Origin: Rhodanobacter sp. B04
GTDB lineage: Bacteria; Pseudomonadota; Gammaproteobacteria; Xanthomonadales; Rhodanobacteraceae
Direction: 5' to 3'
Assembly (NCBI RefSeq): GCF_002001125.1
Contig: NZ_MUNV01000007.1
Location: forward strand, 1-64,000
DNA: 64,000 bases
Made by a program: the position numbers and the translations under genes. Shown here piece by piece: positions 1 through 64,000 of this stretch. The notes below the pieces were generated by a model. The model saw only the letters and a list, made by a program, of their open reading frames with translations. It did not search any database and was not told the origin of the DNA. Positions within the stretch are counted from its first letter, which is position 1. Each line of letters begins with the position of its first letter.

Positions 1-127
1 AAGTAGTCGGTGGGTGCGCCGCCATTGGCCGGATTCTTCTGCACCCGCCGGCCGCTCGCGTCGTAACCGTAGCTGTCCGAGCCGACGATCTGGGTCAGCT
101 GGTCCTTCTGGTCGAACTGCAGCGTGA
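1..127 (-). repeat. Partial second copy of the RHS core (orphan rhs fragment)
   Basis: Bases 1-127 are identical to 2689-2815, inside the long RHS gene, on the same strand. The match is base-perfect up to 127 and stops abruptly; the following bases to about 217 are unrelated to the RHS gene. Read on the minus strand it encodes YD-repeat core sequence ending in the PTDYF stretch and continues off the window. A TAA lies just upstream in frame, so the fragment has no proper gene start. RHS loci typically keep such orphan core fragments as recombination sites for alternative toxin tips. The remainder of this fragment, and any tip it carries, lies outside the window. Confidence 0.8.
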
Positions 128-217
128 ACAAAGGCGACGTGGCCAATTAAATGCAGTACACCGGCATGGTCAGCCAACGTGGCCGACGAAATTAATTAGC
201 CACGCCCCCTTTAATTC

Positions 218-619
218 CTATGCCCCAAATTGTTGTAGCAATTCTCTTAACGCAAGTATTTGTCGCTGCGTAATTTTCGAGCGTAAAAGATCCACTTCCA
301 TAGAGTACATGGAGCCATATTCAGCGTGCTTATCATCTGCGGGATACATCGCATCTATGTATGCGTCCCGATAGGTGACCCAAGCTCGTTCAGCAAATCT
401 TATTTTCACAACTGCGCCATCTTGATTTGCGGCCTGCAAAAGCAGTTTGCCGTAAATCTTATTTAATTCATTGTCGGTGCGCGCCGCTTCTTCGCTGGCA
501 CAAATGTTCAGCTCTGCCTGGGTACTAGCCTTCTCGTTACACGCACGATATTGTGCCGTTTGATCTTGAGCGTGTACTGGAACCATGGCTATTAAAAAAA
601 TAAACATCAAATATTTCAT
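218..619 (-). CDS. LprI/DUF1311-type lysozyme inhibitor, probable immunity protein of the RHS lysozyme toxin
   Basis: This 133-residue secreted protein has a signal peptide (MKYLMFIFL...VHA) and a mature domain with the DUF1311/LprI pattern: an N-terminal Cys followed by TQAELNICA, then DNELNKIYGKL, then AERAWVTYRDAY. LprI-family proteins inhibit lysozyme in the periplasm or outer envelope. The start is the second ATG, because AGGAG lies 8 nt before it; an upstream in-frame ATG at 652 has no such site. The gene follows the GH24-lysozyme RHS tip on the same strand, the standard place for an immunity gene, and shares its AT-rich composition, unlike the GC-rich flanks. Inhibitor family and toxin family match. 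The immunity role is inferred from position and family. Confidence 0.8.
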   Translation of the reverse strand: MKYLMFIFLIAMVPVHAQDQTAQYRACNEKASTQAELNICASEEAARTDNELNKIYGKLLLQAANQDGAVVKIRFAERAWVTYRDAYIDAMYPADDKHAEYGSMYSMEVDLLRSKITQRQILALRELLQQFGA

Positions 620-810
620 TAAATTTTCTCCTGAATCGTTCTTTACACTCATTCAAATAATTAACTAGGCGTGTAAATCACCGTTTTCAAGGCTCGCCAT
701 AGGTTCCGCTGGAGTAAAGGTTGTATTCGTCAGTTCGACGGGTCGTCAGTCCTTTGTCAACCTTTCCCCCAGCCTGATTCCAATCTGTAAAATTTTCCTT
801 CGTAACGCTG

Positions 811-1674
811 CTACCTGTATTGATGTTTTTTTAAGAGAGCCGATTTTCCGAAATTTCCAGAACCTTCATTATATGTAAAATCCACCAAAGCATCTGATTG
901 GGTCTGAGATAATTTCACTGTGACTTTACTGTTCACTATGTTTACAGCTGTCCCCGTATCTTGAGAGAGTAGATCACCAGCCTTCGTTTTCGTCGTTCCC
1001 TTACTAAAATCCTCACCGCTCTTAATTAAATGACCATAACCTATTGTAGGATTTCCTGCAGTATCTTTATACGTCTTGTCACGATAACCCTCATGCTTTT
1101 CAATGAACTCCAACCCTTTCTGGCTTAGGGTATTCTTGTTTTTCGGCTTACCTCCCGACCTCCTTTTGCTCGAATTAGGATTCACGCAAGTTTGTTCACA
1201 TGCCGAGCTTGAGCCCAAGCTTGAGCCTCGATAGGTGCAATAAGATCCTCCACATGATGAGAAACGCCCATCCGGATCCATATTATCAATCGGACTGTTA
1301 TTCGCATAAGCAAACCGATTGAAGTTGAACGGATTGCCCGCGCTGGGCTCCACCGGGTCGGTACTGACAAACCGCCCCACGCTCGGATCGTAATACCGCG
1401 CCTGCATATACACCAACCCCGTATCCGGATCATTCACATGCCCCGTATACCCCGGCCCGTTCGGCGGTGACCCGAGCGCCTGGCTCCCATACGGCGCGTA
1501 GTCGTACGTCGCCGTGATGTTGCCACTGGCATCGGCCTCCGCCAGCGGCGTGCCCTGCGGATCGGTGTACACGTAAGTCACCGAGCCCGCATGAGCGGCC
1601 GTGGCCATCAGCACCATCAGCCCGCCCATCGCCTCCAGCAGCCGGCGGCGCACCCTGCTCATGAACGGGCTCAT
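811..1674 (-). CDS. Secreted RHS-core C-terminal protein with GH24 lysozyme toxin tip (frameshifted)
   Basis: This 287-residue protein starts by ATGA overlap with the upstream RHS gene. It has its own signal peptide (about residues 5-28, ending ATAAHA), then the conserved RHS-associated core (GHVNDPDTGLVYMQARYYDP, GRF..TDP) to the DPDG junction at 133-136. After a linker comes a GH24 T4-lysozyme-like domain with E195, D204 and T210 spaced exactly as T4 lysozyme E11/D20/T26. DNA beyond the junction is AT-rich, typical of an exchangeable toxin tip. The reading frame ends at 811 just after a run of seven A (minus strand; 826-832). In another frame, the expected GH24 ending (WNQAGGKV, GLTTRR) continues to a TGA at 687-689. 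The annotated product therefore lacks roughly the last 45 residues, through mutation or a homopolymer sequencing error. Confidence 0.8.
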   Translation of the reverse strand: MSPFMSRVRRRLLEAMGGLMVLMATAAHAGSVTYVYTDPQGTPLAEADASGNITATYDYAPYGSQALGSPPNGPGYTGHVNDPDTGLVYMQARYYDPSVGRFVSTDPVEPSAGNPFNFNRFAYANNSPIDNMDPDGRFSSCGGSYCTYRGSSLGSSSACEQTCVNPNSSKRRSGGKPKNKNTLSQKGLEFIEKHEGYRDKTYKDTAGNPTIGYGHLIKSGEDFSKGTTKTKAGDLLSQDTGTAVNIVNSKVTVKLSQTQSDALVDFTYNEGSGNFGKSALLKKHQYR

Positions 1675-4667
1675 GGGTTGCCTCCCAGCGTGACCGAGCA
1701 GGTACTGGCGTTGCATCCGCTCCCCGAGCCCGTGTCTGCCCCCAGCACCCGCGTGGGCTTCGTCATCACGGCACTCGTTTGGGCTGCCCCACCGCCCACC
1801 GTGAATTGGCCACTGATCTGCAGCGGGGCGCTGCAGCCGGCGATGCTGCAGGCCGTCAGCTGCTGGGCGGTGTAACTGCCCGAGGGAAAGTTGTAGCTGT
1901 TGGTGGCCACGACGTAGGTGTACGTGCCCAGATGGCCGTTCTTGCCGAGCGCCGTGAAGTTGTAGCTGGTGGCCCACGGCATCGCGTTCCAGGTCATCGA
2001 CGTGACGCCATTGGTGGTGCTCATGGCGAAGTTCGTGGGCGTCGCCGGCACCTGCGTCACCGACACCGGCGCGGAGGCTGTCCAGCCGCTGCTGCCGTAG
2101 GCATTGCTGGCGGCGACCTGATAGGTGTAGGTGCCGCCCTTCGCGCTTGTCACACTGTAGGAAGGCGTGGTGATGCCGCTGGCGAGCGTGGTCCATGCGC
2201 CCCCGTTGAAGCTCTGTTGCACGGTATAGGTGGCGACTCCGGGCGAAGCTGTCCACGTGACCGTGAAGGGGGCATACGTCAGCCCGCCCGGCCCCGCCGG
2301 GTTGGTCGGCGCCGCCGGCCAGACGCCCAGGGTGGCCGACCCCGTCCAGCCGCCACAGGTCGATCCCGCGCAACCCTGCACCTGATACGCATAGCTGCCG
2401 CCGGCCCGGCCGCTCAACGCGGCGCTGGGGGCACTGCCGGTATAGACCGTGGTCCACGCCCCGCCGTTGGCACTCTCCTGCAAGGTGTACGACGTCGCCG
2501 CCGGTACCGCGCCCCAGCTCACCGTGTAGCTGCCGTTGCTGGGATTGCTGTTGAACGTGAACGCGCCCGGCGCGACCAGTTGCAGCGAGCTGTTGCGCGC
2601 GATCAGCTTGCTGCCCAGGTAGATGAAGTTGGTGGCCGTGGCGGTGCCCGCCGCGTACTGGTACATCAGCTGGCCGCCGTGGTCGTAGAAGTAGTCGGTG
2701 GGTGCGCCGCCATTGGCCGGATTCTTCTGCACCCGCCGGCCGCTCGCGTCGTAACCGTAGCTGTCCGAGCCGACGATCTGGGTCAGCTGGTCCTTCTGGT
2801 CGAACTGCAGCGTGACGCCGTTCTTGAGGGTTTCGTTGCCGCGGGTGTCGTAGCCGAAGCTGTCGATCGTGCTGCCGGCGCGCGTGATGGTGAGCAGGCG
2901 GTTGGTGGCGTCGTAGTTGTAGACCGAGGTCTGGCCCGCGGACAGCCGCGTGCGCAGGTTGTTGAGCGGGTCGTAGGTGTACGACTCGGTGCCCCATAAC
3001 GAAGGCGCCACCGCACTGGTCAGGCGGTTGAGGCCGTCGTACTGGAACTGCTTGCTGCGCTGGCCACCGGTCAGGTCGTTGACGTTGGTGATGTTGCCGT
3101 CGTTGTCGTAGACCATGTCCTCGCTGACGTTCAGCGTGCTGCCCGCGCCATACGAGAAGTTGCTCAGCAGTTGCCGGGCGTTCTGCTGGGCGACGTAACC
3201 GGCGCCATTGCCGTAGGTGAACGAAGCCACCGCGCCATTCGGGAAATATCCGACCTGGCTGGCATAACTGCCGACCTGGGTGGGGCGGCCACGCGCATCC
3301 GGCGCATAGCTGACGTTCTCGCCGTTCGGGTAGCGGATCAGGCTGAGGTTGCCATTGGCATCGTGGGCATAACCCAGCGCCAGCGCGGGCTGGCCGACCA
3401 CGTTCAACGACTCGCCGGTCAGCATGTTGCGGTCGTTGTAGGTGCCGTTCCAGACCGTGGCGCCGGACGTCGCCCACTGCAGGTTGCCCACCGCGTCATA
3501 GATGTACTGCGTGCTCTGGGTGCCGCTGGGTGGGGTGACGGTTTTCACCCGGTTGGTCGGGTCGTAGGCGAAAACGGTTTCGACCGCCGCGGCGACCTGC
3601 GACTGCCCGCAGCCCGTGCCGGTGATGCTCAGACCGTTCGCGCTCCACTGCAGGTTGTTGGCACCGTCGTAGGCCATCACCGAGTCGCCGCTTTCCGGTT
3701 CGGTGGTGCGGCACAGCCGGTGGTAGCTGTCGTAGGTCAGGGTCTTGCTGACGCTGTCGTTCTCGGTGCCGTTGTACAGGCCGGACTGGGTGATCGCGGT
3801 CGGGTTGCCGTAAAGGTCGCGCGCGATCGTCTGGGTCACGCCGGCCGGCGCCTGCACCTTGATCGGTGCGTTGTACGACGGGGTATCGAACACCTGGTAA
3901 GAGGTGGTGGTGACGTTGTTGTTGGGATCGGTCACCTGCACGCTGGCCCCGGACAGGTAGGCGGTGCTGCTGGTCAACGTGCCCAGCTCGGAATCCTGCT
4001 GACTCTGGGTCAGCCGCCCCAGGGTGTCGTAGGTCTTGTGCGTGCCGGTGGTCACCGCCGACAGCGCCGGTGCGCCGCTGACCGGGTAGGACGCAAACGT
4101 GGTCAGGCCGCGCCAGTCGTAGCTGTTGGCGGTGGTGATGTCCGAACCGGCCGTGCCGGCGATCGAGGAGTCGCTGAGCAGCGGGTGCAGCATCGCATCG
4201 AAATAGGTGACCTCGGTGTCGTTGCCGGTGGTGACGGTGCGCCGCCAATGGCCGCCGGCGATGCCCTGCTCTGCCGTAGTCACGTAGGCAAAGGCGTAGT
4301 TGGTGGGATACCACGCCACTTCATCGCCGCTGGGATAGCTGATCTGGCTGGGCCAGCCCACGGCGTTGTAGGTATACGACGTGGTGTGGCCGGCCTGGTC
4401 GGTGACCGAGGTGATCTCGCCGTAATCGTCGACCGCCGCCGACTGGCTGGTGTTGTCCGGGTAACTGATCAGCTGCGGAATGCCGCGGTAGTAGTTGCCC
4501 AACGCCGTGGTGTTGTTGTCGCCGTCGATGAAGCTGGCCAGCTGGCCGGCGCTGTTGTAGGTGTAAGTAAGCAGCGTTTCGCCGAAGCGCGCGTGCGTCT
4601 GCAGGGTGTCGGTACCCGGGGTATAGGTGTTGTATTGCTCCACTTCGCCGGTGGCGACGTTGGTCAC
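1671..4667 (-). CDS. RHS/YD-repeat protein, C-terminal part downstream of an in-frame TAG
   Basis: This 998-codon frame begins with a GTG directly after a TAG and is in the same frame as the upstream RHS part, so it is really the continuation of one gene. It holds many YD repeats (patterns such as YDGLNRLTS, YDATNRLLT, YGYDASGRR) over about residues 1-700. These are followed by three fibronectin-III-like repeats (WGAVPAATSYTLQ, WTASPGVATYTVQ, WNAMPWATSYNF). It ends at LGGNP with TGA overlapping the ATG of the next gene. RHS repeats form a shell that encapsulates a toxin. Here the toxin-bearing core is on a separate polypeptide. Whether this part is made depends on readthrough or on re-initiation at the GTG. 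Confidence 0.75.
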   Translation of the reverse strand: MTNVATGEVEQYNTYTPGTDTLQTHARFGETLLTYTYNSAGQLASFIDGDNNTTALGNYYRGIPQLISYPDNTSQSAAVDDYGEITSVTDQAGHTTSYTYNAVGWPSQISYPSGDEVAWYPTNYAFAYVTTAEQGIAGGHWRRTVTTGNDTEVTYFDAMLHPLLSDSSIAGTAGSDITTANSYDWRGLTTFASYPVSGAPALSAVTTGTHKTYDTLGRLTQSQQDSELGTLTSSTAYLSGASVQVTDPNNNVTTTSYQVFDTPSYNAPIKVQAPAGVTQTIARDLYGNPTAITQSGLYNGTENDSVSKTLTYDSYHRLCRTTEPESGDSVMAYDGANNLQWSANGLSITGTGCGQSQVAAAVETVFAYDPTNRVKTVTPPSGTQSTQYIYDAVGNLQWATSGATVWNGTYNDRNMLTGESLNVVGQPALALGYAHDANGNLSLIRYPNGENVSYAPDARGRPTQVGSYASQVGYFPNGAVASFTYGNGAGYVAQQNARQLLSNFSYGAGSTLNVSEDMVYDNDGNITNVNDLTGGQRSKQFQYDGLNRLTSAVAPSLWGTESYTYDPLNNLRTRLSAGQTSVYNYDATNRLLTITRAGSTIDSFGYDTRGNETLKNGVTLQFDQKDQLTQIVGSDSYGYDASGRRVQKNPANGGAPTDYFYDHGGQLMYQYAAGTATATNFIYLGSKLIARNSSLQLVAPGAFTFNSNPSNGSYTVSWGAVPAATSYTLQESANGGAWTTVYTGSAPSAALSGRAGGSYAYQVQGCAGSTCGGWTGSATLGVWPAAPTNPAGPGGLTYAPFTVTWTASPGVATYTVQQSFNGGAWTTLASGITTPSYSVTSAKGGTYTYQVAASNAYGSSGWTASAPVSVTQVPATPTNFAMSTTNGVTSMTWNAMPWATSYNFTALGKNGHLGTYTYVVATNSYNFPSGSYTAQQLTACSIAGCSAPLQISGQFTVGGGAAQTSAVMTKPTRVLGADTGSGSGCNASTCSVTLGGNP

Positions 4668-6515
4668 CTACTGCGGCAGGCCCAGCACCCAGAGGCTGGT
4701 GTCGTTGAGGTAGCTGGTCTGTTCCTCGATGGAGGCCTGGCCTGCGATGTTGTTCGAGCGCACCACGTCCGTCGCCTGGGCGAAGACGTCGAAGGCATTG
4801 GTCTGCCGGGTATACGTGTCGCCGTCCTGCACGGTCGTCGTGGTGACCACCGGGCGAATGCGCCCGACCAGCGGATTCTTGTAGATGGGCTGGGCCGACA
4901 GGCCGACGTTGTCGGGAAATGCCTGGCTGGCGATCTGGCTGTCGGCGAGATAGGTGTTGGTCACCGTCTTGACCACCTGCCCGGACAGCGAGTCGGTCTC
5001 GGTCTGCAGCAGGCGCCCTTCATCGACACCGTAGTTGATGCCGAAGGAGTACTTGGTGATGTCACCGGGACTGGCCACCGTCACGACCTTGGGCGGCTCG
5101 CAACACGAGGCTGACTGGGGAATGTAGGTTTCGGTCGGGAACGGGAACGGGACGGTGGCCGTGACATAGCCAACGCCTCCGTTGTTCCCGTAGTTATATC
5201 CCCAGTTCTGCGTGGTCAGGCCCGCGCCGGTGATCTGCTTGGAGACGAGCGCGAAGTTGTCGAAGAAGTCGTAGACATTCGGATACATCGTGTCCGGATT
5301 CGCATCCGTGCAATCCTGCGGCACGTTGGTGCGGATGCTGCGCTGGTAGGTAAAGCTGAACGTACCCTGCGCGCCGGACGGGGCGCCGATGGCATAGACA
5401 AAGCTGCCGGTGTTGGGCAGCGCATCGATCTGGCAATGGTAGGAAGGGGGATTTTTATCGTTATCCGGGTTCTTGGTGGTCTTGAGCGAGCCGGACACGA
5501 TGGCATACGTCCACTGCGATCCATCCGGCCGGGTCACGCTGCTCAACGAACCGCCCGCGGTATAGCCGTAGGTCCAGGTTCTCGTTCCGGCGGTAGCCGA
5601 TTGCACCAAGCCGCCTGACCAGGCGATGTCGATTTCACGGCCGTCGTTGGCCGTGATCGCGGTCAATTGATTGGCGCTGTTGTAGGTGTATTTGACCCAG
5701 TTGCCGAAGCGGTCGTCCACTTCGGTGGCCAACATGAAAATCCGCGAGCGGTTGGCATCCGCATTGATGGTGCCCGTGCCCGAGGGCGCCGGCGCCTGGT
5801 ACTGGAGTACGGAGTCCGGATTCACCACCACCCAGTTGAAGGTGTAGCGAACCCCGCTGGGCGACACCACGATGAACGACTCGCCGGGGTAGCCGTTGGC
5901 CGTACTCGACGCGCACGTCGCGTGATAGAAACTCTTGGTGATCCAGGGATACGTGGTGCGGTTGTCGGGCAGCTTGGTCTCGGTGTTCTGCAGCAACTCC
6001 TCGCTGGTTTCGCCGGGGATGTGCAGCTGGTTGCCGTCCCAGATCTGAGACGCAGGTTCCTGGATGTTGTTGAGGCTGGCGATGACGGTATACGGCGGCG
6101 TGACCACGCTGCAGCGCGAGTACACGCCACCCTGACCGGCGTTGTTCTGCACCTCCCAGCCGTTCTCGGCGGCGAAGACGCCGTCGATGTAGGGAACCTC
6201 GATATCCCACTCGCCGAGGCCGCCGAGATTGCCGGTGGGCTGGCGCCGATCGTCGACCTCGAGCCGGCGAGCGAAGCGCACGGGCAGGCTGCTGTTGCCG
6301 GGGAGATCGATGTCGGTCACGTCGAACTCGGTCGCGCCGTTGTAGAGGCTGACCTGGTCGCCGAACATGTTCGAGGTGAGCGGCGTCACTTCCTGGGCGG
6401 CGCGCAGGTGCTTGCCGTATTCCTCGTACGGTTCGACGGCACTGGACGACTGGGCATGGGCGGCCATGGAAGCCAACGCCAGCAGTCCCATCCACATCGC
6501 GTGGCGCATAGTCAT
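4668..6515 (-). CDS. RHS/YD-repeat protein, N-terminal part (signal peptide) ending at an in-frame TAG
   Basis: These 615 codons start at ATG 6515, chosen because GGAGG lies just upstream and a signal peptide follows at once (MRHAMWMGLLALASMAAHAQ). The region shows typical RHS N-terminal sequence (EEYGKHLRAAQEVTPL, VRFARRL, DRFGNWVKYTYN) and no transmembrane or PAAR domain. It is therefore a Sec-exported RHS of the kind common in Xanthomonadales rather than a T6SS PAAR-RHS. It stops at ...LGLPQ-TAG, and the same frame resumes immediately with VTNVATGEV. Related proteins usually read through this join, so the TAG is probably a CAG-to-TAG-type nonsense change or a sequencing error. A candidate promoter lies at 6771-6799. 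Confidence 0.75.
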   Translation of the reverse strand: MTMRHAMWMGLLALASMAAHAQSSSAVEPYEEYGKHLRAAQEVTPLTSNMFGDQVSLYNGATEFDVTDIDLPGNSSLPVRFARRLEVDDRRQPTGNLGGLGEWDIEVPYIDGVFAAENGWEVQNNAGQGGVYSRCSVVTPPYTVIASLNNIQEPASQIWDGNQLHIPGETSEELLQNTETKLPDNRTTYPWITKSFYHATCASSTANGYPGESFIVVSPSGVRYTFNWVVVNPDSVLQYQAPAPSGTGTINADANRSRIFMLATEVDDRFGNWVKYTYNSANQLTAITANDGREIDIAWSGGLVQSATAGTRTWTYGYTAGGSLSSVTRPDGSQWTYAIVSGSLKTTKNPDNDKNPPSYHCQIDALPNTGSFVYAIGAPSGAQGTFSFTYQRSIRTNVPQDCTDANPDTMYPNVYDFFDNFALVSKQITGAGLTTQNWGYNYGNNGGVGYVTATVPFPFPTETYIPQSASCCEPPKVVTVASPGDITKYSFGINYGVDEGRLLQTETDSLSGQVVKTVTNTYLADSQIASQAFPDNVGLSAQPIYKNPLVGRIRPVVTTTTVQDGDTYTRQTNAFDVFAQATDVVRSNNIAGQASIEEQTSYLNDTSLWVLGLPQ

Positions 6516-6971
6516 GATGCCCTCCGGGCGCGGGCATGGGCCGTGATCGAGCGATGGCAGGCCTTGGCGGATCGCCGCATGCACGGCCGCGGCAGATGGC
6601 CGGGCATGACCATGGCAGGCAGCTGTGGAAGCCGGACCGGACGGTGGGCGCGAAACGCTTTTGCGCCGCAATCACGCGTTGAAAAAAACCGAATGGAGGC
6701 CGTGCGGCATCCATGCATATCGACTGTCATCCCTGTATCCCCTGTCCGAACATTGCATTCGGCTGTTTTGAAAATAGCAACGCGATTTCACTTTCTCAAC
6801 CTGCAAGTTATTGCGCTTTTCGGCGCGCATTTGCTGGCGCTTTTCGGCCGTATTCCGGCGGATTCGCGGCACCGAAAAACTCGCGCGCGCCGCCCCCCTG
6901 CTGCTATATATAAGCGCAGGGATGCAGCCGCGCATGAGGTGCGGCTGCGCCTATCACGACAGGGGAATCTG
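6516..6971. other. Intergenic region between the RHS locus and the S9 peptidase
   Basis: These 456 bp separate divergent genes. A plausible minus-strand promoter for the RHS genes lies at 6771-6799, which would give a leader of about 250 nt. On the plus strand a short TATATATA stretch near 6905 is followed by an AGGGG ribosome site at 6961-6965. No convincing small gene was found; the frames crossing this region lack ribosome sites and family features. Confidence 0.4.
6771..6799 (-). promoter_or_regulatory. Candidate sigma70 promoter for the RHS genes
   Basis: On the minus strand TTGAGA (6799-6794) is followed after exactly 17 bp by TATTTT (6776-6771), in the most AT-rich part of the intergenic region. 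This fits a housekeeping -35/-10 pair reading towards the RHS gene start at 6515. It is a sequence match only. Confidence 0.4.
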
Positions 6972-8939
6972 ATGATGGATGTGCGACGCTGGATCGTTGC
7001 TGCTTTGCTTTTGCTGTTCACCGCCGTGCTGTACGCCCAGCCGGTTTCGTTCGCCGACCTGGCGAAACACCCGCAATACAAGGACGTCCAGATTTCCCCG
7101 GACGGGCAGTATCTGGCGGCGACCGCGGTGGTGAAGGGACAGACCGTGCTGGCGCTGATCCGCCTGTCCGACAAGAAGGGCAACGTGGTTCAGCCACGCG
7201 AGGAAGACGACGTCACCGGTTTCGTGTGGGCGTCAGCCACGCGAGTGCTGTATTCGGTGGGCACCCGCGTCGGTGGTTACGACGAGCCGCTGCTGACCGG
7301 CGAACTGTTCGCGGTCAATGCCGATGGCAGTGACGCGGAAACGCTGTACGGATTCCGCAAGACCGGCATGAGCACCGGTTCGCATATCCAGCACGCTGCT
7401 GCCGAATATGGCAGCGCGGATGTCATCGCCACGATTCCCGATGATCCCAACCATGTGCTGGTGGCTGTCAGCTCATGGGCCGGCGCGGGCTTCGAGCGTG
7501 GCCTGCCGACGGCTTTTCGCATGGATGTCCGCGACGGCAACAAGGCGCAGATCATCGTTGCGCCCATGCGCGGCGCTCACTTCGTCGCCGATCACCAGGG
7601 CCGGATCCGCTTCGCCGCGGGCGTGGACAATGACGGCAACGTCAAGGTCTACCTGCATCCGATCGACGGTGACGGCTGGCAGCCACTGCCGGAACTGAGC
7701 AGGGACCGCTCATGGCCGATCGCATTCAGCCGCGATGACAGTACCGTCTATTTCACCTGCAAGGCTCCCGCCGGATTCGGCGTCTGCCAATGGGACCCCG
7801 CCAAGCAATCGCTGACTCCGGTGTGGGGCAATCCGACGGTCGAACCTGCAGGCCTGCTGCAAGGCTTGGCCGACGACAGCATCATCGGCGTGGACTTCAT
7901 GGATGGCCGCACCGGCACGGCGCTGTTCGACGGCCAGTCGGCCGATGCACAGGCCTTGCTGGCTCTGATGAAACAGTTCCCGGGCGAGAGCGTCCGCTTC
8001 GTCTCGGGTACGCGCGACGGCAGTTTGAGCGTGGTCCTGGTGAGGGCTGATGCCGACCCTGGCACCTTCCTGCTGTATGACGCCAAGGCGAGGAAGATCA
8101 CGCCCCTGCTCGCACGACGGTCGTGGATCAATCCGGAACAGATGGCGCAGATGCAGCCGTTCGATTTCACCGCACGCGACGGCATGAAGCTGCATGGCTA
8201 CGTGAGTTATCCGCCTGGCCACGAAAACGCGAAGCAACTGCCGATGGTGGTCTTCGTGCACGGCGGCCCATTCGGCATCCGCGACACTTGGAGTTACGAC
8301 ACGCTGGTGCAGGTCATGGCAACCCGTGGCTATGCGGTGCTGCAGGTGAACTACCGCGGCTCCGGCGGCTACGGCTATGACTATGAGCATGCAGGCTGGC
8401 GCGAATGGGGCGGCAAGATGCAGGATGACGTCACCGATGCCACTCATTGGGCAGTGACGCAGGGCATCGCCAACCCGCAGCGCATCTGCATCTTCGGCGC
8501 AAGCTACGGCGGCTATGCCGCACTCGAAGGCGCGGTGAAGGAGCCGGATCTGTACAAGTGCGCGATCGGCTATGCCGGCGTCTACGACCTGCCATTGATG
8601 TACCACCGCGGCGACATTCCGCAATCCAGCTTCGGCAAGGATTACCTGCACCGGCAGCTTGGCGATGACATGGATGTGCTGAGCAAGCATTCGCCGATCA
8701 ACCAGCTGGACTCCCTCAAGGCGCAGGTGATGCTGGTTGTCGGTGGCAAGGACGAGCGCGTGCCGTCAATCCAGGGGCTCAGCCTGCATCAGGCGCTCGC
8801 GAATCGGCACATCGCGCACGGATGGCTGTACAAGCCCAACGAACAGCATGGCTTCTACGACGAAGCCAACAACACCGAGCTGTACACCCAGCTGGTGCAG
8901 TTCCTCGATGCGAACATCGGTCCCGGCGTGACGAAGTAA
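6972..8939 (+). CDS. Secreted S9-family prolyl oligopeptidase (first of a tandem pair)
   Basis: A serine peptidase of the S9 family (prolyl oligopeptidase / acylaminoacyl peptidase type), 655 residues, with a signal peptide (LLLLFTAVLYAQ). The N-terminal half is the beta-propeller region (ISPDGQYLAATAVV, FVWASATRVLYSVG). The C-terminal half is an alpha/beta-hydrolase domain with HGGPFG, the nucleophile in GASYGGYA (S511), Asp in GGKDERVP (D594) and His in EQHGFYDEAN (H626). AGGGG lies 6 nt before ATG 6972; the next ATG at 6975 is equally possible and matches the start of the paralogue downstream. Expected to cleave short peptides in the periplasm. Confidence 0.9.
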   Translation: MMDVRRWIVAALLLLFTAVLYAQPVSFADLAKHPQYKDVQISPDGQYLAATAVVKGQTVLALIRLSDKKGNVVQPREEDDVTGFVWASATRVLYSVGTRVGGYDEPLLTGELFAVNADGSDAETLYGFRKTGMSTGSHIQHAAAEYGSADVIATIPDDPNHVLVAVSSWAGAGFERGLPTAFRMDVRDGNKAQIIVAPMRGAHFVADHQGRIRFAAGVDNDGNVKVYLHPIDGDGWQPLPELSRDRSWPIAFSRDDSTVYFTCKAPAGFGVCQWDPAKQSLTPVWGNPTVEPAGLLQGLADDSIIGVDFMDGRTGTALFDGQSADAQALLALMKQFPGESVRFVSGTRDGSLSVVLVRADADPGTFLLYDAKARKITPLLARRSWINPEQMAQMQPFDFTARDGMKLHGYVSYPPGHENAKQLPMVVFVHGGPFGIRDTWSYDTLVQVMATRGYAVLQVNYRGSGGYGYDYEHAGWREWGGKMQDDVTDATHWAVTQGIANPQRICIFGASYGGYAALEGAVKEPDLYKCAIGYAGVYDLPLMYHRGDIPQSSFGKDYLHRQLGDDMDVLSKHSPINQLDSLKAQVMLVVGGKDERVPSIQGLSLHQALANRHIAHGWLYKPNEQHGFYDEANNTELYTQLVQFLDANIGPGVTK

Positions 8940-8975
8940 AAACGACCGGGATCGCATATCGAAACTACGCAAACC

Positions 8976-9002
8976 GGGCCCGCCGCATACATGGGCGGGT
9001 CC
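8976..9002 (+). terminator. GC-rich hairpin after the first S9 peptidase
   Basis: GGGCCCGCC (8976-8984) can pair with GGCGGGTCC (8994-9002) across a 9-nt loop with one mismatch, 36 bp after the stop codon. No T-tract follows, so a rho-independent function is uncertain. Confidence 0.3.
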
Positions 9003-9147
9003 GCATCCGGCTTCAGGCGGCCATCTCCCGAGCGACCGTTGCAAGGGCACCCGTGCCGTCCGTGCCTGTGCCGGCATGGCGGACACGTTGAACGACATAA
9101 AGGCGGCCCGCGCGCCGCCACCATCTGCGACATGGAGAAATCGAACA

Positions 9148-11079
9148 ATGGATTTGCGGCGAAGGATCCTTGCACTGCTGCTCTTGCTCTGCGCCACCGC
9201 GCTGCATGCGCAGCCGGTTCCGTTTGCGGATCTGGCGCGGCATGTGCAATACGAGAGCGTCAAGATTTCCCCGGACGGACAGTATCTCGCCGCCATCGCC
9301 GTGGTGAAGGGCCGATCCGTACTGGCGCTGATCCATCTGGCCGACATGAAGGGACACGTCGTCCAGCCGCGTGACAAGGACGAGATCGTCGATTTCTGGT
9401 GGGCATCGCCGAAACGCGTGGTGTACACCGTCGGCATACGCATGGGCGGCTACGACTCGCCGCTGGCCACCGGCGAGCTGTTCGGGATCAACGCGGACGG
9501 TGGCGGGCCGGAATTGCTCTACGGCTACCGCAACGGCTCGGAAGGAAGCGCCGAATTCATCACTTCGCTTCCGGATGATCCAAACCATGTACTGCTTTCG
9601 CTGAGTTCATGGAGCGCCGCCGGCACCGAAGGCGCCCTGTCGGTCGCTTACAGTGTCGGCCTCCGCGGAGGCTTCACCTGGCACAAGATCATTGCAGCGC
9701 CTGGGCGCGACATGGAATTTGTCGCTGATCATCATGGGCGCATTCGCTTTGCCTATGGCGAAGATGTCAACGGCAATGCCAAGGTCTACCTGCACCCGAT
9801 CGATGGCGAAGGCTGGCAGGAAATGGCCAAAGCCGAAGCGGAACGCTGCATTCCGTGGATGTTCAAGAGCGACGACAGCGTTGCCTATTTCAACTGTACC
9901 CAGGCCGGTGCCGGATCGAATGTATCCAGTTGGGATCCGGTGAAAGATGTCTGGCAAACCGTCTGGAGCAATCCGAAAGTCGAGGCTGACGGCTTGCTTT
10001 ACGGAATGACCGATGCCGAACCCATCGGCGTGAGTTTCGCGCAGGATCGCCCGGCCGCGGTATTGTTCGACGGCACCTCGGACGATGCAAAGGCCCTGGT
10101 CCTGTTGATGAAGCAGTTCCCCGGCGAAAGCGTGCGCTTCGTCTCCGGCACCCGTGACGGGAGTCTTGCCGTGGTGCTGGTCCAGGCCGATGCCGATCCG
10201 GGCACGTATTATCTGTACGACCGCCATGCCAACAAACTCACTCCGTTGCTGGCAGTTGCGCCATGGATTGATCCGCAACGGATGGCGCGCAAACAGCCAT
10301 TCGAGTTCGCCGCACGCGACGGCATGAAGATACAAGGCTATATCAGCTTCCCGCCTGGCCGGGAGAACGCCAGGCACCTGCCGATGGTGGTCTTCGTGCA
10401 CGGCGGCCCGTATGGCGTACGCGACGACTGGGATTACGATCCCTATGTGCAGGCATTCGCCACGCATGGCTACACCGTGCTGCAGGTGAATTACCGTGGA
10501 TCCGGTGGCTATGGCTACGATTTCATTCGCGCCGGCTGGGGCGAATGGGGCGGCAAGATGCAGGACGACGTCACCGACGCGACCCGCTGGGCTATCGCGC
10601 AAGGCACGGCCGATCCGCAGCGCATCTGCATCTTCGGCGGCAGTTACGGCGGCTATGCGGCGCTCGAAGGCGCAGTGAAGGAACCCGACCTGTACAAATG
10701 CGCCATCGGTTACGTCGGCGTCTACGACCTGGCCCTGATGTACCGGCGTGGCGACATTCCGCAGTCCACCTCTGGCAAGAACTATCTCAAGCGGGTCCTG
10801 GGCACTGACCCGGACGCATTGGGGCGGCGCTCGCCGATCAACCAGCTCGATCGACTCAAGGCCAAAGTGATGCTCGTGGTCGGTGGCAAGGACAGTCGCG
10901 TGCCGCCGATACAGGGAAGCAATCTGCACATGGCCTTGCTGAAGCGCAACATCGCGCATGAATGGATGGACAAGCCCAATGAAGCGCACGGCTTCTATGA
11001 CGAGGCCAACCTGACCGAGCTGTACACGAAAATGGTGCAGTTCATCGGTACATACATCGGCCCCGGCGTGACGAAGTAG
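9148..11079 (+). CDS. Secreted S9-family prolyl oligopeptidase (second of a tandem pair)
   Basis: 643 residues, paralogous over its whole length to the gene upstream (same signal-peptide style, QPVPFADLARH, ISPDGQYLAAIAVVKG). The catalytic triad is S499 in GGSYGGYA, D582 in GGKDSRVP and H614 in EAHGFYDEAN. The start ATG at 9148 follows GGAG by 10 nt and begins the signal peptide MDLRRRILALLLLL. A 208-bp gap with a hairpin separates the two genes, so they may be transcribed separately. The conserved hydrolase half and more divergent propeller suggest a recent duplication whose substrate-entry part has begun to diverge. Confidence 0.9.
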   Translation: MDLRRRILALLLLLCATALHAQPVPFADLARHVQYESVKISPDGQYLAAIAVVKGRSVLALIHLADMKGHVVQPRDKDEIVDFWWASPKRVVYTVGIRMGGYDSPLATGELFGINADGGGPELLYGYRNGSEGSAEFITSLPDDPNHVLLSLSSWSAAGTEGALSVAYSVGLRGGFTWHKIIAAPGRDMEFVADHHGRIRFAYGEDVNGNAKVYLHPIDGEGWQEMAKAEAERCIPWMFKSDDSVAYFNCTQAGAGSNVSSWDPVKDVWQTVWSNPKVEADGLLYGMTDAEPIGVSFAQDRPAAVLFDGTSDDAKALVLLMKQFPGESVRFVSGTRDGSLAVVLVQADADPGTYYLYDRHANKLTPLLAVAPWIDPQRMARKQPFEFAARDGMKIQGYISFPPGRENARHLPMVVFVHGGPYGVRDDWDYDPYVQAFATHGYTVLQVNYRGSGGYGYDFIRAGWGEWGGKMQDDVTDATRWAIAQGTADPQRICIFGGSYGGYAALEGAVKEPDLYKCAIGYVGVYDLALMYRRGDIPQSTSGKNYLKRVLGTDPDALGRRSPINQLDRLKAKVMLVVGGKDSRVPPIQGSNLHMALLKRNIAHEWMDKPNEAHGFYDEANLTELYTKMVQFIGTYIGPGVTK

Positions 11080-11082
11080 TCC

Positions 11083-11108
11083 CCGCCTGCATCGCGGCAT
11101 GCGGGCGG
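11083..11108 (+). terminator. GC-rich hairpin after the second S9 peptidase
   Basis: CCGCCTGCAT (11083-11092) pairs with ATGCGGGCGG (11099-11108) with one mismatch and a 6-nt loop, a few bases after the stop codon. It lacks a clear T-tract. Confidence 0.35.
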
Positions 11109-11217
11109 CCCGAGCCAGCCTGCCCGCACCCTACCCAACTGATGGGCTACGCGCAGCCACTCCTGTTCTGGCACAGTGCAACGATCCGCTGCCTGCGGCC
11201 CGAGGGGAATCCACATC

Positions 11218-13974
11218 ATGCGCGTGTCCATCCGACTTTCACTGTTCACTCTGCTCGCGTTCGGTAGCGCCGGCATCATTGCGGCGACGGCGCCAGTCGG
11301 CCCAGCGTCGTATGCACGCGATCCGGCGCAGCCGATCGATCAGGCCTATACCGACCAGATCCTGAAGTTCACCACCGATCCCTCGTTCAACTCGCCGCTG
11401 ACCGACTACCTGCCCGCCTCGGCCAGCGTGCCTACGCCGGAGAAGGTGCTCGGCCATATCTCCGGCGCACCGAACTACCTGCCCTACTCGGCCGACGTGT
11501 ACCGCTACTTCCGTGCCTTGGCCGCGGCCAGCCCGCGGGTGAAGGTGTTCTCGATCGGCAAGAGCGAGGAAGGCCGCGAGATGATCGCGGTGGCGATCGC
11601 CGACGAGAGCCTGCTGGCCGACCTCGACGCGAACAAGGCGCGCCTGGCCAAGCTGGGCGACCCGCGCAGCATCAACATGGACGACGCCACCGCCGACCAG
11701 CTGATCGCGCAGTCCACGCCGGTCTACTACATCACCGGCACCATCCACTCCACCGAGACCGGCGCACCGACCGCGCTGATGGAGCTGGCGTATCGCCTTG
11801 CGGTGGACAACGCGCCGTACATCCAGCACATCCGCTCGCATGTGATCACCCTGATCACGCCGGTGGTCGAAGTGGACGGCCGCGACCGCCAGGTGGATCG
11901 CTACAACTGGCATCTGGCGCACCCGGGCGAGAACTATCCGCCGCTGATGTACTGGGGCCATTACGTCGCGCACGACAACAACCGCGACGCGATGGCGATG
12001 ACGCTTAACCTCACCCGCAACGTGGCCGATACGTATATCGGCTGGCATGCGCAGGTGCTGCACGACCTACACGAGTCGGTGCCGTTCCTGTACGACAACA
12101 CGGTGGGCGACGGCCCGTACAACGCATGGATCGACCCGATCCTCACCGGCGAATGGCAGCAGCTGGGCTGGGACAACGTGCAGCAGCTGACCAGGTTCGG
12201 CATGCCCGGCGTGTTCACCCACGGCGACTTCGATACCTGGAGCCCGGGCTATCTGATGTTCATCGCCGCGATGCACAACGGCATCAGCCGGCTGTACGAG
12301 ACGTTCGGCAACGACGGCGCCGACACGGTCAAGCGCATCCTCGACCCGGCCGACTACCAGCGCACCTGGTACAAGCCGAACCCGCCACTGCCCGAAGTCG
12401 TGTGGTCGCAACGCGACAACAACAACTACGAGCAGACCGGCCTGCTCACCGCGCTGAATTATTTCTCCGACAACAGCCAGCTGTTCCTGAAGAATTTCTA
12501 CCTGAAGAGCAAGCGCTCGATCGAGAAACCGCAGGAAGCCGGTCCGGCGGCTTATGTGTTCCCTGCCGACGACAGGCGCACCGGCTCGCAGGCGCAGCTG
12601 CTGCGCATCATGCAGTTGCAGCATGCCGAGGTCAGCCGCCTCTCCGCGCCGGTCACGGTGACCCTGCCTGCGCCGAAGGGCGACGACGGCAAGGCCGGCA
12701 AGCCGGTCTCGCGTACCTTTGCCGCCGGCAGCTACGTGGTGCGCATGGACCAGCCGTATTCGCGCATCGCCGACACCCTGCTCGATCGCCAGTACTGGTC
12801 GCCGAAGGACCCGCAGCAGCATCCGTACGACGACACCGCCTGGTCGATGGGCGACCTGTTCGACGTGCAGGTGGTGCGCGTCACCGACAACGCGATCCTC
12901 AAGGCGCCGATGGCTCTGGTCAGCCAGCCCGTGGACGTGCCTCAAGGCCTGGCTGCGATCGACATGGCCGGCGGCAAGCTGCCGCGCATCGCGCTGATGC
13001 ACACCTGGCTGGATACGCAGACCGAAGGCTGGTGGCGCATGGCGCTGGACAAGCTGCATGTGCCGTACAGCTACATCAGCACCCAGGACGTGGCGAAGGC
13101 CGGCGACCTGCGCGCCAAGTACGACGTGATCCTGTTCGGCCCGATCGGCGGCGTCAGCGCACAACAGATCATCGATGGCCTGCCGATGTGGGGCAACCCG
13201 ATGCCGTGGAAGACCACCAGGTTGACGCCCAACATCGGCCACATCGATTCCACCGACGACATCCGCCCCGGCCTGGGTGCCAGCGGCCTCGCCAACCTCA
13301 AGCAGTTCGTGCGTGCCGGCGGCCTGCTGATCACCTCCGAGGACACCGCGAAATTCGCGATCGACACCGGCATGGCGCCGGGCGTGTTCGTCACGCCCAC
13401 GCACAGCCTGAAAGTCGTCGGCAGCGTGCTGCAGGCGAACTTCGTCGACCGCAAGAGCCCGATCGCTGCGGGTTACACCAGCGACGACCTGGCGCTGTAC
13501 AGCGCGCTGGGGCAATCGTTCACGGTGTCAAACCAGGTCATCGGCGACAACGGCATACCCAACGCGAAGGACTTCCAGCGTCCGACCGGACGCGGCGGCC
13601 CGCACGATACCGACATGCCCGAAGGGCGCGCTCCGGCCGAGCCGCCGGCGCTGCCGGACGTCAAGCCATGGCAGGCGCTGCCGCTGAATGCCGAGCAGGT
13701 GCGCAACAACCCGTGGGTGATTCCCGCCGACCAGCAGCCGCAAGTGATCCTGCGCTACGCCGACGCCGGCCACCTGCTGGTCGCCGGCCTGCTCGACGGT
13801 GGCGACGAGATGGCCGAACGCGCCGCGGTGGTGAATGCCCGCTACGGCAAGGGCCACGTCCTGCTGTTTTCCAGCAACCCGATCTGGCGCGGCGAAACCA
13901 TCGGCAGCTACCCGCTGGTGTTCAACGCGATCGTCAACTACGACCGGCTGGATACGCCGCCGGCCAAGCCGTGA
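11218..13974 (+). CDS. Secreted M14-family zinc carboxypeptidase
   Basis: 918 residues from ATG 11218, which follows GAGGGG and opens a signal peptide (LFTLLAFGSAGIIAAT). The M14 metal-site motif is HSTE (H177, E180) in a TGTIHSTETGAP context, followed by VVEVDGRDRQVDRYNWHL and LHDLHESVP. The N-terminal part (about 75-400) is the peptidase domain. The long C-terminal part contains a glutamine-amidotransferase-like segment (YDVILFGPIGG, GGLLITSEDT), as in large M14 peptidases of soil gammaproteobacteria. It probably trims peptides in the periplasm or outside the cell, matching the S9 neighbours. It may be co-transcribed with the S9 gene 138 bp upstream. Confidence 0.85.
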   Translation: MRVSIRLSLFTLLAFGSAGIIAATAPVGPASYARDPAQPIDQAYTDQILKFTTDPSFNSPLTDYLPASASVPTPEKVLGHISGAPNYLPYSADVYRYFRALAAASPRVKVFSIGKSEEGREMIAVAIADESLLADLDANKARLAKLGDPRSINMDDATADQLIAQSTPVYYITGTIHSTETGAPTALMELAYRLAVDNAPYIQHIRSHVITLITPVVEVDGRDRQVDRYNWHLAHPGENYPPLMYWGHYVAHDNNRDAMAMTLNLTRNVADTYIGWHAQVLHDLHESVPFLYDNTVGDGPYNAWIDPILTGEWQQLGWDNVQQLTRFGMPGVFTHGDFDTWSPGYLMFIAAMHNGISRLYETFGNDGADTVKRILDPADYQRTWYKPNPPLPEVVWSQRDNNNYEQTGLLTALNYFSDNSQLFLKNFYLKSKRSIEKPQEAGPAAYVFPADDRRTGSQAQLLRIMQLQHAEVSRLSAPVTVTLPAPKGDDGKAGKPVSRTFAAGSYVVRMDQPYSRIADTLLDRQYWSPKDPQQHPYDDTAWSMGDLFDVQVVRVTDNAILKAPMALVSQPVDVPQGLAAIDMAGGKLPRIALMHTWLDTQTEGWWRMALDKLHVPYSYISTQDVAKAGDLRAKYDVILFGPIGGVSAQQIIDGLPMWGNPMPWKTTRLTPNIGHIDSTDDIRPGLGASGLANLKQFVRAGGLLITSEDTAKFAIDTGMAPGVFVTPTHSLKVVGSVLQANFVDRKSPIAAGYTSDDLALYSALGQSFTVSNQVIGDNGIPNAKDFQRPTGRGGPHDTDMPEGRAPAEPPALPDVKPWQALPLNAEQVRNNPWVIPADQQPQVILRYADAGHLLVAGLLDGGDEMAERAAVVNARYGKGHVLLFSSNPIWRGETIGSYPLVFNAIVNYDRLDTPPAKP

Positions 13975-14032
13975 GCCGACCTCCCCTAACTCACAACACT
14001 GAGCCACTTCTACATTCCCTCAAGCTCTCCAC

Positions 14033-14058
14033 CTCATTCCGGCGCAGGCCGGAATGAG
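14033..14058. repeat. Perfect 11-bp-arm palindrome, REP-like or bidirectional terminator
   Basis: CTCATTCCGGC (14033-14043) and GCCGGAATGAG (14048-14058) are exact reverse complements around a GCAG loop. The element sits between convergent genes (M14 peptidase ending 13974, MBL hydrolase ending 14170). Similar CATTCCGGC/GCCGGAATG hairpins are widely dispersed in Xanthomonadales genomes as REP-type repeats. A terminator role is also possible, but no T-tract follows on either strand. Confidence 0.5.
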
Positions 14059-14169
14059 CTTTGCTGGTGCCGGATGAGGTCTTGAGGAAATCATTCGCAG
14101 CCCCCTCGAGGCATCGCGGGAAATCCATGGATCGGCAAGCTTGCCGTGCCGGGAAGGAATGCGCCGCGC

Positions 14170-15297
14170 TTACGCGCCGTGCTCCTGCGTCGTGTGAGCC
14201 GAACGATCGACGAAGGCGGCCTCGGCTTCGAACGCGCGCCACCATGGTGCCTGCAGCGTTGAATCCGGCCGCACGGTTTCGCCCGGGCGCGGCTGCACCA
14301 ACTGCACGCCCTGCTCGGCAGCCAGCGCACGGGCGCGCTCGGCCGGCTCGTCCCAGCGATGCATGGCCAGATCGAACGTGCCCCAATGCACCGGCATCAT
14401 CGTGCGGCCACGCACCAGCTGATGTGCAGCGATCGATTGTTCCGGCTGCATGTGCACGTCCGGCCACAGCTCGTTGTACGCGCCGCATTCGATCAGGGTG
14501 AGGTCGAACGGCCCATAGCGCTCGCCGATCTCGGCGAAGCCGGCATGCATGCCGGTATCGCCGCTGAAAAAAAGCCGTTCACGCGTGCCCAGCACGGTCC
14601 ACGAGGCCCACAGCGTCGAGTTGCCATCGCGCAGGCCGCGACCGGAGAAGTGCTGCGCCGGCGTGGCGGCGAAGGTAAGCGGGCCGAACGTTGCTTCCTG
14701 CCACCAGTCCAGTTCGATCACGCGTTCGGCATCGACGCCCCAGGCGATCAGACGCCGGCCCACGCCCAGCGGCGTGTAGAAACGGCTGACCTTGTTCGCC
14801 AGCGCGCGAATGGTGTCGCGATCCAGGTGATCGAAGTGATCGTGCGACAGCAGCACCGCGTCGATCCACGGCAACTGCGCCACGGTCAGCGCCGGCGGCG
14901 TGAAACGCTTGGGCCCGGCGAACGGCAGCGGCGAGGCACGCTGGCTCAGCACCGGGTCGGTGAGCAGACGCAGGCCGTCGATCTCGATCAAGGTGGTGGA
15001 GTGGCCGAGCCAGGTCACCTGCAGCGCCTGGGCAGCCGGGCCGTTCAGCACCTGCGCACGCACCGGCGTCACCGGCAACGGGCTGCGCGGCTTGCGCCGG
15101 ATGCCGCGATTCGCCCAGAACTCGCGCATCACCGCGCGCAGGCTGCCGGCGCGGGTGTCGGCCACATTGCGGAAGCGGCCGGCGCGCCAGGCCGTGGAAC
15201 CGGCGTAACCCGCGTCCGCAGGTGCGCGGCGCGCCATCGCGCGCCACGCCGCAAGCGCGAGGCCAAGCACGGCAAGGATGAGAAGACTGATGGCCAT
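14170..15297 (-). CDS. MBL-fold metallo-hydrolase (UlaG/NAPE-PLD-like), membrane-anchored
   Basis: 375 residues from ATG 15297, with GGAG 9 nt upstream; an alternative GTG at 15315 is less well placed. An N-terminal hydrophobic segment (MAISLLILAVLGLALAAW) suggests a membrane anchor. The metallo-beta-lactamase fold is shown by LGHSTTLIEIDG, LLTDPV, the metal-binding HDHFDH (in LLSHDHFDHLD), FSGDTG and PVHWGTFD near the end. The substrate is unknown; relatives include NAPE-phospholipase-D-like and UlaG-like hydrolases. It is divergent from the TetR gene, and the 94-bp gap holds two copies of an operator-like sequence, so it is probably the TetR target. Confidence 0.85.
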   Translation of the reverse strand: MAISLLILAVLGLALAAWRAMARRAPADAGYAGSTAWRAGRFRNVADTRAGSLRAVMREFWANRGIRRKPRSPLPVTPVRAQVLNGPAAQALQVTWLGHSTTLIEIDGLRLLTDPVLSQRASPLPFAGPKRFTPPALTVAQLPWIDAVLLSHDHFDHLDRDTIRALANKVSRFYTPLGVGRRLIAWGVDAERVIELDWWQEATFGPLTFAATPAQHFSGRGLRDGNSTLWASWTVLGTRERLFFSGDTGMHAGFAEIGERYGPFDLTLIECGAYNELWPDVHMQPEQSIAAHQLVRGRTMMPVHWGTFDLAMHRWDEPAERARALAAEQGVQLVQPRPGETVRPDSTLQAPWWRAFEAEAAFVDRSAHTTQEHGA

Positions 15298-15316
15298 CCC
15301 GGGAAACTCCGTCACG

Positions 15317-15338
15317 AAGTAAACGATTTCGTATACTT
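15317..15338. promoter_or_regulatory. TetR operator candidate 1
   Basis: The arms AAGTAAAC (15317-15324) and GTATACTT (15331-15338) form an imperfect palindrome with a 6-bp centre. The same 22-bp pattern recurs 40 bp to the right. Position next to the MBL hydrolase start suggests repression of that gene. Confidence 0.65.
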
Positions 15339-15356
15339 TATGTCGCCTCGCGCAGA

Positions 15357-15378
15357 AAGTAAACTACTCCGTATACTT
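15357..15378. promoter_or_regulatory. TetR operator candidate 2
   Basis: A second copy of the AAGTAAAC-N6-GTATACTT element, with identical arms and a different centre, lies just upstream of the tetR ribosome site (AGGAG, 15382-15386). Binding here would give autoregulation. Confidence 0.65.
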
Positions 15379-15391
15379 TTCAGGAGCCGCC

Positions 15392-16000
15392 TTGAACCGC
15401 AGCCTCAACAAGCGCACCGCCATGCTCGACGCCGGCATCGCCGAGCTCGCCGAACAAGGGCTGGCCGGCGCCAGCATGGAATCCATCGCCAGCCGCGCCG
15501 AAGTTTCCAAGCGCACGCTGTACAAGCACTTCCCGTCCAAGGACGCGGTGTTCGAGGCCGTGCTGGCGCTGCTGATCGAGCGGGTCGATCCGCTTGGCAA
15601 GCTGCATTACGACAGCCAGCGGGATTTCGCCGAGCAGCTGCGCGAGATCGCCGAACAGGAAATGGCGCTGATCTGCGACCCCGACTTCGTGCGGCTGAGC
15701 CGCGTCCTGATGGTCGAATGCATGCGCTCGGAAGAGCGCAGCCAGCAGCTGATGGCGCAATTCGGCGAAAAGGAGAACGGCCTGTTTCGCTGGTTCAGTG
15801 AAGCGGGCAAGGCCGGTGAGCTGGGCAAGCTCGATCCACGTGCGATCGCCGACCTGTTCGTGGCGATGCTGAAATCGCGCACTTACTGGCACTCGGTGAT
15901 CGCCTGGCAACCTGCGCCGGACAAGGCGATGCAGCAGCGCGTCATCGACGAGGCCTGCCTCACCTTGCTGAGCCGGCTTGGGCAACCCCGCTCGCGCTGA
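15392..16000 (+). CDS. TetR/AcrR-family transcriptional regulator
   Basis: 202 residues starting at TTG 15392, chosen because AGGAG lies 5 nt upstream and the protein starts at the typical place before the helix-turn-helix. The N-terminal HTH is clear (ESIASRAEVSKRTLYKHFPSKDAVFEAVL, about residues 30-58). The C-terminal ligand-binding domain resembles the TetR_C type found in AefR-like regulators (FVRLSRVLMVEC). It is divergent from the MBL hydrolase across two matched operators, so it probably represses that gene and itself and is released by an unknown small molecule. Confidence 0.9.
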   Translation: MNRSLNKRTAMLDAGIAELAEQGLAGASMESIASRAEVSKRTLYKHFPSKDAVFEAVLALLIERVDPLGKLHYDSQRDFAEQLREIAEQEMALICDPDFVRLSRVLMVECMRSEERSQQLMAQFGEKENGLFRWFSEAGKAGELGKLDPRAIADLFVAMLKSRTYWHSVIAWQPAPDKAMQQRVIDEACLTLLSRLGQPRSR

Positions 16001-16045
16001 GCTGGTGGCTGCCGCCACCAGCGAGCGTCGACCAGTTTTCTGCGC

Positions 16046-17761
16046 TTATTTCGCCGTGTTCGCGTCCGCCTTGGCCGGCGGATTCATCATCGCCTGGCGC
16101 TTGGCGCGGAACGGGCTGTCGGCATACCACTGCGGCCAGACACCGGGCTGGCTGAGGTACTGTCCCAGCTCGTACAGCGCCTGCGTATCCTCGAGGATGC
16201 CGGAATAATCCCAATCCGGATTGAACACGTCGTTGGGCGTGTGATAACGGTGCGCCGTGTAGTCGTCGGCTGCTTTCTGCCCGGCGGCCCGGCCGCCATT
16301 GAGCAGGTCGAGGCCGGAACTGGCCAGCATCGCCGGCACGCCGGCACGGGCGAAGCTGAAATGATCGGAGCGGAAGTAGAAGCCGTTCTCCGGCGTGGTC
16401 TCAGGCGAGATCACCCGCCCCTGCTTCTTCAGTTCGCCGGCCAGCAGATCCTCCAGCTCGGACTGGCCCTTGCCGATCACGGTCATGTCGCGGGCACGGC
16501 CAATGATCGGCAGCGCATCGACCGCGATGTCGGCCACCGTGCGATCCAGCGGAAACAGCGGCCTGGCCGCGTAGTACTGCGAGCCGAGCAGACCGGATTC
16601 CTCCATCGTCGGCATGAAGAACAGCACCGTGCGCCTGGGTGGCTCCGACTGGTGCGCGAAGGCATCGGCGATCTCCAGCAACATGCTCAGGCCGGTGCCG
16701 TTATCGATCGCACCGCTGAAAACCTGGTGCCCCTTGCGCGCAGGATCGGTGCCCAGGTGATCCCAGTGCGCCGTGTAGATCACCACTTCGTCGGGTTTGT
16801 AGCTGCCTTCGATCATGGCCACCACATTCTTCGACTGGAAATGGCCGATCTTGCTGTGCAGGCTCAGCGAAGCGGTGGCATCGAATGGCACCGGCTTGAA
16901 GCCCGGCTTCGCCGCGGCCTTCTCCAGCTGGTCGAAGTCGAGGCCGGCGGCGTTGAACAGGCGCGTGGCGGCATCACGGGTCAGCCAGCCGGCCACCGGC
17001 AGGCGGGGGGCCGGATCGACGCTGGCGGGCAGGCTCAACTGCGGTCCGTTGCCGCTGTTCTGCAGCACGCTGAATGGGTAACCCGCCGCGGCATCGCTGG
17101 TATGCACGATGAAACAGGCCGCCGCGCCTTGTAGCGCCGCCTCCGCATATTTGTAGGTCCAGCGGCCGTAGTAGGTCATCGCGCGACCGTTGAACAATGC
17201 CGGATCACCGCTGGCGAAGCCTGGGTCGTTGACCAGCACGATCACCGTCTTGCCTTTCACGTCGACGCCCTGGTAGTCGTTCCAGTGCCAGTTCGGTGCA
17301 TCGATGCCGTAACCCAGGAACACGATCGGCGAACTCTTCAGGTCGACCCGGGCCTTCGCCTGCAGCGTCTCGGCGATCATGTCGGTGTGATACGCCAGCT
17401 TCACCTGCTGGCCACGGCTCGCGACATCCAGCGTGACCTTGGCGGTATCCAGCAACTGGGTGGAATCGGCCGGCACCTCCTGGAACCAGGAGCCCTGGTT
17501 GCCCGGCTGCAGACCCATCCGCTCGAACTGCTCGACCAGCCAGTCGGTGACGCGCTGCGCGCCCACCGTGCCGGGCTTGCGCCCGCCAAAATCATCCGAG
17601 CTGAGGGTCTTGTCGAACTGCGCGAAGTCCGCGGCATTGATCTGTGGCGCCAGCACGACATCGGGAACATGGGGTTTCGCCGCAGCAGGCGGCGTCGCCG
17701 CCATCAGCGAACTGGCACCCGTGCCCAGGGCGAGCAGGAGAACAGTGGTCATGGCACGCAT
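16046..17761 (-). CDS. Secreted M28-family zinc aminopeptidase with PA insertion
   Basis: 571 residues from ATG 17761, which has GGAG 7 nt upstream and starts a signal peptide (MTTVLLLALGTGASSLMA). The M28 metal site is shown in order by AHWDHLG, GAIDNGTG, TMEESGLLG, VDALP and a late HRYHTPND. A protease-associated (PA) region is inserted between about residues 130 and 290 (GKTVIVLVNDPGF, AACFIVHTSDA). These enzymes release N-terminal residues from peptides in the periplasm or medium. It is convergent with tetR and divergent from the downstream diguanylate cyclase gene. Confidence 0.9.
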   Translation of the reverse strand: MRAMTTVLLLALGTGASSLMAATPPAAAKPHVPDVVLAPQINAADFAQFDKTLSSDDFGGRKPGTVGAQRVTDWLVEQFERMGLQPGNQGSWFQEVPADSTQLLDTAKVTLDVASRGQQVKLAYHTDMIAETLQAKARVDLKSSPIVFLGYGIDAPNWHWNDYQGVDVKGKTVIVLVNDPGFASGDPALFNGRAMTYYGRWTYKYAEAALQGAAACFIVHTSDAAAGYPFSVLQNSGNGPQLSLPASVDPAPRLPVAGWLTRDAATRLFNAAGLDFDQLEKAAAKPGFKPVPFDATASLSLHSKIGHFQSKNVVAMIEGSYKPDEVVIYTAHWDHLGTDPARKGHQVFSGAIDNGTGLSMLLEIADAFAHQSEPPRRTVLFFMPTMEESGLLGSQYYAARPLFPLDRTVADIAVDALPIIGRARDMTVIGKGQSELEDLLAGELKKQGRVISPETTPENGFYFRSDHFSFARAGVPAMLASSGLDLLNGGRAAGQKAADDYTAHRYHTPNDVFNPDWDYSGILEDTQALYELGQYLSQPGVWPQWYADSPFRAKRQAMMNPPAKADANTAK

Positions 17762-17894
17762 CGGAGGACTCCAGTACCCGGGGACAAGCCACCGTTTTAG
17801 CGCGACGATCCGCTGCTGTCCACGAATCTCCCGCGCAAGCGGCAACGCACGAACTTGCTGTTGCCGCGCCTGCCATGCATCGGCCTGACCTTCG

Positions 17895-19154
17895 ATGACC
17901 GCGTCACCGCTTTTCGATAGATTGCACACACTCCGGCTCCCGTGCAGGTCTCGCGTGTCGTCGACCCGTTCTGCAACCTACCTTCTTGCTCAAATGCTGG
18001 CGCTGGCGTGGCTGGGACTTGCCCATGCGCAACCACCGCCGGGCTATGGACCGCCGCCGGCGAGCGAAGCCGCCGGAACACGGCCGCCACCCGGCGCACC
18101 ACCGCCGCCTGGCATGCCGTTCCCTCCACCCGGTGGCATGCCGCCTCCACCCCGTTCACCACGCGAGATACCGCCGCTACCCGCGCCAGTGGCGGTGCTG
18201 CCCGCGTCTTCGGCGCCTCCCACCGAAGTGGCCAATGCCGCGAGCACCACCGGCGATGCCGGCGTCACGGCGATGCCGGTTGTCGCTGCCGCACCGCCAA
18301 CCGTGCCGGTACGCGCCGAAGCCGGCGCGAATGCGGCGTCACCCGGCAGGCCGCCCCAACCGCAGGACATCGCGGCGACAGCCGATCACCCGGTCGCCGC
18401 AACAGCCGACGCGCCGAGTCCATCGCCCCATGCCAACCTGCTGCCCTGGTTGCTGTTGCTGGCGCTCGCCTTTGTACTGCTCGCGTGGCGGGCATCGATG
18501 CGGCGCGGCAGGCAACTGGCGCAGGAAACCGAGCGCCTCTCGCGCCAGCAGCGCTACCTTAAATCCGCGCATACCCACCTGCAGCAGAAATCACGACAAC
18601 TGCAGCAACTATCGATGCACGACCCGCTCACCGGCACGCTCAACCGGCAGGCATTTGCCGCGGAGCTGCGCGAGCGCATCGACCATCTCGCCAAGTACAA
18701 CCAGCCGCTGACCCTGATCGTGTTTGACCTCGATCATTTCAAGACGATCAACGACCGTTACGGCCATCTGCTCGGCGATGCCGCACTCAATCTGGTGGCC
18801 GGCGTGGTGCGCGAGCATCTGGTCAGTGACGACCTGTTCGGTCGCTTCGGCGGCGACGAATTCATGATCGCCTGCTCTGGCCAGAACGTGCTGACCACCG
18901 CCGTACTGGCCGAAAAGCTGCGCGTGGCCGTCGCCACCCGCGCGGCCGAAGCGCAGCCACCGATCCCCGGCCTGACACTGAGCCTCGGATTGGCCCAGGC
19001 CGATCCCGACAACGGCTACCAGCCCGACGAATTGTTCGGCCGCGCCGATGCCGCGCTGTATAGCGCCAAGCAGCGTGGCCGCAACAGCGTGGTAATCGCC
19101 GAAGCCGGCCAGGCCGAAGCACTTGCTGCCGGCAGCGTGCGACGGCATCTGTAA
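17895..19154 (+). CDS. Membrane diguanylate cyclase with proline-rich periplasmic region
   Basis: 419 residues. An N-terminal signal or anchor (LLAQMLALAWLGLAHAQ) precedes a very proline-rich, low-complexity stretch of about 150 residues, then a transmembrane helix (LLPWLLLLALAFVLLAW), a short coiled coil (LSRQQRYLKSAHTHLQQKSRQL) and a GGDEF domain (HDPLTGTLNRQAF, DLDHFKTIND, RFGGDEF). The active site is intact, so it should make c-di-GMP. The RxxD inhibitory site five residues before GGDEF is absent (VSDD), so product feedback is unlikely. The ATG at 17895 lacks a strong ribosome site; ATG 17994 is an alternative giving a cleaner signal peptide. Confidence 0.85.
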   Translation: MTASPLFDRLHTLRLPCRSRVSSTRSATYLLAQMLALAWLGLAHAQPPPGYGPPPASEAAGTRPPPGAPPPPGMPFPPPGGMPPPPRSPREIPPLPAPVAVLPASSAPPTEVANAASTTGDAGVTAMPVVAAAPPTVPVRAEAGANAASPGRPPQPQDIAATADHPVAATADAPSPSPHANLLPWLLLLALAFVLLAWRASMRRGRQLAQETERLSRQQRYLKSAHTHLQQKSRQLQQLSMHDPLTGTLNRQAFAAELRERIDHLAKYNQPLTLIVFDLDHFKTINDRYGHLLGDAALNLVAGVVREHLVSDDLFGRFGGDEFMIACSGQNVLTTAVLAEKLRVAVATRAAEAQPPIPGLTLSLGLAQADPDNGYQPDELFGRADAALYSAKQRGRNSVVIAEAGQAEALAAGSVRRHL

Positions 19155-19196
19155 CCGACCCGACACGTAACCTCATTCACCAGGACGAGCGACCAC

Positions 19197-19667
19197 ATGC
19201 CCCGTATCGATATCACTACCGTTTCCGAGCGCATCGGCTCAGGCTACCCGGCACCATTCGCTGCCAACGCGGGTGCACGCAGCAAGCTGTCGCTTGGCGA
19301 TGCGGGAGGGTTGAGCGATTTCGGCGTCAACCTCACGCGACTGCCGCCAGGTGCATGGTCGAGCCAGCGACATTGGCACACCCACGAAGATGAATTCGTC
19401 TACGTGCTGTCGGGCGAACTGATCCTGGTCACCGAGGCTGGCCAACAGACGCTGCGTGCGAACGACTGTGCGGCGTTTCCCAAGGCCGTGGCTGACGGTC
19501 ATCACCTGATCAACCGTGGCACGGAAACCGCCGTCTATCTGGAGATCGGCTCGCGCAGCGAGAACGACAGCTGCAGCTACCCCGATATCGACCTGCATTG
19601 GGATCCGCAGGCGGGCTATACACACAGGGATGGCATCCCGTATCCCAAACCACCCAGCAAGACATGA
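19197..19667 (+). CDS. Cupin-domain protein
   Basis: 156 residues with one cupin barrel. Motif 1 is RHWHTHEDEFVYVLSGEL and motif 2 is HLINRGTETAVYLEIGSR. The metal ligands H, H and E of motif 1 are present. AGGA precedes ATG 19197. Such stand-alone cupins with the WHTHEDEFVYVLSG signature are widespread and often annotated as sugar- or transcription-related; the ligand is unknown. It follows the diguanylate cyclase by 42 bp and may share its transcript. Confidence 0.8.
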   Translation: MPRIDITTVSERIGSGYPAPFAANAGARSKLSLGDAGGLSDFGVNLTRLPPGAWSSQRHWHTHEDEFVYVLSGELILVTEAGQQTLRANDCAAFPKAVADGHHLINRGTETAVYLEIGSRSENDSCSYPDIDLHWDPQAGYTHRDGIPYPKPPSKT

Positions 19668-19703
19668 AACCATCAGACAACTGACACTGACTGCTTAGGC
19701 AAA

Positions 19704-21491
19704 TCAGCCCGTCTGCGCGCACGCTTCCTGCGTGTCGCTGACGCTGACGCTGACCCGATTACGACCCTCACGCTTGGCCTGGTACAGCGCCTCGTCGGCA
19801 TGAATCAGCAGCTGGCGCAGTTCGTAGCCGGAGTGGGTCACGCTGGCAATGCCGAAGCTGGCGGACACCGGAACGCCAGGGGCCTCGTCGCCAGGGGCTG
19901 CCATCGCGATAGCCTTGCGGATCTGCTCGGCCCGGCCAAGCGCCTGTTCCAGCGTGCACTCGGGCAACAGAATGCCGAACTCCTCACCACCGAGGCGGCC
20001 GAAGATGTCGGTCGAACGCAGGTGCGTCTGGCAGGTCTCGACAGCACGCTTCAACACGCGATCGCCAACCGCGTGACCGTGGTTGTCGTTGACCGCCTTG
20101 AAATGATCCAGATCAATCAACACCAGGCAGGCGTCGCGCGATGACTTGCGGCAATACTGCAGCTGCAACTCGGCCTCGCTGACGAAATGCTGCCGGTTGA
20201 AGATGCCGGTGAGGCCATCGCGCCGCGCCAGCTTCATGAAGCGCAGCTGCGAGCGCTTGATTCGATAAGTCCACATGCCAATCGAGGCCAGCGCGATCAG
20301 AAGCAGAATGATATACAGCCGACTGGCTTCCGCTGCTTTTCGGCTCAGCTCTTTTTGCAGCATGAGGATCTGGTTCTGTTTGCTCAAGGTGTCGATCTGC
20401 AGCTTCTTGGCCAACACCTGCTGGCTGACGACCTGATAGGCCAATGCCTTGGCGCTGATGACGGTCAAGTAACCCTTGTCGGCAGCCATGTATTTCTCGT
20501 GATAGGCCAATGCACTGACCATGTCACCCTGTTTCTTCGCCACCAGATAAAGCTGGTCATAGGCAATGGTAAGTGCTTCTGTATATCCGCCCTTGATGCT
20601 ATTGGCCAAGGCATCCGTGGCAAATTTTTCTGCCGACGTGATGTCTCCCTTTCCCCAATATGCCTGAGCCAGAAGTGCGTTGAACTGGGCAATCAGCGGC
20701 TGGTAATGGGTACGTTCCAGAGCAGCGTAGTTCTTGTCTAACAGATCAATCGCAGCGTCGAACTGACCTTGCCGGACTTCGGCGCTTGCCACGTAAGAAT
20801 AAATAGCGCTCGCAAAGATCGGCTCGTTCGCCCTGACGCACACGTCGGCGCTATCACGAAACTCCTTGTCGGCGTCCGTCATTTTTCCGCTGCCGTAGAG
20901 GGCATGGATCTTCAGTGTCATGCCCTTGCAGACACTTGCATCGGACGGGTCTTCCTTGAGGATTTGGTCGGCGTAGCTCGTGCCCAGGTCGTATTGCTCC
21001 GCGCCGATATAAAGCTGTGCCGCGATACCGAGAGTCTGTATGCGGGCATCCTTTTCGGTTATTTGCGGCAACTGGTCAAGCAACTGGCGCAACCGTGCAA
21101 AAGCTTCCTCGTAATGATTGCCGTTGCTCAGGATATTCACCGCAGTGAGGTTGGCTCGGAACCTCAAAGTGGCATCGGTGGATTGACTTATAACCGTGTC
21201 CAACAACGGAATCGCAGCGGCATATTCACCTCGATAGGCGAACTGCCAGGCGTTCAGATAACCCAGATACAAGCGTTCCTGGGGCGACAAATTTTTCTCG
21301 CCGTCGCTCAGACGTTGCAGAAGAGCGATGAACTCCGCATGGTTCGATGTCTTGAGACTGTCAGCCTGTTTGAGCAATTGCATCTGGCTGTCCGCTGCAG
21401 GCACGGTCGCGCTGACCGTGCCTGCAAGCAGGGTCGAGAGCAGCGCGCAGCCAGCGAAAAAAAGCCGAAACCGCTTGCTGCGCGGAAACAT
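19704..21491 (-). CDS. TPR-sensor membrane diguanylate cyclase, copy A, coupled to borosin precursor A
   Basis: 595 residues: signal peptide (CALLSTLLAGTVSA), a TPR-like helical region over about residues 35-345, a linker helix (KKLQIDTLSKQNQILMLQKEL), one transmembrane helix (LYIILLLIALASIGMWTY) and a cytoplasmic GGDEF domain (RDGLTGIFNRQHF, DLDHFKAVND, GRLGGEEF) with an intact RSTD inhibitory site. It should make c-di-GMP under feedback control in response to a periplasmic cue. ATG 21491 lies only 3 bp after the stop of the precursor-like gene, so translation is probably coupled. It is closely similar over its whole length to copy B at 22634-24493, and the DNA between them contains the remains of a duplicated cassette. 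Confidence 0.85.
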   Translation of the reverse strand: MFPRSKRFRLFFAGCALLSTLLAGTVSATVPAADSQMQLLKQADSLKTSNHAEFIALLQRLSDGEKNLSPQERLYLGYLNAWQFAYRGEYAAAIPLLDTVISQSTDATLRFRANLTAVNILSNGNHYEEAFARLRQLLDQLPQITEKDARIQTLGIAAQLYIGAEQYDLGTSYADQILKEDPSDASVCKGMTLKIHALYGSGKMTDADKEFRDSADVCVRANEPIFASAIYSYVASAEVRQGQFDAAIDLLDKNYAALERTHYQPLIAQFNALLAQAYWGKGDITSAEKFATDALANSIKGGYTEALTIAYDQLYLVAKKQGDMVSALAYHEKYMAADKGYLTVISAKALAYQVVSQQVLAKKLQIDTLSKQNQILMLQKELSRKAAEASRLYIILLLIALASIGMWTYRIKRSQLRFMKLARRDGLTGIFNRQHFVSEAELQLQYCRKSSRDACLVLIDLDHFKAVNDNHGHAVGDRVLKRAVETCQTHLRSTDIFGRLGGEEFGILLPECTLEQALGRAEQIRKAIAMAAPGDEAPGVPVSASFGIASVTHSGYELRQLLIHADEALYQAKREGRNRVSVSVSDTQEACAQTG

Positions 21492-21494
21492 CGT

Positions 21495-21788
21495 CTAGCC
21501 TACCGATGCCAAGGCGTAGAAAGAGGACTGCAAGGTAACTTCATCGTCGTCCTTCGACGGAGCTTCCTCGCTGTCTTCTTCACCTTCCTTGACTGGAAAA
21601 AGCAGGCAGCACATGGGTTCTTTCCCCAGAATTGCTTCCAGTTGCTGTTGATCCTTGGCGAGGATCGCCATCTGCAACTCAGGATCAAGCTGCGCATGTG
21701 CCAGAGCGAGCTCCACCTCTCCCGCTGACGCATGACGCAACTGCGCATCCTGTCCCATCTTTTCAAGAAAATCGATCACATTCGACAT
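21495..21788 (-). CDS. Split-borosin precursor-like peptide A
   Basis: 97 residues from ATG 21788, with AGGGG upstream. Residues 1-55 form a helical leader (VIDFLEKMGQDAQL, LDPELQMAILAKD) that resembles the borosin-binding leader of Shewanella SonA (DFF.QLGQDAQL pattern, recalled from the family). A short hydrophobic stretch with two adjacent cysteines follows at 58-67 (PMCCLLFPVK), the candidate methylated core, then an acidic tail. Precursor B has the same length, and its Cys-Cys pair is at the same residues 60-61. The genes sit beside a borosin-type N-methyltransferase and its remnant. The assignment is by family pattern and context; no modification is demonstrated. A Nif11-type leader is the main alternative. 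Confidence 0.65.
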   Translation of the reverse strand: MSNVIDFLEKMGQDAQLRHASAGEVELALAHAQLDPELQMAILAKDQQQLEAILGKEPMCCLLFPVKEGEEDSEEAPSKDDDEVTLQSSFYALASVG

Positions 21789-21822
21789 CGTAATTCCCCT
21801 GGCGGTTACTTTTGATGACACA

Positions 21823-22359
21823 TCACGATGCTCGATGAATCGACCATGTGCGTTCCCGCAAATGCTCTGGCTCCATCGATGCATCAGTGCAATCACGGAA
21901 CCCCAAGGCAACGACCAACTGCCTCGCCGCCTGATTTTCCGCAAAAAATTTTGCCTGTATCTCGTCGACTGATGACAATGAAAAAAGCCGTTCCATCAGC
22001 GCCGCCAACCCCTCGCGCGCGTATCCCCTTGAACGTGCCCCGCTGGTCAATACTAAGCCAACTTCGAATCTCGTGGCACTCGCGCTGAATTGTGGCACAC
22101 CACAGATACCCAGAGACTGGCCCGATTCCTTTTCCGACATCACCAGATAAAGCCAGCTGGCCGGCAACTGCCGCATTCCTGCGACGATCCATTGAAATCT
22201 GCTTGCCGCCTGCCTTGCAGACAGCAACGGCCCTATGAATCGCATAACCGAAGGGTCGGTGTAGAGACTGCAGAACAAGGCCTCGTCATTGCTATTCAGC
22301 AAGCGTAGGCGCATCCGCCGCGTTTCAAACTCGAATGCCGAAGTCGCAATAATGTCCAT
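21823..22359 (-). CDS. GNAT-family N-acetyltransferase (RimJ/RimL type)
   Basis: 178 residues. The RimJ/RimL-like pattern is ETRRMRLRLLNSNDEALFCSLYTDPSVMRFIGP at the N-terminus, the acetyl-CoA loop near ARSRGYAREGLAALMERLF, and FFAENQAARQLVVALGF. The gene lies between the methyltransferase remnant and precursor gene A, 34 bp before the latter, a position with no counterpart in copy B. It could be a tailoring enzyme for peptide A or an unrelated insertion that came with the decay of the methyltransferase. The start at 22359 is supported by domain start; the ribosome site is poor. Confidence 0.75.
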   Translation of the reverse strand: MDIIATSAFEFETRRMRLRLLNSNDEALFCSLYTDPSVMRFIGPLLSARQAASRFQWIVAGMRQLPASWLYLVMSEKESGQSLGICGVPQFSASATRFEVGLVLTSGARSRGYAREGLAALMERLFSLSSVDEIQAKFFAENQAARQLVVALGFRDCTDASMEPEHLRERTWSIHRAS

Positions 22360-22424
22360 GTCCTTCAAATTCCGGTGGTCAAGGCCTGATTCTGCGCAGT
22401 CATGCACATGCGTATCTTCAGGCC

Positions 22425-22637
22425 GGGGGCCATCTCGGCGCGCATGCCATGCCGACCTCCACATGCGGCAGCGCACCAAGCACGATCCTCGGGTCCGTGG
22501 CGACTGAACCGGCAGCATTGCCGTGCGATAGACGATCACCTCATGCTATGGCTGCGCACCGGCTGTGCCCAGATGGAATTCCAGCGTCATGCACACGCCT
22601 ATGCAGACCAAGCTGCGGGCGGCGCTTGTACCTTCAC
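22425..22637 (-). pseudogene. Degraded borosin-type N-methyltransferase (copy A)
   Basis: The start region reads SLVCIGVCMTLEFHLG, matching SLVCVGLGMTLGSHLG at the N-terminus of the intact methyltransferase at 25057-25878. After a TAG at 22546-22548 the same frame reads HEVIVYRTAMLPVQ, matching the C-terminal part (HELIIYRTATLPIQ). Then, in a shifted frame, RIVLGALPHVEVGMA matches the region just after. About 180 codons including the active site are missing. DNA upstream of both starts is also similar (GCAAGCAAACG). The gene is clearly dead, and its first bases overlap the stop of diguanylate cyclase B. Confidence 0.8.
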
Positions 22638-24493
22638 GCGTTTGCTTGCCCATCGCCGGATCTGAACATCGAAGCATCTTGCAGCACATGCGCATCGCCG
22701 CCCAGAGTGGCATCGCGAGGCACCGAATCACCAAATCCCGGGTGGTCGACCACACTGACCCGATTGCGGCCTTCGCCCTTGGCCCGGTATAGCGCTGCGT
22801 CGGCATGGATCATCAGCTGGCGCAATTCATAGCCGGAATGCACCACACTGGAGGCGCCAAAGCTGGCCGAGATGGGGATGCCGGGAGCATTCTCGCCGGT
22901 AGCTGCGCTGGCAATCGCCACGCGGATCTGCTCGGCGCGGACGATGACCTGCTCCAACGTACATTCAGGCAGCAGGATGCCGAACTCCTCGCCACCCAGG
23001 CGACCGAAAATGTCGGTCGAACGCAGGCAGGTCTTGCAGGCCTCGACGGCACGCTGCAGCACGCGATCGCCCACCGCATGGCCGTGGGTGTCGTTGACAG
23101 CCTTGAAATGGTCCAGGTCGATCAGCACCAGACAGGCGTCGCGCGATGATTTCCGGCAGTACTGCAACAGCAGCTCGGCCTCGTTGACGAAATGCTGCCG
23201 GTTGAAGATGCCGGTAAGGCCATCGCGCCGCGCCAGCTTCATGAAGCGCAGTTGCGAGCGCTTGATCCGGTAAGTCCACAAGGCAATCGTTGCCAGCACC
23301 ATCATCAGCAGGACGATATACAACCGGCTGGCTTCCACGGCTTTTTTGTTGAGTTTCTGCTGCAGCGTAAGTATCTGGTTCTGCTTGTTCAGCGTGTCGA
23401 TCTGCAGCTTTTTCGCCAGCACCTGTTGCTTGACGATTTGATAGGCGAGCGCCTTCGCACTGACTCGACTCACGTAGCCATCGTGGGCAGCGACGTACTT
23501 TTCAAGATTTGCCAGGGCAGCACTGCTGTCGCCCGCCTTCTTGTCGACTTCGTAAAGCACTTGATATGCGTTGGCCGTCGACTCCGAGTATGGCCTGTTG
23601 GCATTGGTAGCCAAGGCGTTGTTGGCAAATTTCGTCGCGGAGGCAAGATCGCCATCCTTCCAGTAAGCCTTGGCCAGGGTGGACTCGAACTCCGAAATTT
23701 GCGGTGGAAAGCCTGCACGTAGCACCTTGGGGTAGCTCGCTTGCAGCACATGGATAGCCGACTCAGGGCGCCCCTGTCGCATGTCGAAACCCGCCAGCAA
23801 GTACTGAAAGCTGAGAGAAAAAAGTGTATCTCCAGCCTTTCCGCATGCCACCGTGCCATCGCGGAGCTGGTCGGCGGACAACTGCGCTCCGCCACGTTCA
23901 AACAGCGCATCGGATTTGTAGAACCAGCCTCTGCATGCACTTTTGGCGTCAGTGCTTTCCTTGATTATTTGATCGGCATAACGACTGGACACATCGTATT
24001 GGCCTGCCTCGTTGTACAACTGCGCCGCGACACCGAGCCCCTGCATGCGGACATCGCTTTCCTTCACTGCGGGCAACTGATCCAGCAACGGATTAAGCCC
24101 GGCAAAGGCTTCCTCATACCGGGATTCGGCCACCATAAGGTCAATCACAGTGGCACTGGCGCGAAACGCCAGAACGGGGTCCACAGTTTGATCGGCGATC
24201 GCTTTCAACGACGGCAGGGCAGCGTCGTAGTTGCCCGCAAAGGCAACCTGCCGGGCCATGAGGTAACGCTGATGCAGCTTTTGCTGCGGAGAGAGCCCCA
24301 TCGCGATTTGATCAAGTCGACCCATGAGTTCGTTGAACTCGGCGTGATTGGAGGGCTGAGCGCTTTCAGCTTGTCTTAGCAACTGTGCAGCATCGTCAGA
24401 TACAGGCACAGCTGCAGCAACGGCGCCTGCAACCAACAAAAGCAGGAGCGCGCAGCATGGGAACACCGATCTGTATCTACCTGCCTGATTCAT
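22634..24493 (-). CDS. TPR-sensor membrane diguanylate cyclase, copy B
   Basis: 619 residues with the same plan as copy A: signal peptide (CALLLLLVAGAVAAAV), TPR-like periplasmic region, linker helix (KKLQIDTLNKQNQILTLQQKL), a transmembrane helix (LYIVLLMMVLATIALWTY) and GGDEF (RDGLTGIFNRQHF, GRLGGEEF) with an RSTD inhibitory site. The GGDEF halves of the two copies are almost the same, and the sensor halves have diverged. Compared with A it has an extra C-terminal tail of about 30 residues (from GDSVPRDATL) that runs into the start of the dead methyltransferase. It begins 52 bp after precursor B and is presumably in the same operon. Confidence 0.85.
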   Translation of the reverse strand: MNQAGRYRSVFPCCALLLLLVAGAVAAAVPVSDDAAQLLRQAESAQPSNHAEFNELMGRLDQIAMGLSPQQKLHQRYLMARQVAFAGNYDAALPSLKAIADQTVDPVLAFRASATVIDLMVAESRYEEAFAGLNPLLDQLPAVKESDVRMQGLGVAAQLYNEAGQYDVSSRYADQIIKESTDAKSACRGWFYKSDALFERGGAQLSADQLRDGTVACGKAGDTLFSLSFQYLLAGFDMRQGRPESAIHVLQASYPKVLRAGFPPQISEFESTLAKAYWKDGDLASATKFANNALATNANRPYSESTANAYQVLYEVDKKAGDSSAALANLEKYVAAHDGYVSRVSAKALAYQIVKQQVLAKKLQIDTLNKQNQILTLQQKLNKKAVEASRLYIVLLMMVLATIALWTYRIKRSQLRFMKLARRDGLTGIFNRQHFVNEAELLLQYCRKSSRDACLVLIDLDHFKAVNDTHGHAVGDRVLQRAVEACKTCLRSTDIFGRLGGEEFGILLPECTLEQVIVRAEQIRVAIASAATGENAPGIPISASFGASSVVHSGYELRQLMIHADAALYRAKGEGRNRVSVVDHPGFGDSVPRDATLGGDAHVLQDASMFRSGDGQANA

Positions 24494-24545
24494 GAACTAA
24501 CCGGCAGTCGCAGGCGCAGGAACGGCAAGTCGTGAAACCTGGTTT

Positions 24546-24839
24546 TTAATCTCCATCCCTTCTTTTGTCCTTCTCCTTGTCTTTCTCCTCCTCACCTTCC
24601 TTGCAGCTGCCGTCACACTCCTCCTGTTCCTCGTCTGGCTTGGCAGGGTTGATCAAGCAGCAGAAAGGATCCTGTCCCAGCAACGCCTGCAACCCATGCT
24701 CATCCCTGGCAAGGATCGCCAACTGCAACTCCGGATCAATCTGCGCTCCTGCCAATGCGGCCGCCAGCGCCTCTGTGTCGGCATGACGCCACTGTGCGTC
24801 CTGGCCGACACTTTCAAGAAAATCGATGACGTCGAACAT
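24546..24839 (-). CDS. Split-borosin precursor-like peptide B
   Basis: 97 residues from ATG 24839 (AAGGG upstream). The leader VIDFLESVGQDAQWRHA...IDPELQLAILARD is homologous to precursor A. The candidate core PFCCLINPAK (58-67) keeps Cys60-Cys61 and the Pro, but changes the hydrophobic residues. The tail is longer in charge (EEEKDKEKDKRRD) and has two more Cys (E-E-C-D-G-S-C). It is encoded between the intact methyltransferase (218 bp upstream) and diguanylate cyclase B (52 bp downstream), so it should be the natural substrate of that methyltransferase. Inference from family and order. Confidence 0.65.
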   Translation of the reverse strand: MFDVIDFLESVGQDAQWRHADTEALAAALAGAQIDPELQLAILARDEHGLQALLGQDPFCCLINPAKPDEEQEECDGSCKEGEEEKDKEKDKRRDGD

Positions 24840-25056
24840 TTGATGATTCCCTTATGTCGGTTGTCGAGACCAGACCGCATGCTCCGCACAGCGATCCGGA
24901 ATGTTTGCAAAACAACTCGATGCCCCTGTCGAACCGGTAGCCTGGCCGATTCTCCCACACTGGTTTTCGCCCCTTCGCAACCCCACAAAGGCGGGAAAGC
25001 ACGTTGTCTTTATCGCGTCTGCAGTGGCAGCCTACCCAAACTCTTCGTCAGATGTG

Positions 25057-25878
25057 TTATCCGACCTCGCGGACGGCATCCGCCATCGCGCGGTCCAGCA
25101 CATCCAGCCTCGCCCTCATCTCGTGGTCCACCCGCATAGCTCGCGCTGGCGGGACCACCACAGTATCGGCCATGCCGATATCCGCCTGCGGCAGCGCGCC
25201 CAGCGCCACCTGTTCGATCCGTGCCTGCTGGATCGGCAGCGTCGCCGTGCGATAGATGATCAGCTCATGTTCCAGCGGATAGTCGCGTGCCAGCACCTCG
25301 ACCAGCAGCTGGCGGTAGGCCGCGCCGGTGGAGAAGCGTGCCAGCGACTGATCGCCGACCAGGCCTACCTGCCATAGCACCAGATAGGCGGTCGGGTCGA
25401 TGCGGCGTTGATAGAACAGCAGCTGGCTTGCCTCGTAGTGCTGGCAGCCGAAGCGACCTGGGTCGATGCCGAGATCCGCATACAGGCAATCCTCGGCAGA
25501 AATGCCCGGCTCCATGTGCGCCGGATAGCCCTCGCTGCGGGCCACCTCGATCGACTTGTGCGGCGCCCAGGCGAACACACCGGGATGGCCGTAGAACACC
25601 CCGCATACCTTCTTGCCCGCGCGCACCTCGGTGAGGATGGCTTCCACCATCTGTCGATAAGTCTGCAAGCGCGACGTACCTTCGTGGTAGTAAGGCTGCA
25701 GGCTGCGCACGTCCGGATGCATCCTCTGCAACCACAACTCCACGATACCGTCGGAAAGCCCCGCAAATACCACGTCGGACTGTTCGATATGGCTGCGCGC
25801 CAACGGGCCAAGGTGGGAGCCCAGCGTCATGCCGAGGCCGACGCAGACCAGGCTGCCGGTGGAACTTGCTGCATTCAT
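25057..25878 (-). CDS. Borosin-type peptide backbone alpha-N-methyltransferase (TP-methylase fold)
   Basis: 273 residues with the tetrapyrrole-methylase fold. It matches the methyltransferase domain of fungal OphMA and bacterial SonM rather than the corrin enzymes: EVRAGKKVCGVFYGHPGVF, GISAEDCLYADLGIDP and WQVGLVGD. Residues aligned with OphMA Y66, R72 and Y76 are conserved here as Y64, R70 and Y74 (pattern YYHEGTSRLQTY). The SAM-binding GHPG is at 97-100. OphMA carries its substrate at its own C-terminus; this protein ends after the catalytic domain, as in split borosins with a separate precursor. Two such precursor-like genes follow. It would methylate backbone amides of the precursor core. 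The start ATG 25878 is supported by the N-terminus; the ribosome site is weak. Confidence 0.8.
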   Translation of the reverse strand: MNAASSTGSLVCVGLGMTLGSHLGPLARSHIEQSDVVFAGLSDGIVELWLQRMHPDVRSLQPYYHEGTSRLQTYRQMVEAILTEVRAGKKVCGVFYGHPGVFAWAPHKSIEVARSEGYPAHMEPGISAEDCLYADLGIDPGRFGCQHYEASQLLFYQRRIDPTAYLVLWQVGLVGDQSLARFSTGAAYRQLLVEVLARDYPLEHELIIYRTATLPIQQARIEQVALGALPQADIGMADTVVVPPARAMRVDHEMRARLDVLDRAMADAVREVG

Positions 25879-26060
25879 TCGTTTGCTTGCTCGTCGCTGA
25901 TCTGTAGTCGAAGTGTCTCGCCGCACGTGCGTGTCGTTGACCGGAAAACCATCCGGGTCATCGAGTCAGCGTGATGAATTCCCCTGCCTCGCGGCTTTAC
26001 GGTATTGCGCCCGCGCCCCACATGGCATCGCTTCGATGAAGGTATCCGGGAAAGCAAGAC

Positions 26061-26083
26061 CGGGGCAAGCATTGCCTGCCCCG
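26061..26083 (-). terminator. Hairpin after the 2'-5' RNA ligase gene
   Basis: CGGGGCA (26061-26067) pairs exactly with TGCCCCG (26077-26083), 5 bp beyond the stop of the minus-strand gene. The following minus-strand bases are only moderately T-rich (GTCTTGCTTTCC). Confidence 0.4.
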
Positions 26084-26087
26084 CTGT

Positions 26088-26702
26088 CTACGGCTGGCTG
26101 GCCATCAGTGGCCAGCGTCCGAGTATCTGATAGGCGCCTTGCCCGACCACGTGATGGATCAGCGCAAACTCCGTCACCGGCCACGTCACGGGCTCGACGA
26201 CCAGCTCCGGCAGCATCGTGCCCCGGCTGTAGGCCAGCGTGACATGCGGGGTAAAGTTGCGTTCGAGCCGCACGCCTTGCACCGCCAGTGCCAGCGTTTT
26301 TCCCAGCGCCTGCCACAGTTGCTGCAGCGGCGCGCAAGTCTCCATGCCCTGCAGCACGCACGGCGGTTCGCGACCACGGAAGCTGGTGGCGCTATCCAGT
26401 GTCCAGGTGAACGGTATCGCACGCACATTCTCGGCCGCGGCCACCACGCCATCGAACAGGCCTGGCCGCAGCGCAGCGTGATCACCCAGGTAATGCAGGG
26501 TGGCGTGATAGCGGTCCGGGTGGATCCAGCGTGCGCGCAGACTGGGGCGTGCGGCCCTGAGCGCGGCGACGACGGCCGCCAGTCGCTCGCGGGTGGTGGC
26601 GTCGGGCAGCAGCGCGAAGAACAGCCGGTGTACTTCGGTGGAGGCGATGCCGCCGAGAAGGTCGGGCTGGTGGGTTTCGGGCAGGGTTTGTCGAATGGCC
26701 AT
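26088..26702 (-). CDS. thpR: RNA 2',3'-cyclic phosphodiesterase / 2'-5' RNA ligase
   Basis: 204 residues of the 2H phosphoesterase superfamily. The two HxT signatures are visible: HATLHYLG in the N-terminal half and HVTLAYS in the C-terminal half. RLFFALLPDATTRERL is the typical start of the domain. These enzymes open 2',3'-cyclic phosphates and can join tRNA halves with 2'-5' bonds in vitro; the cellular role is unclear. ATG 26702 was chosen because the domain begins soon after. A second, more divergent 2H protein is encoded at 47468-48190. Confidence 0.85.
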   Translation of the reverse strand: MAIRQTLPETHQPDLLGGIASTEVHRLFFALLPDATTRERLAAVVAALRAARPSLRARWIHPDRYHATLHYLGDHAALRPGLFDGVVAAAENVRAIPFTWTLDSATSFRGREPPCVLQGMETCAPLQQLWQALGKTLALAVQGVRLERNFTPHVTLAYSRGTMLPELVVEPVTWPVTEFALIHHVVGQGAYQILGRWPLMASQP

Positions 26703-26868
26703 GGATGCTATGTAGCACGTCCAGCGGGTTGAACAGCGACCCCATTGCGTCATTCCCCGTGAGTCGATGGCCAGCCATGTCGCATGGGTGCCGCCGCCAT
26801 GACCCGAGTATGTCGTTGGAGATGGGACGAGTTGTCGTAACCCCACCCTGCGGTTTTCGTGAAGGCGT

Positions 26869-27783
26869 TTATTCCGCCGTATCCGCGGATACCGGTACGG
26901 CAGGCGGCGCCTGGGCCGTCAGCAGCGCACGGATCACGCGCAGTTTCGCCTTGATCTTCGCCTCGTTGGCGGGGCCCACGCGAAACAGCAATCGCTGCCC
27001 GGCGGACAGCGATTCCAGCGACGGATCGGCATACACGTAGAACGGCCCGGACTGTATCAGCGCCGCCGGATGGTCCAGCTCGGGCGCGGCCAGCAGGTCG
27101 TCGATCACCACGATCAGCCGGTCGTTGAAGTAACCCTGCGGATACCCCAGTTGCCGATATGCCTGCTGGAACAGCGGATAGGCATGCACGTACCAGGCAA
27201 CCAGCGCCTGCGGATCGATTCCGTCCACGATCTGCATGTACGGTGCATAGCGCAAGCTGTTCTGCCCGCTGATCACGGCCTGGCCATCGACCTCCGCCGT
27301 GGCCAACGCGCCCCTGGGCGTGCGCAGCGGCAGCATCAACGTGCCCAGTGCATGCCGCGGCAAGGCGTCGATGGTCGCCACGATGCGCGTGACGACCTGC
27401 TGCGGCAGCAGCAACGAGCGCAAGTCGCCGCTGCCGGCCAGCGCCGCGAGCGCCGCCACCACGCTGGCATCGCTGTCGTCCAGTGCCGGCAAGGGTGCGG
27501 TCGATGCGCCAGCAGGGGCGCCTGTCGGTGCAATCGGATACCGGATGGATGATGTCGCCGCGCGGGCCGGCGCAGGCGCCGATGCAGGGATGGAAGGCAC
27601 GTCTGCCGACTCCTGCGCACCGGGATGCACCGCCTTGCGTGCCAGGTACGCACCCGCCGCGACGACAGCCAGCACCACGATCACGGCGCCGATCCAGCTT
27701 CCCGGGGACGTGTCTTTGCTCACGATCTGTTCCGCCCGACGATTCAGTATCGGCTTTGACTTGCTCGCATCCGATTCGTTCAT
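26869..27783 (-). CDS. DUF3014 membrane protein
   Basis: 304 residues from ATG 27783. A cytoplasmic N-terminus of about 30 residues is followed by one transmembrane helix (WIGAVIVVLAVVAAGAYLA), a Pro/Ala-rich linker and the DUF3014 domain (LRSLLLPQQVVTRIVATIDALPR, YMQIVDGIDPQALVAWYVHAYPLFQQAY, GYPQGYFNDRLIVVIDDLL). The family is found in gammaproteobacteria as an inner-membrane protein with a periplasmic domain; its function is not known. It lies alone, divergent from the methyltransferase at 27943. Confidence 0.85.
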   Translation of the reverse strand: MNESDASKSKPILNRRAEQIVSKDTSPGSWIGAVIVVLAVVAAGAYLARKAVHPGAQESADVPSIPASAPAPARAATSSIRYPIAPTGAPAGASTAPLPALDDSDASVVAALAALAGSGDLRSLLLPQQVVTRIVATIDALPRHALGTLMLPLRTPRGALATAEVDGQAVISGQNSLRYAPYMQIVDGIDPQALVAWYVHAYPLFQQAYRQLGYPQGYFNDRLIVVIDDLLAAPELDHPAALIQSGPFYVYADPSLESLSAGQRLLFRVGPANEAKIKAKLRVIRALLTAQAPPAVPVSADTAE

Positions 27784-27942
27784 CCCGCGCATGACCGGCG
27801 CAAGGCACGCACCACGCCAAAGCGGCCATGGCGTACGATGGCCATGCTCATGCTGCTCTCGGCGCCCTGACGATCATCGTCACCGCACTCCCATCCTTCG
27901 CCTCATGCCGGTTATCCGGTCGAAGCCCACACGGGAGCGCCC

Positions 27943-28632
27943 ATGCCGGGCTATGCCACTCGCGAACTCACGGTCTGCCTTGGCGGCCGCGACTATCGCA
28001 TCCGCGCACTGAGCGACCTGCAGCAGTTTGCCGACCCGCATCTGCACGCCGACCGCATCGGCATCTCGTCCGCGCAATGGAGTCTGTTCGGCCAGGTGTG
28101 GCCAGCCGGCCGCGTGCTGGCCGAGGCGATGTGCACGCACGATATCGTTGGCAAGCGCATTCTCGAGCTTGGCTGCGGACTGGGCCTGTCCAGCCTGGTG
28201 CTGCAGCAGCGCAAGGCCGACATCACCGCCAGCGACCACCATCCGCTGGCGGCATCGTTCCTGCGTCACAACACTGCGCAAAACCGGCTGCTGGCCATCA
28301 CCTACCGCGACCTGCGCTGGGAGGTGCCCGATGCAACGCTGGGGCGTTTCGACCTGATCATCGGCAGCGACATCCTGTACGAGAGCGGGCACGCCGGCCT
28401 GCTGGCAGCGATCGTGCTGCGCCATGCCCTGCCCGATGCCGAGGTGTTGATCACCGATCCCGGCCGCGGCAACAGCGCCCCGTTTTCCCGCGCACTCGCC
28501 GGACAGGGCTATACGGTCGTCGAACTGCGCAGCCGTTTCGATGCACGCGACATCGCGCCGTTCCGTGGCCGGCTGCTGAGCTATCGGCGCGGTGACGTGA
28601 TGGCCGACGGCGTTCCGACCGGACCGCAGTAA
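27943..28632 (+). CDS. Class I SAM-dependent methyltransferase (METTL21/NNMT-like)
   Basis: 229 residues from ATG 27943 with GGGAG upstream. The Rossmann motif I is ILELGCGLGLSSLVL, followed by ADITASDHHP and FDLIIGSDILYE. This resembles the METTL21-type protein lysine methyltransferase family (Methyltransf_16), whose bacterial members modify proteins such as ribosomal factors, although the substrate here cannot be predicted. It is convergent with the ABC transporter genes, with an 11-bp gap. Confidence 0.8.
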   Translation: MPGYATRELTVCLGGRDYRIRALSDLQQFADPHLHADRIGISSAQWSLFGQVWPAGRVLAEAMCTHDIVGKRILELGCGLGLSSLVLQQRKADITASDHHPLAASFLRHNTAQNRLLAITYRDLRWEVPDATLGRFDLIIGSDILYESGHAGLLAAIVLRHALPDAEVLITDPGRGNSAPFSRALAGQGYTVVELRSRFDARDIAPFRGRLLSYRRGDVMADGVPTGPQ

Positions 28633-28643
28633 GCGGCCACGAT

Positions 28644-29405
28644 TCAGGCCTTCAAGCGATAGCCCGTGCGGAAGATCCACCACACGATGGCCAGGCAAAG
28701 CCCGAGAAACACCAGGGTCATGCCCATGCTGATCTCCACGCCGACGTCGGAGGCACCGTAGAAGCTCCAGCGAAAGCCGCTGATCAGGTACACCACCGGA
28801 TTGAACAGGGTGACCTTCTGCCAGAACGGCGGCAGCATGTGGATCGAGTAGAAGCTGCCGCCGAGGAAGGTCAGCGGCGTCACCACCAGCAGCGGCACCA
28901 GCTGCAGCTTCTCGAAGTTGTCCGCCCAGATGCCGATGATGAAACCAAACAGGCTGAAGGTCAGCGCAGTAAGCACCAGGAAGGCCAGCATCCACAGCGG
29001 ATGCTCTATATGGAACGAGACGAACAGCCGCGCGGTGGCCAGGATGATCAGGCCAAGGATGATCGACTTGCTCGCCGCCGCGCCGACATAACCGGCGACG
29101 ATCTCGGTCGAGGACACCGGCGCCGACAGGATCTCGTAGATCGTGCCGACGAACTTCGGAAAGTAGATGCCGAACGACGCATTGGAGATGCTCTGCGTCA
29201 GCAGCGACAGCATGATCAAACCCGGCACGATGAAGGCGCCGTAGCTGACTCCGTTGATCGCGGTCATGCGCGAGCCGATCGCGGCGCCGAACACCACGAA
29301 ATACAGCGAGGTGGAGATGACCGGGGACACCACACTCTGCAGCAGCGTGCGCCGGGTGCGCGACATCTCGAAGCGGTAGATCGCACGGATGGCGTGGATG
29401 TTCAT
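28644..29405 (-). CDS. yadH: ABC-2 type transporter permease, YadH-like
   Basis: 253 residues with about six hydrophobic segments and the ABC-2 pattern of E. coli Yad[43 protein letters not shown]-type segment, [19 protein letters not shown] and [12 protein letters not shown]. Its ATG overlaps the stop of the ATPase gene (ATGA), so the two are translated as a unit. Two copies each of permease and ATPase would form the exporter; the substrate of YadGH is not established, though drugs or envelope molecules are likely. Confidence 0.85.
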
Positions 29406-30328
29406 GCGCGATCCCTCACCAGGCTGACGAAGATGTCCTCCAGCGAACTCTGCCGGGTCTGCAGATCCTTGAAGTCGATACCGGCTTCGCCGAGCCGGCG
29501 CAACAGCACGTCGATGCCGGTGTGCTCGCCCTGCGCATCGAAGGTGTAGACCAGCGCCTTGCCGTCGGCCGACAGCTCCAGCGGGCAATCGGACAGAGCC
29601 GCCGGGATGCCGGCCAGCGGCGTCTGCAGAAGCAGGGTCAGTTGCTTCCTGCCGAGTTTGTTCATCAGTTCTGCCTTGTCCTCGACCAGGATCAGCTCGC
29701 CCTTGTGGATCACCCCGATGCGGTCGGCCATTTCCTCGGCCTCCTCGATGTAATGCGTGGTCAGGATGATGGTGACGCCGGTGGCGCGCAGCGCACGCAC
29801 CATCGTCCACATGTCGCGCCGCAGTTCCACGTCGACGCCCGCGGTAGGTTCGTCCAGGAACAGGATCTGCGGCTCGTGCGAGAGTGCCTTGGCGATCATC
29901 ACGCGGCGTTTCATGCCGCCGGACAGGGTGAGGATCTTGCTGTCCTTCTTGTTCCACAGCGACAGTTCCTTCAGCACCTTCTGGATGTGCGCCGGGTTGG
30001 GTGACTTGCCGAACAGCCCGCGGCTGAAGCTGACCGTATTCCATACTGTCTCGAACGCATCGGTGGTCAGTTCCTGCGGCACCAGGCCGATCTTCGCGCG
30101 CGCCGCGCGGTAGTCGCGCACCACGTCGTGACCATCGGCCAGCACGCTGCCCTCGCTCGGGTTGACGATGCCGCAGATGATGCTGATCAAGCTGGTCTTG
30201 CCAGCCCCGTTCGGGCCCAGCAACGCGAATATCTCGCCTTGCTGGATATCCAGATTGATCTGCTTGAGCGCCTGGAACCCGGAGGCGTAGCTCTTGCTGA
30301 GTTGCCTGACAGAGATGATCGGCTGCAC
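29402..30328 (-). CDS. yadG: ABC transporter ATPase, YadG-like
   Basis: 308 residues starting at GTG 30328, with AAGGA 7 nt upstream. Walker A is GPNGAGKTS, the signature is [15 protein letters not shown], Walker B is [12 protein letters not shown], and the switch His lies in [13 protein letters not shown]-terminal extension after about residue 215 is typical of YadG/DrrA-type exporters. The partner permease follows with a 4-bp overlap. Confidence 0.9.
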
Positions 30329-30500
30329 GCAGTGTCCTTGGAGATCGCGGCGAGGGGAGCGTCGATGGTATGCCGGGCGCTTGTGCAGAGCCAGCCCGTC
30401 GACGGTTTCCGGCGCATGACAAACCCGCCATCCGGACAAGCAGACGGGCGCGCCGCCGGAGCAGCGCGCCCACCCGATCCTTGCAACGACTAACGCTCGC

Positions 30501-30689
30501 TCAATGCCGGTGCTTGTTCGCGTCGCGCTGTTCGTCAGCCGCCTTGCCCACTTCCTTCTGGATCTTGCCGACGTTCTTTTCCAGCTTGCCGGCGACTTCC
30601 TTCGCCTTGTTGCCGGTTACCTTGCCGACTATTTCCTTGACCGTGCCCTTGACCTCGTGCTTGGTACCTTCGACGCGATTGCGATCCAT
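30501..30689 (-). CDS. CsbD-family stress protein
   Basis: 62 residues, highly charged and Lys-rich, with the CsbD pattern [26 protein letters not shown] and [22 protein letters not shown] 30689 is preceded by GGAG. CsbD-like proteins are abundant small general-stress proteins of unknown mechanism. The gene stands alone upstream of the ABC operon. Confidence 0.85.
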
Positions 30690-31023
30690 GAGTTGCTCTC
30701 CGGGAGATAAGGCCTGCGGCATTGCAGACAGGCCCAGGCTAGAAGCCATCCGGTCGACAGCCCGTGACCATGCTGTTGGAAGCTTGTTGTGCTGGGGCTG
30801 GCGTTCAGCCATGTGATGCGGTCATCACGCACAAGCCCGGATGTTGCACTTACATCGAACGGGATTGCATCTCGCACCACGTTCACATCATCGGGCACAC
30901 ATTGTCTTCACGCCCGTATCCGTATCCAGCCGACGGGCCAGCGTTTGGCGCATGCACATCCTTCGACCGATGTACGCGGCACACGACGGCAGGTCTGGAC
31001 TACGGTTCGAGCGGGGTAGGTGA
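30690..31023. other. Intergenic region between csbD-like and phospholipase D genes
   Basis: These 334 bp separate divergent genes and must hold both promoters. A short inverted repeat GTGATG/CATCAC is visible near 30815-30830. I see no gene, strong terminator or clear -35/-10 pair. Confidence 0.3.
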
Positions 31024-32601
31024 ATGAGACATGTGCGGCGACATACCGGCATCATGACTGTACTGGCGATCGTCGTGCTGCTGCTCGGCGCGTGTTCGTC
31101 GATGCGCAGCGACTTCGTCAAGCGGCCTTCGAAGGCCTTGCCACCGGCCACCGGCACGCCAAGCGGACGCTATATCCACGCCGTGGTGGGCCAGCATCCC
31201 GACCAGTCCGGCTTTCGCTTGCTCACGCTCAGCAACAACGCGCTGATGAGCCGCGTTGCGCTGGCCGACCACGCCCGGCATTCCATCGATCTGCAGTACT
31301 ACATCTTCGACAACGACGCGACCGGCCGACTGGTCGCGCAGCACCTGCTGGCGGCGGCGGATCGGGGCGTGCGCATACGCCTGCTGCTCGACGACATCAA
31401 TGTGCACGACGAGATCGACATGCTCAATGCGCTCAATGCGCATCCGAACATCAAGGTTCGCCTGTTCAACCCGTTCCATACGCGCGATCCGTCGATGCTG
31501 TCCAAGACCACGCAATTCCTGCTCGATGCGCACCGGCTCAACCGCCGCATGCACAACAAATCGTTCATCGTGGACGGCAACGTGGCGATCATCGGTGGCC
31601 GCAATATCGGCGACGCCTATTTCGACGCCGGCAACGACACCAATTTCCGCGACCTCGATCTGATCGCGATCGGGCCGGTGGTAAAGGATGCCTCGCGCGC
31701 GTTCGACGAATACTGGAACTGCGATGCCGCCATTCCGGTAACCGCCTTTCACGGCAAGCACGCCAGCCACTACAACCTCGCAAAATTGCGGGTGGACTTG
31801 GCACACGACGCACGCGCGTTCGCGCAGTCGGACTATGCCCAGGCGACACTGGATCAGCTGCCGAACGGTCCGTCCGCCGACCGCCCCGGCGCGTGGTTCT
31901 GGGGCTCCGCCACCCTGGTCGCCGACCAGCCGGCAAAGATCGATGCCGCCGACGCCAGGGACGAGCGTTCACTGCGGATCGGCCCGCAGATCAAGTCGAT
32001 GATCGACCAGGCACAGCAGGACGTGTTGCTGATCTCGCCCTACTTCGTTCCCGGCGACAGCGGCACGCAGTACCTCACCGGCCTCGTCACGCACGGGATC
32101 GCGGTGAAGGTGCTGACCAACTCGCTTGCCTCCACCGATGAAGCCGCCGTGCATGCGGGATATTCGCGCTATCGACGCACCCTGCTCGAAGGTGGCGTGC
32201 AACTTTACGAACTGCGCCCCGCCACCGGCGTGGAGCAGCCGGCAACCGCGAAGGGCGCCTCCTCCGGCGTCAGCCTGCATGCCAAGGCGATCGTGGTGGA
32301 CCACGAGCTGGTATTCATCGGCTCGATGAACATGGACCAGCGCTCGAAACTGCTCAACACCGAAATGGGCATCATTGTCGATTGTCCGCAACTGGCAGAG
32401 GCGGTGACGCAGTTTTTCGACACCGCGATCCTGCCGGCCTCGGCTTACCACGTCGTGCTGACGGCGCCTGGCGCACAGATGCAATGGCAGGCCAGCGACG
32501 ATGGCAAGCCGGTGATTTACCACCACGACCCCGAGGCGAGCATGAAGCGCCGGCTCGAAGTGGACATGCTCAAGCTCATGCCGATCGAGGGCATGCTTTG
32601 A
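31024..32601 (+). CDS. Lipoprotein phospholipase D-family protein (cardiolipin synthase ClsC-like)
   Basis: 525 residues. The N-terminus has a lipobox (VLLLGACSS), so the mature protein is a lipoprotein. Two PLD catalytic HKD motifs are present: HNKSFIVDGNVAIIGGRN and HAKAIVVDHELVFIGSMN. Length and layout (DLQYYIFDNDATGRL, LLLDDIN, SPYFVPG) resemble E. coli ClsC/YmdC, which makes cardiolipin from PE and PG. It could also be a phosphatidyltransferase or phosphodiesterase of the envelope. It is followed 105 bp later by a small secreted DUF5329 protein. Confidence 0.85.
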   Translation: MRHVRRHTGIMTVLAIVVLLLGACSSMRSDFVKRPSKALPPATGTPSGRYIHAVVGQHPDQSGFRLLTLSNNALMSRVALADHARHSIDLQYYIFDNDATGRLVAQHLLAAADRGVRIRLLLDDINVHDEIDMLNALNAHPNIKVRLFNPFHTRDPSMLSKTTQFLLDAHRLNRRMHNKSFIVDGNVAIIGGRNIGDAYFDAGNDTNFRDLDLIAIGPVVKDASRAFDEYWNCDAAIPVTAFHGKHASHYNLAKLRVDLAHDARAFAQSDYAQATLDQLPNGPSADRPGAWFWGSATLVADQPAKIDAADARDERSLRIGPQIKSMIDQAQQDVLLISPYFVPGDSGTQYLTGLVTHGIAVKVLTNSLASTDEAAVHAGYSRYRRTLLEGGVQLYELRPATGVEQPATAKGASSGVSLHAKAIVVDHELVFIGSMNMDQRSKLLNTEMGIIVDCPQLAEAVTQFFDTAILPASAYHVVLTAPGAQMQWQASDDGKPVIYHHDPEASMKRRLEVDMLKLMPIEGML

Positions 32602-32706
32602 CCGGCGCCGGCCACCCGCCAGGGCCGTGGACCCGACCACCTGCAGCCCGCGACCACCAAGCAACACCCTCTTTCGGCGCATGGCCGCCCGCTCCGGAGT
32701 GAAGGC

Positions 32707-33081
32707 ATGAACAGGTTGATCGCGACGTGGATGCTGTTCGCCCTGCTGGCGGCGCCGGCGTTCGGCCAGCAGGATGTCGAGCAGCAGAAGATCGCCTATC
32801 TCATCGATGCCGTGGCAAACCTGAAGGATGCGACATTCATCCGCAACGGCATCGCCTACGATGCGGCACACGCCGCCGACCACATGCGTCTGAAACTCCG
32901 CTATTACGGCAGCCGCGTGAAGACCGCGAAAGACTTCATCATCTATTGCGCAACCGGCTCGTCGATGTCCGGCATCAAATACAGCATCCGCTTCCACGAC
33001 GGCCACAGCATCGATTCGGCCACCTTTCTGCGCGGCAAGCTCACCGAATACGAGCTACGAACCGGCAGCGACACACGCTGA
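32707..33081 (+). CDS. DUF5329 secreted protein
   Basis: 124 residues with a signal peptide (MLFALLAAPAFGQ) and the DUF5329 pattern (KIAYLIDAVANLKDATFIRNGIAYDAAHAADHMRLKLR, TAKDFIIYCATGSSMSGIKYSI). Function unknown; periplasmic. ATG 32707 has GGAGTGAAGGC upstream. It follows the phospholipase D gene in the same direction. Confidence 0.8.
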   Translation: MNRLIATWMLFALLAAPAFGQQDVEQQKIAYLIDAVANLKDATFIRNGIAYDAAHAADHMRLKLRYYGSRVKTAKDFIIYCATGSSMSGIKYSIRFHDGHSIDSATFLRGKLTEYELRTGSDTR

Positions 33082-33203
33082 ATTCACCGTGTTTGTTGCC
33101 GCATCATCCGATGCTACGGTAACGTCGACCGACTTCGTCACCAGCCGGCACGACTGCAACCAGCAAGGCGACACAGCGCCTCGCCACCCCAAGGTTCGCC
33201 CGC

Positions 33204-34004
33204 ATGACCAGCACCCCCGCCATCACCGAGCATGACGCCCAACCGTTGCGCGATCGCGTGGTGCTGATCACCGGCGGCGCACAAGGCATCGGGCGCGGCA
33301 TCGCACAGGCGGCACTGGGCGCCGGTGGCACGGTGATGATCGGCGATCTCGATGCAGAAGCCGGGCGCGCGTGCCTTGCCGAATGGGGCGTGGCGCACCG
33401 CGCCGCATTCCTGCGCCTGGACGTTTCGCGCGAAGCGAGTGTTCGGCGCTGGGTCGACGCCGCACTCAAACGTTACGGTCGCATCGATGGGCTGGTGAAC
33501 AATGCAGGCATCGCCGATCCGCACAGTGGCGATCCGGCCGGCCTCTCGCTCGCCAGCTGGAACCGTTACCTGGCCAGCAATCTCACCGGCGCCTTCCTGT
33601 GCAGCCGGCAGGCATTGCCAGCCCTGGCCGGTGCAGATGGCGCGATCGTCAATATCGCCTCCACCCGCGCGCTGCAATCCGAACCCGGCAGTGAAGCGTA
33701 TGCGGCCAGCAAGGGCGGATTGCTGGCACTTACCCATGCCATGGCGATCAGTGCGGGGCCACACGTGCGGGTCAATGCGATCCTGCCCGGCTGGATCGCC
33801 ACCGATGCCTGGCGCAAACCCGGCATGCGCCGCGCCCCCGGACTTGGCCGACGGGACCAGACACAGCACCCTGTCGGCCGCGTCGGCATGCCTCAGGATA
33901 TCGGCGCACTGGCCGTCTATCTGCTCTCACATCAATCCGGCTTCGTCACCGGGCAGCACTTTGTGGTCGACGGTGGCATGACGGTGAAAATGCAATACGC
34001 GTAA
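33204..34004 (+). CDS. Short-chain dehydrogenase/reductase (SDR)
   Basis: 266 residues of the classical SDR type. The NAD(P) site is VLITGGAQGIGRG, the NNAG motif is LVNNAGIAD, the catalytic Ser is in VNIASTRALQ, Tyr and Lys are in SEAYAASKGGL, and the C-terminus has GQHFVVDGGMTVKM. The acidic residue after the second strand (IGDLDAE) favours NAD(H). The substrate is unknown. Confidence 0.9.
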   Translation: MTSTPAITEHDAQPLRDRVVLITGGAQGIGRGIAQAALGAGGTVMIGDLDAEAGRACLAEWGVAHRAAFLRLDVSREASVRRWVDAALKRYGRIDGLVNNAGIADPHSGDPAGLSLASWNRYLASNLTGAFLCSRQALPALAGADGAIVNIASTRALQSEPGSEAYAASKGGLLALTHAMAISAGPHVRVNAILPGWIATDAWRKPGMRRAPGLGRRDQTQHPVGRVGMPQDIGALAVYLLSHQSGFVTGQHFVVDGGMTVKMQYA

Positions 34005-34021
34005 CCGGTCAGCGCCGTACC

Positions 34022-34582
34022 CTAGACGTTGCAACCCGCGCTGGCGGCCTTGGCTGCGCTTTCCGCCTGCTCGGCCTTCTGGCGACGTTCCGGCACGGTC
34101 GGCCAATGATCCATGACCGCGATGAAGTAGGTGATGTGCGCATCCATCGCATCGCCGTCGACATGCTGGGCCCGTACCGCACATGCCTCGGTCACCGGCA
34201 GCTGGGCAAAGCGCTGGCGGATCTCCTGCAGCTCCTCGATCCGCGATTGCAGGCCTTCCGGTGGCGTTGCCAAGGCCTTGTTGTCGGCAACCGACCACTG
34301 GTCGAGCAGCGGCGCAATCTGCGCGGCATCGTGGGCGCGTCGCGCCTGCCTGGCAGCCTCAAGAGCATGCGTGTCGACTGCCACCGCCGGCGTTGCAGCC
34401 GCGTCGGCAACCGGTGGCGCGGAGGTTTCGATCGCCGGTCCGGCCACCGTCTGCGCAGTCAGCTGGTCGGCCGCGCCCCCTTGCGCCGTGCTGTGACGCA
34501 CGATCAGCACCATCAGACCCACACATATCGTCGCAACGCCAACCAGCGTACGCAGCGAAATCGAACCACGTTCCTGCTTCAT
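34022..34582 (-). CDS. Hypothetical membrane-anchored protein
   Basis: 186 residues from ATG 34582, with GGGGG upstream. One N-terminal transmembrane helix (TLVGVATICVGLMVLIV) is followed by an Ala/Pro/Val-rich linker, then a helical domain (ALEAARQARRAHDAAQIAPLLDQW, QSRIEELQEIRQRFAQL, YFIAVMDHWPTVPERRQKAEQAE) ending in a Cys. I do not recognise a family. Probably periplasmic and tethered to the inner membrane. Confidence 0.6.
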   Translation of the reverse strand: MKQERGSISLRTLVGVATICVGLMVLIVRHSTAQGGAADQLTAQTVAGPAIETSAPPVADAAATPAVAVDTHALEAARQARRAHDAAQIAPLLDQWSVADNKALATPPEGLQSRIEELQEIRQRFAQLPVTEACAVRAQHVDGDAMDAHITYFIAVMDHWPTVPERRQKAEQAESAAKAASAGCNV

Positions 34583-35111
34583 GCAACCCCCAGTGGCCTG
34601 TTCATAACGAAGCGCTGTGACGATACGCGGTGCACGCCCCGCATCGACGCAACCCTGAAAGATCACGCAACCACCAAACCCGGGTACCGCGGGGAAATAT
34701 CTGCTTGCGTCGCTGCTCCCCGCAGCCGTCAAGCCCCCTGCTGCGTGCCAACGGCTGCAGCCTCAAACTTCGTCGAATTCACCCCGGCAACGTGATGCAG
34801 CATACGTAGCTGGAGCCCGTGCTGGCAATCGGGGCCGCCGGTCTGGCCGCCGTCGCCGGCCAGTGCAATCAACCCGGAGCAGCCAGGGGCGTGATGCCAC
34901 GGACCCGATGGCAGCTTTGTTGCAAGGGCATGCCGACCCTGGCGCCAAGCGGCTTTCGCGAGGATCGCGGTTCCGCGCCGCCATCGAATTCGGAACCACC
35001 GACCCGCATCCGGAAGCGTAAGATCCACGGATTCCTCATCCAAGAATTCGTTGCCTGCCCGGACGGCCCATGTCCGGGCGGGTGCACTGCCCACCACCAG
35101 GAGGATCCGCC
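34583..35111. other. Intergenic region upstream of the AIM24 gene
   Basis: These 529 bp hold no gene I can support. Several open frames cross it on both strands, but none has a ribosome site or family pattern. The last part contains a strong AGGAGG (35099-35104) for the AIM24 gene. No clear promoter was identified. Confidence 0.35.
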
Positions 35112-35882
35112 ATGCAGACTCGTATCCAGGGCACGACCATGCCCGTGCTCGAAGTGCAGCTTGACCCCAACGAGAGCGTGTTTGCAGAAAGCGGCGAACT
35201 TTCGTGGATGACCGCCTCCGTCCAGATGACCACGCATACCCAGATGGGCGGTGGCGGCGGCCTGTTCGGCATGTTCAAGCGGGTCGTCGGTGGCGGCAGT
35301 TTCTTCATGACGGAGTACCGCGCCGTGCAATTCCCGGGCGAGGTGGCCTTTGCCACCAAGGTGCCTGGGCACATCGTGCCGGTACCGGTGGCGCCCAACA
35401 GCGAATATATGGTGCACCGCCACGGTTTCCTCTGTGCCACCCCACAGGTCACCATTGGCGTCGGGTTCCAGCAGTCGCTGGGCGCCGGCATCTTCGGCGG
35501 CGACGGTTTCCTGCTGCAGAAGATCGGCGGTTCGGGTACGGCGTGGCTGGAGCTTTCCGGCGAACTCATCCAGAAGAATCTGGCGCCTGGCGAGACCTTG
35601 CGGGTTCACCCCGGCCATGTCGGTGCGTTCCAGGCTTCCGTCGGGTTCCAGATCACCACGGTTCCAGGCATCAAGAACGCGATCTTTGGCGGTGATGGCA
35701 TCTTCCTGGCCGCGCTCACCGGCCCTGGCACAGTGTGGCTGCAGACCTTGCCCATCTCGCGGCTGGCCCACCAGCTCGCCGAATACATGCCACGTGGCGG
35801 CGGCCAGGCGGCGTCCGCTGGCGTCGGCGGCGGCCTGCTGGGCGGCATCGTGGGCTCGATGTTGAGCGGCGACAACAACTAG
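35112..35882 (+). CDS. AIM24/TIGR00266-family protein
   Basis: 256 residues from ATG 35112, eight bases after AGGAGG. The AIM24 pattern is clear: VLEVQLDPNESVFAESGELSWMT, GGGGLFGMFKRVVGGGSFFMTEYRA, GFLCATPQVTIGVGFQQSLGAGIFGGDGFLLQKIGGSGTAWLELSGE. The fold is a beta-helix related to tubby/scramblase-like proteins; function in bacteria is unknown. The C-terminus ends in a Gly-rich hydrophobic stretch (GGGLLGGIVGSML) that could contact membrane. Confidence 0.85.
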   Translation: MQTRIQGTTMPVLEVQLDPNESVFAESGELSWMTASVQMTTHTQMGGGGGLFGMFKRVVGGGSFFMTEYRAVQFPGEVAFATKVPGHIVPVPVAPNSEYMVHRHGFLCATPQVTIGVGFQQSLGAGIFGGDGFLLQKIGGSGTAWLELSGELIQKNLAPGETLRVHPGHVGAFQASVGFQITTVPGIKNAIFGGDGIFLAALTGPGTVWLQTLPISRLAHQLAEYMPRGGGQAASAGVGGGLLGGIVGSMLSGDNN

Positions 35883-36030
35883 CCTGGACAGCGTTCCCGG
35901 ATGGCGTGGCCGCAGCAGCATGCCTGCGACCGCGAGCGGCGGCGGCGCCTGTTGCTGGCCGCCTTGGCGCCATGCGCTCATTTCCTGCCCGCTTCCAAGT
36001 GGCCTGCCTGGCTAGGTCATGTATTGATTT

Positions 36031-36075
36031 CGATATGCTTACGATATATCTTCAAGCTACCTCTACGATATATCG
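36031..36075. promoter_or_regulatory. YqjI-type operator region (ACGATATATC repeats)
   Basis: ACGATATATC occurs at 36041-36050 and again, extended to the palindrome CGATATATCG, at 36065-36075; a further partial copy (CGATATG) begins at 36031. The repeats lie 10-54 bp before the PadR-type gene start in otherwise GC-rich DNA. PadR proteins bind ATAT-rich dyads, so this is a likely autoregulatory site that also contains the promoter. Confidence 0.6.
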
Positions 36076-36084
36076 GATTACGTC

Positions 36085-36750
36085 ATGCGCATGCGCCAGA
36101 TCCTGTTCAACGCATTCCATCACCATCATCGCGGTCACGCGTTCGGCAACGGCGAAGACCTTGGCCATCGCGGGCATCACGAACACCATGCCGGACGCGG
36201 CCCGTTCGGCGGCCGCCACGGCGGCGGCGATTTCTTTGCCGACTGGAACGAAATGCGCGGCGGCGGGCGGCGCGGCGGCGGTGGCCGCATGTTCGGTCAC
36301 GGCGATCTGAAGCTGCTGCTGCTGGCATTGATCGAGCAGCAACCACGCCACGGCTACGAACTGATCCGCATCATCGAGGACATGTTCCACGGCCAGTACT
36401 CGCCAAGCCCCGGCGCGATCTATCCCACCCTGACCATGCTGGAAGAACTCGGCCACGCCGAGGTCACCAACGAACAGGGCGGTCGCAAGCTGTACGCGAT
36501 CACGGCTGCGGGTCGTGCCTATCTGGACGAGAACCGCGACGCGGTCGAGGCGGTCACTGCCCGCACCGAGCACAGCGCCAGGATGGCCGCGAAAATGGCG
36601 GCCCCCATGAACGTGCGCAAGGCGATGCACGCACTCAAGCATGCGCTGCTGATGCGCGGCAGCGAATGGAGCAAGGCCGAGGCGCAGCGCGTGGCCGAGA
36701 TACTGGAGCGCGCCGCCACGGCCATCGCCACCGCCGAACACCGTGACTGA
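36085..36750 (+). CDS. yqjI: PadR-family metal-responsive regulator YqjI
   Basis: 221 residues. The first 70 residues are rich in His and Gly (HHHHRGH, HHEHHAGRG, GGRRGGGGRMFGHG), a metal-binding extension as in E. coli YqjI. The PadR winged helix follows (LKLLLLALIEQQPRHGYELIRIIEDM, YSPSPGAIYPTLTMLEE, GRKLYAITAAGRAYL), then a helical C-terminus. In E. coli YqjI represses itself and the ferric reductase yqjH and is relieved by nickel. Here yqjH is the next gene in the same direction, 172 bp downstream, rather than divergent. ATATC-rich operators precede the gene. Confidence 0.85.
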   Translation: MRMRQILFNAFHHHHRGHAFGNGEDLGHRGHHEHHAGRGPFGGRHGGGDFFADWNEMRGGGRRGGGGRMFGHGDLKLLLLALIEQQPRHGYELIRIIEDMFHGQYSPSPGAIYPTLTMLEELGHAEVTNEQGGRKLYAITAAGRAYLDENRDAVEAVTARTEHSARMAAKMAAPMNVRKAMHALKHALLMRGSEWSKAEAQRVAEILERAATAIATAEHRD

Positions 36751-36922
36751 AGCGACCGGCCCGGCCGCAGGCCGTTGCATGACATGACCACGTCCCAGCT
36801 GCCGATTCGCTTGGCAGCACGGCATGACTGCCTGCAGAACAGCCATCGCCAACGCGCGCATTCCGCTCCATGCGCGGATCACGCAGCGCCCGTAGCCGGC
36901 ACCTGACCATTTCCCGGAAACC

Positions 36923-37729
36923 ATGCCGATGACATCCCATGCCCACCAGATGGTTCGACACACCGTAGTGTTCCGCAACCTGGACGTACTGCGCGTCGAA
37001 CGCCTGACCCCGCACATGCAGCGTGTCGTCTTCGGCGGCAGCGACCTGCACGGCTTTGCCACTGCTGCGCCCGACGACCACGTGAAACTCTTTTTCCCGA
37101 ACAGCCGCGGCGAAATCGTTACGCCGGTGATGGGGCCGAACGGCCCGACCTACCCACCGGGCCGCGAATACTCGCCGATGCGCGACTACACGCCGCGCTA
37201 CTACGAAAGCGAACTCAACGAACTGACCGTAGACTTCGTACTGCATGGCGAGGGTCCCGCTTCGAACTGGGCGGCACAGGCCACGCCGGGTCAACGGATC
37301 GGCGCAGGCGGACCACGTGGCTCCAGCATCATCGCCGACGATTTCGACGCGTATGTGCTGATCGGCGACGAAACCGCCCTGCCCGCGATCGGCCGCCGGC
37401 TCGAAGAAATGCCCGCAGGCACCCGCGTCGAGGTACTGGCGGAAATTCCACATGCGGACGATCGCCAATCCTGGCGCTCACGCGCGCATGCCAAGGTCAC
37501 CTGGCTGGAACGCAACGCCGCTGCCGGCGACAGCAGCGACTTGCTGGAACAGGCGTTGCGCGAACTGCGCATACCCGCCGGCGACACCTTCTACTGGATC
37601 GCGACCGAATCGCGCCGTGCCCGCAACATGCGCCTTTGGCTCGGCCAGGAACGTGGCATACCGAAGGACTGGATGAAAGCCAAGGGATACTGGAAAGCCG
37701 GTGCGGATGAGGATGGCGAAGATGATTGA
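36923..37729 (+). CDS. yqjH: Siderophore-interacting FAD ferric reductase YqjH
   Basis: 268 residues of the SIP/ViuB flavoprotein family. The FAD-binding motif is RDYTPRYY; HMQRVVFGGSDLHGF and DDHVKLFFP belong to the FAD domain. The NAD(P)H-binding part has YVLIGDETALPAIGRRLEEMP and FYWIATESRRARNMR. It reduces ferric chelates to release iron from siderophores. The acidic tail (GADEDGEDD) is unusual. Pairing with the YqjI regulator supports the name. Confidence 0.85.
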   Translation: MPMTSHAHQMVRHTVVFRNLDVLRVERLTPHMQRVVFGGSDLHGFATAAPDDHVKLFFPNSRGEIVTPVMGPNGPTYPPGREYSPMRDYTPRYYESELNELTVDFVLHGEGPASNWAAQATPGQRIGAGGPRGSSIIADDFDAYVLIGDETALPAIGRRLEEMPAGTRVEVLAEIPHADDRQSWRSRAHAKVTWLERNAAAGDSSDLLEQALRELRIPAGDTFYWIATESRRARNMRLWLGQERGIPKDWMKAKGYWKAGADEDGEDD

Positions 37730-37763
37730 GTCCGCATCTGGGCAACGTCCGCGCCGATGATCG

Positions 37764-38258
37764 CTACCTTGACTTGTCCAGCGGACTCGGTGCACAGCCC
37801 AGTTTCTGCACGGTATAGCTGACACTCGCCACCTGCCAGTCCTTGCCGCTCCGAACCAGGCTGAAGCTGTCGATCCCGCAATGGGAGAATTTGCCGTCGC
37901 GATGGAAGTCATACGGCGCCCATACCTGCGCGATGCCGCCTTGCACCAGCACCTTCGGGTTCCAGATGCGTTCGTGGAAGGCCTCCTTGTGCTGCGCCAG
38001 CGAATCCAGGTAATCGGTGTCACGCTTCATCTGCGCCGTACCGTCGGGGTTTACCGCCATGAATCCTGCACCGGACAGGATGAGCTTGCGCGACGCGCCC
38101 ACATCGTGTTTCGCCATCGCGTTGAACAAGGCGTCGACCACGCCCAGTACTTCACGCTCGGCCGGTGTGTAGCGTTCCTTCGCTGTTGCATTCGCACCGG
38201 TGAATGCAAGCAGCACGACGGCGCCCAGGCGCGAAAGGGTTTGCAAACGACGATTCAT
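37764..38258 (-). CDS. NTF2-like (SnoaL/DUF4440-type) secreted protein
   Basis: 164 residues with a signal peptide ([16 protein letters not shown]) and a nuclear-transport-factor-2-like cone fold ([58 protein letters not shown]). Periplasmic; ligand unknown. The IS3 element is inserted 16-20 bp before its ATG, cutting it off from its original promoter and perhaps altering the ribosome site (GAGGCG remains). Expression may now depend on the element. Confidence 0.75.
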
Positions 38259-38346
38259 GGGCACGCCTCGCAGCAGGGGTAATCCCCCCACAGATTGGCT
38301 GACGCCAGAAGTGGAATTTTCTCGTAATCTTTGCCGAGGAGGTTCC

Positions 38347-38613
38347 ATGAAGAAATCCCGTTTCACCGACAGCCAGATCATTGCCGTGCTCAAGCAGGCC
38401 GAGGCCGGCACCCTGGTGCCAGAGCTATGCCGCGAGCACGGCATCAGCTCGGCCACGTTCTACAAGTGGCGTAGCAAGTTCGGCGGTATGGACGCCTCGC
38501 TGATGTCCCAGCTCAAGGAGCTGCAGGACGAGAACCGGCGCCTGAAGAAGATGTACGCCGACGCCCAGCTCAGCGCGGAGCTGCTGAAGGAGGCGATGGC
38601 AAAAAAATGGTGA
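38347..38613 (+). CDS. IS3-family transposase OrfA
   Basis: 88 residues. A helix-turn-helix of the IS3 type ([42 protein letters not shown]) is followed by a leucine-zipper-like helix ([20 protein letters not shown]). It ends at TGA 38611-38613. Just before the stop lies the slippery heptamer A-AAA-AAA (38601-38607 in phase), where a -1 shift would fuse OrfA to OrfB. Confidence 0.9.
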
Positions 38614-39434
38614 GGCCATCTCAACGCCGGGAGATGGCCCGATGGGTGGTGAAGAGTGGGCGCGCGAGTATTCGGCACGCCTGCCAAACCTTCGCACTAA
38701 GCGAAACCGGCTATCGCTACCAAGCCAAGGCGAGCAAGGAGAACGCGCAGATCGCGGACTGGCTGGTCCGGTTGACCACGACCTATCGCGACTGGGGCTT
38801 TGGCCTGTGCTTTCTGCACCTGCGCAACGTCAAGGGCTTCGGCTGGAACCACAAACGGGTTTATCGGATTTACAGGGAGCTCGAATTGAACCTGCGGATC
38901 AAACCGAAGAAGCGGCTGGTGCGCGAGCGGCCCGAGCCACTGGCGGTGCCCGAGTCCATCAACCAGGTCTGGTCGATGGACTTCATGCACGACCAGCTCA
39001 GCGACGGACGTAGCTTCCGGCTGTTCAACGTCCTGGACGACTTCAACCGCGAAGGACTGGGGATCGAGGTCGACCTGTCGTTGCCCAGCGCACGGGTGAT
39101 CCGGTCGCTGGAGCAGATCATCGAATGGCGCGGCAAGCCACGGGCGATCCGCTGCTACAATGGTCCGGAATACATCAGCGGCGCGCTACTCACGTGGGCT
39201 GAGCAACAGGGAATCCGGATCGAGCACATCCAGCCGGGCAAACCGCAGCAGAACGCCTATGTTGAGCGCTATAACCGAACCGTACGTTATGCCTGGCTGG
39301 CGCGAACCCTATTCGACTCAATCAACCAAGTGCAGGACATGGCCACGCGTTGGCTATGGACGTACAACCACGAGCGCCCGAATATGGCGCTCGGTGGCAT
39401 CACCCCGATGCAGAAATTGGCGCTTGCTGCCTAG
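38607..39434 (+). CDS. IS3-family transposase OrfB with damaged DDE site
   Basis: 275 residues, -1 frame relative to orfA and overlapping it by 7 bp; normally made as an OrfAB fusion by -1 frameshifting at the A7 run. The rve integrase core shows the first Asp in WSMDFMHD and the Glu in [11 protein letters not shown]. The second catalytic Asp, normally in a CDNGPE motif, is Tyr here (CYNGPEY; codon TAC). A single GAC-to-TAC change would explain it. The enzyme should be inactive for transposition, so the copy is stranded unless complemented by another copy. Confidence 0.85.
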
Positions 39435-39661
39435 CTCCACTTTTGAAGTCAGTTAAAAGTGGGGTGATTACCCAGGGAACCTCGAACAACCCGTTTTTCG
39501 CTAGCCAGCACGGCGAGGCGCTTTTCAACGGCAAACTGTTCGTCCATTGCCTCGGGATTCGGTCGATCTGGCAATCAAGCCCATACGCTACCTCATGCCG
39601 CGCCCTTTGGACGCCACGCGGGTCGTCGCTCGCCAGCGCCACCGTGCCGCTGAAATATAGC

Positions 39662-39690
39662 TTGCAATCAAATAGTGCACTATGTATTAT
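39662..39690 (+). promoter_or_regulatory. ohrR promoter with embedded operator
   Basis: TTGCAA (39662-39667), a 17-bp spacer and TATTAT (39685-39690) form a good sigma70 promoter. The perfect 12-bp palindrome ATAGTGCACTAT (39672-39683) fills the spacer, the classic place for autorepression. Transcription would begin at about 39697, right at the ATG of ohrR. Confidence 0.6.
39672..39683. promoter_or_regulatory. OhrR operator 1 (ATAG-N4-CTAT)
   Basis: Perfect palindrome ATAGTGCACTAT between the -35 and -10 boxes of ohrR. The same ATAG-N4-CTAT pattern recurs twice in front of ohr. Confidence 0.65.
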
Positions 39691-39697
39691 GCGTCCC

Positions 39698-40165
39698 ATG
39701 AAATCCAGACGCACTTCTCCCCCGATGGCTCCGACCGGCGCACCCAGGCTGGATGTGCAGGTGTGCTTTGCGCTGTATTCGGCCGGCCTGGCAATGAACA
39801 AGGTATATCGCAAGCTGCTGAAGCCGCTGGACCTCACCTACCCGCAATACCTGGTGATGATGGTGCTGTGGGAGGACGCAAGCCTGAGCGTGTCGGAAAT
39901 CGGTACACGGCTGTTCCTGGATTCGGCCACGCTGACCCCGCTGCTCAAGCGCCTGGAAACGTCGGGACTGGTGGCGCGGTCGCGCTCGCGTGAAGATGAG
40001 CGGCATGTGGTCATCTCGCTGACCGCGCGCGGCAAGGCCTTGCAGGCGAAAGCCGGCAAGGTGCAGGAGTCGGTGCTCTGTGCCACGCAATGCACGCCAG
40101 AGGAGTTGAAGCACCTGAAAGGTGAACTGGAGAGCCTGCGCACCAGGCTTGTCGACGGGAGCTGA
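39698..40165 (+). CDS. ohrR: MarR-family organic-peroxide sensor OhrR
   Basis: 155 residues. The redox-sensing Cys is in [12 protein letters not shown], and the MarR winged helix is clear ([57 protein letters not shown]). OhrR represses ohr until its Cys is oxidised by organic hydroperoxides. ATG 39698 was chosen because the upstream in-frame ATG at 39689 lies in the -10 box. There is no ribosome site, so the mRNA may be leaderless. ohr follows 91 bp downstream in the same direction. Confidence 0.85.
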
Positions 40166-40192
40166 TCCTGTTCGTCTCATTTGCCCAAATAC

Positions 40193-40220
40193 ATAGCTCG
40201 CTATTCAATAGCTGACTATT
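40193..40220. promoter_or_regulatory. OhrR operators 2 and 3 upstream of ohr
   Basis: ATAGCTCGCTAT (40193-40204) and ATAGCTGACTAT (40208-40219, extended to AATAG/CTATT arms) both match ATAG-N4-CTAT. They lie 37-64 bp before the ohr start codon. Centre-to-centre spacing is 15 bp, so the two sites are not exactly on one helix face. Confidence 0.65.
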
Positions 40221-40256
40221 TTTCATACAACCCAACCGCCCAAAGGAGACATCCCC

Positions 40257-40682
40257 ATGTCCATCGAAAAAGTCCTGTATCGCGCCAAGGCCACCGCCAC
40301 CGGCGGTCGCGATGGTCGCGCCACCTCATCCGACGGCATCCTCGACATCAAGCTGGCCACCCCCAAAGAACTTGGCGGCGCCGGCAGCGCAGGCACCAAC
40401 CCGGAACAGCTGTTTGCGGCCGGCTACTCGGCCTGCTTCCTGGGCGCGATGAAGTTCGTGGCTGGCCAGCAGAAGCTGCAGCTGCCGGCGGACACCCAGG
40501 TGACTGGCCAGGTCGGCATCGGCCCGATTCCGACCGGCTTCGGCATCGAGGTCGAACTGAACATCTCGATCCCGGGCATGGCGCGCGCCGAGGCCGAGGC
40601 ACTGGTACAGAAGGCGCACATCGTGTGTCCCTATTCCAACGCCACCCGCAACAACATCGACGTGACGTTGACTGTCGTCTGA
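40257..40682 (+). CDS. ohr: Organic hydroperoxide resistance protein Ohr
   Basis: 141 residues of the OsmC/Ohr family. The two active-site cysteines are in [12 protein letters not shown] and [15 protein letters not shown]. The N-terminal [18 protein letters not shown] and [24 protein letters not shown] are characteristic of Ohr rather than OsmC. It is a thiol peroxidase that detoxifies fatty-acid and organic hydroperoxides using lipoyl donors. AAAGGAGA precedes ATG 40257. It is preceded by two OhrR sites. Confidence 0.95.
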
Positions 40683-40701
40683 CACGCAACACCACGAAAG
40701 C

Positions 40702-40730
40702 GAAGCGGCGACCGCAACGGTTGCCGCTTC
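40702..40730. terminator. Long hairpin between ohr and the PepSY gene
   Basis: GAAGCGGCGACCG (40702-40714) pairs with CGGTTGCCGCTTC (40718-40730) with a single G-T wobble or mismatch and a CAA loop. It sits 20-26 bp after both convergent stop codons, so it can serve both. There is no strong T-tract. Confidence 0.6.
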
Positions 40731-40755
40731 CACTAGCGGCCAGAGGCCCGGGTGT

Positions 40756-41286
40756 TCAGAACAGCAGAAGCAGCAGTGGCACGACAATGCCGGCGACCAG
40801 CACCGAACTGATCAGCCGTGGCTTGCGGCTGTAGCGATAGGCCATGTAAATCCCGGTCAGGGTGGAGAGCAGCAGACCCAGCGATACCACGACGAAGAAG
40901 ATTTTCATGGGCAGCAGGTTTTTCTTGGGCCGCGCATCCACGCCGGCGATTCCCTGACCGGGTGATGGCGCAGCGCGTGCATCCGCCGGGGTGTTTGCCG
41001 GCGGCAGCGGCATGGCACCGGCCGGATCGGCATTCGTCGCTGGCATGCTTGTTTCCGCCGGGCGCGCACGCCTCACCGGCATCACCGTGGTCTGCTTCTT
41101 GTGCAGTTGCCCCATGCTTGCCAGCCACGCCGGTGGCGTGTAGCTGCTGCCGCGGGTGGTTTCGTGCAGGCTGAAAGTCTGCAGGCCACCGGTGATTGCG
41201 AAGAACAACAGCATCGGCGCCGTAAACACGCCGAGATAGAGGTGAACACTGCGGGAAATCTTGAGGAAGCGATGTGCCGAAGACAT
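40756..41286 (-). CDS. PepSY-associated membrane protein, probably iron-regulated
   Basis: 176 residues. The N-terminal helix (SVHLYLGVFTAPMLLFFAITGGLQTF) is the PepSY-associated transmembrane motif, followed by LHETTRGSSYTPP, a Pro/Ala-rich periplasmic linker, and two C-terminal helices (KIFFVVVSLGLLLSTLTGIYMAY and LISSVLVAGIVVPLLLLL). It is a short relative of PepSY proteins that accompany siderophore uptake or reduction. A Fur-like box about 60 bp upstream supports iron control. Confidence 0.75.
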   Translation of the reverse strand: MSSAHRFLKISRSVHLYLGVFTAPMLLFFAITGGLQTFSLHETTRGSSYTPPAWLASMGQLHKKQTTVMPVRRARPAETSMPATNADPAGAMPLPPANTPADARAAPSPGQGIAGVDARPKKNLLPMKIFFVVVSLGLLLSTLTGIYMAYRYSRKPRLISSVLVAGIVVPLLLLLF

Positions 41287-41606
41287 AGGACCTGCGTATC
41301 GATGGAAGCCCGGCAGACTTTACCGGAGTTATCATTGGATGCCAATGATAATAAGTCTCATTTATAGCGATGTTATCCCAGCCATCGGCAGCCCATCGAC
41401 CATCAGCCCGGCATTGATCCGGCCATCCACGCACGAAAACGCGCGATCCCTGTCACACAAGTGCAGCAACCAGCGCCCGGACATCATGCAAGCCATCGAC
41501 GCACGCCGGCCTTATCCATGTGGATTCGGGGTAGGCTTCGAGTCGATCGTTGCCGTGTGACCCGGCGCTGCCCTTACATGGACGCCAATGAACCAACCGC
41601 TCACCC
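41287..41606. other. Intergenic region between the PepSY gene and the PAS-GAF-GGDEF gene
   Basis: These 320 bp carry the Fur-like box at 41346-41360 and otherwise nothing I can assign. The GGDEF gene start at 41607 has no strong ribosome site in front of it. Confidence 0.35.
41346..41360. promoter_or_regulatory. Fur box-like site
   Basis: TGATAATAAGTCTCA matches the 7-1-7 Fur consensus TGATAAT-N-ATTATCA at 12 of 14 arm positions, in an AT-rich patch 60-74 bp before the PepSY gene start. Confidence 0.6.
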
Positions 41607-43001
41607 ATGGAACCTAACACCAGCGCTCCGCTCGCGAATGTCATGGACCTCCTGCTCGACGCGATCTGCGTGGTCGATGTCGAAGGCCGCTATGTCTTTG
41701 TCAGTGCCGCGTTCGAGCGCATCTTCGGCTACACGCCGCAGGAGATCATCGGCAAGCCGATGATCGAGTTGGTTCATCCCGACGATCGCGAGCGCACCCT
41801 GCAGACCGCCCGCGAGATCATGGCCGGCCAGCCCAAGCCGCATTTCCAGAACCGCTACGTGCGCAAGGACGGCCGGGTGATCCACATCATGTGGTCGACC
41901 CGCTGGTCGGAGGCGGACGGCATGCGCATTGCCGTGGCGCGCGACATCACCGAACTCAAGCGCGCCGAATCGATGCAGGTCGCGCTGCACGCCATTTCCG
42001 AGGCCGCCCATTCGGCCGCGGATCTGCTGGCGCTGTTCCGGAACATCCATCTGATCATCGGCAAGCTGCTGCCGGCACGCAATTTCTTCGTGGCGCTTTA
42101 CGACGAGAAGAAGGACGAACTGAGTTTTCCCTATTTCGTCGACGAACACGGCAGTGCCCCGTCCGCGCAGAAGCTCGACTCCGGCACCCTCAGCGCGGAA
42201 GTGATCCGCACCGGCCAGGCATTGCTGCTCACTCCCGACATGCCAGTGGCACCGCCGGAACACGCCAATCCGGTCGACGGCCGCGGAGCGCTGCACTGGC
42301 TCGGCGTGCCGCTCAGCACCCAGCAGGGCATCATCGGCGCGCTCGCGGTGCAAAGCTATTCCGGCGAGGTGCGCTATACCGAGCAGGACAAGGTATTGCT
42401 GCAGTTGGTCTCCACCCAGGTCGCCGCGGCGATCGAGCGCAAGCAGACCCAGACCTGGCTGCAATACGTCGCCCTGCACGACCAGTTGACCGCCCTGCCC
42501 AACCGCATGCTGTTCCATGACCGCCTGCGCACCGCACTGGCCAGGGCGCGGCGCGACAGCAGCCGGCTGTCGGTGCTCTACGTCGACCTGGACAAATTCA
42601 AGCTGATCAACGACAGCTTCGGCCACGACGTCGGCGACCTGCTGCTGCGCGAGGTATCGCACCGCCTCAGACATTGCGTGCGTGAAGTGGACACGGTGGC
42701 CCGCATGGGCGGTGACGAGTTCGTGGTGCTGCTCGACAACATCGACCAGCCGGAGCACGCCTGCATCGTCGCCGAAAAGATCCGCAAAGCCCTCAACCAG
42801 CCGTTTGAACTGCCCGATCACAGCCTGCATATCTCGACCAGCATCGGCATTGCCGTCTATCCCGAACATGGCGACGACAACAAGCAGCTGATGCGATTGG
42901 CCGACGACGCCATGTACGCAGCGAAGAAGCACGGTGGCAACCGGCTGATCATGAGCGACATGCCAGGCCAGCCTGCAGGCAATCCAGGGGCTGACCGGTA
43001 A
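41607..43001 (+). CDS. PAS-GAF-GGDEF diguanylate cyclase (soluble)
   Basis: 464 residues, no membrane segment. PAS domain at about 12-125 (DAICVVDVEGRYVFVSAAFERIFGYTPQEIIGKP, ending DITELKRAE), GAF domain about 140-290 (LIIGKLLPARNFFVALYDEK, LGVPLSTQQGIIGALAVQSY), GGDEF about 300-455 (HDQLTALPNRMLFHDRL, DLDKFKLINDSFGHDVGD, ARMGGDEF). The active site and the REVD inhibitory site are intact, so it should synthesise c-di-GMP with product feedback. The cytoplasmic signal is unknown. Confidence 0.9.
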   Translation: MEPNTSAPLANVMDLLLDAICVVDVEGRYVFVSAAFERIFGYTPQEIIGKPMIELVHPDDRERTLQTAREIMAGQPKPHFQNRYVRKDGRVIHIMWSTRWSEADGMRIAVARDITELKRAESMQVALHAISEAAHSAADLLALFRNIHLIIGKLLPARNFFVALYDEKKDELSFPYFVDEHGSAPSAQKLDSGTLSAEVIRTGQALLLTPDMPVAPPEHANPVDGRGALHWLGVPLSTQQGIIGALAVQSYSGEVRYTEQDKVLLQLVSTQVAAAIERKQTQTWLQYVALHDQLTALPNRMLFHDRLRTALARARRDSSRLSVLYVDLDKFKLINDSFGHDVGDLLLREVSHRLRHCVREVDTVARMGGDEFVVLLDNIDQPEHACIVAEKIRKALNQPFELPDHSLHISTSIGIAVYPEHGDDNKQLMRLADDAMYAAKKHGGNRLIMSDMPGQPAGNPGADR

Positions 43002-43238
43002 CGAAACATGACGTCACGTGCCGCGCCGACACGCCGGCACCCGTGACTCCGCCAACCCTGGGGCGGCCCCATGCCATCGCACCCGGGCCATGCTCGCACC
43101 TCACTGGACAAGTTACTCGGCGTACACCTTGTCGACTCCCGTATGAACGGCTTTTGGCAAGCGTGCGCGTATCGTCCTCCGGATCACGGCTGGCCCGTTA
43201 TTGTGTCCCTGTACCGTCAACCTGCAGGGGTGTCCCCC

Positions 43239-44303
43239 ATGAAACTGTTCATGAATACCAACCGCTCGATGCCGCGAACGCCGCGGCTGCGCCGACTGGC
43301 GACATGGCTGGTCGCCGCCTGTTTCATGGCGATCTCGTTCTCGTCTTTCGCCGGCGTGTTCGTCTCGGTCAGCATTGCGCCACCGCCCCTGCCGATCTAT
43401 GCGCAACCCGTGATGCCCGGTGCCGGCTACATCTGGACACCTGGCTACTGGGCCTACGGCGATGGCGGCTATTTCTGGGTACCGGGTACCTGGGTGCTGG
43501 CTCCCTATGTGGGTGCCCTGTGGACACCGGGGTATTGGGGCTGGAGCAACGGCTTCTATGTCTTTAATCGCGGTTACTGGGGACCGCGCGTGGGGTTCTA
43601 TGGCGGCATCAACTACGGCTATGGCTACGAGGGCGTTGGCTACCGCGGCGGCTACTGGGACCATGGCCGGTTCAACTACAACCGCAACGTCACCTACAAC
43701 ACCACGATCAGCCGCGTCAGCTACAACGGCGGCAGGGGCGGCCTGATGGCGCGGCCATCGCCACAGGAGCAGATGGCTGCGCGTGATCGGCACATGCAGC
43801 CGCTGGCCGCGCAGCAACAGCAGATCCGCATGGCCAGCGAAAATCGCTCGCTGCGAGCCTCCGTAAACCATGGCGCGCCGCCGATTGCCGCCACACCGCG
43901 AGCGGGTGCCTTCAACGGCAACGGCGTGGTCAGGGCACGTGGAACGATGAGCCCGGCCATGAGCGCGGCTGCGGCCAGAACCGCCCGGACGGGCTATGCA
44001 CCTTCCCAGCGCGCAAACACGGTGAACAGCCGCACCGTTTCGCAGGCCAGCTACAACGCCCAGCGCTCGGCCGGCAATGTGCCGCGAAACAACAACGGCC
44101 AGCGCCCAGCGCCGTACAACCGCACGAACGCTTACGCGGCCCCTGCACGCAATGCACCCAACCATCAAGGGCAAGGTTCCATGCGGCCGGCCACGGCGAA
44201 CTACCGCCCTGCATACCAGCAGCCACGCCCGCAGGCCCAGCCACACGCGCAACCCGTTCGCAGCGGTGGTGGCAACCGAGGCGAGCATCCGGACAAGCAC
44301 TGA
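43239..44303 (+). CDS. YXWGXW-repeat secreted protein
   Basis: 354 residues with a signal peptide (WLVAACFMAISFSSFAG). Residues about 55-150 are Trp/Tyr/Gly repeats of the YXWGXW/BcpO-related kind (YIWTPGYWAYGDGGYFWVPGTW, LWTPGYWGWSNGFYVFNRGYWGP). The C-terminal half is low complexity, rich in Asn, Gln, Arg and Pro. Such proteins are probably outer-envelope or extracellular; function is unknown. ATG 43239 follows GGGG; the upstream frame lacks a start with a ribosome site. A strong terminator follows. Confidence 0.85.
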   Translation: MKLFMNTNRSMPRTPRLRRLATWLVAACFMAISFSSFAGVFVSVSIAPPPLPIYAQPVMPGAGYIWTPGYWAYGDGGYFWVPGTWVLAPYVGALWTPGYWGWSNGFYVFNRGYWGPRVGFYGGINYGYGYEGVGYRGGYWDHGRFNYNRNVTYNTTISRVSYNGGRGGLMARPSPQEQMAARDRHMQPLAAQQQQIRMASENRSLRASVNHGAPPIAATPRAGAFNGNGVVRARGTMSPAMSAAAARTARTGYAPSQRANTVNSRTVSQASYNAQRSAGNVPRNNNGQRPAPYNRTNAYAAPARNAPNHQGQGSMRPATANYRPAYQQPRPQAQPHAQPVRSGGGNRGEHPDKH

Positions 44304-44335
44304 GCCGCCCGCATAAAAACCGATCGACGATACGC

Positions 44336-44367
44336 AGCGGGCCGGAACAATCCGGCCCGCTTTTTTT
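44336..44367 (+). terminator. Strong rho-independent terminator
   Basis: An 11-bp perfect GC-rich stem (AGCGGGCCGGA, 44336-44346, with TCCGGCCCGCT, 44351-44361), an ACAA loop and a run of T to 44367. It ends the YXWGXW gene transcript. Confidence 0.9.
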
Positions 44368-44436
44368 ATGCACTAGTCAAGGACCGCCACTTCCACAGGC
44401 TGCAGACGGCCTCATTGCGCGATACGCCGAGCCCGC

Positions 44437-44931
44437 TCAATGCCCGCCTCGATGCACGATTCTTCCGTTTGCAAGCTTGACATCTCCAGGCTGCATATCC
44501 GCCGGACAGCTGCCGACATACTTCGAATCCTGGATCATCACGCCTCCGGTCTTGCCGCCCAGGGCAGGCGTGTAGGTGATATGCGTCTCGGAATGGGCTG
44601 AGGTATCGCCCTGGACGGTCACCACGCCCTTGCTATCGACAACCGTGTTGCCAACGACGCAGCGCATCTCCGAGGTGTACGTGTTGCCCTCGACATTTTC
44701 GCTGACCTTGGTGCAGCCCTTGAGGTTATTCGCCAGGGATTCCGCGTGTTGATCCACCGCATGGTTGCGGCAGATCTCCGACGCCATCTCGGTCTTATCG
44801 CCACCGGGACTCTCGATACTCTGAGTGTGGGTTTGCCAAAGCCCTTCATGCAGGGGCGGCGGGCTGATGGCATGGGCTGCACCGATCGGCAGGAGGAGTA
44901 TCGCTGCCGCGTAGACAAGCATCTTCATCAT
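44437..44931 (-). CDS. DUF3617 secreted protein
   Basis: 164 residues with a signal peptide (LVYAAAILLLPIGAAHA) and the DUF3617 pattern (PPPLHEGLWQTHTQSI, CRNHAVDQHAESLANNLKGCTKV, EMRCVVGNTVVDSKGVVTVQGDTSAHSETHITY, GSCPADMQPGDV). Four cysteines may form disulfides. Function unknown. AGGAG lies 5 nt before ATG 44931. Confidence 0.85.
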   Translation of the reverse strand: MMKMLVYAAAILLLPIGAAHAISPPPLHEGLWQTHTQSIESPGGDKTEMASEICRNHAVDQHAESLANNLKGCTKVSENVEGNTYTSEMRCVVGNTVVDSKGVVTVQGDTSAHSETHITYTPALGGKTGGVMIQDSKYVGSCPADMQPGDVKLANGRIVHRGGH

Positions 44932-45226
44932 GGTTGCTCCTGCTGTGGCGCCATGCCACGCGCATCAGTTTTCAAACTGGATATCCCCAAGAGACCGACA
45001 ACATTCATTCGCTTCGCGGCGAGGCCCCTGAAAGCATGCAACGAGTCGCTTCCTGCTGGCTGGGCGATCGGGAGTGATACCAAGATCCGGAGACCCGCAT
45101 ACCCGACTATACCCGCCCATACGCGCAAGGAGATGAGCCTCAGGAAGTGCCTGTTCGCAAGGATTTTCGTCCCCACGGAACGATGAATGCCACCCCACGC
45201 GCCGTCTTCTATGCGAGGCCAGCTGC

Positions 45227-46726
45227 ATGCTCGGAAAACGCGACGCTCGTGCCTATCAACGAGCCCGTGCTCACAACCGCGTGAGCAGAGGGGTAACATG
45301 GTCGGCAGCGGTCGCAGGACGGCGGCTGCAGGGGGAATCCAGCGGTGATCGCTTGACTCTGTATATATCCAGCTTGCTGATTGCCTGCGGGATCTGTCTC
45401 TTCGCCGGCATCCAGGCTACGTTTGCCCGATCTGCACGGGGGCAGGATCGGGTGTACCTGGCATTCGGTTGCCTCAGTCTGCTGGTTTCGGTCTATCTCG
45501 CATTGGCCGCATCCTTTTACCAGGCGGAGTCCGTATCGACGGCCGCCGCCTTGGCACGCGCCGAGATCAGTTTCGGTTGCCTGATCTACCCGACCGGCAT
45601 CTGGTTCTTCAGCCTGTATACCGGGCTCGTCCACTGGCGGCGCTGGGTGACCGTTGCCGCCCTGATCTTTGCGCCGCTGCTGGTGATCAACCTTAGCTCG
45701 CCGTACAGCTTGCTATATACCGATCTCACCATGCGGCCGCCGCTTGTGCTGCCCTGGGGCGAGAGCGTGCACGATTTTTCCGGCACCGAATCGCCGTACC
45801 TCACCGGCATCTACTACACGGCGGTGGACGCCTGCTTCCTGTGGGCCGTGTGCTGCTGCGTCGTGCTGTGGCGGCGTGGCCGCGGCGCCCGTGTCTGGTC
45901 GCTCACGCTCTACCTGGTTGTGCAGGCTACGGCATCGGTTCACGCCGAAGTGGTCAACTACCACGGTGGCCGTGGGCTGACCTTCGATTCGCTGGCGTTC
46001 CTTGCGCTGGTACTGCTGATGAGTGGCGTACTCCGGCGCGAACTGCAGCGGCGCAACCAGGCGCTGGCGGTCAGCCTCGACGAACTTCGCAGCGAAACCC
46101 AGCGCCGGGAAGGCGTCGAAGCAGACCTGCGCCACCTTGCCTACCATGACCACCTGACCGGCCTGCCGAACCGCCACTACATGCACGAGCGCCTGCAGGC
46201 CGCACTGGCCTCGACCGAACCGGACGACGGTGCACTGATCCTGTTCGACCTCGATCACTTCAAGATCATCAACGAGGCACTCGGCCATGACGTGGGCGAC
46301 GAACTGCTGAAAGGCGTTGCCGCACGCATCAGCGCAACGGCACCAGCGAGCGCCTGCATCGCCCGCCTGGGAGGCGACGAGTTTGCGCTGCATCTCACTT
46401 CGCTGACCGGCACCGACGAATCACCCGCGCAGGCCGCCCTGCGCATCGCGCGGGACATCACCGCGCGGCTCACGGCGCCGCTGCGCATCGGCAACCATGA
46501 TCTCGTGGTCGGCGTAAGCGCCGGCATCGCACCGCTCCCCGGCACGGCGCGGGACGTCGACAGCGTGCTGCGCCAGGTCGACATGGCGCTGTATCGGGCC
46601 AAGGCCGCCGGACGCCATACCGCCGTGATCTTCGAGAGCGGGATGCAGGCACAGGCCGATCGGCGCCTGCTGCTGGAAAAAGGCCTGCGGCTCGCCCTCG
46701 ACCGTGGCGAGTTCGACGTGCACTAG
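45227..46726 (+). CDS. Membrane GGDEF domain, first part of a GGDEF-EAL protein cut by an in-frame TAG
   Basis: 499 codons. About six or seven transmembrane helices (SLLIACGICLFAGI, VYLAFGCLSLLVSVYLALA, WVTVAALIFAPLLVINL, CFLWAVCCCVVLW, LAFLALVLLMSGVL) form a sensor like 7TMR/MASE types. A coiled coil and a GGDEF domain follow (HDHLTGLPNRHYMHERL, DLDHFKIINEALGHDVGD, ARLGGDEF). The RxxD site is absent (PASA). It ends FDVH-TAG, where related proteins read FDVHYQPQ, and the same frame continues into the EAL domain. The start is uncertain: the first 40 residues are Arg-rich, and TTG 45354 is a plausible alternative. Confidence 0.8.
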   Translation: MLGKRDARAYQRARAHNRVSRGVTWSAAVAGRRLQGESSGDRLTLYISSLLIACGICLFAGIQATFARSARGQDRVYLAFGCLSLLVSVYLALAASFYQAESVSTAAALARAEISFGCLIYPTGIWFFSLYTGLVHWRRWVTVAALIFAPLLVINLSSPYSLLYTDLTMRPPLVLPWGESVHDFSGTESPYLTGIYYTAVDACFLWAVCCCVVLWRRGRGARVWSLTLYLVVQATASVHAEVVNYHGGRGLTFDSLAFLALVLLMSGVLRRELQRRNQALAVSLDELRSETQRREGVEADLRHLAYHDHLTGLPNRHYMHERLQAALASTEPDDGALILFDLDHFKIINEALGHDVGDELLKGVAARISATAPASACIARLGGDEFALHLTSLTGTDESPAQAALRIARDITARLTAPLRIGNHDLVVGVSAGIAPLPGTARDVDSVLRQVDMALYRAKAAGRHTAVIFESGMQAQADRRLLLEKGLRLALDRGEFDVH

Positions 46727-46741
46727 CAACCTCAGCTCGAC

Positions 46742-47449
46742 ATGCAGGCCCGCTTCATCGGCGCCGAAGCATTGCTGCGCTGGCAGCACCCGGAGCATGG
46801 CCTGATCGAACCGGACGAGTTCATCCCGATCGCCGAGGAAACCGGCCTGATCCACCGCATCGGTCGCGAGGTCCTGCGGCGGGCCTGCCTTGAGCTGGAG
46901 ACATGGCCGGCGGCCCATGCCCGGGCACGCATCTCGATCAACGTCAGCCCCTGGCAATTGTTCAGCCAGGATTTCGTGCGCACGCTACAGGAAACCGTGG
47001 CATCGACGCGGGCCGATCCGCGGCGCATCACGCTGGAGATCACCGAGAACGCCTTCCTGCATGATCTGGACGACGCCGCCAGCAAGATCCGCGCGCTGGA
47101 AGCCGCCGGGTTCCAGTTCTCGCTGGACGATTTCGGCTCCGGCTACACCTCGCTGGAAAGCCTGAAAAAACTCCCCGTGCGCGAACTCAAGATCGATCGC
47201 ACGTTCATCGAGGGGCTGCATCCCGGCTCACACGACCGCTTCATCGAGGCCATGATCACCATCGCACATCACCTGGAGCTGTTTGTGATCGCCGAGGGGG
47301 TCGAAACCGAAGATCAACGCACTGCGCTCGCCGGACTGGGCTGCAACGCGATCCAGGGCTACCTGGTGAGCCCGGCGTTGCCGGCCGCGGCATTCCACCG
47401 CTGGCTCACGGGCCTCGCCGGCCAAGCCATTCCAGCAAGCAGCAGCTGA
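46742..47449 (+). CDS. EAL phosphodiesterase domain, second part of the split GGDEF-EAL protein
   Basis: 235 residues in the same frame as the upstream GGDEF part, separated from it by a TAG and five codons. The EAL domain is complete from GAEALLRW through INVSPWQLF, ITENAFLHD, LDDFGSGYTSLESLKKLP, KIDRTFI and VIAEGVET, including the metal- and substrate-binding residues. Without the first strand (YQPQ), a free-standing product would lack part of the barrel. ATG 46742 has no ribosome site, so production needs readthrough of TAG. In the intact form the protein would balance c-di-GMP synthesis and breakdown. Confidence 0.75.
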   Translation: MQARFIGAEALLRWQHPEHGLIEPDEFIPIAEETGLIHRIGREVLRRACLELETWPAAHARARISINVSPWQLFSQDFVRTLQETVASTRADPRRITLEITENAFLHDLDDAASKIRALEAAGFQFSLDDFGSGYTSLESLKKLPVRELKIDRTFIEGLHPGSHDRFIEAMITIAHHLELFVIAEGVETEDQRTALAGLGCNAIQGYLVSPALPAAAFHRWLTGLAGQAIPASSS

Positions 47450-47467
47450 GCCAATCGGGCGAACGAA

Positions 47468-48190
47468 TCACTCATCTTCCGGCAGCTCGGCCAGATCCGG
47501 CAACTCCGAAAGATCAAAGAACTCGGGAGGCTTGGCAACCGCAGGCTCCAGCGGCCAGCGCTCGACCACCTCCTGCCGGGATTGACCGAAGAAGCTGCGA
47601 ACCAGCACAAATTCGCGCACGGTCCAGCGAATCGGTGCAATGGATTCCTCGATCGCATCCACCGCATGGCCTTGCAGCAATGTCACATGTGGCAGGTAGC
47701 TGGAGACACCCGTCACCGCCAGTCCAGTGCGACGCTGTGCCTCGGCAATGGCCTGGCGCAACTTCAAGGCCGACTCGGTACTGGCACCGTCCGCACACAG
47801 GACGAACGGAAAGCGGCCATCCCTCGCGCTGAAACGCATGGCCGAATCCAGCGTGATCTCGAAGGCGCTGCCGTGCACCGTGGCGGCAGCCGCCAACAGC
47901 GCATCCTCCAGCGACGGCAGCATCCGCTCGGTCCTGCCCCTCGGACAAAGTGTCAGATGGAAGCTGTCGGCGCCGACCCATGTGCCGCTCACCCGGTGCG
48001 ACTTGCAGAAACGCTCACCGATGCCGGCAATCCCTGCACGGGCCTGATCATCCGGCAGCACGGCAAAGAAGTAATCGATGCCAGCGGCAAGTTCGCGGTG
48101 GTTCGTCGGGACAGGAATGAGCTGAACCTCCACGGCATCCGCGGTAACGACATCAGGCCGGCCACGGCGAACTCCCCCACGCCGTGGCAT
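47468..48190 (-). CDS. 2'-5' RNA ligase-family protein (2H phosphoesterase)
   Basis: 240 residues from ATG 48190; the true start is uncertain because the domain itself begins near IDYFFAVLPDDQA, about 38 residues in. Two HxT motifs are seen: FHLTLCPRG and LPHVTLLQG. The acidic C-terminal tail (SELPDLAELPEDE) is not part of the standard domain. It is a second, more divergent member of the family besides the gene at 26088-26702. The substrate is unknown. Confidence 0.75.
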   Translation of the reverse strand: MPRRGGVRRGRPDVVTADAVEVQLIPVPTNHRELAAGIDYFFAVLPDDQARAGIAGIGERFCKSHRVSGTWVGADSFHLTLCPRGRTERMLPSLEDALLAAAATVHGSAFEITLDSAMRFSARDGRFPFVLCADGASTESALKLRQAIAEAQRRTGLAVTGVSSYLPHVTLLQGHAVDAIEESIAPIRWTVREFVLVRSFFGQSRQEVVERWPLEPAVAKPPEFFDLSELPDLAELPEDE

Positions 48191-48465
48191 GACGTCCAGC
48201 CTGCCGTGTGTCGGACCACGATACAAGTGTCGATTTGGACGCAGGAAAATGCGCCACTCCGTGTGGCCGACTGCGCCGGGCTTCGCCAGGCGCCGCGCCG
48301 GACGCCTCGGCATCGGCCACCCGTGCCGGATTCACCAGCTCCCGTTCGCCAAACAATCGGAGAACGCTCGCCGTATCGATCTCGCGACAGCTGGTGCCAT
48401 TGCCCCGCACCCGGCAGCAGCGCTTTTCCATCGCGTCATGTCGGCGGCGACAGAATTACTTCCGA

Positions 48466-48840
48466 TCAGCGCATGTGCAGCCAGTGAACATGGGTACCGT
48501 GGGTCTTGTCATCGGCACGGTGCCCGGCCCGGCTCTCGACCACCTCGCCCCACTGGGTTCCGAAGTCGTCCTCCAGGTATTTGTTCACGCGCACATGCTC
48601 GCCGTGCTCGATCGGGAAGCTTGTCGCGATGACCATGGCCTCCTCTCCCTGCCATACCAGCACGGCCGGCTTGACGGTGCCACCGCCCCAGCCGAACTGG
48701 ATCTGGATGTCTTTCGGCGGATATGCAAGGCGGTTGTCGAGATGCCACTCGCCGGTCTTGTTGAGCAGCGACACCAGCGTCGGATCATTCCAGTCGACGG
48801 GATTCGTCGGCACTTTCGGGAAGGTTTTGTGATCGGCCAT
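48466..48840 (-). CDS. Hypothetical protein
   Basis: 124 residues from ATG 48840. No signal peptide or membrane helix. It has a Trp- and Gly-rich middle (QFGWGGGTVKPAVLVWQGEEAMVIATSFPIEHGEHVRVNKYL) and a His-rich end (HGTHVHWLH). Composition and codon use look like a real gene, but I do not recognise a family. It lies alone between convergent and divergent neighbours. Confidence 0.55.
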   Translation of the reverse strand: MADHKTFPKVPTNPVDWNDPTLVSLLNKTGEWHLDNRLAYPPKDIQIQFGWGGGTVKPAVLVWQGEEAMVIATSFPIEHGEHVRVNKYLEDDFGTQWGEVVESRAGHRADDKTHGTHVHWLHMR

Positions 48841-49346
48841 GGGAGAAAGACCCCTTAGCGAAGAATCATTGAGCGGACTGCCGCGTCGCATCCATACCGC
48901 CGAAGCGCGCATCGAGGTTCGTCAGTCCGGTTATCGTGGATCCCCCTGACATGCCGCCTGGACATGCCCGGCGACAGTGTAACCCGCGTCATCCCAAGGT
49001 GGCGTCCACTTTCCATCTGGGGGTTATCGCAGGCTTCGCCGAGTCGCCGGCCAGGATATCCCCGCGTTTTCACTCCTGGATTCTGGTGTTGGCACATGGC
49101 TACAGTGTCGGCATGCAGGCATGCGCCTTGCTTGCAAAAAGTCCATGCGCGACGGGAACACGAAAACGGCAGGAAGCCGCGAAAACCAAGCCTTTGCTCG
49201 CCATCTCCGCGAAAGCAGGCATGGCGATGGTTTTTCGAGATCCGCTGCTGGGCTTAAGAAAAACATTTCGCCGCCAGCGATGATAGGCATGCCCGGAACG
49301 CCGGGCACGAGTCGGCACGAGTGAGAACCAGACCAGGAGAACATGG
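48841..49346. other. Intergenic region upstream of the sulfatase gene
   Basis: These 506 bp show no gene with a ribosome site and family pattern. A short direct repeat GGCACGAGT (two copies, about 49304-49322) lies near the right end. AGGAGA (49334-49339) is the ribosome site of the next gene. Confidence 0.35.
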
Positions 49347-51236
49347 ATGCATTGGAATACCGGGCAGACCGTCGCCGACCGATACATCGCGTCCGGGCAC
49401 AGGTTTGTCTTTGCAACAGGCCTCTACCTCGCCTATCTCGTCGCACTGTATGGCCTGGTTGGCATACACGGTGATTCGATCGGACAGTCGCTGACGCGCC
49501 TGCTCGCACCGCTGGTCGAGCTCGGTCTTTTCTACAGCTTCACGGAATGGCTGGACCGACGCTGGCGTGGCCGCGTTGTCACCGCACTGATCCTGTCGAC
49601 CGCTGCCATCGTCAGCGCCATTTACGCCGTGCAGATCTATGCGTTGGTCATTTCGGGAAATTTCATCACCGTCCTGGCTATCGAAAACCGTACTGAAAGC
49701 CGTATCGTCGCGCAGCGATCCCTCTATCTGGTGCTGCTGATCGCTGCTGTCTGGTGGCTGATCCATGCGATCGCCTGCCTGCGTGCGCGAAAGGATCCAC
49801 GCCTGCGGCCAGGCGCTTCGTTACACCGGCAGCAGGGCGGAAGATGGCTGCTGCGCGTGGCCCTGGCGCTGCTGCTGGCCCAGGCCTGCCTTGTTCCCTG
49901 GCAGGGCAGCACCAGCCTGCTCGAAGCCGGCTATCGCCAGGCTCCCATCGGCAGCCTCGCCAGCAACTACGGCAAAGTGCTGTGGTCGAATCTCGTGCTG
50001 CCGTCTTCGCTGCAAGCCGACAGCGCGGGCCACGCTGCAACCTTTCCTCTCGAGAAGCGCATGGTCTACTCGGCACCGCTGCCATTCGCCTCGACAGGTA
50101 ATGACGCCCCGATCAAGAACGTCATCGTCATCTTCACCGAGGGTACCTCCGCCCGCCTGATCGGTGCATACGGTGGTCGATACCCCGGCCTGACACCCAA
50201 TATCGATCGCCTGGCCGCTCGCTCGATGCGCGTGACCCACTACTACAACCACACCGCCGCCACTTACCGGGGAATACAAGGACAACTCGTCTCCGGTTAC
50301 CCATGGGCAGGCGGTGGCGGGGACACGGATGCCTGGGAAAGCGCGAGCCAGCGCTCCTCGATGGTCGGCATCAGCTATCGCTCGGTACCGATGATTCTCA
50401 GGGACCTTGGCTACCGCGCCAGCTTCCTGTCGCCCCATCACGACACGGTCGAGCTCAACACGATGCTGCGCATGCTGGGCTTCGACAAGGTGTTCTCCTT
50501 CGACGATGTCAGCCGGGACATTGCGCCAGGCAATCCGATGTATGCGGTGGAAGGTGCGCTCAGCGACGGCGAGCTGTTCCACGCACTGAACCTGCTGTTG
50601 CAGCGGCATGCGCTTTCCGGCACCAACCAGCCATTCTTCGCCGGGGCATACAACTTCGGCACACACGCCTTTCTCGACGTTGTTGCGTTTGGCCTGAAGT
50701 ACGGCGACGGCAGCAACCCTTCATTGAACAAGCTGCACAATTACGATCACGCGATAGGGACATTCCTGGATTATTTCTTTGCCAGCGAATACGCGAAGAA
50801 CACCATCCTGGTCTTCACTGCCGATCACGCCACTTATCCCGACCCCGCGTACAGGCAAGCGGCCGGCAACGACTCCCAGCCTTACTTTGTCGACCAGATC
50901 CCCCTGCTGATCTACGACCCGTTTCATCGGCTGCCAGCCACCTACGATGCCAACGGCAGAACCTCGGTCGACCTCGCACCGACCTTGCTGCAGTTGCTTG
51001 GCATACGCCGTGCGGACAACAGCTTTCTTGGTACGTCGCTGTTCGAGGACAACCGCCGCCGCATCGGCTTCGCGGCCATCGGCAATGAGTTCTATGCCAC
51101 CGACGCGGCTGGCGTCTATCCGGAAGGCAACATTCCACCGCCCTACCTGAAGCCTTTTGCCGACGACAAGGCCACCGTCGAAAATTACTACCGGCTCGAA
51201 AAGACCAACCGTGTCTTCGAACCCATGCACCGGTAG
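49347..51236 (+). CDS. LTA synthase/phosphoethanolamine-transferase-type membrane sulfatase
   Basis: 629 residues from ATG 49347 (AGGAGA upstream). The N-terminus has four or five transmembrane helices (FATGLYLAYLVALYGLVG, VVTALILSTAAIVSAIYAVQIYAL, LYLVLLIAAVWWLIHAIACL, LLRVALALLLAQACLVP), followed by a periplasmic alkaline-phosphatase-fold domain. NVIVIFTEGTSARLIGAYGG carries the metal-binding acid and the nucleophilic Thr, THYYNHTAATYRGIQGQL the helix after it, and VFTADHATYPDP the later metal ligands. Such enzymes move phosphoglycerol or phosphoethanolamine groups to glycans or lipids; the acceptor here is unknown. Confidence 0.85.
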   Translation: MHWNTGQTVADRYIASGHRFVFATGLYLAYLVALYGLVGIHGDSIGQSLTRLLAPLVELGLFYSFTEWLDRRWRGRVVTALILSTAAIVSAIYAVQIYALVISGNFITVLAIENRTESRIVAQRSLYLVLLIAAVWWLIHAIACLRARKDPRLRPGASLHRQQGGRWLLRVALALLLAQACLVPWQGSTSLLEAGYRQAPIGSLASNYGKVLWSNLVLPSSLQADSAGHAATFPLEKRMVYSAPLPFASTGNDAPIKNVIVIFTEGTSARLIGAYGGRYPGLTPNIDRLAARSMRVTHYYNHTAATYRGIQGQLVSGYPWAGGGGDTDAWESASQRSSMVGISYRSVPMILRDLGYRASFLSPHHDTVELNTMLRMLGFDKVFSFDDVSRDIAPGNPMYAVEGALSDGELFHALNLLLQRHALSGTNQPFFAGAYNFGTHAFLDVVAFGLKYGDGSNPSLNKLHNYDHAIGTFLDYFFASEYAKNTILVFTADHATYPDPAYRQAAGNDSQPYFVDQIPLLIYDPFHRLPATYDANGRTSVDLAPTLLQLLGIRRADNSFLGTSLFEDNRRRIGFAAIGNEFYATDAAGVYPEGNIPPPYLKPFADDKATVENYYRLEKTNRVFEPMHR

Positions 51237-51688
51237 CTCTGGCGAATGCAGCCGGCACAGCTCGCCTCCCGCCATGACGGCGAGCGGCAAGGCAAAGCCA
51301 TGGTGAAGATGGCGGGCGCCAAGCCTGTGCGTAAGCGGTGAGTTTATCGCGAAAAGCCGCGGAGGCTGTGCCCACGCAACAGCCGTGACGCAGCAAGCAT
51401 ATGAATTCGATGGCATTCATGGCAAGACGAAGCAGCCTGAAGTGGCGTCGGATACGCCCCGTCGATCGCCCTCGGGCACGGCCTGGGGGACGAACCCCGA
51501 TCTTCCACCACGGATCCCTTGAGCATCGCTTCACGCGACTGGGCATAGAGTGCGCTGCGGGCGATCACAGTGGCATGCCTGATCCTGTTGCCATGGCCTG
51601 CTTTCGCCGCACTGATTCATGCCCCCGCAGGCATTCGATATTGGCCCATGCCGTGCGACCACCGTGACACCGTGAGGAGGATGCGTTC
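51237..51688. other. Intergenic region after the sulfatase gene
   Basis: These 452 bp contain no gene I can support. A strong GAGGAGG (51673-51679) lies before the next gene. No clear terminator or promoter was recognised. Confidence 0.35.
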
Positions 51689-52051
51689 ATGACTCGCCTT
51701 TCCCGAACCCACTTGTACCGCCAGATCGCCGTGGCGTTTTTTGCCGGTGCCGTAACGGCATCCGCCCTACCCGCTCACGCGCAATATTATCGACACGATG
51801 GATACCACGGACGGCCGGCTCCCCAGTATCGCGGGCATGGCTATCGCGATCGCGGCGATGGTGGCGGCAACCTGATCGCCGGCGCCTTGCTGGGGCTGGT
51901 GGCCGGCACGGTGATTGCGAATTCGGTGCAGCGACCGCCGCCTGCGGTGGTTTACACCACGGCGCCGCCGCCACCGCCACCGGGCGTCGTTTACTACGAT
52001 AACAACAACCCACCTCCGCCGCTCCCCAATCAGGATCCCTATCAAGATTGA
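51689..52051 (+). CDS. Small secreted proline- and glycine-rich protein
   Basis: 120 residues with a signal peptide (IAVAFFAGAVTASALPAHA). The mature part has Tyr/His/Arg/Gly-rich sequence (YYRHDGYHGRP, RGHGYRDRGDGGG), a glycine-zipper-like hydrophobic segment (LIAGALLGLVAGTVIANSV) and a Pro-rich end (TTAPPPPPPGVVYY). It resembles small glycine-zipper envelope proteins; function unknown. ATG 51689 has GGAGG 10 nt upstream. The Spy-like gene follows 63 bp later in the same direction. Confidence 0.7.
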   Translation: MTRLSRTHLYRQIAVAFFAGAVTASALPAHAQYYRHDGYHGRPAPQYRGHGYRDRGDGGGNLIAGALLGLVAGTVIANSVQRPPPAVVYTTAPPPPPPGVVYYDNNNPPPPLPNQDPYQD

Positions 52052-52114
52052 ATGCCACGACGCGCCCGTATCGGGCGGCCATCGACTCGACCCTGTGAAT
52101 CGGAGCATCCAACC

Positions 52115-52651
52115 ATGAAAAACGTCATTCGCCACCTTGCCGTGCCCGCCATGCTCGCACTCGCCACACTGACCGCCCCCGTGTGGGCGCAGCAGGCCGC
52201 CACGGCTTCAGATGCGCCAGCCAAGGCATCGGCAGCCACGCATCATGCGCAGAAGCGCGCCGATGCCGTGGAACAACGCATCAGCGACCTGCATGCCCAG
52301 CTGAAGATCACCGATCAGCAGTCGAAGGCATGGGATGCCTTTGCGCAAACGATGCGTGACAACGCCAAGAAGGCCGCCGACGCCTTCCGCGACCGCGCAC
52401 AGAAACTCCCGTCGATGAACGCCGACGAGGCGATGAAGTCGTATGCCGCGCTCACCCAGCTCCATGCGGAAAACATGCAGAAGCTGTCGGCCGCCATGAG
52501 CGACTTGTATGCCGTGCTGTCCAGCGATCAGAAGCAGATCGCCGACGAGATGTACCGCAACGGCGATACCAGGAAGCACAAAATGACGCATAAACCGAAG
52601 CCTGCTGCACCGGCAAGCTCAACCTCATCCGCCACTCCCGCGTCCCACTAG
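52115..52651 (+). CDS. Spy/CpxP-like periplasmic LTXXQ-type protein
   Basis: 178 residues with a signal peptide (LAVPAMLALATLTAPVWA). The mature domain is helical (KRADAVEQRISDLHAQLKITDQQSKAWDAFAQTM, KSYAALTQLHAENMQKLSAAMSDLYAVLSSDQKQIADEMY), matching the LTXXQ/Spy family: a first helix pair with LKITDQQ in place of LTxxQ, and a second with LSSDQKQ. Spy-like proteins are periplasmic chaperones induced by envelope stress. The basic Lys/Pro/Ser/Ala tail is an extra. Confidence 0.75.
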   Translation: MKNVIRHLAVPAMLALATLTAPVWAQQAATASDAPAKASAATHHAQKRADAVEQRISDLHAQLKITDQQSKAWDAFAQTMRDNAKKAADAFRDRAQKLPSMNADEAMKSYAALTQLHAENMQKLSAAMSDLYAVLSSDQKQIADEMYRNGDTRKHKMTHKPKPAAPASSTSSATPASH

Positions 52652-52842
52652 CATCGAGGCTGCAGTACCCGCTGCATGAAAGAGCGCGTCCGGAACAGGT
52701 ATTCCCCCGGCAGGGCCGGGGATTTCCCCTTGGATAAATTATTCCTCTCTCGCACCTTTTCCGATGCACCAATGCACGGAATCCGCAGTCCGAAACTGGA
52801 GAGTGAACCTGGCGCCGCTTTTCAGCTTCGACCTTTGACCCG

Positions 52843-53358
52843 CTAAAGCAGCGTGCAGCCACCGCAGCCAGCAAGGACCTTGGCCTCGTGGGTTTCCTTG
52901 TTGACCCGGCCGGAGTGCCGAAGCTGCTCTTTCTTCAGGGCGCTGTCGCCACGCCCCTCCTCAAGAGTGGCCCAGATGCTGCTCGCACGGTCGTCCCCCA
53001 CATACTTCTCGACCGTGGCGCCGTTGTGCAACCGGCTTAGTTCGGCCGTCCATTCGGCGTAGCTGCCGATAAATATCTGCGGCTTCTCATCGTCACGCCC
53101 GGGCTTGTAGAACTGGCCGATGGTGGAATCCACCATCACCGGACTTTCTTCATCGGACCACCTGAGACTTACGGCCTTGTGGTCCTGGTGGCAGCCCTTG
53201 ATCATGACCGTCTTCAAGGAGGCCACTGGAATGGCATCGGGATACAGGCGGACAACCGTCTCCTGAAGCCGGCGCGACATGGCATCGCACGATCCCGGCT
53301 CATTGCTGATACAGCGCGTCGCCCAGGTACGCAGCTTCTCGTCACTCGATCGAGGCAT
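52843..53358 (-). CDS. Putative papain/transglutaminase-like cysteine enzyme, small
   Basis: 171 residues from ATG 53358. A Cys-His-Asp series is spaced as in papain-fold or transglutaminase-like toxin and peptidase domains: C24 in PGSCDAMS, H60 in DHKAVSLRW and D77 in MVDSTIGQF, followed by PQIFIGSYAEW. This VDxTxxQF...FIG arrangement is known from polymorphic-toxin and effector papain-like folds. No signal peptide is seen. The C-terminus ends CGGCTLL. It is divergent from the membrane protein at 53600. Function is inferred from motif spacing only. Confidence 0.5.
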   Translation of the reverse strand: MPRSSDEKLRTWATRCISNEPGSCDAMSRRLQETVVRLYPDAIPVASLKTVMIKGCHQDHKAVSLRWSDEESPVMVDSTIGQFYKPGRDDEKPQIFIGSYAEWTAELSRLHNGATVEKYVGDDRASSIWATLEEGRGDSALKKEQLRHSGRVNKETHEAKVLAGCGGCTLL

Positions 53359-53599
53359 GTCGCTCTCCACGTGCGCAAGGAAGCGGCATCGTACTCCCAC
53401 GGTCCAGGAACTGCGGCAAGCGAGCTGCCATGGCCGATGGCTGCCGGGGTACCGCCAGACGAATACTTCAGGCCGTCGGCATGCCACCTGAATCTGCTGC
53501 CCTGATTGAAAACAGATGCCGGCCGCCATGCACGTTTGAGACAATCCAACATCGGGGCGACCGACAGCCCACGCGGTTCACATGCCAGGGGAGTCGCAT

Positions 53600-54268
53600 A
53601 TGGAAATGCCCATCGTCGCATCGCGCGTGGTCGCCGAGATCTATCGCGGCATCGAATTTCCGGACGACTGGATCGACAAGCCGGATGTCCTGAACCTCGG
53701 CATGGCTCGCGACCTGCTGGTGTCGGTGGCGGCGATGTTCGATGGCGACCTCAAGCCCATCGCGCTGTGCTGGCGTGTCGAGGGTCGCGCAGAGCGGTTC
53801 GTGCATGCTCGACCGAACGACCCGGGCGGCAGTTCGCTGCTCGACGAACTGCATCGTGACCTGAGCGACGAGAGCTTGCAGCTTGGTCCAGCCGACCTGC
53901 TGGCGACCATGCTCTGGGCACCTGACGAACTTCGGCCCGAGCAAGGTCGGCCGGTTCACCGAATCGTATTCTCCGCGAGAGGAGGGATAGCCGGCTGGAA
54001 CATCCCTGCACGCAGCTTGGTCGCCAAGGCCGGCGATTTGCTGTTCATCACACGCCGTACAGATGAAGGCCTGGCTTTTCCCATGCCCACGGACACCGAG
54101 GAAATGCATCGGCGCTTGGGATCGGGCGATCCGAAAGTACTGATCCTTATGCCTGGCGGCGTCCCTGCCACAACCGATACCCATATCGGCCGCAAGATGG
54201 CGTTGCTGTTCGGCGGCCTCATTGTGCTCGGGATACTGATAAGCGTGCTTCTGCTTGGCCAAGGTTGA
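53600..54268 (+). CDS. Hypothetical tail-anchored membrane protein
   Basis: 222 residues from ATG 53600, six bases after GGGGAG. A soluble domain (VVAEIYRGIEFPDDWIDKPDVLNLGMARDLLVSVAAMFDGDL, RPVHRIVFSARGGIAGWNIPARSLV) is followed by one C-terminal transmembrane helix (MALLFGGLIVLGILISVLLL), so it is probably cytoplasmic and tail-anchored. I recognise no family. It is divergent from the papain-like gene and could be functionally linked to it, but nothing proves this. Confidence 0.6.
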   Translation: MEMPIVASRVVAEIYRGIEFPDDWIDKPDVLNLGMARDLLVSVAAMFDGDLKPIALCWRVEGRAERFVHARPNDPGGSSLLDELHRDLSDESLQLGPADLLATMLWAPDELRPEQGRPVHRIVFSARGGIAGWNIPARSLVAKAGDLLFITRRTDEGLAFPMPTDTEEMHRRLGSGDPKVLILMPGGVPATTDTHIGRKMALLFGGLIVLGILISVLLLGQG

Positions 54269-54364
54269 GGCAGCCAGCCAAAAACTCTGCTTGCACCCTG
54301 CGACTCGGCCAGCGCCGGCCAGTGATTGGTTCAAAGACGCTGTCAGCTTTGTGGTTTTGCGGAC

Positions 54365-55288
54365 CTAGACATCGTCCAGGAACGTCGCCGACGGGACGAA
54401 AAACAGCGTGCCGGTGACAGCCTTGCTGAAGTCCAGCAGGCGATCGTAGTTGCCCGGCGGATTGCCGACGAACATGTTGTCGAGCATCTGCTCGATCCGG
54501 TCCGGGGATCGCGCATAGCCGATGAAATAGGTGCCGAACTCGCCCTTGCTGGCGTCGCCGAACGGCATGTTGTCGCGCACGATCTGCAGCTGCTTGCCAT
54601 CCTTCTCGATGTTGGTCAGGACATTGTGCGCGTAGGGGGCTTTCGCGGCATCGGCCTGTTCGATATCCGAGAGTTTCGCCCTGCCGATGATGTTTTCCTG
54701 CTGCTCGACGGGCACCGTGTTCCACGCCTTCAGGTCGTGCAGATACTTCTGCACGATGACGTAGCTTCCGCCAGCGAAGGTGGGGTCCTCGTCGCCGATG
54801 ATCGCCGCGTCGATGGCATCCTGGTCCACGGGATTCTCGGTTCCGTCGACAAAGCCGAGCAGATCGCGCGCGTCGAAGTATTTGAAGCCATGCACTTCGT
54901 CCGCCGTTGCCACGGCGTCGCCGAGGCGGGACAGGATCTGCGCCGCCAGCTCGAAGCACAGGTCCATGCGCATGGCGCGGATATGGAAGAGCATGTCCCC
55001 CGGCGTGGAGACGGCACGGTGCCGTCCCTCGATCTCGCGGAACGGATGCAAACCGCCAGGCCTCGGCTTCCCGAAAAGTCGATCCCACGCATCCGACCCG
55101 AAACCCATGACGCAGGTCAGGCGGCCATCGGGGTCGCGAAAACCCACCCCGCGCAAGAGAGAAGCCAGATCGCCACAAAGTGCCCGCACCGTCTCTTCAT
55201 GTCGAGGGTCGGAATCCACGGTCACCACGAGAAAAATGGCGGCACTCGTAAGCTTGGCGACTACCGGCTGCGGAATGACGGAAGACAC
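54365..55288 (-). CDS. DyP-type heme peroxidase (YfeX-like)
   Basis: 307 residues starting at GTG 55288, placed after a G-rich ribosome site. The DyP signature is GFVDGTENP with the distal Asp; the proximal His is probably in APYAHNVL, and the heme Arg is in QIVRDNMPFG. EVHGFKYFDARDL and FIGYARSPDRIEQML also match YfeX-type enzymes. These cytoplasmic peroxidases oxidise porphyrinogens or dyes; iron removal from heme has been debated. No encapsulin gene or targeting neighbour is visible. Confidence 0.9.
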   Translation of the reverse strand: MSSVIPQPVVAKLTSAAIFLVVTVDSDPRHEETVRALCGDLASLLRGVGFRDPDGRLTCVMGFGSDAWDRLFGKPRPGGLHPFREIEGRHRAVSTPGDMLFHIRAMRMDLCFELAAQILSRLGDAVATADEVHGFKYFDARDLLGFVDGTENPVDQDAIDAAIIGDEDPTFAGGSYVIVQKYLHDLKAWNTVPVEQQENIIGRAKLSDIEQADAAKAPYAHNVLTNIEKDGKQLQIVRDNMPFGDASKGEFGTYFIGYARSPDRIEQMLDNMFVGNPPGNYDRLLDFSKAVTGTLFFVPSATFLDDV

Positions 55289-55434
55289 GATCCACCCCCC
55301 TCGGGATTTGTTTTTTCCAGTATGCCCGGGGCTCGACGGATTTCCAAAACAAGCCGACGCCCGGCTCCTGAAATAAGACAGCAGCGTGGCCAGACGTGCC
55401 AAACTCCTGCGTGGATCACCGCAAAACGACGCGC

Positions 55435-56811
55435 ATGAAAACAATCGCCCGGGTCGTACTCTCCATCCTGTCCGCACTGCTGCTTGCAGTGTCCATCTTC
55501 TACCTGTGGAGACGGCCGGATCGGGCCATCCGGGTCGCCACGGCCAATGTCGCGCAGACGCTATGCGTCGGGGTGTTTGTCGACGGACTGGCACCCGAAC
55601 GGGTTTTTGCCGAAAGCATTGCACCACTGAAAGGCATGCGCATCCTATTGCCACGGTTGCACCATGACATCGACAGAGCCGGCCGCAAGGTGACTGCCCA
55701 ATGGCTGGGCCACTTCGCCAGCACGGTGACCTACTACCCGGCTTATGGCTGTGCGCTGCCGCTGCTTGCGCCGGATGCCGCCACCCTGCGGGCGGCGCAG
55801 GAAATGGCAACACCCGCGACAGCACCCGATGCGCCAGTCACCAGCGAGGATCCCGCCATCGTCAACGCGCTGGGGCGCGCTTTTGCGGAGCCTGCCGATG
55901 GCCCGCGGCGCAACGTGCATGCCATCGTGGTGATGCATGACGGCAGGATCATCGCCGAACGCTATGCCGACGGGTTCGATCCAGACACCCCGCAACTCGG
56001 GTATTCGGTCAGCAAGTCGGTGGTGAACGCCCTGTTCGGCATCCTGGTGCAACAAGGCAGGCTCAGCATGGACATGCCCGCAGCGGTACCGGGCTGGCAG
56101 TCGCCCGGCGATCCTCGCCATCGGATCACCCTGGATCAATTGTCGCGGATGGTCTCGGGGCTGGCCCTCGCCGAGGACGACAGCGGTTTCGACCCGGTAT
56201 CCACCATGCTGTTCCTGAAGAAGGACATGGCCGCGTACGCCGCGCACGCTTCGCCCAGGATCCCGCCCGGACAGCAATGGGAGTACACCAGCGGCAATAC
56301 GCTGATCCTCGCGGGCATCCTGCGCGACACGATCGGCGGTGGCGCACCCGGCCTGATCCGCTTCGCGCATCGGGAATTGTTCGACCCGCTCGGCATGCGC
56401 CATGTGCTGATGGAATTCGATGGCGCACAAACCCTGGTCGGTTCCACCCGCATCTATGCATCGGCACGCGACTGGGCGCGCTTCGGCCAGCTGTATCTGG
56501 ACGATGGCATGGCCGGCGGACGGCGCATCCTGCCCGAGGGATGGAGCGCCTATGTCAGCCGGCAGACCCTGCACAGCATCTACGGCTCCGGCTTCTGGAC
56601 GAATACCGGCACCTCGTCCGACGGCAGCCACATCATTGCCGGCATGCCGGGCGATGCGTACTTCGCCTCAGGGCTGAACGGACAGCGCATTGTCATCGTG
56701 CCGTCCAAACGCCTGGTCATCGTGCGCCTGGGCTCCACCGTCGATCCGCCCAATTTCGACATGCGGGGCCTGGTCCACCTGGTGAACGACGTGGCCGCAA
56801 CCGTGCATTGA
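55435..56811 (+). CDS. Serine beta-lactamase-fold hydrolase (class C/esterase type), membrane-anchored
   Basis: 458 residues from ATG 55435. An N-terminal hydrophobic anchor (VVLSILSALLLAVSIFYLW) precedes a PBP/beta-lactamase (PF00144) domain: the SxxK nucleophile in LGYSVSKSVVNALFG, the Tyr motif in WEYTSGNTLILAGIL, and GTSSDGSH.IAG near the end. It resembles 6-aminohexanoate-dimer hydrolase or D-aminopeptidase-like serine hydrolases more than true AmpC. It is likely a periplasm-facing esterase or amidase. Confidence 0.85.
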   Translation: MKTIARVVLSILSALLLAVSIFYLWRRPDRAIRVATANVAQTLCVGVFVDGLAPERVFAESIAPLKGMRILLPRLHHDIDRAGRKVTAQWLGHFASTVTYYPAYGCALPLLAPDAATLRAAQEMATPATAPDAPVTSEDPAIVNALGRAFAEPADGPRRNVHAIVVMHDGRIIAERYADGFDPDTPQLGYSVSKSVVNALFGILVQQGRLSMDMPAAVPGWQSPGDPRHRITLDQLSRMVSGLALAEDDSGFDPVSTMLFLKKDMAAYAAHASPRIPPGQQWEYTSGNTLILAGILRDTIGGGAPGLIRFAHRELFDPLGMRHVLMEFDGAQTLVGSTRIYASARDWARFGQLYLDDGMAGGRRILPEGWSAYVSRQTLHSIYGSGFWTNTGTSSDGSHIIAGMPGDAYFASGLNGQRIVIVPSKRLVIVRLGSTVDPPNFDMRGLVHLVNDVAATVH

Positions 56812-56942
56812 ATCCTGCGCGCGAGATCGCCGCAAAACATCCTGACCTGCCGTCCATGAAATCCGCCGCGCCCTCGAGTCCCAGAGGGCGCGAAGCGCCG
56901 TTCGCCCGCCGGACCCAGCCCGCCGGTCTTGATTTCATTTCC

Positions 56943-56962
56943 GCATGAAAAAACTTTCATGC
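56943..56962. promoter_or_regulatory. Perfect 8-bp inverted repeat upstream of the MFS gene
   Basis: GCATGAAA (56943-56950) and TTTCATGC (56955-56962) are exact reverse complements around AAAC, about 97 bp before the MFS start codon. It may be an operator or a weak hairpin terminator. Confidence 0.4.
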
Positions 56963-57058
56963 ACCACCCATGCTGCAACGCGTCATGCAGGCTTAGAATA
57001 GGCGTGCTCGTGCGTCCCCACACGAGACTGCCCGTTGTTCCACTCCCCCGATTTGTCC

Positions 57059-58270
57059 ATGACCGATGCCTCCTGCGTTCCCGTCCCGGCGGAAGACCCC
57101 CGCCGCGGGGTGATGCTGCCGATACTCAGCACTGTCGCCTTCACCTTCGCCACTTACCTGACCATCGGCCTCTCGCTGGCGGTGTTGCCGGGCTTTGTGC
57201 ACGGCAACCTCGGCTTCAGTGCGATGCTGGCCGGCTTGGCCATCAGCGTGCAGTACGTGGCAACGCTGATCAGCCGCCCACATGCCGGACGCATGGCCGA
57301 CACCCTGGGCCCCAAGCGCACCGTGCTGACCGGGTTGACGATGTCTGCCGTCAGTGGCGCATTGCTGTGGCTGGGTGCGCTGGCCCCCGGCCAGCCCGTG
57401 CTCAGCCTCGGCCTGATCCTGGCCGCACGCCTGGCGCTGGGGTGCGCCGAAAGCTGCGTCGGCACCGGTTCCATCGCCTGGGGCATGGGCCAGGTCGGAC
57501 ATCGGCACACGGCACGGGTGATTTCGTGGAACGGCGTGGCCACCTACGGCGCACTTGCTGCCGGGGCACCGCTCGGCGTGATGATCCAGCACCGCTTCGG
57601 CTTCGCGGCCATCGGCGTGGCCAGCCTGATCTTGATGCTTGCAGCACTGCCGCTGGCGCGGCTCAAGCGCGCTACCACGGTGGCCGGCGGTGAACGTTCG
57701 CCCTTCCGTACCGTTGCCGCCCGCGTGGTGCCTTACGGCATCGGGCTTGCGCTGGGCTCGATCGGCTTCGGCTGCATTGCCACCTTCATCACCCTGCTCT
57801 ACGCCGAGCATGACTGGAACGGCGCTGCGCTGACGCTGAGCGTGTTCGGCGTGATGTTTGTCGGCGTACGCTTCGTGTTCGGTCGCACCATCAACTGGCT
57901 GGGCGGCTACCGGGTGGCGATGGCCTCGCTCGCCATCGAGGCGATCGGGTTGGTGACGCTTTGGCTGGCAAGCGATGCGCGGATGGCAGGCGTAGGCGCC
58001 GCCGTCGCCGGGCTGGGCTTCTCGCTGGTGTTCCCGGCGCTCGGCGTGGAGGCTGTCCATCGCGTGCCGGAACATAGCCGCGGCAGCGCGCTCGGCGTGT
58101 TCTCCGTGTTTCTCGATGTGGCCATGGCCATCGCCGGCCCGATCGGTGGCTGGATCGCCGGCGGCGGAAGCTTCAACGCCATCTATGGCTATGCCGCCGT
58201 GGCTGCCGCGCTCGCTGTCATGCTCATCTTGCTGCTGCAGGCCCGGGCCGTGCCCGCGAACAGCGGCTGA
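57059..58270 (+). CDS. MFS transporter (YhhS/YfcJ-like, UPF0226)
   Basis: 403 residues with about twelve transmembrane helices. Loop motif A is RPHAGRMADTLGPKRTVL, and SCVGTGSIAWGMGQVGHRHTARVISWNGVATYGALAAG is characteristic of the YhhS/YfcJ branch, which is linked to efflux of arabinose or other small compounds. ATG 57059 gives the usual N-terminus; an upstream TTG at 57035 is possible. The exported substrate cannot be predicted. Confidence 0.85.
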   Translation: MTDASCVPVPAEDPRRGVMLPILSTVAFTFATYLTIGLSLAVLPGFVHGNLGFSAMLAGLAISVQYVATLISRPHAGRMADTLGPKRTVLTGLTMSAVSGALLWLGALAPGQPVLSLGLILAARLALGCAESCVGTGSIAWGMGQVGHRHTARVISWNGVATYGALAAGAPLGVMIQHRFGFAAIGVASLILMLAALPLARLKRATTVAGGERSPFRTVAARVVPYGIGLALGSIGFGCIATFITLLYAEHDWNGAALTLSVFGVMFVGVRFVFGRTINWLGGYRVAMASLAIEAIGLVTLWLASDARMAGVGAAVAGLGFSLVFPALGVEAVHRVPEHSRGSALGVFSVFLDVAMAIAGPIGGWIAGGGSFNAIYGYAAVAAALAVMLILLLQARAVPANSG

Positions 58271-58426
58271 TCATCACGATCGACGATTACCCCCGAGGCC
58301 GTGCAGAAACATGTGACGGCGTTATCGAAAAATTGCACCTCCTGAAGAGCGTGAGTTAAGGTTGTCGCGAGGGCGGCTTGCTCACGGCATCGTCCGAATA
58401 TCACTCGATAAAGGCAGTACACAATC

Positions 58427-58954
58427 ATGCGACGTTTGGCTTTGCTTGCTCTTCTTGCCGTTTCTGCGGTCTGCCTGGGACAGGGAGCGGCGGCTCAAGA
58501 TGGAAAGGCTCCTCAGGCTGCAAGCAGCACCGCCACCGACATCATGAAGATGTCCCCGCAACAGCAGCAGCAATTCCGTTGCGAGCAGACCAGGGAGCAG
58601 ATCCAGCAGCAGCTCAGCAACAAGGTAAAAAGCCCTTCCGATGAGGCCAACCTGAAATCGCTGCGGGAAAGCGAAAGGATCAGCTGCGCTCCTCCGCTGG
58701 TATCGCCACCTGCCTCGGCAGCCGCCATGCCAGCCAAGTATCCCGCGCAGGCCATGCGCCAGCACCATCAGGGCGTCGTGATCGTGCAAGTGGAGCTTGC
58801 TGCCGACGGCTCGGTTACCGGCGACAGCGTTTATCAATCCAGCGGCTTCCTTGATCTGGATCGCTCCGCCATGGAAGCCGTGCGCGGCTGGCATTTCGAC
58901 ACCCGGCTCGGTCTCTCGCTGAGGGTTCCGGTGCGCTTCAACCTGGCCAATTGA
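58427..58954 (+). CDS. TonB C-terminal-domain protein
   Basis: 175 residues with a signal peptide (LALLALLAVSAVCLGQGAAA), a Gln-rich helical middle (KMSPQQQQQFRCEQTREQIQQQL) and a C-terminal TonB-like domain (AKYPAQAMRQHHQGVVIVQVELAADGSVTGDSVYQSSGFLDLDRSAMEAVRGWHF). No transmembrane anchor other than the signal is seen, so it is probably soluble in the periplasm and not a true energy transducer. No exbB or exbD is nearby. Confidence 0.8.
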   Translation: MRRLALLALLAVSAVCLGQGAAAQDGKAPQAASSTATDIMKMSPQQQQQFRCEQTREQIQQQLSNKVKSPSDEANLKSLRESERISCAPPLVSPPASAAAMPAKYPAQAMRQHHQGVVIVQVELAADGSVTGDSVYQSSGFLDLDRSAMEAVRGWHFDTRLGLSLRVPVRFNLAN

Positions 58955-59105
58955 TTGGAAAGCACGCGCAGGAAACCTTGGCGCCGCCGCAGAGACTGTG
59001 GATGCCGACGACAAGGCAGCCAAGCCGGCCCACCCGGCCTTGCCGATGCCGGCGTCGCTTTTCGGTTCGCCCATAGCAGATAAGAGATCGCCCCGGCTCT
59101 TTTCA

Positions 59106-60131
59106 TCAAGGGCGCAATGAAGCCACGGCCGCGCGGGCGATATCCGCAAACAACGCGTCACGTTGCGCCTGCGAAGCCGGCGAATCGGTCAGGAAGGCCG
59201 CAACGATCACCGTGTGGCCATCCGGCCCGGTGAAAATGCCGATGTCGTTGAATGCGGCCGTCCTGCCGTCCAGCGAATCGGAGGTGCCTGTCTTGTCGGC
59301 GAAACGAACCCCGTGCGGCCCCCCTGCCCTCAGACGATTGGGAATGGTTTGTGCGGCCATCAGGTCGAGCAGGTGCTGCGTGGAAGCCGGCGTCAGCAGT
59401 TCGTTGCCCTGGAGCTTGCGCAGAAACGAGACTGCGGCATCCGGCGTACTTCGATTGGTCGGCGCGGCAAGAAAAGCCTTGAAGCCGCGACGATGGCGTT
59501 CGAGCGACGCCTGTGCGGATTCCTTCGCTGACACCTCCTGCCCGGGCTTCAGATCCTGAAACATCCGCCCCACGCCAGCCTCGTCCAGATCCACACGCAT
59601 GCCAGCGATACCGTGCGCGCGCAGGAACGCGGTCACCACCTGCGGACCACCGACGAGCTTCAGCAACGCATCCACGGCGGTGTTGTCGCTTTCGCTGACC
59701 GCGGCCTGCAACAGCTGTTCGACCGTGAACGTCATCCGCTCGCCGCGGAAATGTGCCCCGATGGATGGCACGGCCGAGCCGTTCAGCACGTCCGCACGAG
59801 TCACAATCACCTGCTGTTGCAGCGAGAGCTTGCCTGCATCGATTCGTGAGAGTACCGCGGCAGCCACCGGTGCCTTGAATACGCTCATCATCGGAAAGGC
59901 CTGGCCGGCATTCACGCCGGCTTCGACGCCGCTTTGCAAATCGAGTACGGCGACACCCAGTGTTCCGGGACGCGCCCGTTGCGCCAGCGCAGCAAGTGTC
60001 CGCTGCAGCCGGGCATCCTGCGTTTTCGTCGCGGAAACCTCCAGCGCATTCACTGACGGCGCCATGCCGGCGAACGACAACGCAAACACCGCCGCGGCGA
60101 CGGTGTAGCGACGAGTACGTGAACGATCCAT
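59106..60131 (-). CDS. Class A beta-lactamase
   Basis: 341 residues with a signal peptide (AAAVFALSFAGMAPSVNA). The catalytic SxxK is in MMSVFKAP, the SDN loop is SESDNTAVD and KTG is in FADKTGTSD. The omega-loop Glu is probably the one in VDLDEAGVGR, as in PER-like subclass A2 enzymes; the Asn usual four residues on is not seen. It is longer than the usual 290 residues by about 35-50. Expected to hydrolyse penams or cephalosporins in the periplasm. No ampR-like regulator is adjacent, so it is probably a chromosomal intrinsic gene. Confidence 0.85.
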   Translation of the reverse strand: MDRSRTRRYTVAAAVFALSFAGMAPSVNALEVSATKTQDARLQRTLAALAQRARPGTLGVAVLDLQSGVEAGVNAGQAFPMMSVFKAPVAAAVLSRIDAGKLSLQQQVIVTRADVLNGSAVPSIGAHFRGERMTFTVEQLLQAAVSESDNTAVDALLKLVGGPQVVTAFLRAHGIAGMRVDLDEAGVGRMFQDLKPGQEVSAKESAQASLERHRRGFKAFLAAPTNRSTPDAAVSFLRKLQGNELLTPASTQHLLDLMAAQTIPNRLRAGGPHGVRFADKTGTSDSLDGRTAAFNDIGIFTGPDGHTVIVAAFLTDSPASQAQRDALFADIARAAVASLRP

Positions 60132-60372
60132 GGGGCGCTTCCTTGTCGAAGGGGTAACCAACCGTAATCTGGCACACGTTTGTGGCGAAGCCGTGGCCTG
60201 TCGCTGGCCTGGCCTGGGCGTCCTGCCTCGCGTTCTCACCGGCGCCGATACATCAAGTCACCTGCTGCGGGCGGCTCCGACCGAATGAGTTTCAGGCCCA
60301 TGTCGATCCTGCGTGCACTCGTTCGTCACATGCAGGAAGGTGACCATATCGGTTCCCGCCCAGGAGACTGCC

Positions 60373-60729
60373 ATGTCCTACATCGATGGTTTCGTGATCG
60401 CCGTACCCAACGCCAACCGCGAGCAGTTCATTGCGCATGCCAGCACCTTCGACGTCATTTTCATGGAGTACGGCGCCATCCGGGTGGTGGAGTGCTGGGG
60501 CGACAACGTACCCGATGGCAAGCTCACCGATTTCCGCCGCGCCGTGCAGGCTGAGAAAGACGAGTCCGTGGTGTTCTCCTGGATCGAATGGCCCGACAAG
60601 GCCACCCATGATGCCGGCATGGAGAAATTCATGAAGGATCCGCGCATGGCGGCCGCGAGCGCCTGCCCGTTCGACGGCAAGCGCATGATCTTCGGCGGTT
60701 TCGTGCCGGTGGTCAGCCTGCCGGCATAG
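60373..60729 (+). CDS. DUF1428-family protein
   Basis: 118 residues from ATG 60373 (CAGGAGA upstream). DUF1428 pattern: MSYIDGFVIAVPNANREQF, YGAIRVVECWGDNVPDGKLTDF, VVFSWIEWPDKATHDAGMEKFMKDPRM and GKRMIFGGFVPVV. It adopts a ferredoxin-like dimeric alpha/beta-barrel fold; biochemical role unknown. The adjacent SRPBCC gene in the same direction is a common neighbour. Confidence 0.9.
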   Translation: MSYIDGFVIAVPNANREQFIAHASTFDVIFMEYGAIRVVECWGDNVPDGKLTDFRRAVQAEKDESVVFSWIEWPDKATHDAGMEKFMKDPRMAAASACPFDGKRMIFGGFVPVVSLPA

Positions 60730-60803
60730 CCATGGCAAGCTGGTTCTCACTCTACCCACACGCCCTGCAAGACAAGGGCTGATCCTCTGCAATGGAAACC
60801 ATC

Positions 60804-61250
60804 ATGGCCACCAACACCGTGCGTCTCCACCGCGTGCTGCGCGCCCCGGCCGAGCGGGTCTACCGCGCCTTCCTCGACGCCGAGGCGATCGCCAAGTGGC
60901 TGCCGCCGAACGGCTTCACCTGCAAGGTGCACCAGCTCGACGCACGCGTCGGCGGCAGCTACCGGATGTCGTTCACCAACTTCTCCACCGGCAACGGCCA
61001 CAGCTTCGGCGGCACCTACCGCGAGCTCGTGCCGGGCGTGCGCATCCAGTACACCGGCCGCTTCGAAGACCCCAACCTGCCCGGCGAAATGACCACCACC
61101 ATCGCCCTGCGTGCCGTATCCTGCGGCACCGAATTGCAGGTGGTGCAGGAAGGCCTGCCCGAAATGATTCCGGTCGAGCTGTGCTACATGGGCTGGCAGG
61201 AGTCGCTGGTGCTGCTCGGCAAGCTGGTGGGCGTCGACATTCCGGATTGA
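60804..61250 (+). CDS. SRPBCC/AHSA1-family protein
   Basis: 148 residues from ATG 60804 (an upstream in-frame ATG at 60792 is possible). The START-like fold of the AHSA1 family is shown by VRLHRVLRAPAERVYRAFLDAEAIAKWLPPNGFTCKV, GGSYRMSFTNFSTGNGHSFGGTY and LCYMGWQESLVLLGKLV. It binds hydrophobic ligands; role unknown. It probably shares a transcript with the DUF1428 gene 75 bp upstream. Confidence 0.85.
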   Translation: MATNTVRLHRVLRAPAERVYRAFLDAEAIAKWLPPNGFTCKVHQLDARVGGSYRMSFTNFSTGNGHSFGGTYRELVPGVRIQYTGRFEDPNLPGEMTTTIALRAVSCGTELQVVQEGLPEMIPVELCYMGWQESLVLLGKLVGVDIPD

Positions 61251-61388
61251 CCGGCACTGCGTCGATCAGCTTTGTGGCTTGCCGTCGCGACGGATCCACT
61301 TGACACATGCCGAAACGTTGGGAGGAATGCGTCGCTCCCGCCCACCTGTGGCTACACTGCATTTTCCGAAGAATGCGAGGATCACGCG

Positions 61389-62411
61389 ATGCGCTGCCCA
61401 CGGATCGTCCGCGGAACAACGCTTGCCATCGGCGTGCTGACAGGCTCGTTCGCCATCGCCAGTACAATGCCGCGACAGACCGGACCGCAACCCGACGCCA
61501 CGGCAGCCGCGACCGCATGGCGAATGGGCGCCATCGAGTCGCTCGCCACGCAGCAGGACGCCGACGCCCTGATCACCGCCGCCGCGCTTGCGCAGAGCCT
61601 GCCGGGCGATCCGGGCAAAGCGCTGGGCCTGCTGGATCGCGCCACCGCCATTGCGCCCCAGGCCGCGGATATCGGTCTGCTCGATGTGATCCGCTGCAGC
61701 AATCAACCCGGTTGCGACGCGCTGAAGCGGGAAACCCGCGTACGCGGCATCGATCCCCACAATGCCGATGTGTGGATGGCCGCGTTGCATGACGCCTCCA
61801 CTCATGCGGATCAGGCGCGCATCGACGAAGCGCTGTCGAACATGGCGCACTCCACCTATTTCAATGTCTATTTCGTGTCCCTCGGACGACGCTTCATCGC
61901 CGGATTGAATCGTGTCCCCACGCCACCGGGCGATCCGGCAGACCATGCCGGCACGCCCGCTGCGCAACGGCAGATACGCGCGATGAGCATCGTCGCCGCG
62001 CTGGCCATGCCGGCATTGCAGGATCTGATGCATGCCTGCAAACCAGGCTCAGCGGCCGGCGATGGCCGCCGCAAGACTTGCCGCGATATCGCAAGCTCGA
62101 TGGAGCATGGCGACAGCATGCTGGCGAACCTGATCGGCCTGCGGCTGCATGAATGGACTGCACGCGATGCCGGCGACCTTGCCGATGCCGTGGCGCAGCG
62201 CCGCCGCCTGCAGTGGCGGATGAATCAGCTGAACGCGATCGCGGGAACTCCGGCGTTGCCGCCAATGAAAGAGATTGCCACCATGCTGGCGCATGAGCGC
62301 GAAGTCGACGGCATCGATGCGATGCTCGCCCACGCCGGCAGGCCGCTCGATCCGCCGGCAGACTGGCAGCCACCACAACCGCAAGGTTCACGCCCTCCAT
62401 CCAGTCCGTGA
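61389..62411 (+). CDS. Hypothetical secreted helical-repeat protein
   Basis: 340 residues from ATG 61389. An N-terminal signal (TTLAIGVLTGSFAIAST) is followed by Ala-rich helices that look like short TPR or Sel1-like repeats (DADALITAAALAQSLPGDPGKALGLLDRATAIAP, LDVIRCSNQPGCDALKRETRVRGIDPHNADVWMAALHDAS). The C-terminus is Pro-rich. I recognise no named family; similar proteins of unknown function occur in Xanthomonadales. Confidence 0.65.
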   Translation: MRCPRIVRGTTLAIGVLTGSFAIASTMPRQTGPQPDATAAATAWRMGAIESLATQQDADALITAAALAQSLPGDPGKALGLLDRATAIAPQAADIGLLDVIRCSNQPGCDALKRETRVRGIDPHNADVWMAALHDASTHADQARIDEALSNMAHSTYFNVYFVSLGRRFIAGLNRVPTPPGDPADHAGTPAAQRQIRAMSIVAALAMPALQDLMHACKPGSAAGDGRRKTCRDIASSMEHGDSMLANLIGLRLHEWTARDAGDLADAVAQRRRLQWRMNQLNAIAGTPALPPMKEIATMLAHEREVDGIDAMLAHAGRPLDPPADWQPPQPQGSRPPSSP

Positions 62412-62508
62412 ACTCGCGACGGCCAGAACCAAAGAGCGCCAAGGCATCGCCGGCCATGGAAGATGGTTCTGGCCCGAATGGCGCCTACAAGGCACAAAGC
62501 CGCCGCTG

Positions 62509-63381
62509 TCACGCGCAGGCAACCATCGTCGCCAGCCCGGCGAGCGCATCCTTGTCGAGGCCGATCGTCGTGGCCGCCAGATTCTCGCGCAAGTGCGCCA
62601 CGGAGGAGGTACCCGGGATCAGCAGGATGTTGGGCGCGCGCACCAGCAGCCATGCCAGCGCCACCTGCATCGGCGTGGCGCCCAGCCGGCGCGCCACGTC
62701 GGACAAGGTATCCGATTGCAGCGGGGTGAAGCCGCCGAGCGGGAAGAACGGCACGTAGGCGATGCCGTGGCGGCCAAGCTCGTCGATCAAGGCGTCATCC
62801 GCGCGGTGCGCGAGGTTGTAATGGTTCTGCACGCAGACCACCTCGGCGATGCCGCGCGCCTCGGCCACCTGCGTCGCGGTGACGTTGCTCAGGCCCAGGT
62901 GCCGAATCAGGCCGCGCTGCTGCAGTTCCGCCAGCGCGGTGAACTGCGCCTCGATCGAGCCTTCGGCCGGCGCGTGCACGTCGCCCATCACGCGCAGGTT
63001 CACCACGTCCAGCGCATCCACGCCGAGGTTGCGCAGGTTGTCGTGCACTGCCGCCGTCAATTCGGCCGGACTCTGCGCCGGATTCCACGAGGCGTCGGCA
63101 CCGCGCGTCGCGCCCACCTTGGTGACGATCACCAACTGGTCCGGATACGGGTGCAGCGCCTCGCGGATCAACTGGTTGGTCACGTGCGGACCATAGAAGT
63201 CGCTGGTGTCGATGTGATTCACGCCGCTCGCCACCGCCTCGCGCAGCACCGCCAGCGCGGCGGCGCGGTCCCTCGGCGGCCCGAACACGCCGGGGCCGGC
63301 CAGTTGCATGGCGCCGTAGCCCATGCGGTTCACCGCGCGACCACCCAGGGCAAACGTGCCCGCCTTCTTCAAGTTGCTCAT
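62509..63381 (-). CDS. Aldo/keto reductase family oxidoreductase
   Basis: 290 residues from ATG 63381 (GGAG upstream). AKR barrel features are NRMGYGAMQLAGPGVFG, VNHIDTSDFYGPHVTNQLIREAL with the catalytic Asp and Tyr, VTKVGATRG (Lys), and a GTSSVAHLRENLAA cofactor-binding end. It resembles YdbC/Tas-type AKRs that reduce aldehydes with NADPH. It is divergent from the LysR gene, whose product probably regulates it. Confidence 0.9.
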   Translation of the reverse strand: MSNLKKAGTFALGGRAVNRMGYGAMQLAGPGVFGPPRDRAAALAVLREAVASGVNHIDTSDFYGPHVTNQLIREALHPYPDQLVIVTKVGATRGADASWNPAQSPAELTAAVHDNLRNLGVDALDVVNLRVMGDVHAPAEGSIEAQFTALAELQQRGLIRHLGLSNVTATQVAEARGIAEVVCVQNHYNLAHRADDALIDELGRHGIAYVPFFPLGGFTPLQSDTLSDVARRLGATPMQVALAWLLVRAPNILLIPGTSSVAHLRENLAATTIGLDKDALAGLATMVACA

Positions 63382-63493
63382 GTCGTTCTCCAGGCAAGAA
63401 GCGGCTGGCATGCCGTCATGCATGCACTGTACGCACATGCCGGTTGCCTGATAATCCGATGCAATCGGCACGGGCCGTACGGAATTTCGAACA

Positions 63494-64000
63494 ATGGATA
63501 CAGAGCTGCGGGATCTGTTTGCGTTCCTGGCCGTGGTGCGCGCCGGAGGCTTCCGCGAGGGCGCGCGCGCCAGCGGGATGTCGGCCTCGCGACTGAGCGA
63601 GAGCGTGCAGCGCCTGGAAACCCGGCTGGGTGTACGGCTGCTCCATCGCACCACGCGCAGCGTTTCGCCCACCGAGGCCGGCGCACGGCTGGCCGAACGG
63701 CTGTTCCCCGCGCTGGGCGAAGTGGAAGCGGCGCTCGACGTGGTCAACCACGACCGCGACCGGCCGGCCGGTACGCTCAAGCTCAACGTACCGGCCACCG
63801 CGGCACGGCTGGTGCTGCCGGCGATCGTGACGCCGTTCCTGAAAAGCTATCCCGACATCCGCCTGGATGTCGTCGTCGAAGACAGCTTCGTGGACGTGCT
63901 TGCCGCCGGTTGCGACGCCGGCATCCGCTACGACGAGCGGCTGGAGCAGGACATGATCGCCGTACCGATCGGGCCGCGCATACAGCGCATGGCCACGGCC
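63494..64000 (+). CDS. LysR-family transcriptional regulator (partial, cut by window edge)
   Basis: The first 169 residues are present. The N-terminal winged helix is clear (DLFAFLAVVRAGGFREGARASGMSASRLSESVQRLETRLGVRLLHRTTRSVSPTEAGARL), and the start of the ligand-binding domain follows (GTLKLNVPATAARLVLPAIVTPFLKSYPDIRLDV). The gene is divergent from the aldo/keto reductase with a 112-bp gap, the typical LysR-target arrangement. Confidence 0.9.
   Translation, partial: MDTELRDLFAFLAVVRAGGFREGARASGMSASRLSESVQRLETRLGVRLLHRTTRSVSPTEAGARLAERLFPALGEVEAALDVVNHDRDRPAGTLKLNVPATAARLVLPAIVTPFLKSYPDIRLDVVVEDSFVDVLAAGCDAGIRYDERLEQDMIAVPIGPRIQRMATA

Follow-up and report, generated by a model that had tools for sequence, protein, structure and literature searches.

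A split-borosin locus of Rhodanobacter sp. B04 that pairs peptide precursors with membrane TPR-GGDEF sensors

What might a backbone-methylated peptide do beside a membrane-bound diguanylate cyclase? The question arises from positions 19704-25878 of a 64,000-nucleotide stretch of Rhodanobacter sp. B04 DNA (contig NZ_MUNV01000007.1, positions 1 to 64,000; hereafter the window), where an earlier note had seen a duplicated borosin locus, with the order methyltransferase, precursor, diguanylate cyclase occurring twice, and a peptide that senses or controls c-di-GMP. We found the block to be a real split-borosin locus, with one correction needed to that description. Its parts are familiar from type IV split borosins; the signalling reading was not found in the open-licence literature searched.

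The methyltransferase gene (25057..25878, minus strand) encodes an intact, discrete protein of 273 amino acids, which is not fused to a core peptide and has TP_methylase, over the Pfam cut-off, as its one domain. Against the PDB, this product matched SonM (E 6e-77; 124 of 253 aligned residues identical, 49%) and fungal OphMA-type enzymes (E 1e-48 to 1e-45), bearing out its recognition in the earlier note as a borosin-type enzyme. The catalytic residues proposed there, Y64, R70 and Y74, match SonM Y58, R67 and Y71 exactly, while Y96 is equivalent to Y93; each of the four is conserved in 279 or 280 of the 281 sequences aligned. SonM-type methyltransferases gave a single match across the genome. 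Assignment to the type IV (split) borosin enzymes is strongly supported by these comparisons. A corrin or siroheme methylase flanked by unrelated small proteins would have the Pfam domain in common with this enzyme, an identity, set in the earlier note as a refuting alternative, that we rejected as negligibly probable: scores lay far under the corrin and YabN model cut-offs (the best NCBIfam models gave 34.7 bits where 525 are required and 20.4 where 246 are), the best solved relatives are SonM and OphMA, and the active-site residues are retained.

Both small genes proposed as SonA-like precursors proved to be so. Precursor A1 (24546..24839, minus strand) and precursor A2 (21495..21788, minus strand) each encode 97 amino acids, are 58% identical over 74 amino acids and share one plan: a borosin-binding-domain leader (about residues 1-55 in A1), a hydrophobic Cys-Cys core (about 57-67; PFCCLINP and PMCCLLFP in the window) and a charged tail. 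When a profile of 21 precursors was searched against the PDB, SonA chains were the sole matches with E-values of 1 or below (2.5e-5 for the best of them); searched as single sequences, A2 matched SonA at E 0.03 and A1 gave no SonA match. Modelling of A1 gave five helices within residues 4-54 (block pLDDT 74-90 there), and the model's top structural matches are again SonA chains, weak ones (Foldseek E ~2; VIA Z 6.3 over 64-67 residues). A2 also gave a Nif11 hint at E 0.01, below the cut-off. By homology, the enzyme of the block would be expected to alpha-N-methylate the backbones of both cores. No signal peptide was seen by eye in the precursors and no exporter gene was recognised in the cassette.

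Each precursor gene is directly followed by a gene for a membrane TPR-GGDEF protein, as the earlier note had said: TPR-GGDEF 1 (22634..24493, minus strand; 619 amino acids) after a gap of 52 nt and TPR-GGDEF 2 (19704..21491, minus strand; 595 amino acids) after 3 nt. The twofold repeat of the whole order did not survive. What stands where the second methyltransferase should be (~22421..22632, minus strand) is a remnant: tblastn with the intact enzyme recovered residues 3-24, a stop codon and then residues 204-245 in two frames, leaving the start and end of the gene with some 180 interior residues gone. The precursor-sensor pairs are thus doubled and the intact methyltransferase is single. Between the remnant and A2 lies a gene for a GNAT acetyltransferase of 178 amino acids (21823..22359, minus strand; Pfam Acetyltransf_3), which the earlier note had missed; GNAT homologs adjoin borosin methyltransferases in several lineages in our neighbourhood survey. 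A pepsin-like protease gene is present at the loci of some relatives, and a search run without a positive control gave no match in the Rhodanobacter sp. B04 genome and 20 relatives. No c-di-GMP riboswitch or other known RNA was found in 17000-28000 at Rfam gathering scores, and scans for promoters (2 found, 2.7 in shuffles) and terminators (7 against 5.3) gave no signal distinguishable from background.

The two sensors are 60% identical over 576 aligned positions and follow one plan, established from Pfam domains, hydropathy and motif checks: an N-terminal hydrophobic (signal-like) segment, a TPR domain, a membrane segment and GGDEF. Their Pfam GGDEF matches (E 1e-41 and 3e-44), together with a GGEEF active site and an RxxD I-site in both, indicate that they probably make c-di-GMP. 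Among the named sensors, hydropathy alone places a hydrophobic segment before GGDEF in 85/85 and an N-terminal one in 72/85, with an extra stretch inside the TPR part in 5/85; both window sensors have the two flanking segments, and the TPR domain between them should therefore face the periplasm. The TPR domain of TPR-GGDEF 1 was modelled with pLDDT 90. Profile and model resemble the peptide receptors Rap, NprR and AimR, among other TPR proteins: Z-scores for the receptors are ~20-23 over ~290-310 residues, and unrelated TPR proteins reach 25.8. TPR folds are common; the top Z-scores belong to APPBP2 and APC5 and the top Foldseek E-values to LGN.

Other genomes, too, have the triad of methyltransferase, precursor and TPR sensor: the neighbourhood survey that the earlier note had proposed finds it in many related bacteria. 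A sensor adjoins the enzyme in 99/100 loci of the genome's own family and in 75/80 named loci (four of the five misses are cut by contig ends), two sets that overlap in species, as well as in 38/40 from the G494 and G434 families and 36/40 from the order of G494. The triad also occurs in Lysobacter, Kangiella and an Alteromonadaceae MAG, and no such sensor was found at 5/7 class-level loci outside the own family. Presence and absence tell the same story: among 147 genomes of the own family, 94 have both enzyme and sensor domain, none the enzyme only, one the sensor domain only and 52 neither (Fisher p 3e-39), so that the domain is found in 94/94 genomes with the methyltransferase against 1/53 without. 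In a second family of 118 genomes the corresponding counts are 40, 7, 4 and 67 (p 1e-19). The association of enzyme, precursor and sensor exceeds chance, and the coupling of the peptide genes with the TPR sensor is well supported. At some loci, the window's among them, one enzyme accompanies two precursor-sensor pairs; several others are unbalanced, with either two precursors to one sensor or two sensors to one precursor, and in several genomes sensors lie distant from the enzyme.

What follows the TPR part varies. The output may be GGDEF, a histidine kinase with or without a receiver, or, in three genomes of genus g26, GGDEF with the methyltransferase fused behind it on the cytosolic side; kinase-type sensors have the TPR part in common with the GGDEF type and differ in their cytosolic output. 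A REC-GGDEF gene is also present in 6/15 kinase-type loci of one set, and in four of these six (L276, L283, L284, L290) no precursor was recognised. Across 198 pairs, co-variation of the leader was 0.28 with the TPR domain, 0.27 with the enzyme and 0.015 with GGDEF; the permutations used leave shared phylogeny in. The leader-TPR signal persisted when column numbers were equalised, when the thirds of the TPR domain were taken one by one and when the pairs were closer. For the core the values were 0.10 (TPR), 0.14 (GGDEF) and 0.005 (enzyme), and specific core-receptor co-variation was dropped as a proposal, being weak and no higher for TPR than for GGDEF.

The recurrence of the peptide-sensor pairing in many related bacteria suggests that these peptides are signals. 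Our best reading of the block, held with a confidence that stops just short of even, is a type IV split-borosin cassette signalling through dedicated TPR receptors to c-di-GMP. One SonM-type enzyme would dock on the folded leaders and N-methylate the backbones of A1 and A2; the product, be it the modified precursor in full or a fragment, would act on the TPR domain of the membrane sensor whose gene lies just downstream; and ligand binding in the periplasm would alter cytoplasmic GGDEF activity and with it c-di-GMP. The single methyltransferase would serve two channels, one per precursor-sensor pair, the copy belonging to the second pair having been lost. Export, direct binding and the direction of the effect on c-di-GMP are suppositions of this model. 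The earlier proposal of a peptide that senses or controls c-di-GMP agrees with the co-inheritance, the swapping of outputs and the leader-TPR co-variation; the resemblance of the TPR part to peptide receptors also counts in favour of signalling. Counted against signalling are the weak core-TPR co-variation, the shared phylogeny left in the permutations, the commonness of TPR folds, the unequal numbers of precursors and sensors, the four sensor-only genomes of the second family, the sensors away from the enzyme, the class-level loci that lack such a sensor, the extra hydrophobic stretch in a few sensors and the REC-GGDEF loci without a recognised precursor. Topology is a further puzzle: the TPR domain appears periplasmic and the precursors have no visible signal peptide or recognised exporter; actual contact between leader and TPR domain would require a folded precursor to cross the membrane.

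In an intracellular alternative, the precursor, methylated or not, would stay unexported and bind the membrane cyclase or kinase from the cytosolic side, serving as a small regulatory subunit switched by methylation. The absence of a visible signal peptide and of a recognised exporter would suit such an arrangement, as would the folded leaders, the charged tails and the enzyme fused beside GGDEF in g26, and the Shewanella pepsin homolog shewasin D is reported to be cytosolic (PMC4814920), although Rhodanobacter sp. B04 yielded no such homolog. We nevertheless consider this unlikely, for the leader co-varies with the TPR domain and not with GGDEF, and it is the TPR part that kinase-type sensors keep while their cytosolic output differs. 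Somewhat unlikely, too, is that the sensor stands upstream, its TPR domain reading some other signal in the envelope; borosin production or methylation would then be under the control of c-di-GMP or a phosphorelay, the borosin itself having an unrelated job (antimicrobial or metallophore). Regulators are frequent in peptide gene clusters, the g26 fusion would suit sensor control of the enzyme, and the GNAT and, in some relatives, a pepsin-like protease look like tailoring and maturation genes; yet neither leader-TPR co-variation equal to that of leader and enzyme nor two precursor-sensor pairs per single enzyme is predicted by this arrangement. Co-travel of the three genes by descent or selfish linkage, with no shared function, is very improbable: many family loci were probably inherited vertically, but presence and absence go together inside one family, outputs differ and include one fusion type, and the triad recurs in Lysobacter, Kangiella and the Alteromonadaceae MAG.

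A wider form of the signalling reading, which we put forward only tentatively, is that gammaproteobacterial type IV split borosins constitute a Gram-negative signalling system, in which backbone-methylated peptides or small proteins would be the dedicated ligands of membrane TPR receptors. The output of these receptors would have changed among direct synthesis of c-di-GMP, a kinase relay that sometimes includes a REC-GGDEF regulator, and fusion of the receptor to the modifying enzyme. The near-complete co-inheritance of the enzyme with one sensor domain makes the role of split borosins testable. No signalling reading of split borosins was found in the open-licence literature searched, in which the two main surveys (Imani 2022; Cho 2022) were not included. 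The available text of the borosin papers within it, which include PMC11395268, PMC8429565, PMC11285071 and PMC9505594, gave no biological role for split borosins and no link to histidine kinases, the sole co-mention being unrelated.

The closest known system is SonM/SonA of Shewanella oneidensis (PMC8429565, available text). Like it, the Rhodanobacter block has a separate enzyme and precursor, with a 49% identical enzyme, the same active-site residues and a five-helix leader; the likeness extends to the neighbour, since in the genome that carries locus L325, whose methyltransferase is 98% identical to SonM, the precursor is directly followed by a TPR-GGDEF gene. Judging from that genome, S. 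oneidensis MR-1 should carry the methyltransferase-precursor-TPR-GGDEF unit. The gene after sonA is presumably SO1480, a number that we guessed from SO1478/SO1479. No paper on SO1480 was found in the open-licence literature, and a wider search yielded PMC8429565 only. The Rhodanobacter block differs in its two precursor-sensor pairs per intact enzyme, its GNAT gene and methyltransferase remnant, and in cores and charged tails unlike the SonA core. GGDEF is itself named within the published borosin classification: in the available text of a 2024 paper, 'GGDEF-sequence-containing domain' appears in the architecture legend of Fig. 1, which holds both mentions of GGDEF, and 'diguanylate' and 'cyclic di-GMP' are absent (PMC11395268). 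Because of this legend and the L325 neighbour, the earlier statement that the arrangement was undescribed is too strong.

The sensors invite comparison with the RRNPP receptors Rap, NprR and AimR through their TPR superhelix, Rap proteins ranking high in both the profile and the fold searches; the likeness is at fold level and common to many TPR proteins. RRNPP receptors, which reside in the cytosol and belong to Gram-positive bacteria and their phages, bind small peptides that are often encoded next door. By hydropathy the TPR sensors described here are not of that cytosolic, membrane-free kind: their TPR domain has a hydrophobic segment on either side and is linked to GGDEF or a histidine kinase. 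If the signalling reading is true, Gram-negative bacteria would have a family of peptide receptors with an RRNPP-like fold, and ribosomal backbone N-methylation would have a signalling role.

The cassette spans 19704-25878 on the minus strand of a 3.8 Mb genome. In order of transcription, it comprises an intact SonM-type methyltransferase (25878-25057), precursor A1 (24839-24546), TPR-GGDEF protein 1 (24493-22634), a second methyltransferase reduced to a remnant (about 22632-22421), a GNAT acetyltransferase (22359-21823), precursor A2 (21788-21495) and TPR-GGDEF protein 2 (21491-19704). Another GGDEF protein, of a different type and with a proline-rich N-terminus, lies nearby on the opposite strand (17895-19154, plus).

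The intact methyltransferase matched SonM, the enzyme of the type IV split borosin from Shewanella oneidensis, with E 6e-77, and the fungal borosin enzymes of OphMA type with E 1e-48 to 1e-45, which supports the borosin assignment of an earlier note; corrin models scored far under cut-off and corrin methylase identity was rejected. Residues probed by mutation in SonM include Y58, R67, Y71 and Y93 (PMC8429565); these aligned with Y64, R70, Y74 and Y96 of the window enzyme, the first three being the catalytic equivalents already proposed. Its closest named relative was from Rhodanobacter sp. C05 (96%). Within its own genome the enzyme query returned the window gene alone, so A1 and A2, if both methylated, must share one enzyme. 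The order methyltransferase-precursor-cyclase had been claimed to occur twice; the first unit is intact, but the second has only an enzyme remnant, in which residues 3-24 and 204-245 survive, interrupted by a stop codon and a change of frame. Because the order methyltransferase-GNAT-precursor-sensor occurs with an intact enzyme in two Rhodanobacter-type loci (L145, L146) and an Alteromonadaceae MAG (L211), this second unit looks like a once-complete unit minus its enzyme.

A1 and A2 (97 aa each) share 58% identity across their first 74 residues. Searched singly against SonA, the SonM precursor, A2 gave a weak match (E 0.03) and A1 none; a profile from 21 precursors had SonA as its sole match (E 2.5e-5). 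The A1 model (mean pLDDT 71) placed five helices within residues 4-54, with low confidence for core and tail, and its best structural matches were SonA chains, with modest scores. The window cores read PFCCLINP and PMCCLLFP; in the part of the precursor list inspected, many other family precursors had a polar, proline-rich core and an acidic tail, and a few loci a lysine-rich one. Lysine-alanine-proline tails replace acidic ones in L188, L192, L193, L194 and L195, whose precursors share an open frame with a GNAT or directly follow one.

The triad of methyltransferase, precursor and TPR sensor recurs widely. The window enzyme matched 94/147 family genomes (139 places, 100 regions fetched); a sensor adjoined the enzyme in 99 of these 100 loci, the exception being L037 (enzyme 37% identical), and a precursor in all 100. 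Among 80 named loci, which overlap the family set in species so that counts are not additive, 75 had a sensor and 76 a precursor; contig ends truncate L142, L147, L193 and L209, and L213 is the fifth locus lacking a sensor. A class-level draw matched in 9/369 genomes, two belonging to the family; two of the other seven had a sensor and five did not. In the family of genome G494, which we infer to be Alteromonadaceae, 47/118 genomes matched; across 37 regions from this family and three from that of G434, a same-strand sensor was present in 38/40 (opposite strand in L264, none in L271) and a precursor lay within 2.5 kb of the enzyme in 31/40. With SonM as query, 94/394 genomes of the order of G494 matched, and 40 regions, chosen by us, held a sensor in 36 and a precursor in 37 (no sensor in L347, L356 or L360; L364 truncated). 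The product of L360:600-2513 (637 aa) carries a borosin-type methylase mid-chain and no further Pfam domain, and no sensor lies nearby.

Enzyme and sensor domain were also co-inherited: 94 of the 147 family genomes carried both, none the enzyme only, one the sensor only (G120 of genus g26, a weak match close to a contig start) and 52 neither. At the thresholds used, the second family (118 genomes) gave 40, 7, 4 and 67, respectively, and the four sensor-only genomes stand against strict coupling. Five of the seven enzyme-only genomes (G494, G523, G552, G572, G612) carry a kinase-type TPR sensor adjoining the enzyme; regions from G545 and G598 fall outside the fetched set. Enzyme-distant sensors (G002:C1:166890, G040:C7:124754, G113:C1:1155581 and others) were closer to the window sensor than enzyme-adjacent ones of the same genomes. 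L074, L076 and L135-L138 match the window in having one enzyme, two sensors and a precursor with each sensor. Elsewhere a single sensor accompanies two precursors (e.g. L051, L117, L149) or a single precursor accompanies two sensors (e.g. L055, L097, L132), and pairing is therefore not strict.

Both window sensors run from an N-terminal hydrophobic segment through a TPR region and a second hydrophobic segment to a GGDEF domain with GGEEF and I-site. All 85 named homologs had a hydrophobic segment ahead of GGDEF and a GG[DE]EF motif, 76 an I-site and five an extra hydrophobic stretch within the TPR part; the N-terminus scored as hydrophobic in 72, and all eight inspected of the remaining 13 still looked signal-like. 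GGDEF is the C-terminal output of most sensors. A hybrid histidine kinase replaced it in 15/38 sensors of the G494/G434 set, six of these loci also having a REC-GGDEF gene, with no precursor recognised in four of the six. The order set held two kinase-plus-receiver outputs, six kinase-only and three others (L357, GGDEF by Pfam; L331, split across two frames; L362, TPR only). Borosin loci with the hybrid-kinase output include L214, L215, L255-L262, L276, L283, L284, L290 and L292-L294, L214 having both output kinds. In three g26 genomes a single protein joins TPR, membrane segment, GGDEF and methyltransferase (L034:7559-10171, L035:8344-10830, L036:9141-11819), beside a SonA-like precursor and, in contrast to the window sensors, without an I-site.

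GNAT homologs lay no more than 2.5 kb from the best enzyme match in 7/100, 21/80, 19/40 and 12/40 loci (family, named, G494/G434 and order sets), and pepsin-like aspartic proteases, reportedly rare in bacteria, within 4 kb in 0/100, 1/80, 11/40 and 7/40. These proteases (L211:6022-7332, L333:4292-5860, 17 other loci), usually with the GNAT between, are candidate maturation proteases. Borosin maturation is a possible role for shewasins, to which the locus proteases may belong. Shewasin D, a Shewanella pepsin homolog, is described as cytosolic (PMC4814920).

Does the precursor meet the sensor? Full domains were present in 237 of 238 precursor-sensor pairs, and dropping near-identical sensors left 198. 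Rank partial correlations (99 permutations, hence p = 0.01 at best), which retain shared phylogeny and may partly reflect kinship, were 0.28 for leader-TPR given enzyme and GGDEF, 0.27 for leader-enzyme given TPR and GGDEF, a contact known for SonM-SonA, and 0.015 for leader-GGDEF; the closer half of pairs gave 0.45, 0.34 and -0.10. Leader-TPR stayed at 0.26 with the TPR alignment shortened to GGDEF length. Local recombination beside the precursor gene might produce such co-variation, but all three TPR thirds co-varied separately (0.21-0.24), which speaks against it. The core did not show the same pattern in the 198 pairs. These correlations hint that the folded leader, and hence the entire precursor, may meet the TPR domain; the main problem for this reading is its conflict with the apparent topology.

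In the main text of the open-licence papers searched, 'borosin' and 'GGDEF' co-occurred in one paper, in a figure legend alone; no paper combined 'borosin' with 'diguanylate cyclase', 'c-di-GMP' or 'tetratricopeptide', and no discussion of the meaning of the sensor pairing was found. Other publications may well already mention an adjacent GGDEF gene. The cassette parts belong to a known kind; what sets it apart as unusual is how a single sensor domain, with exchangeable outputs, is paired with it throughout the family, a pairing that is strong, and we therefore class the cassette as a variant of something known.

SonM itself appears to belong to this arrangement: in L325, which is probably from Shewanella, an enzyme 98% identical to SonM shares its locus with a precursor and a TPR sensor. 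The sensor TPR domain (model pLDDT 90) resembles the RRNPP peptide-pheromone receptors Rap, NprR and AimR (Z about 20-23), and its profile placed RapF top among solved chains (E 7e-7), with other TPR proteins next; this likeness of fold extends to APPBP2, APC5, LGN and MalT.
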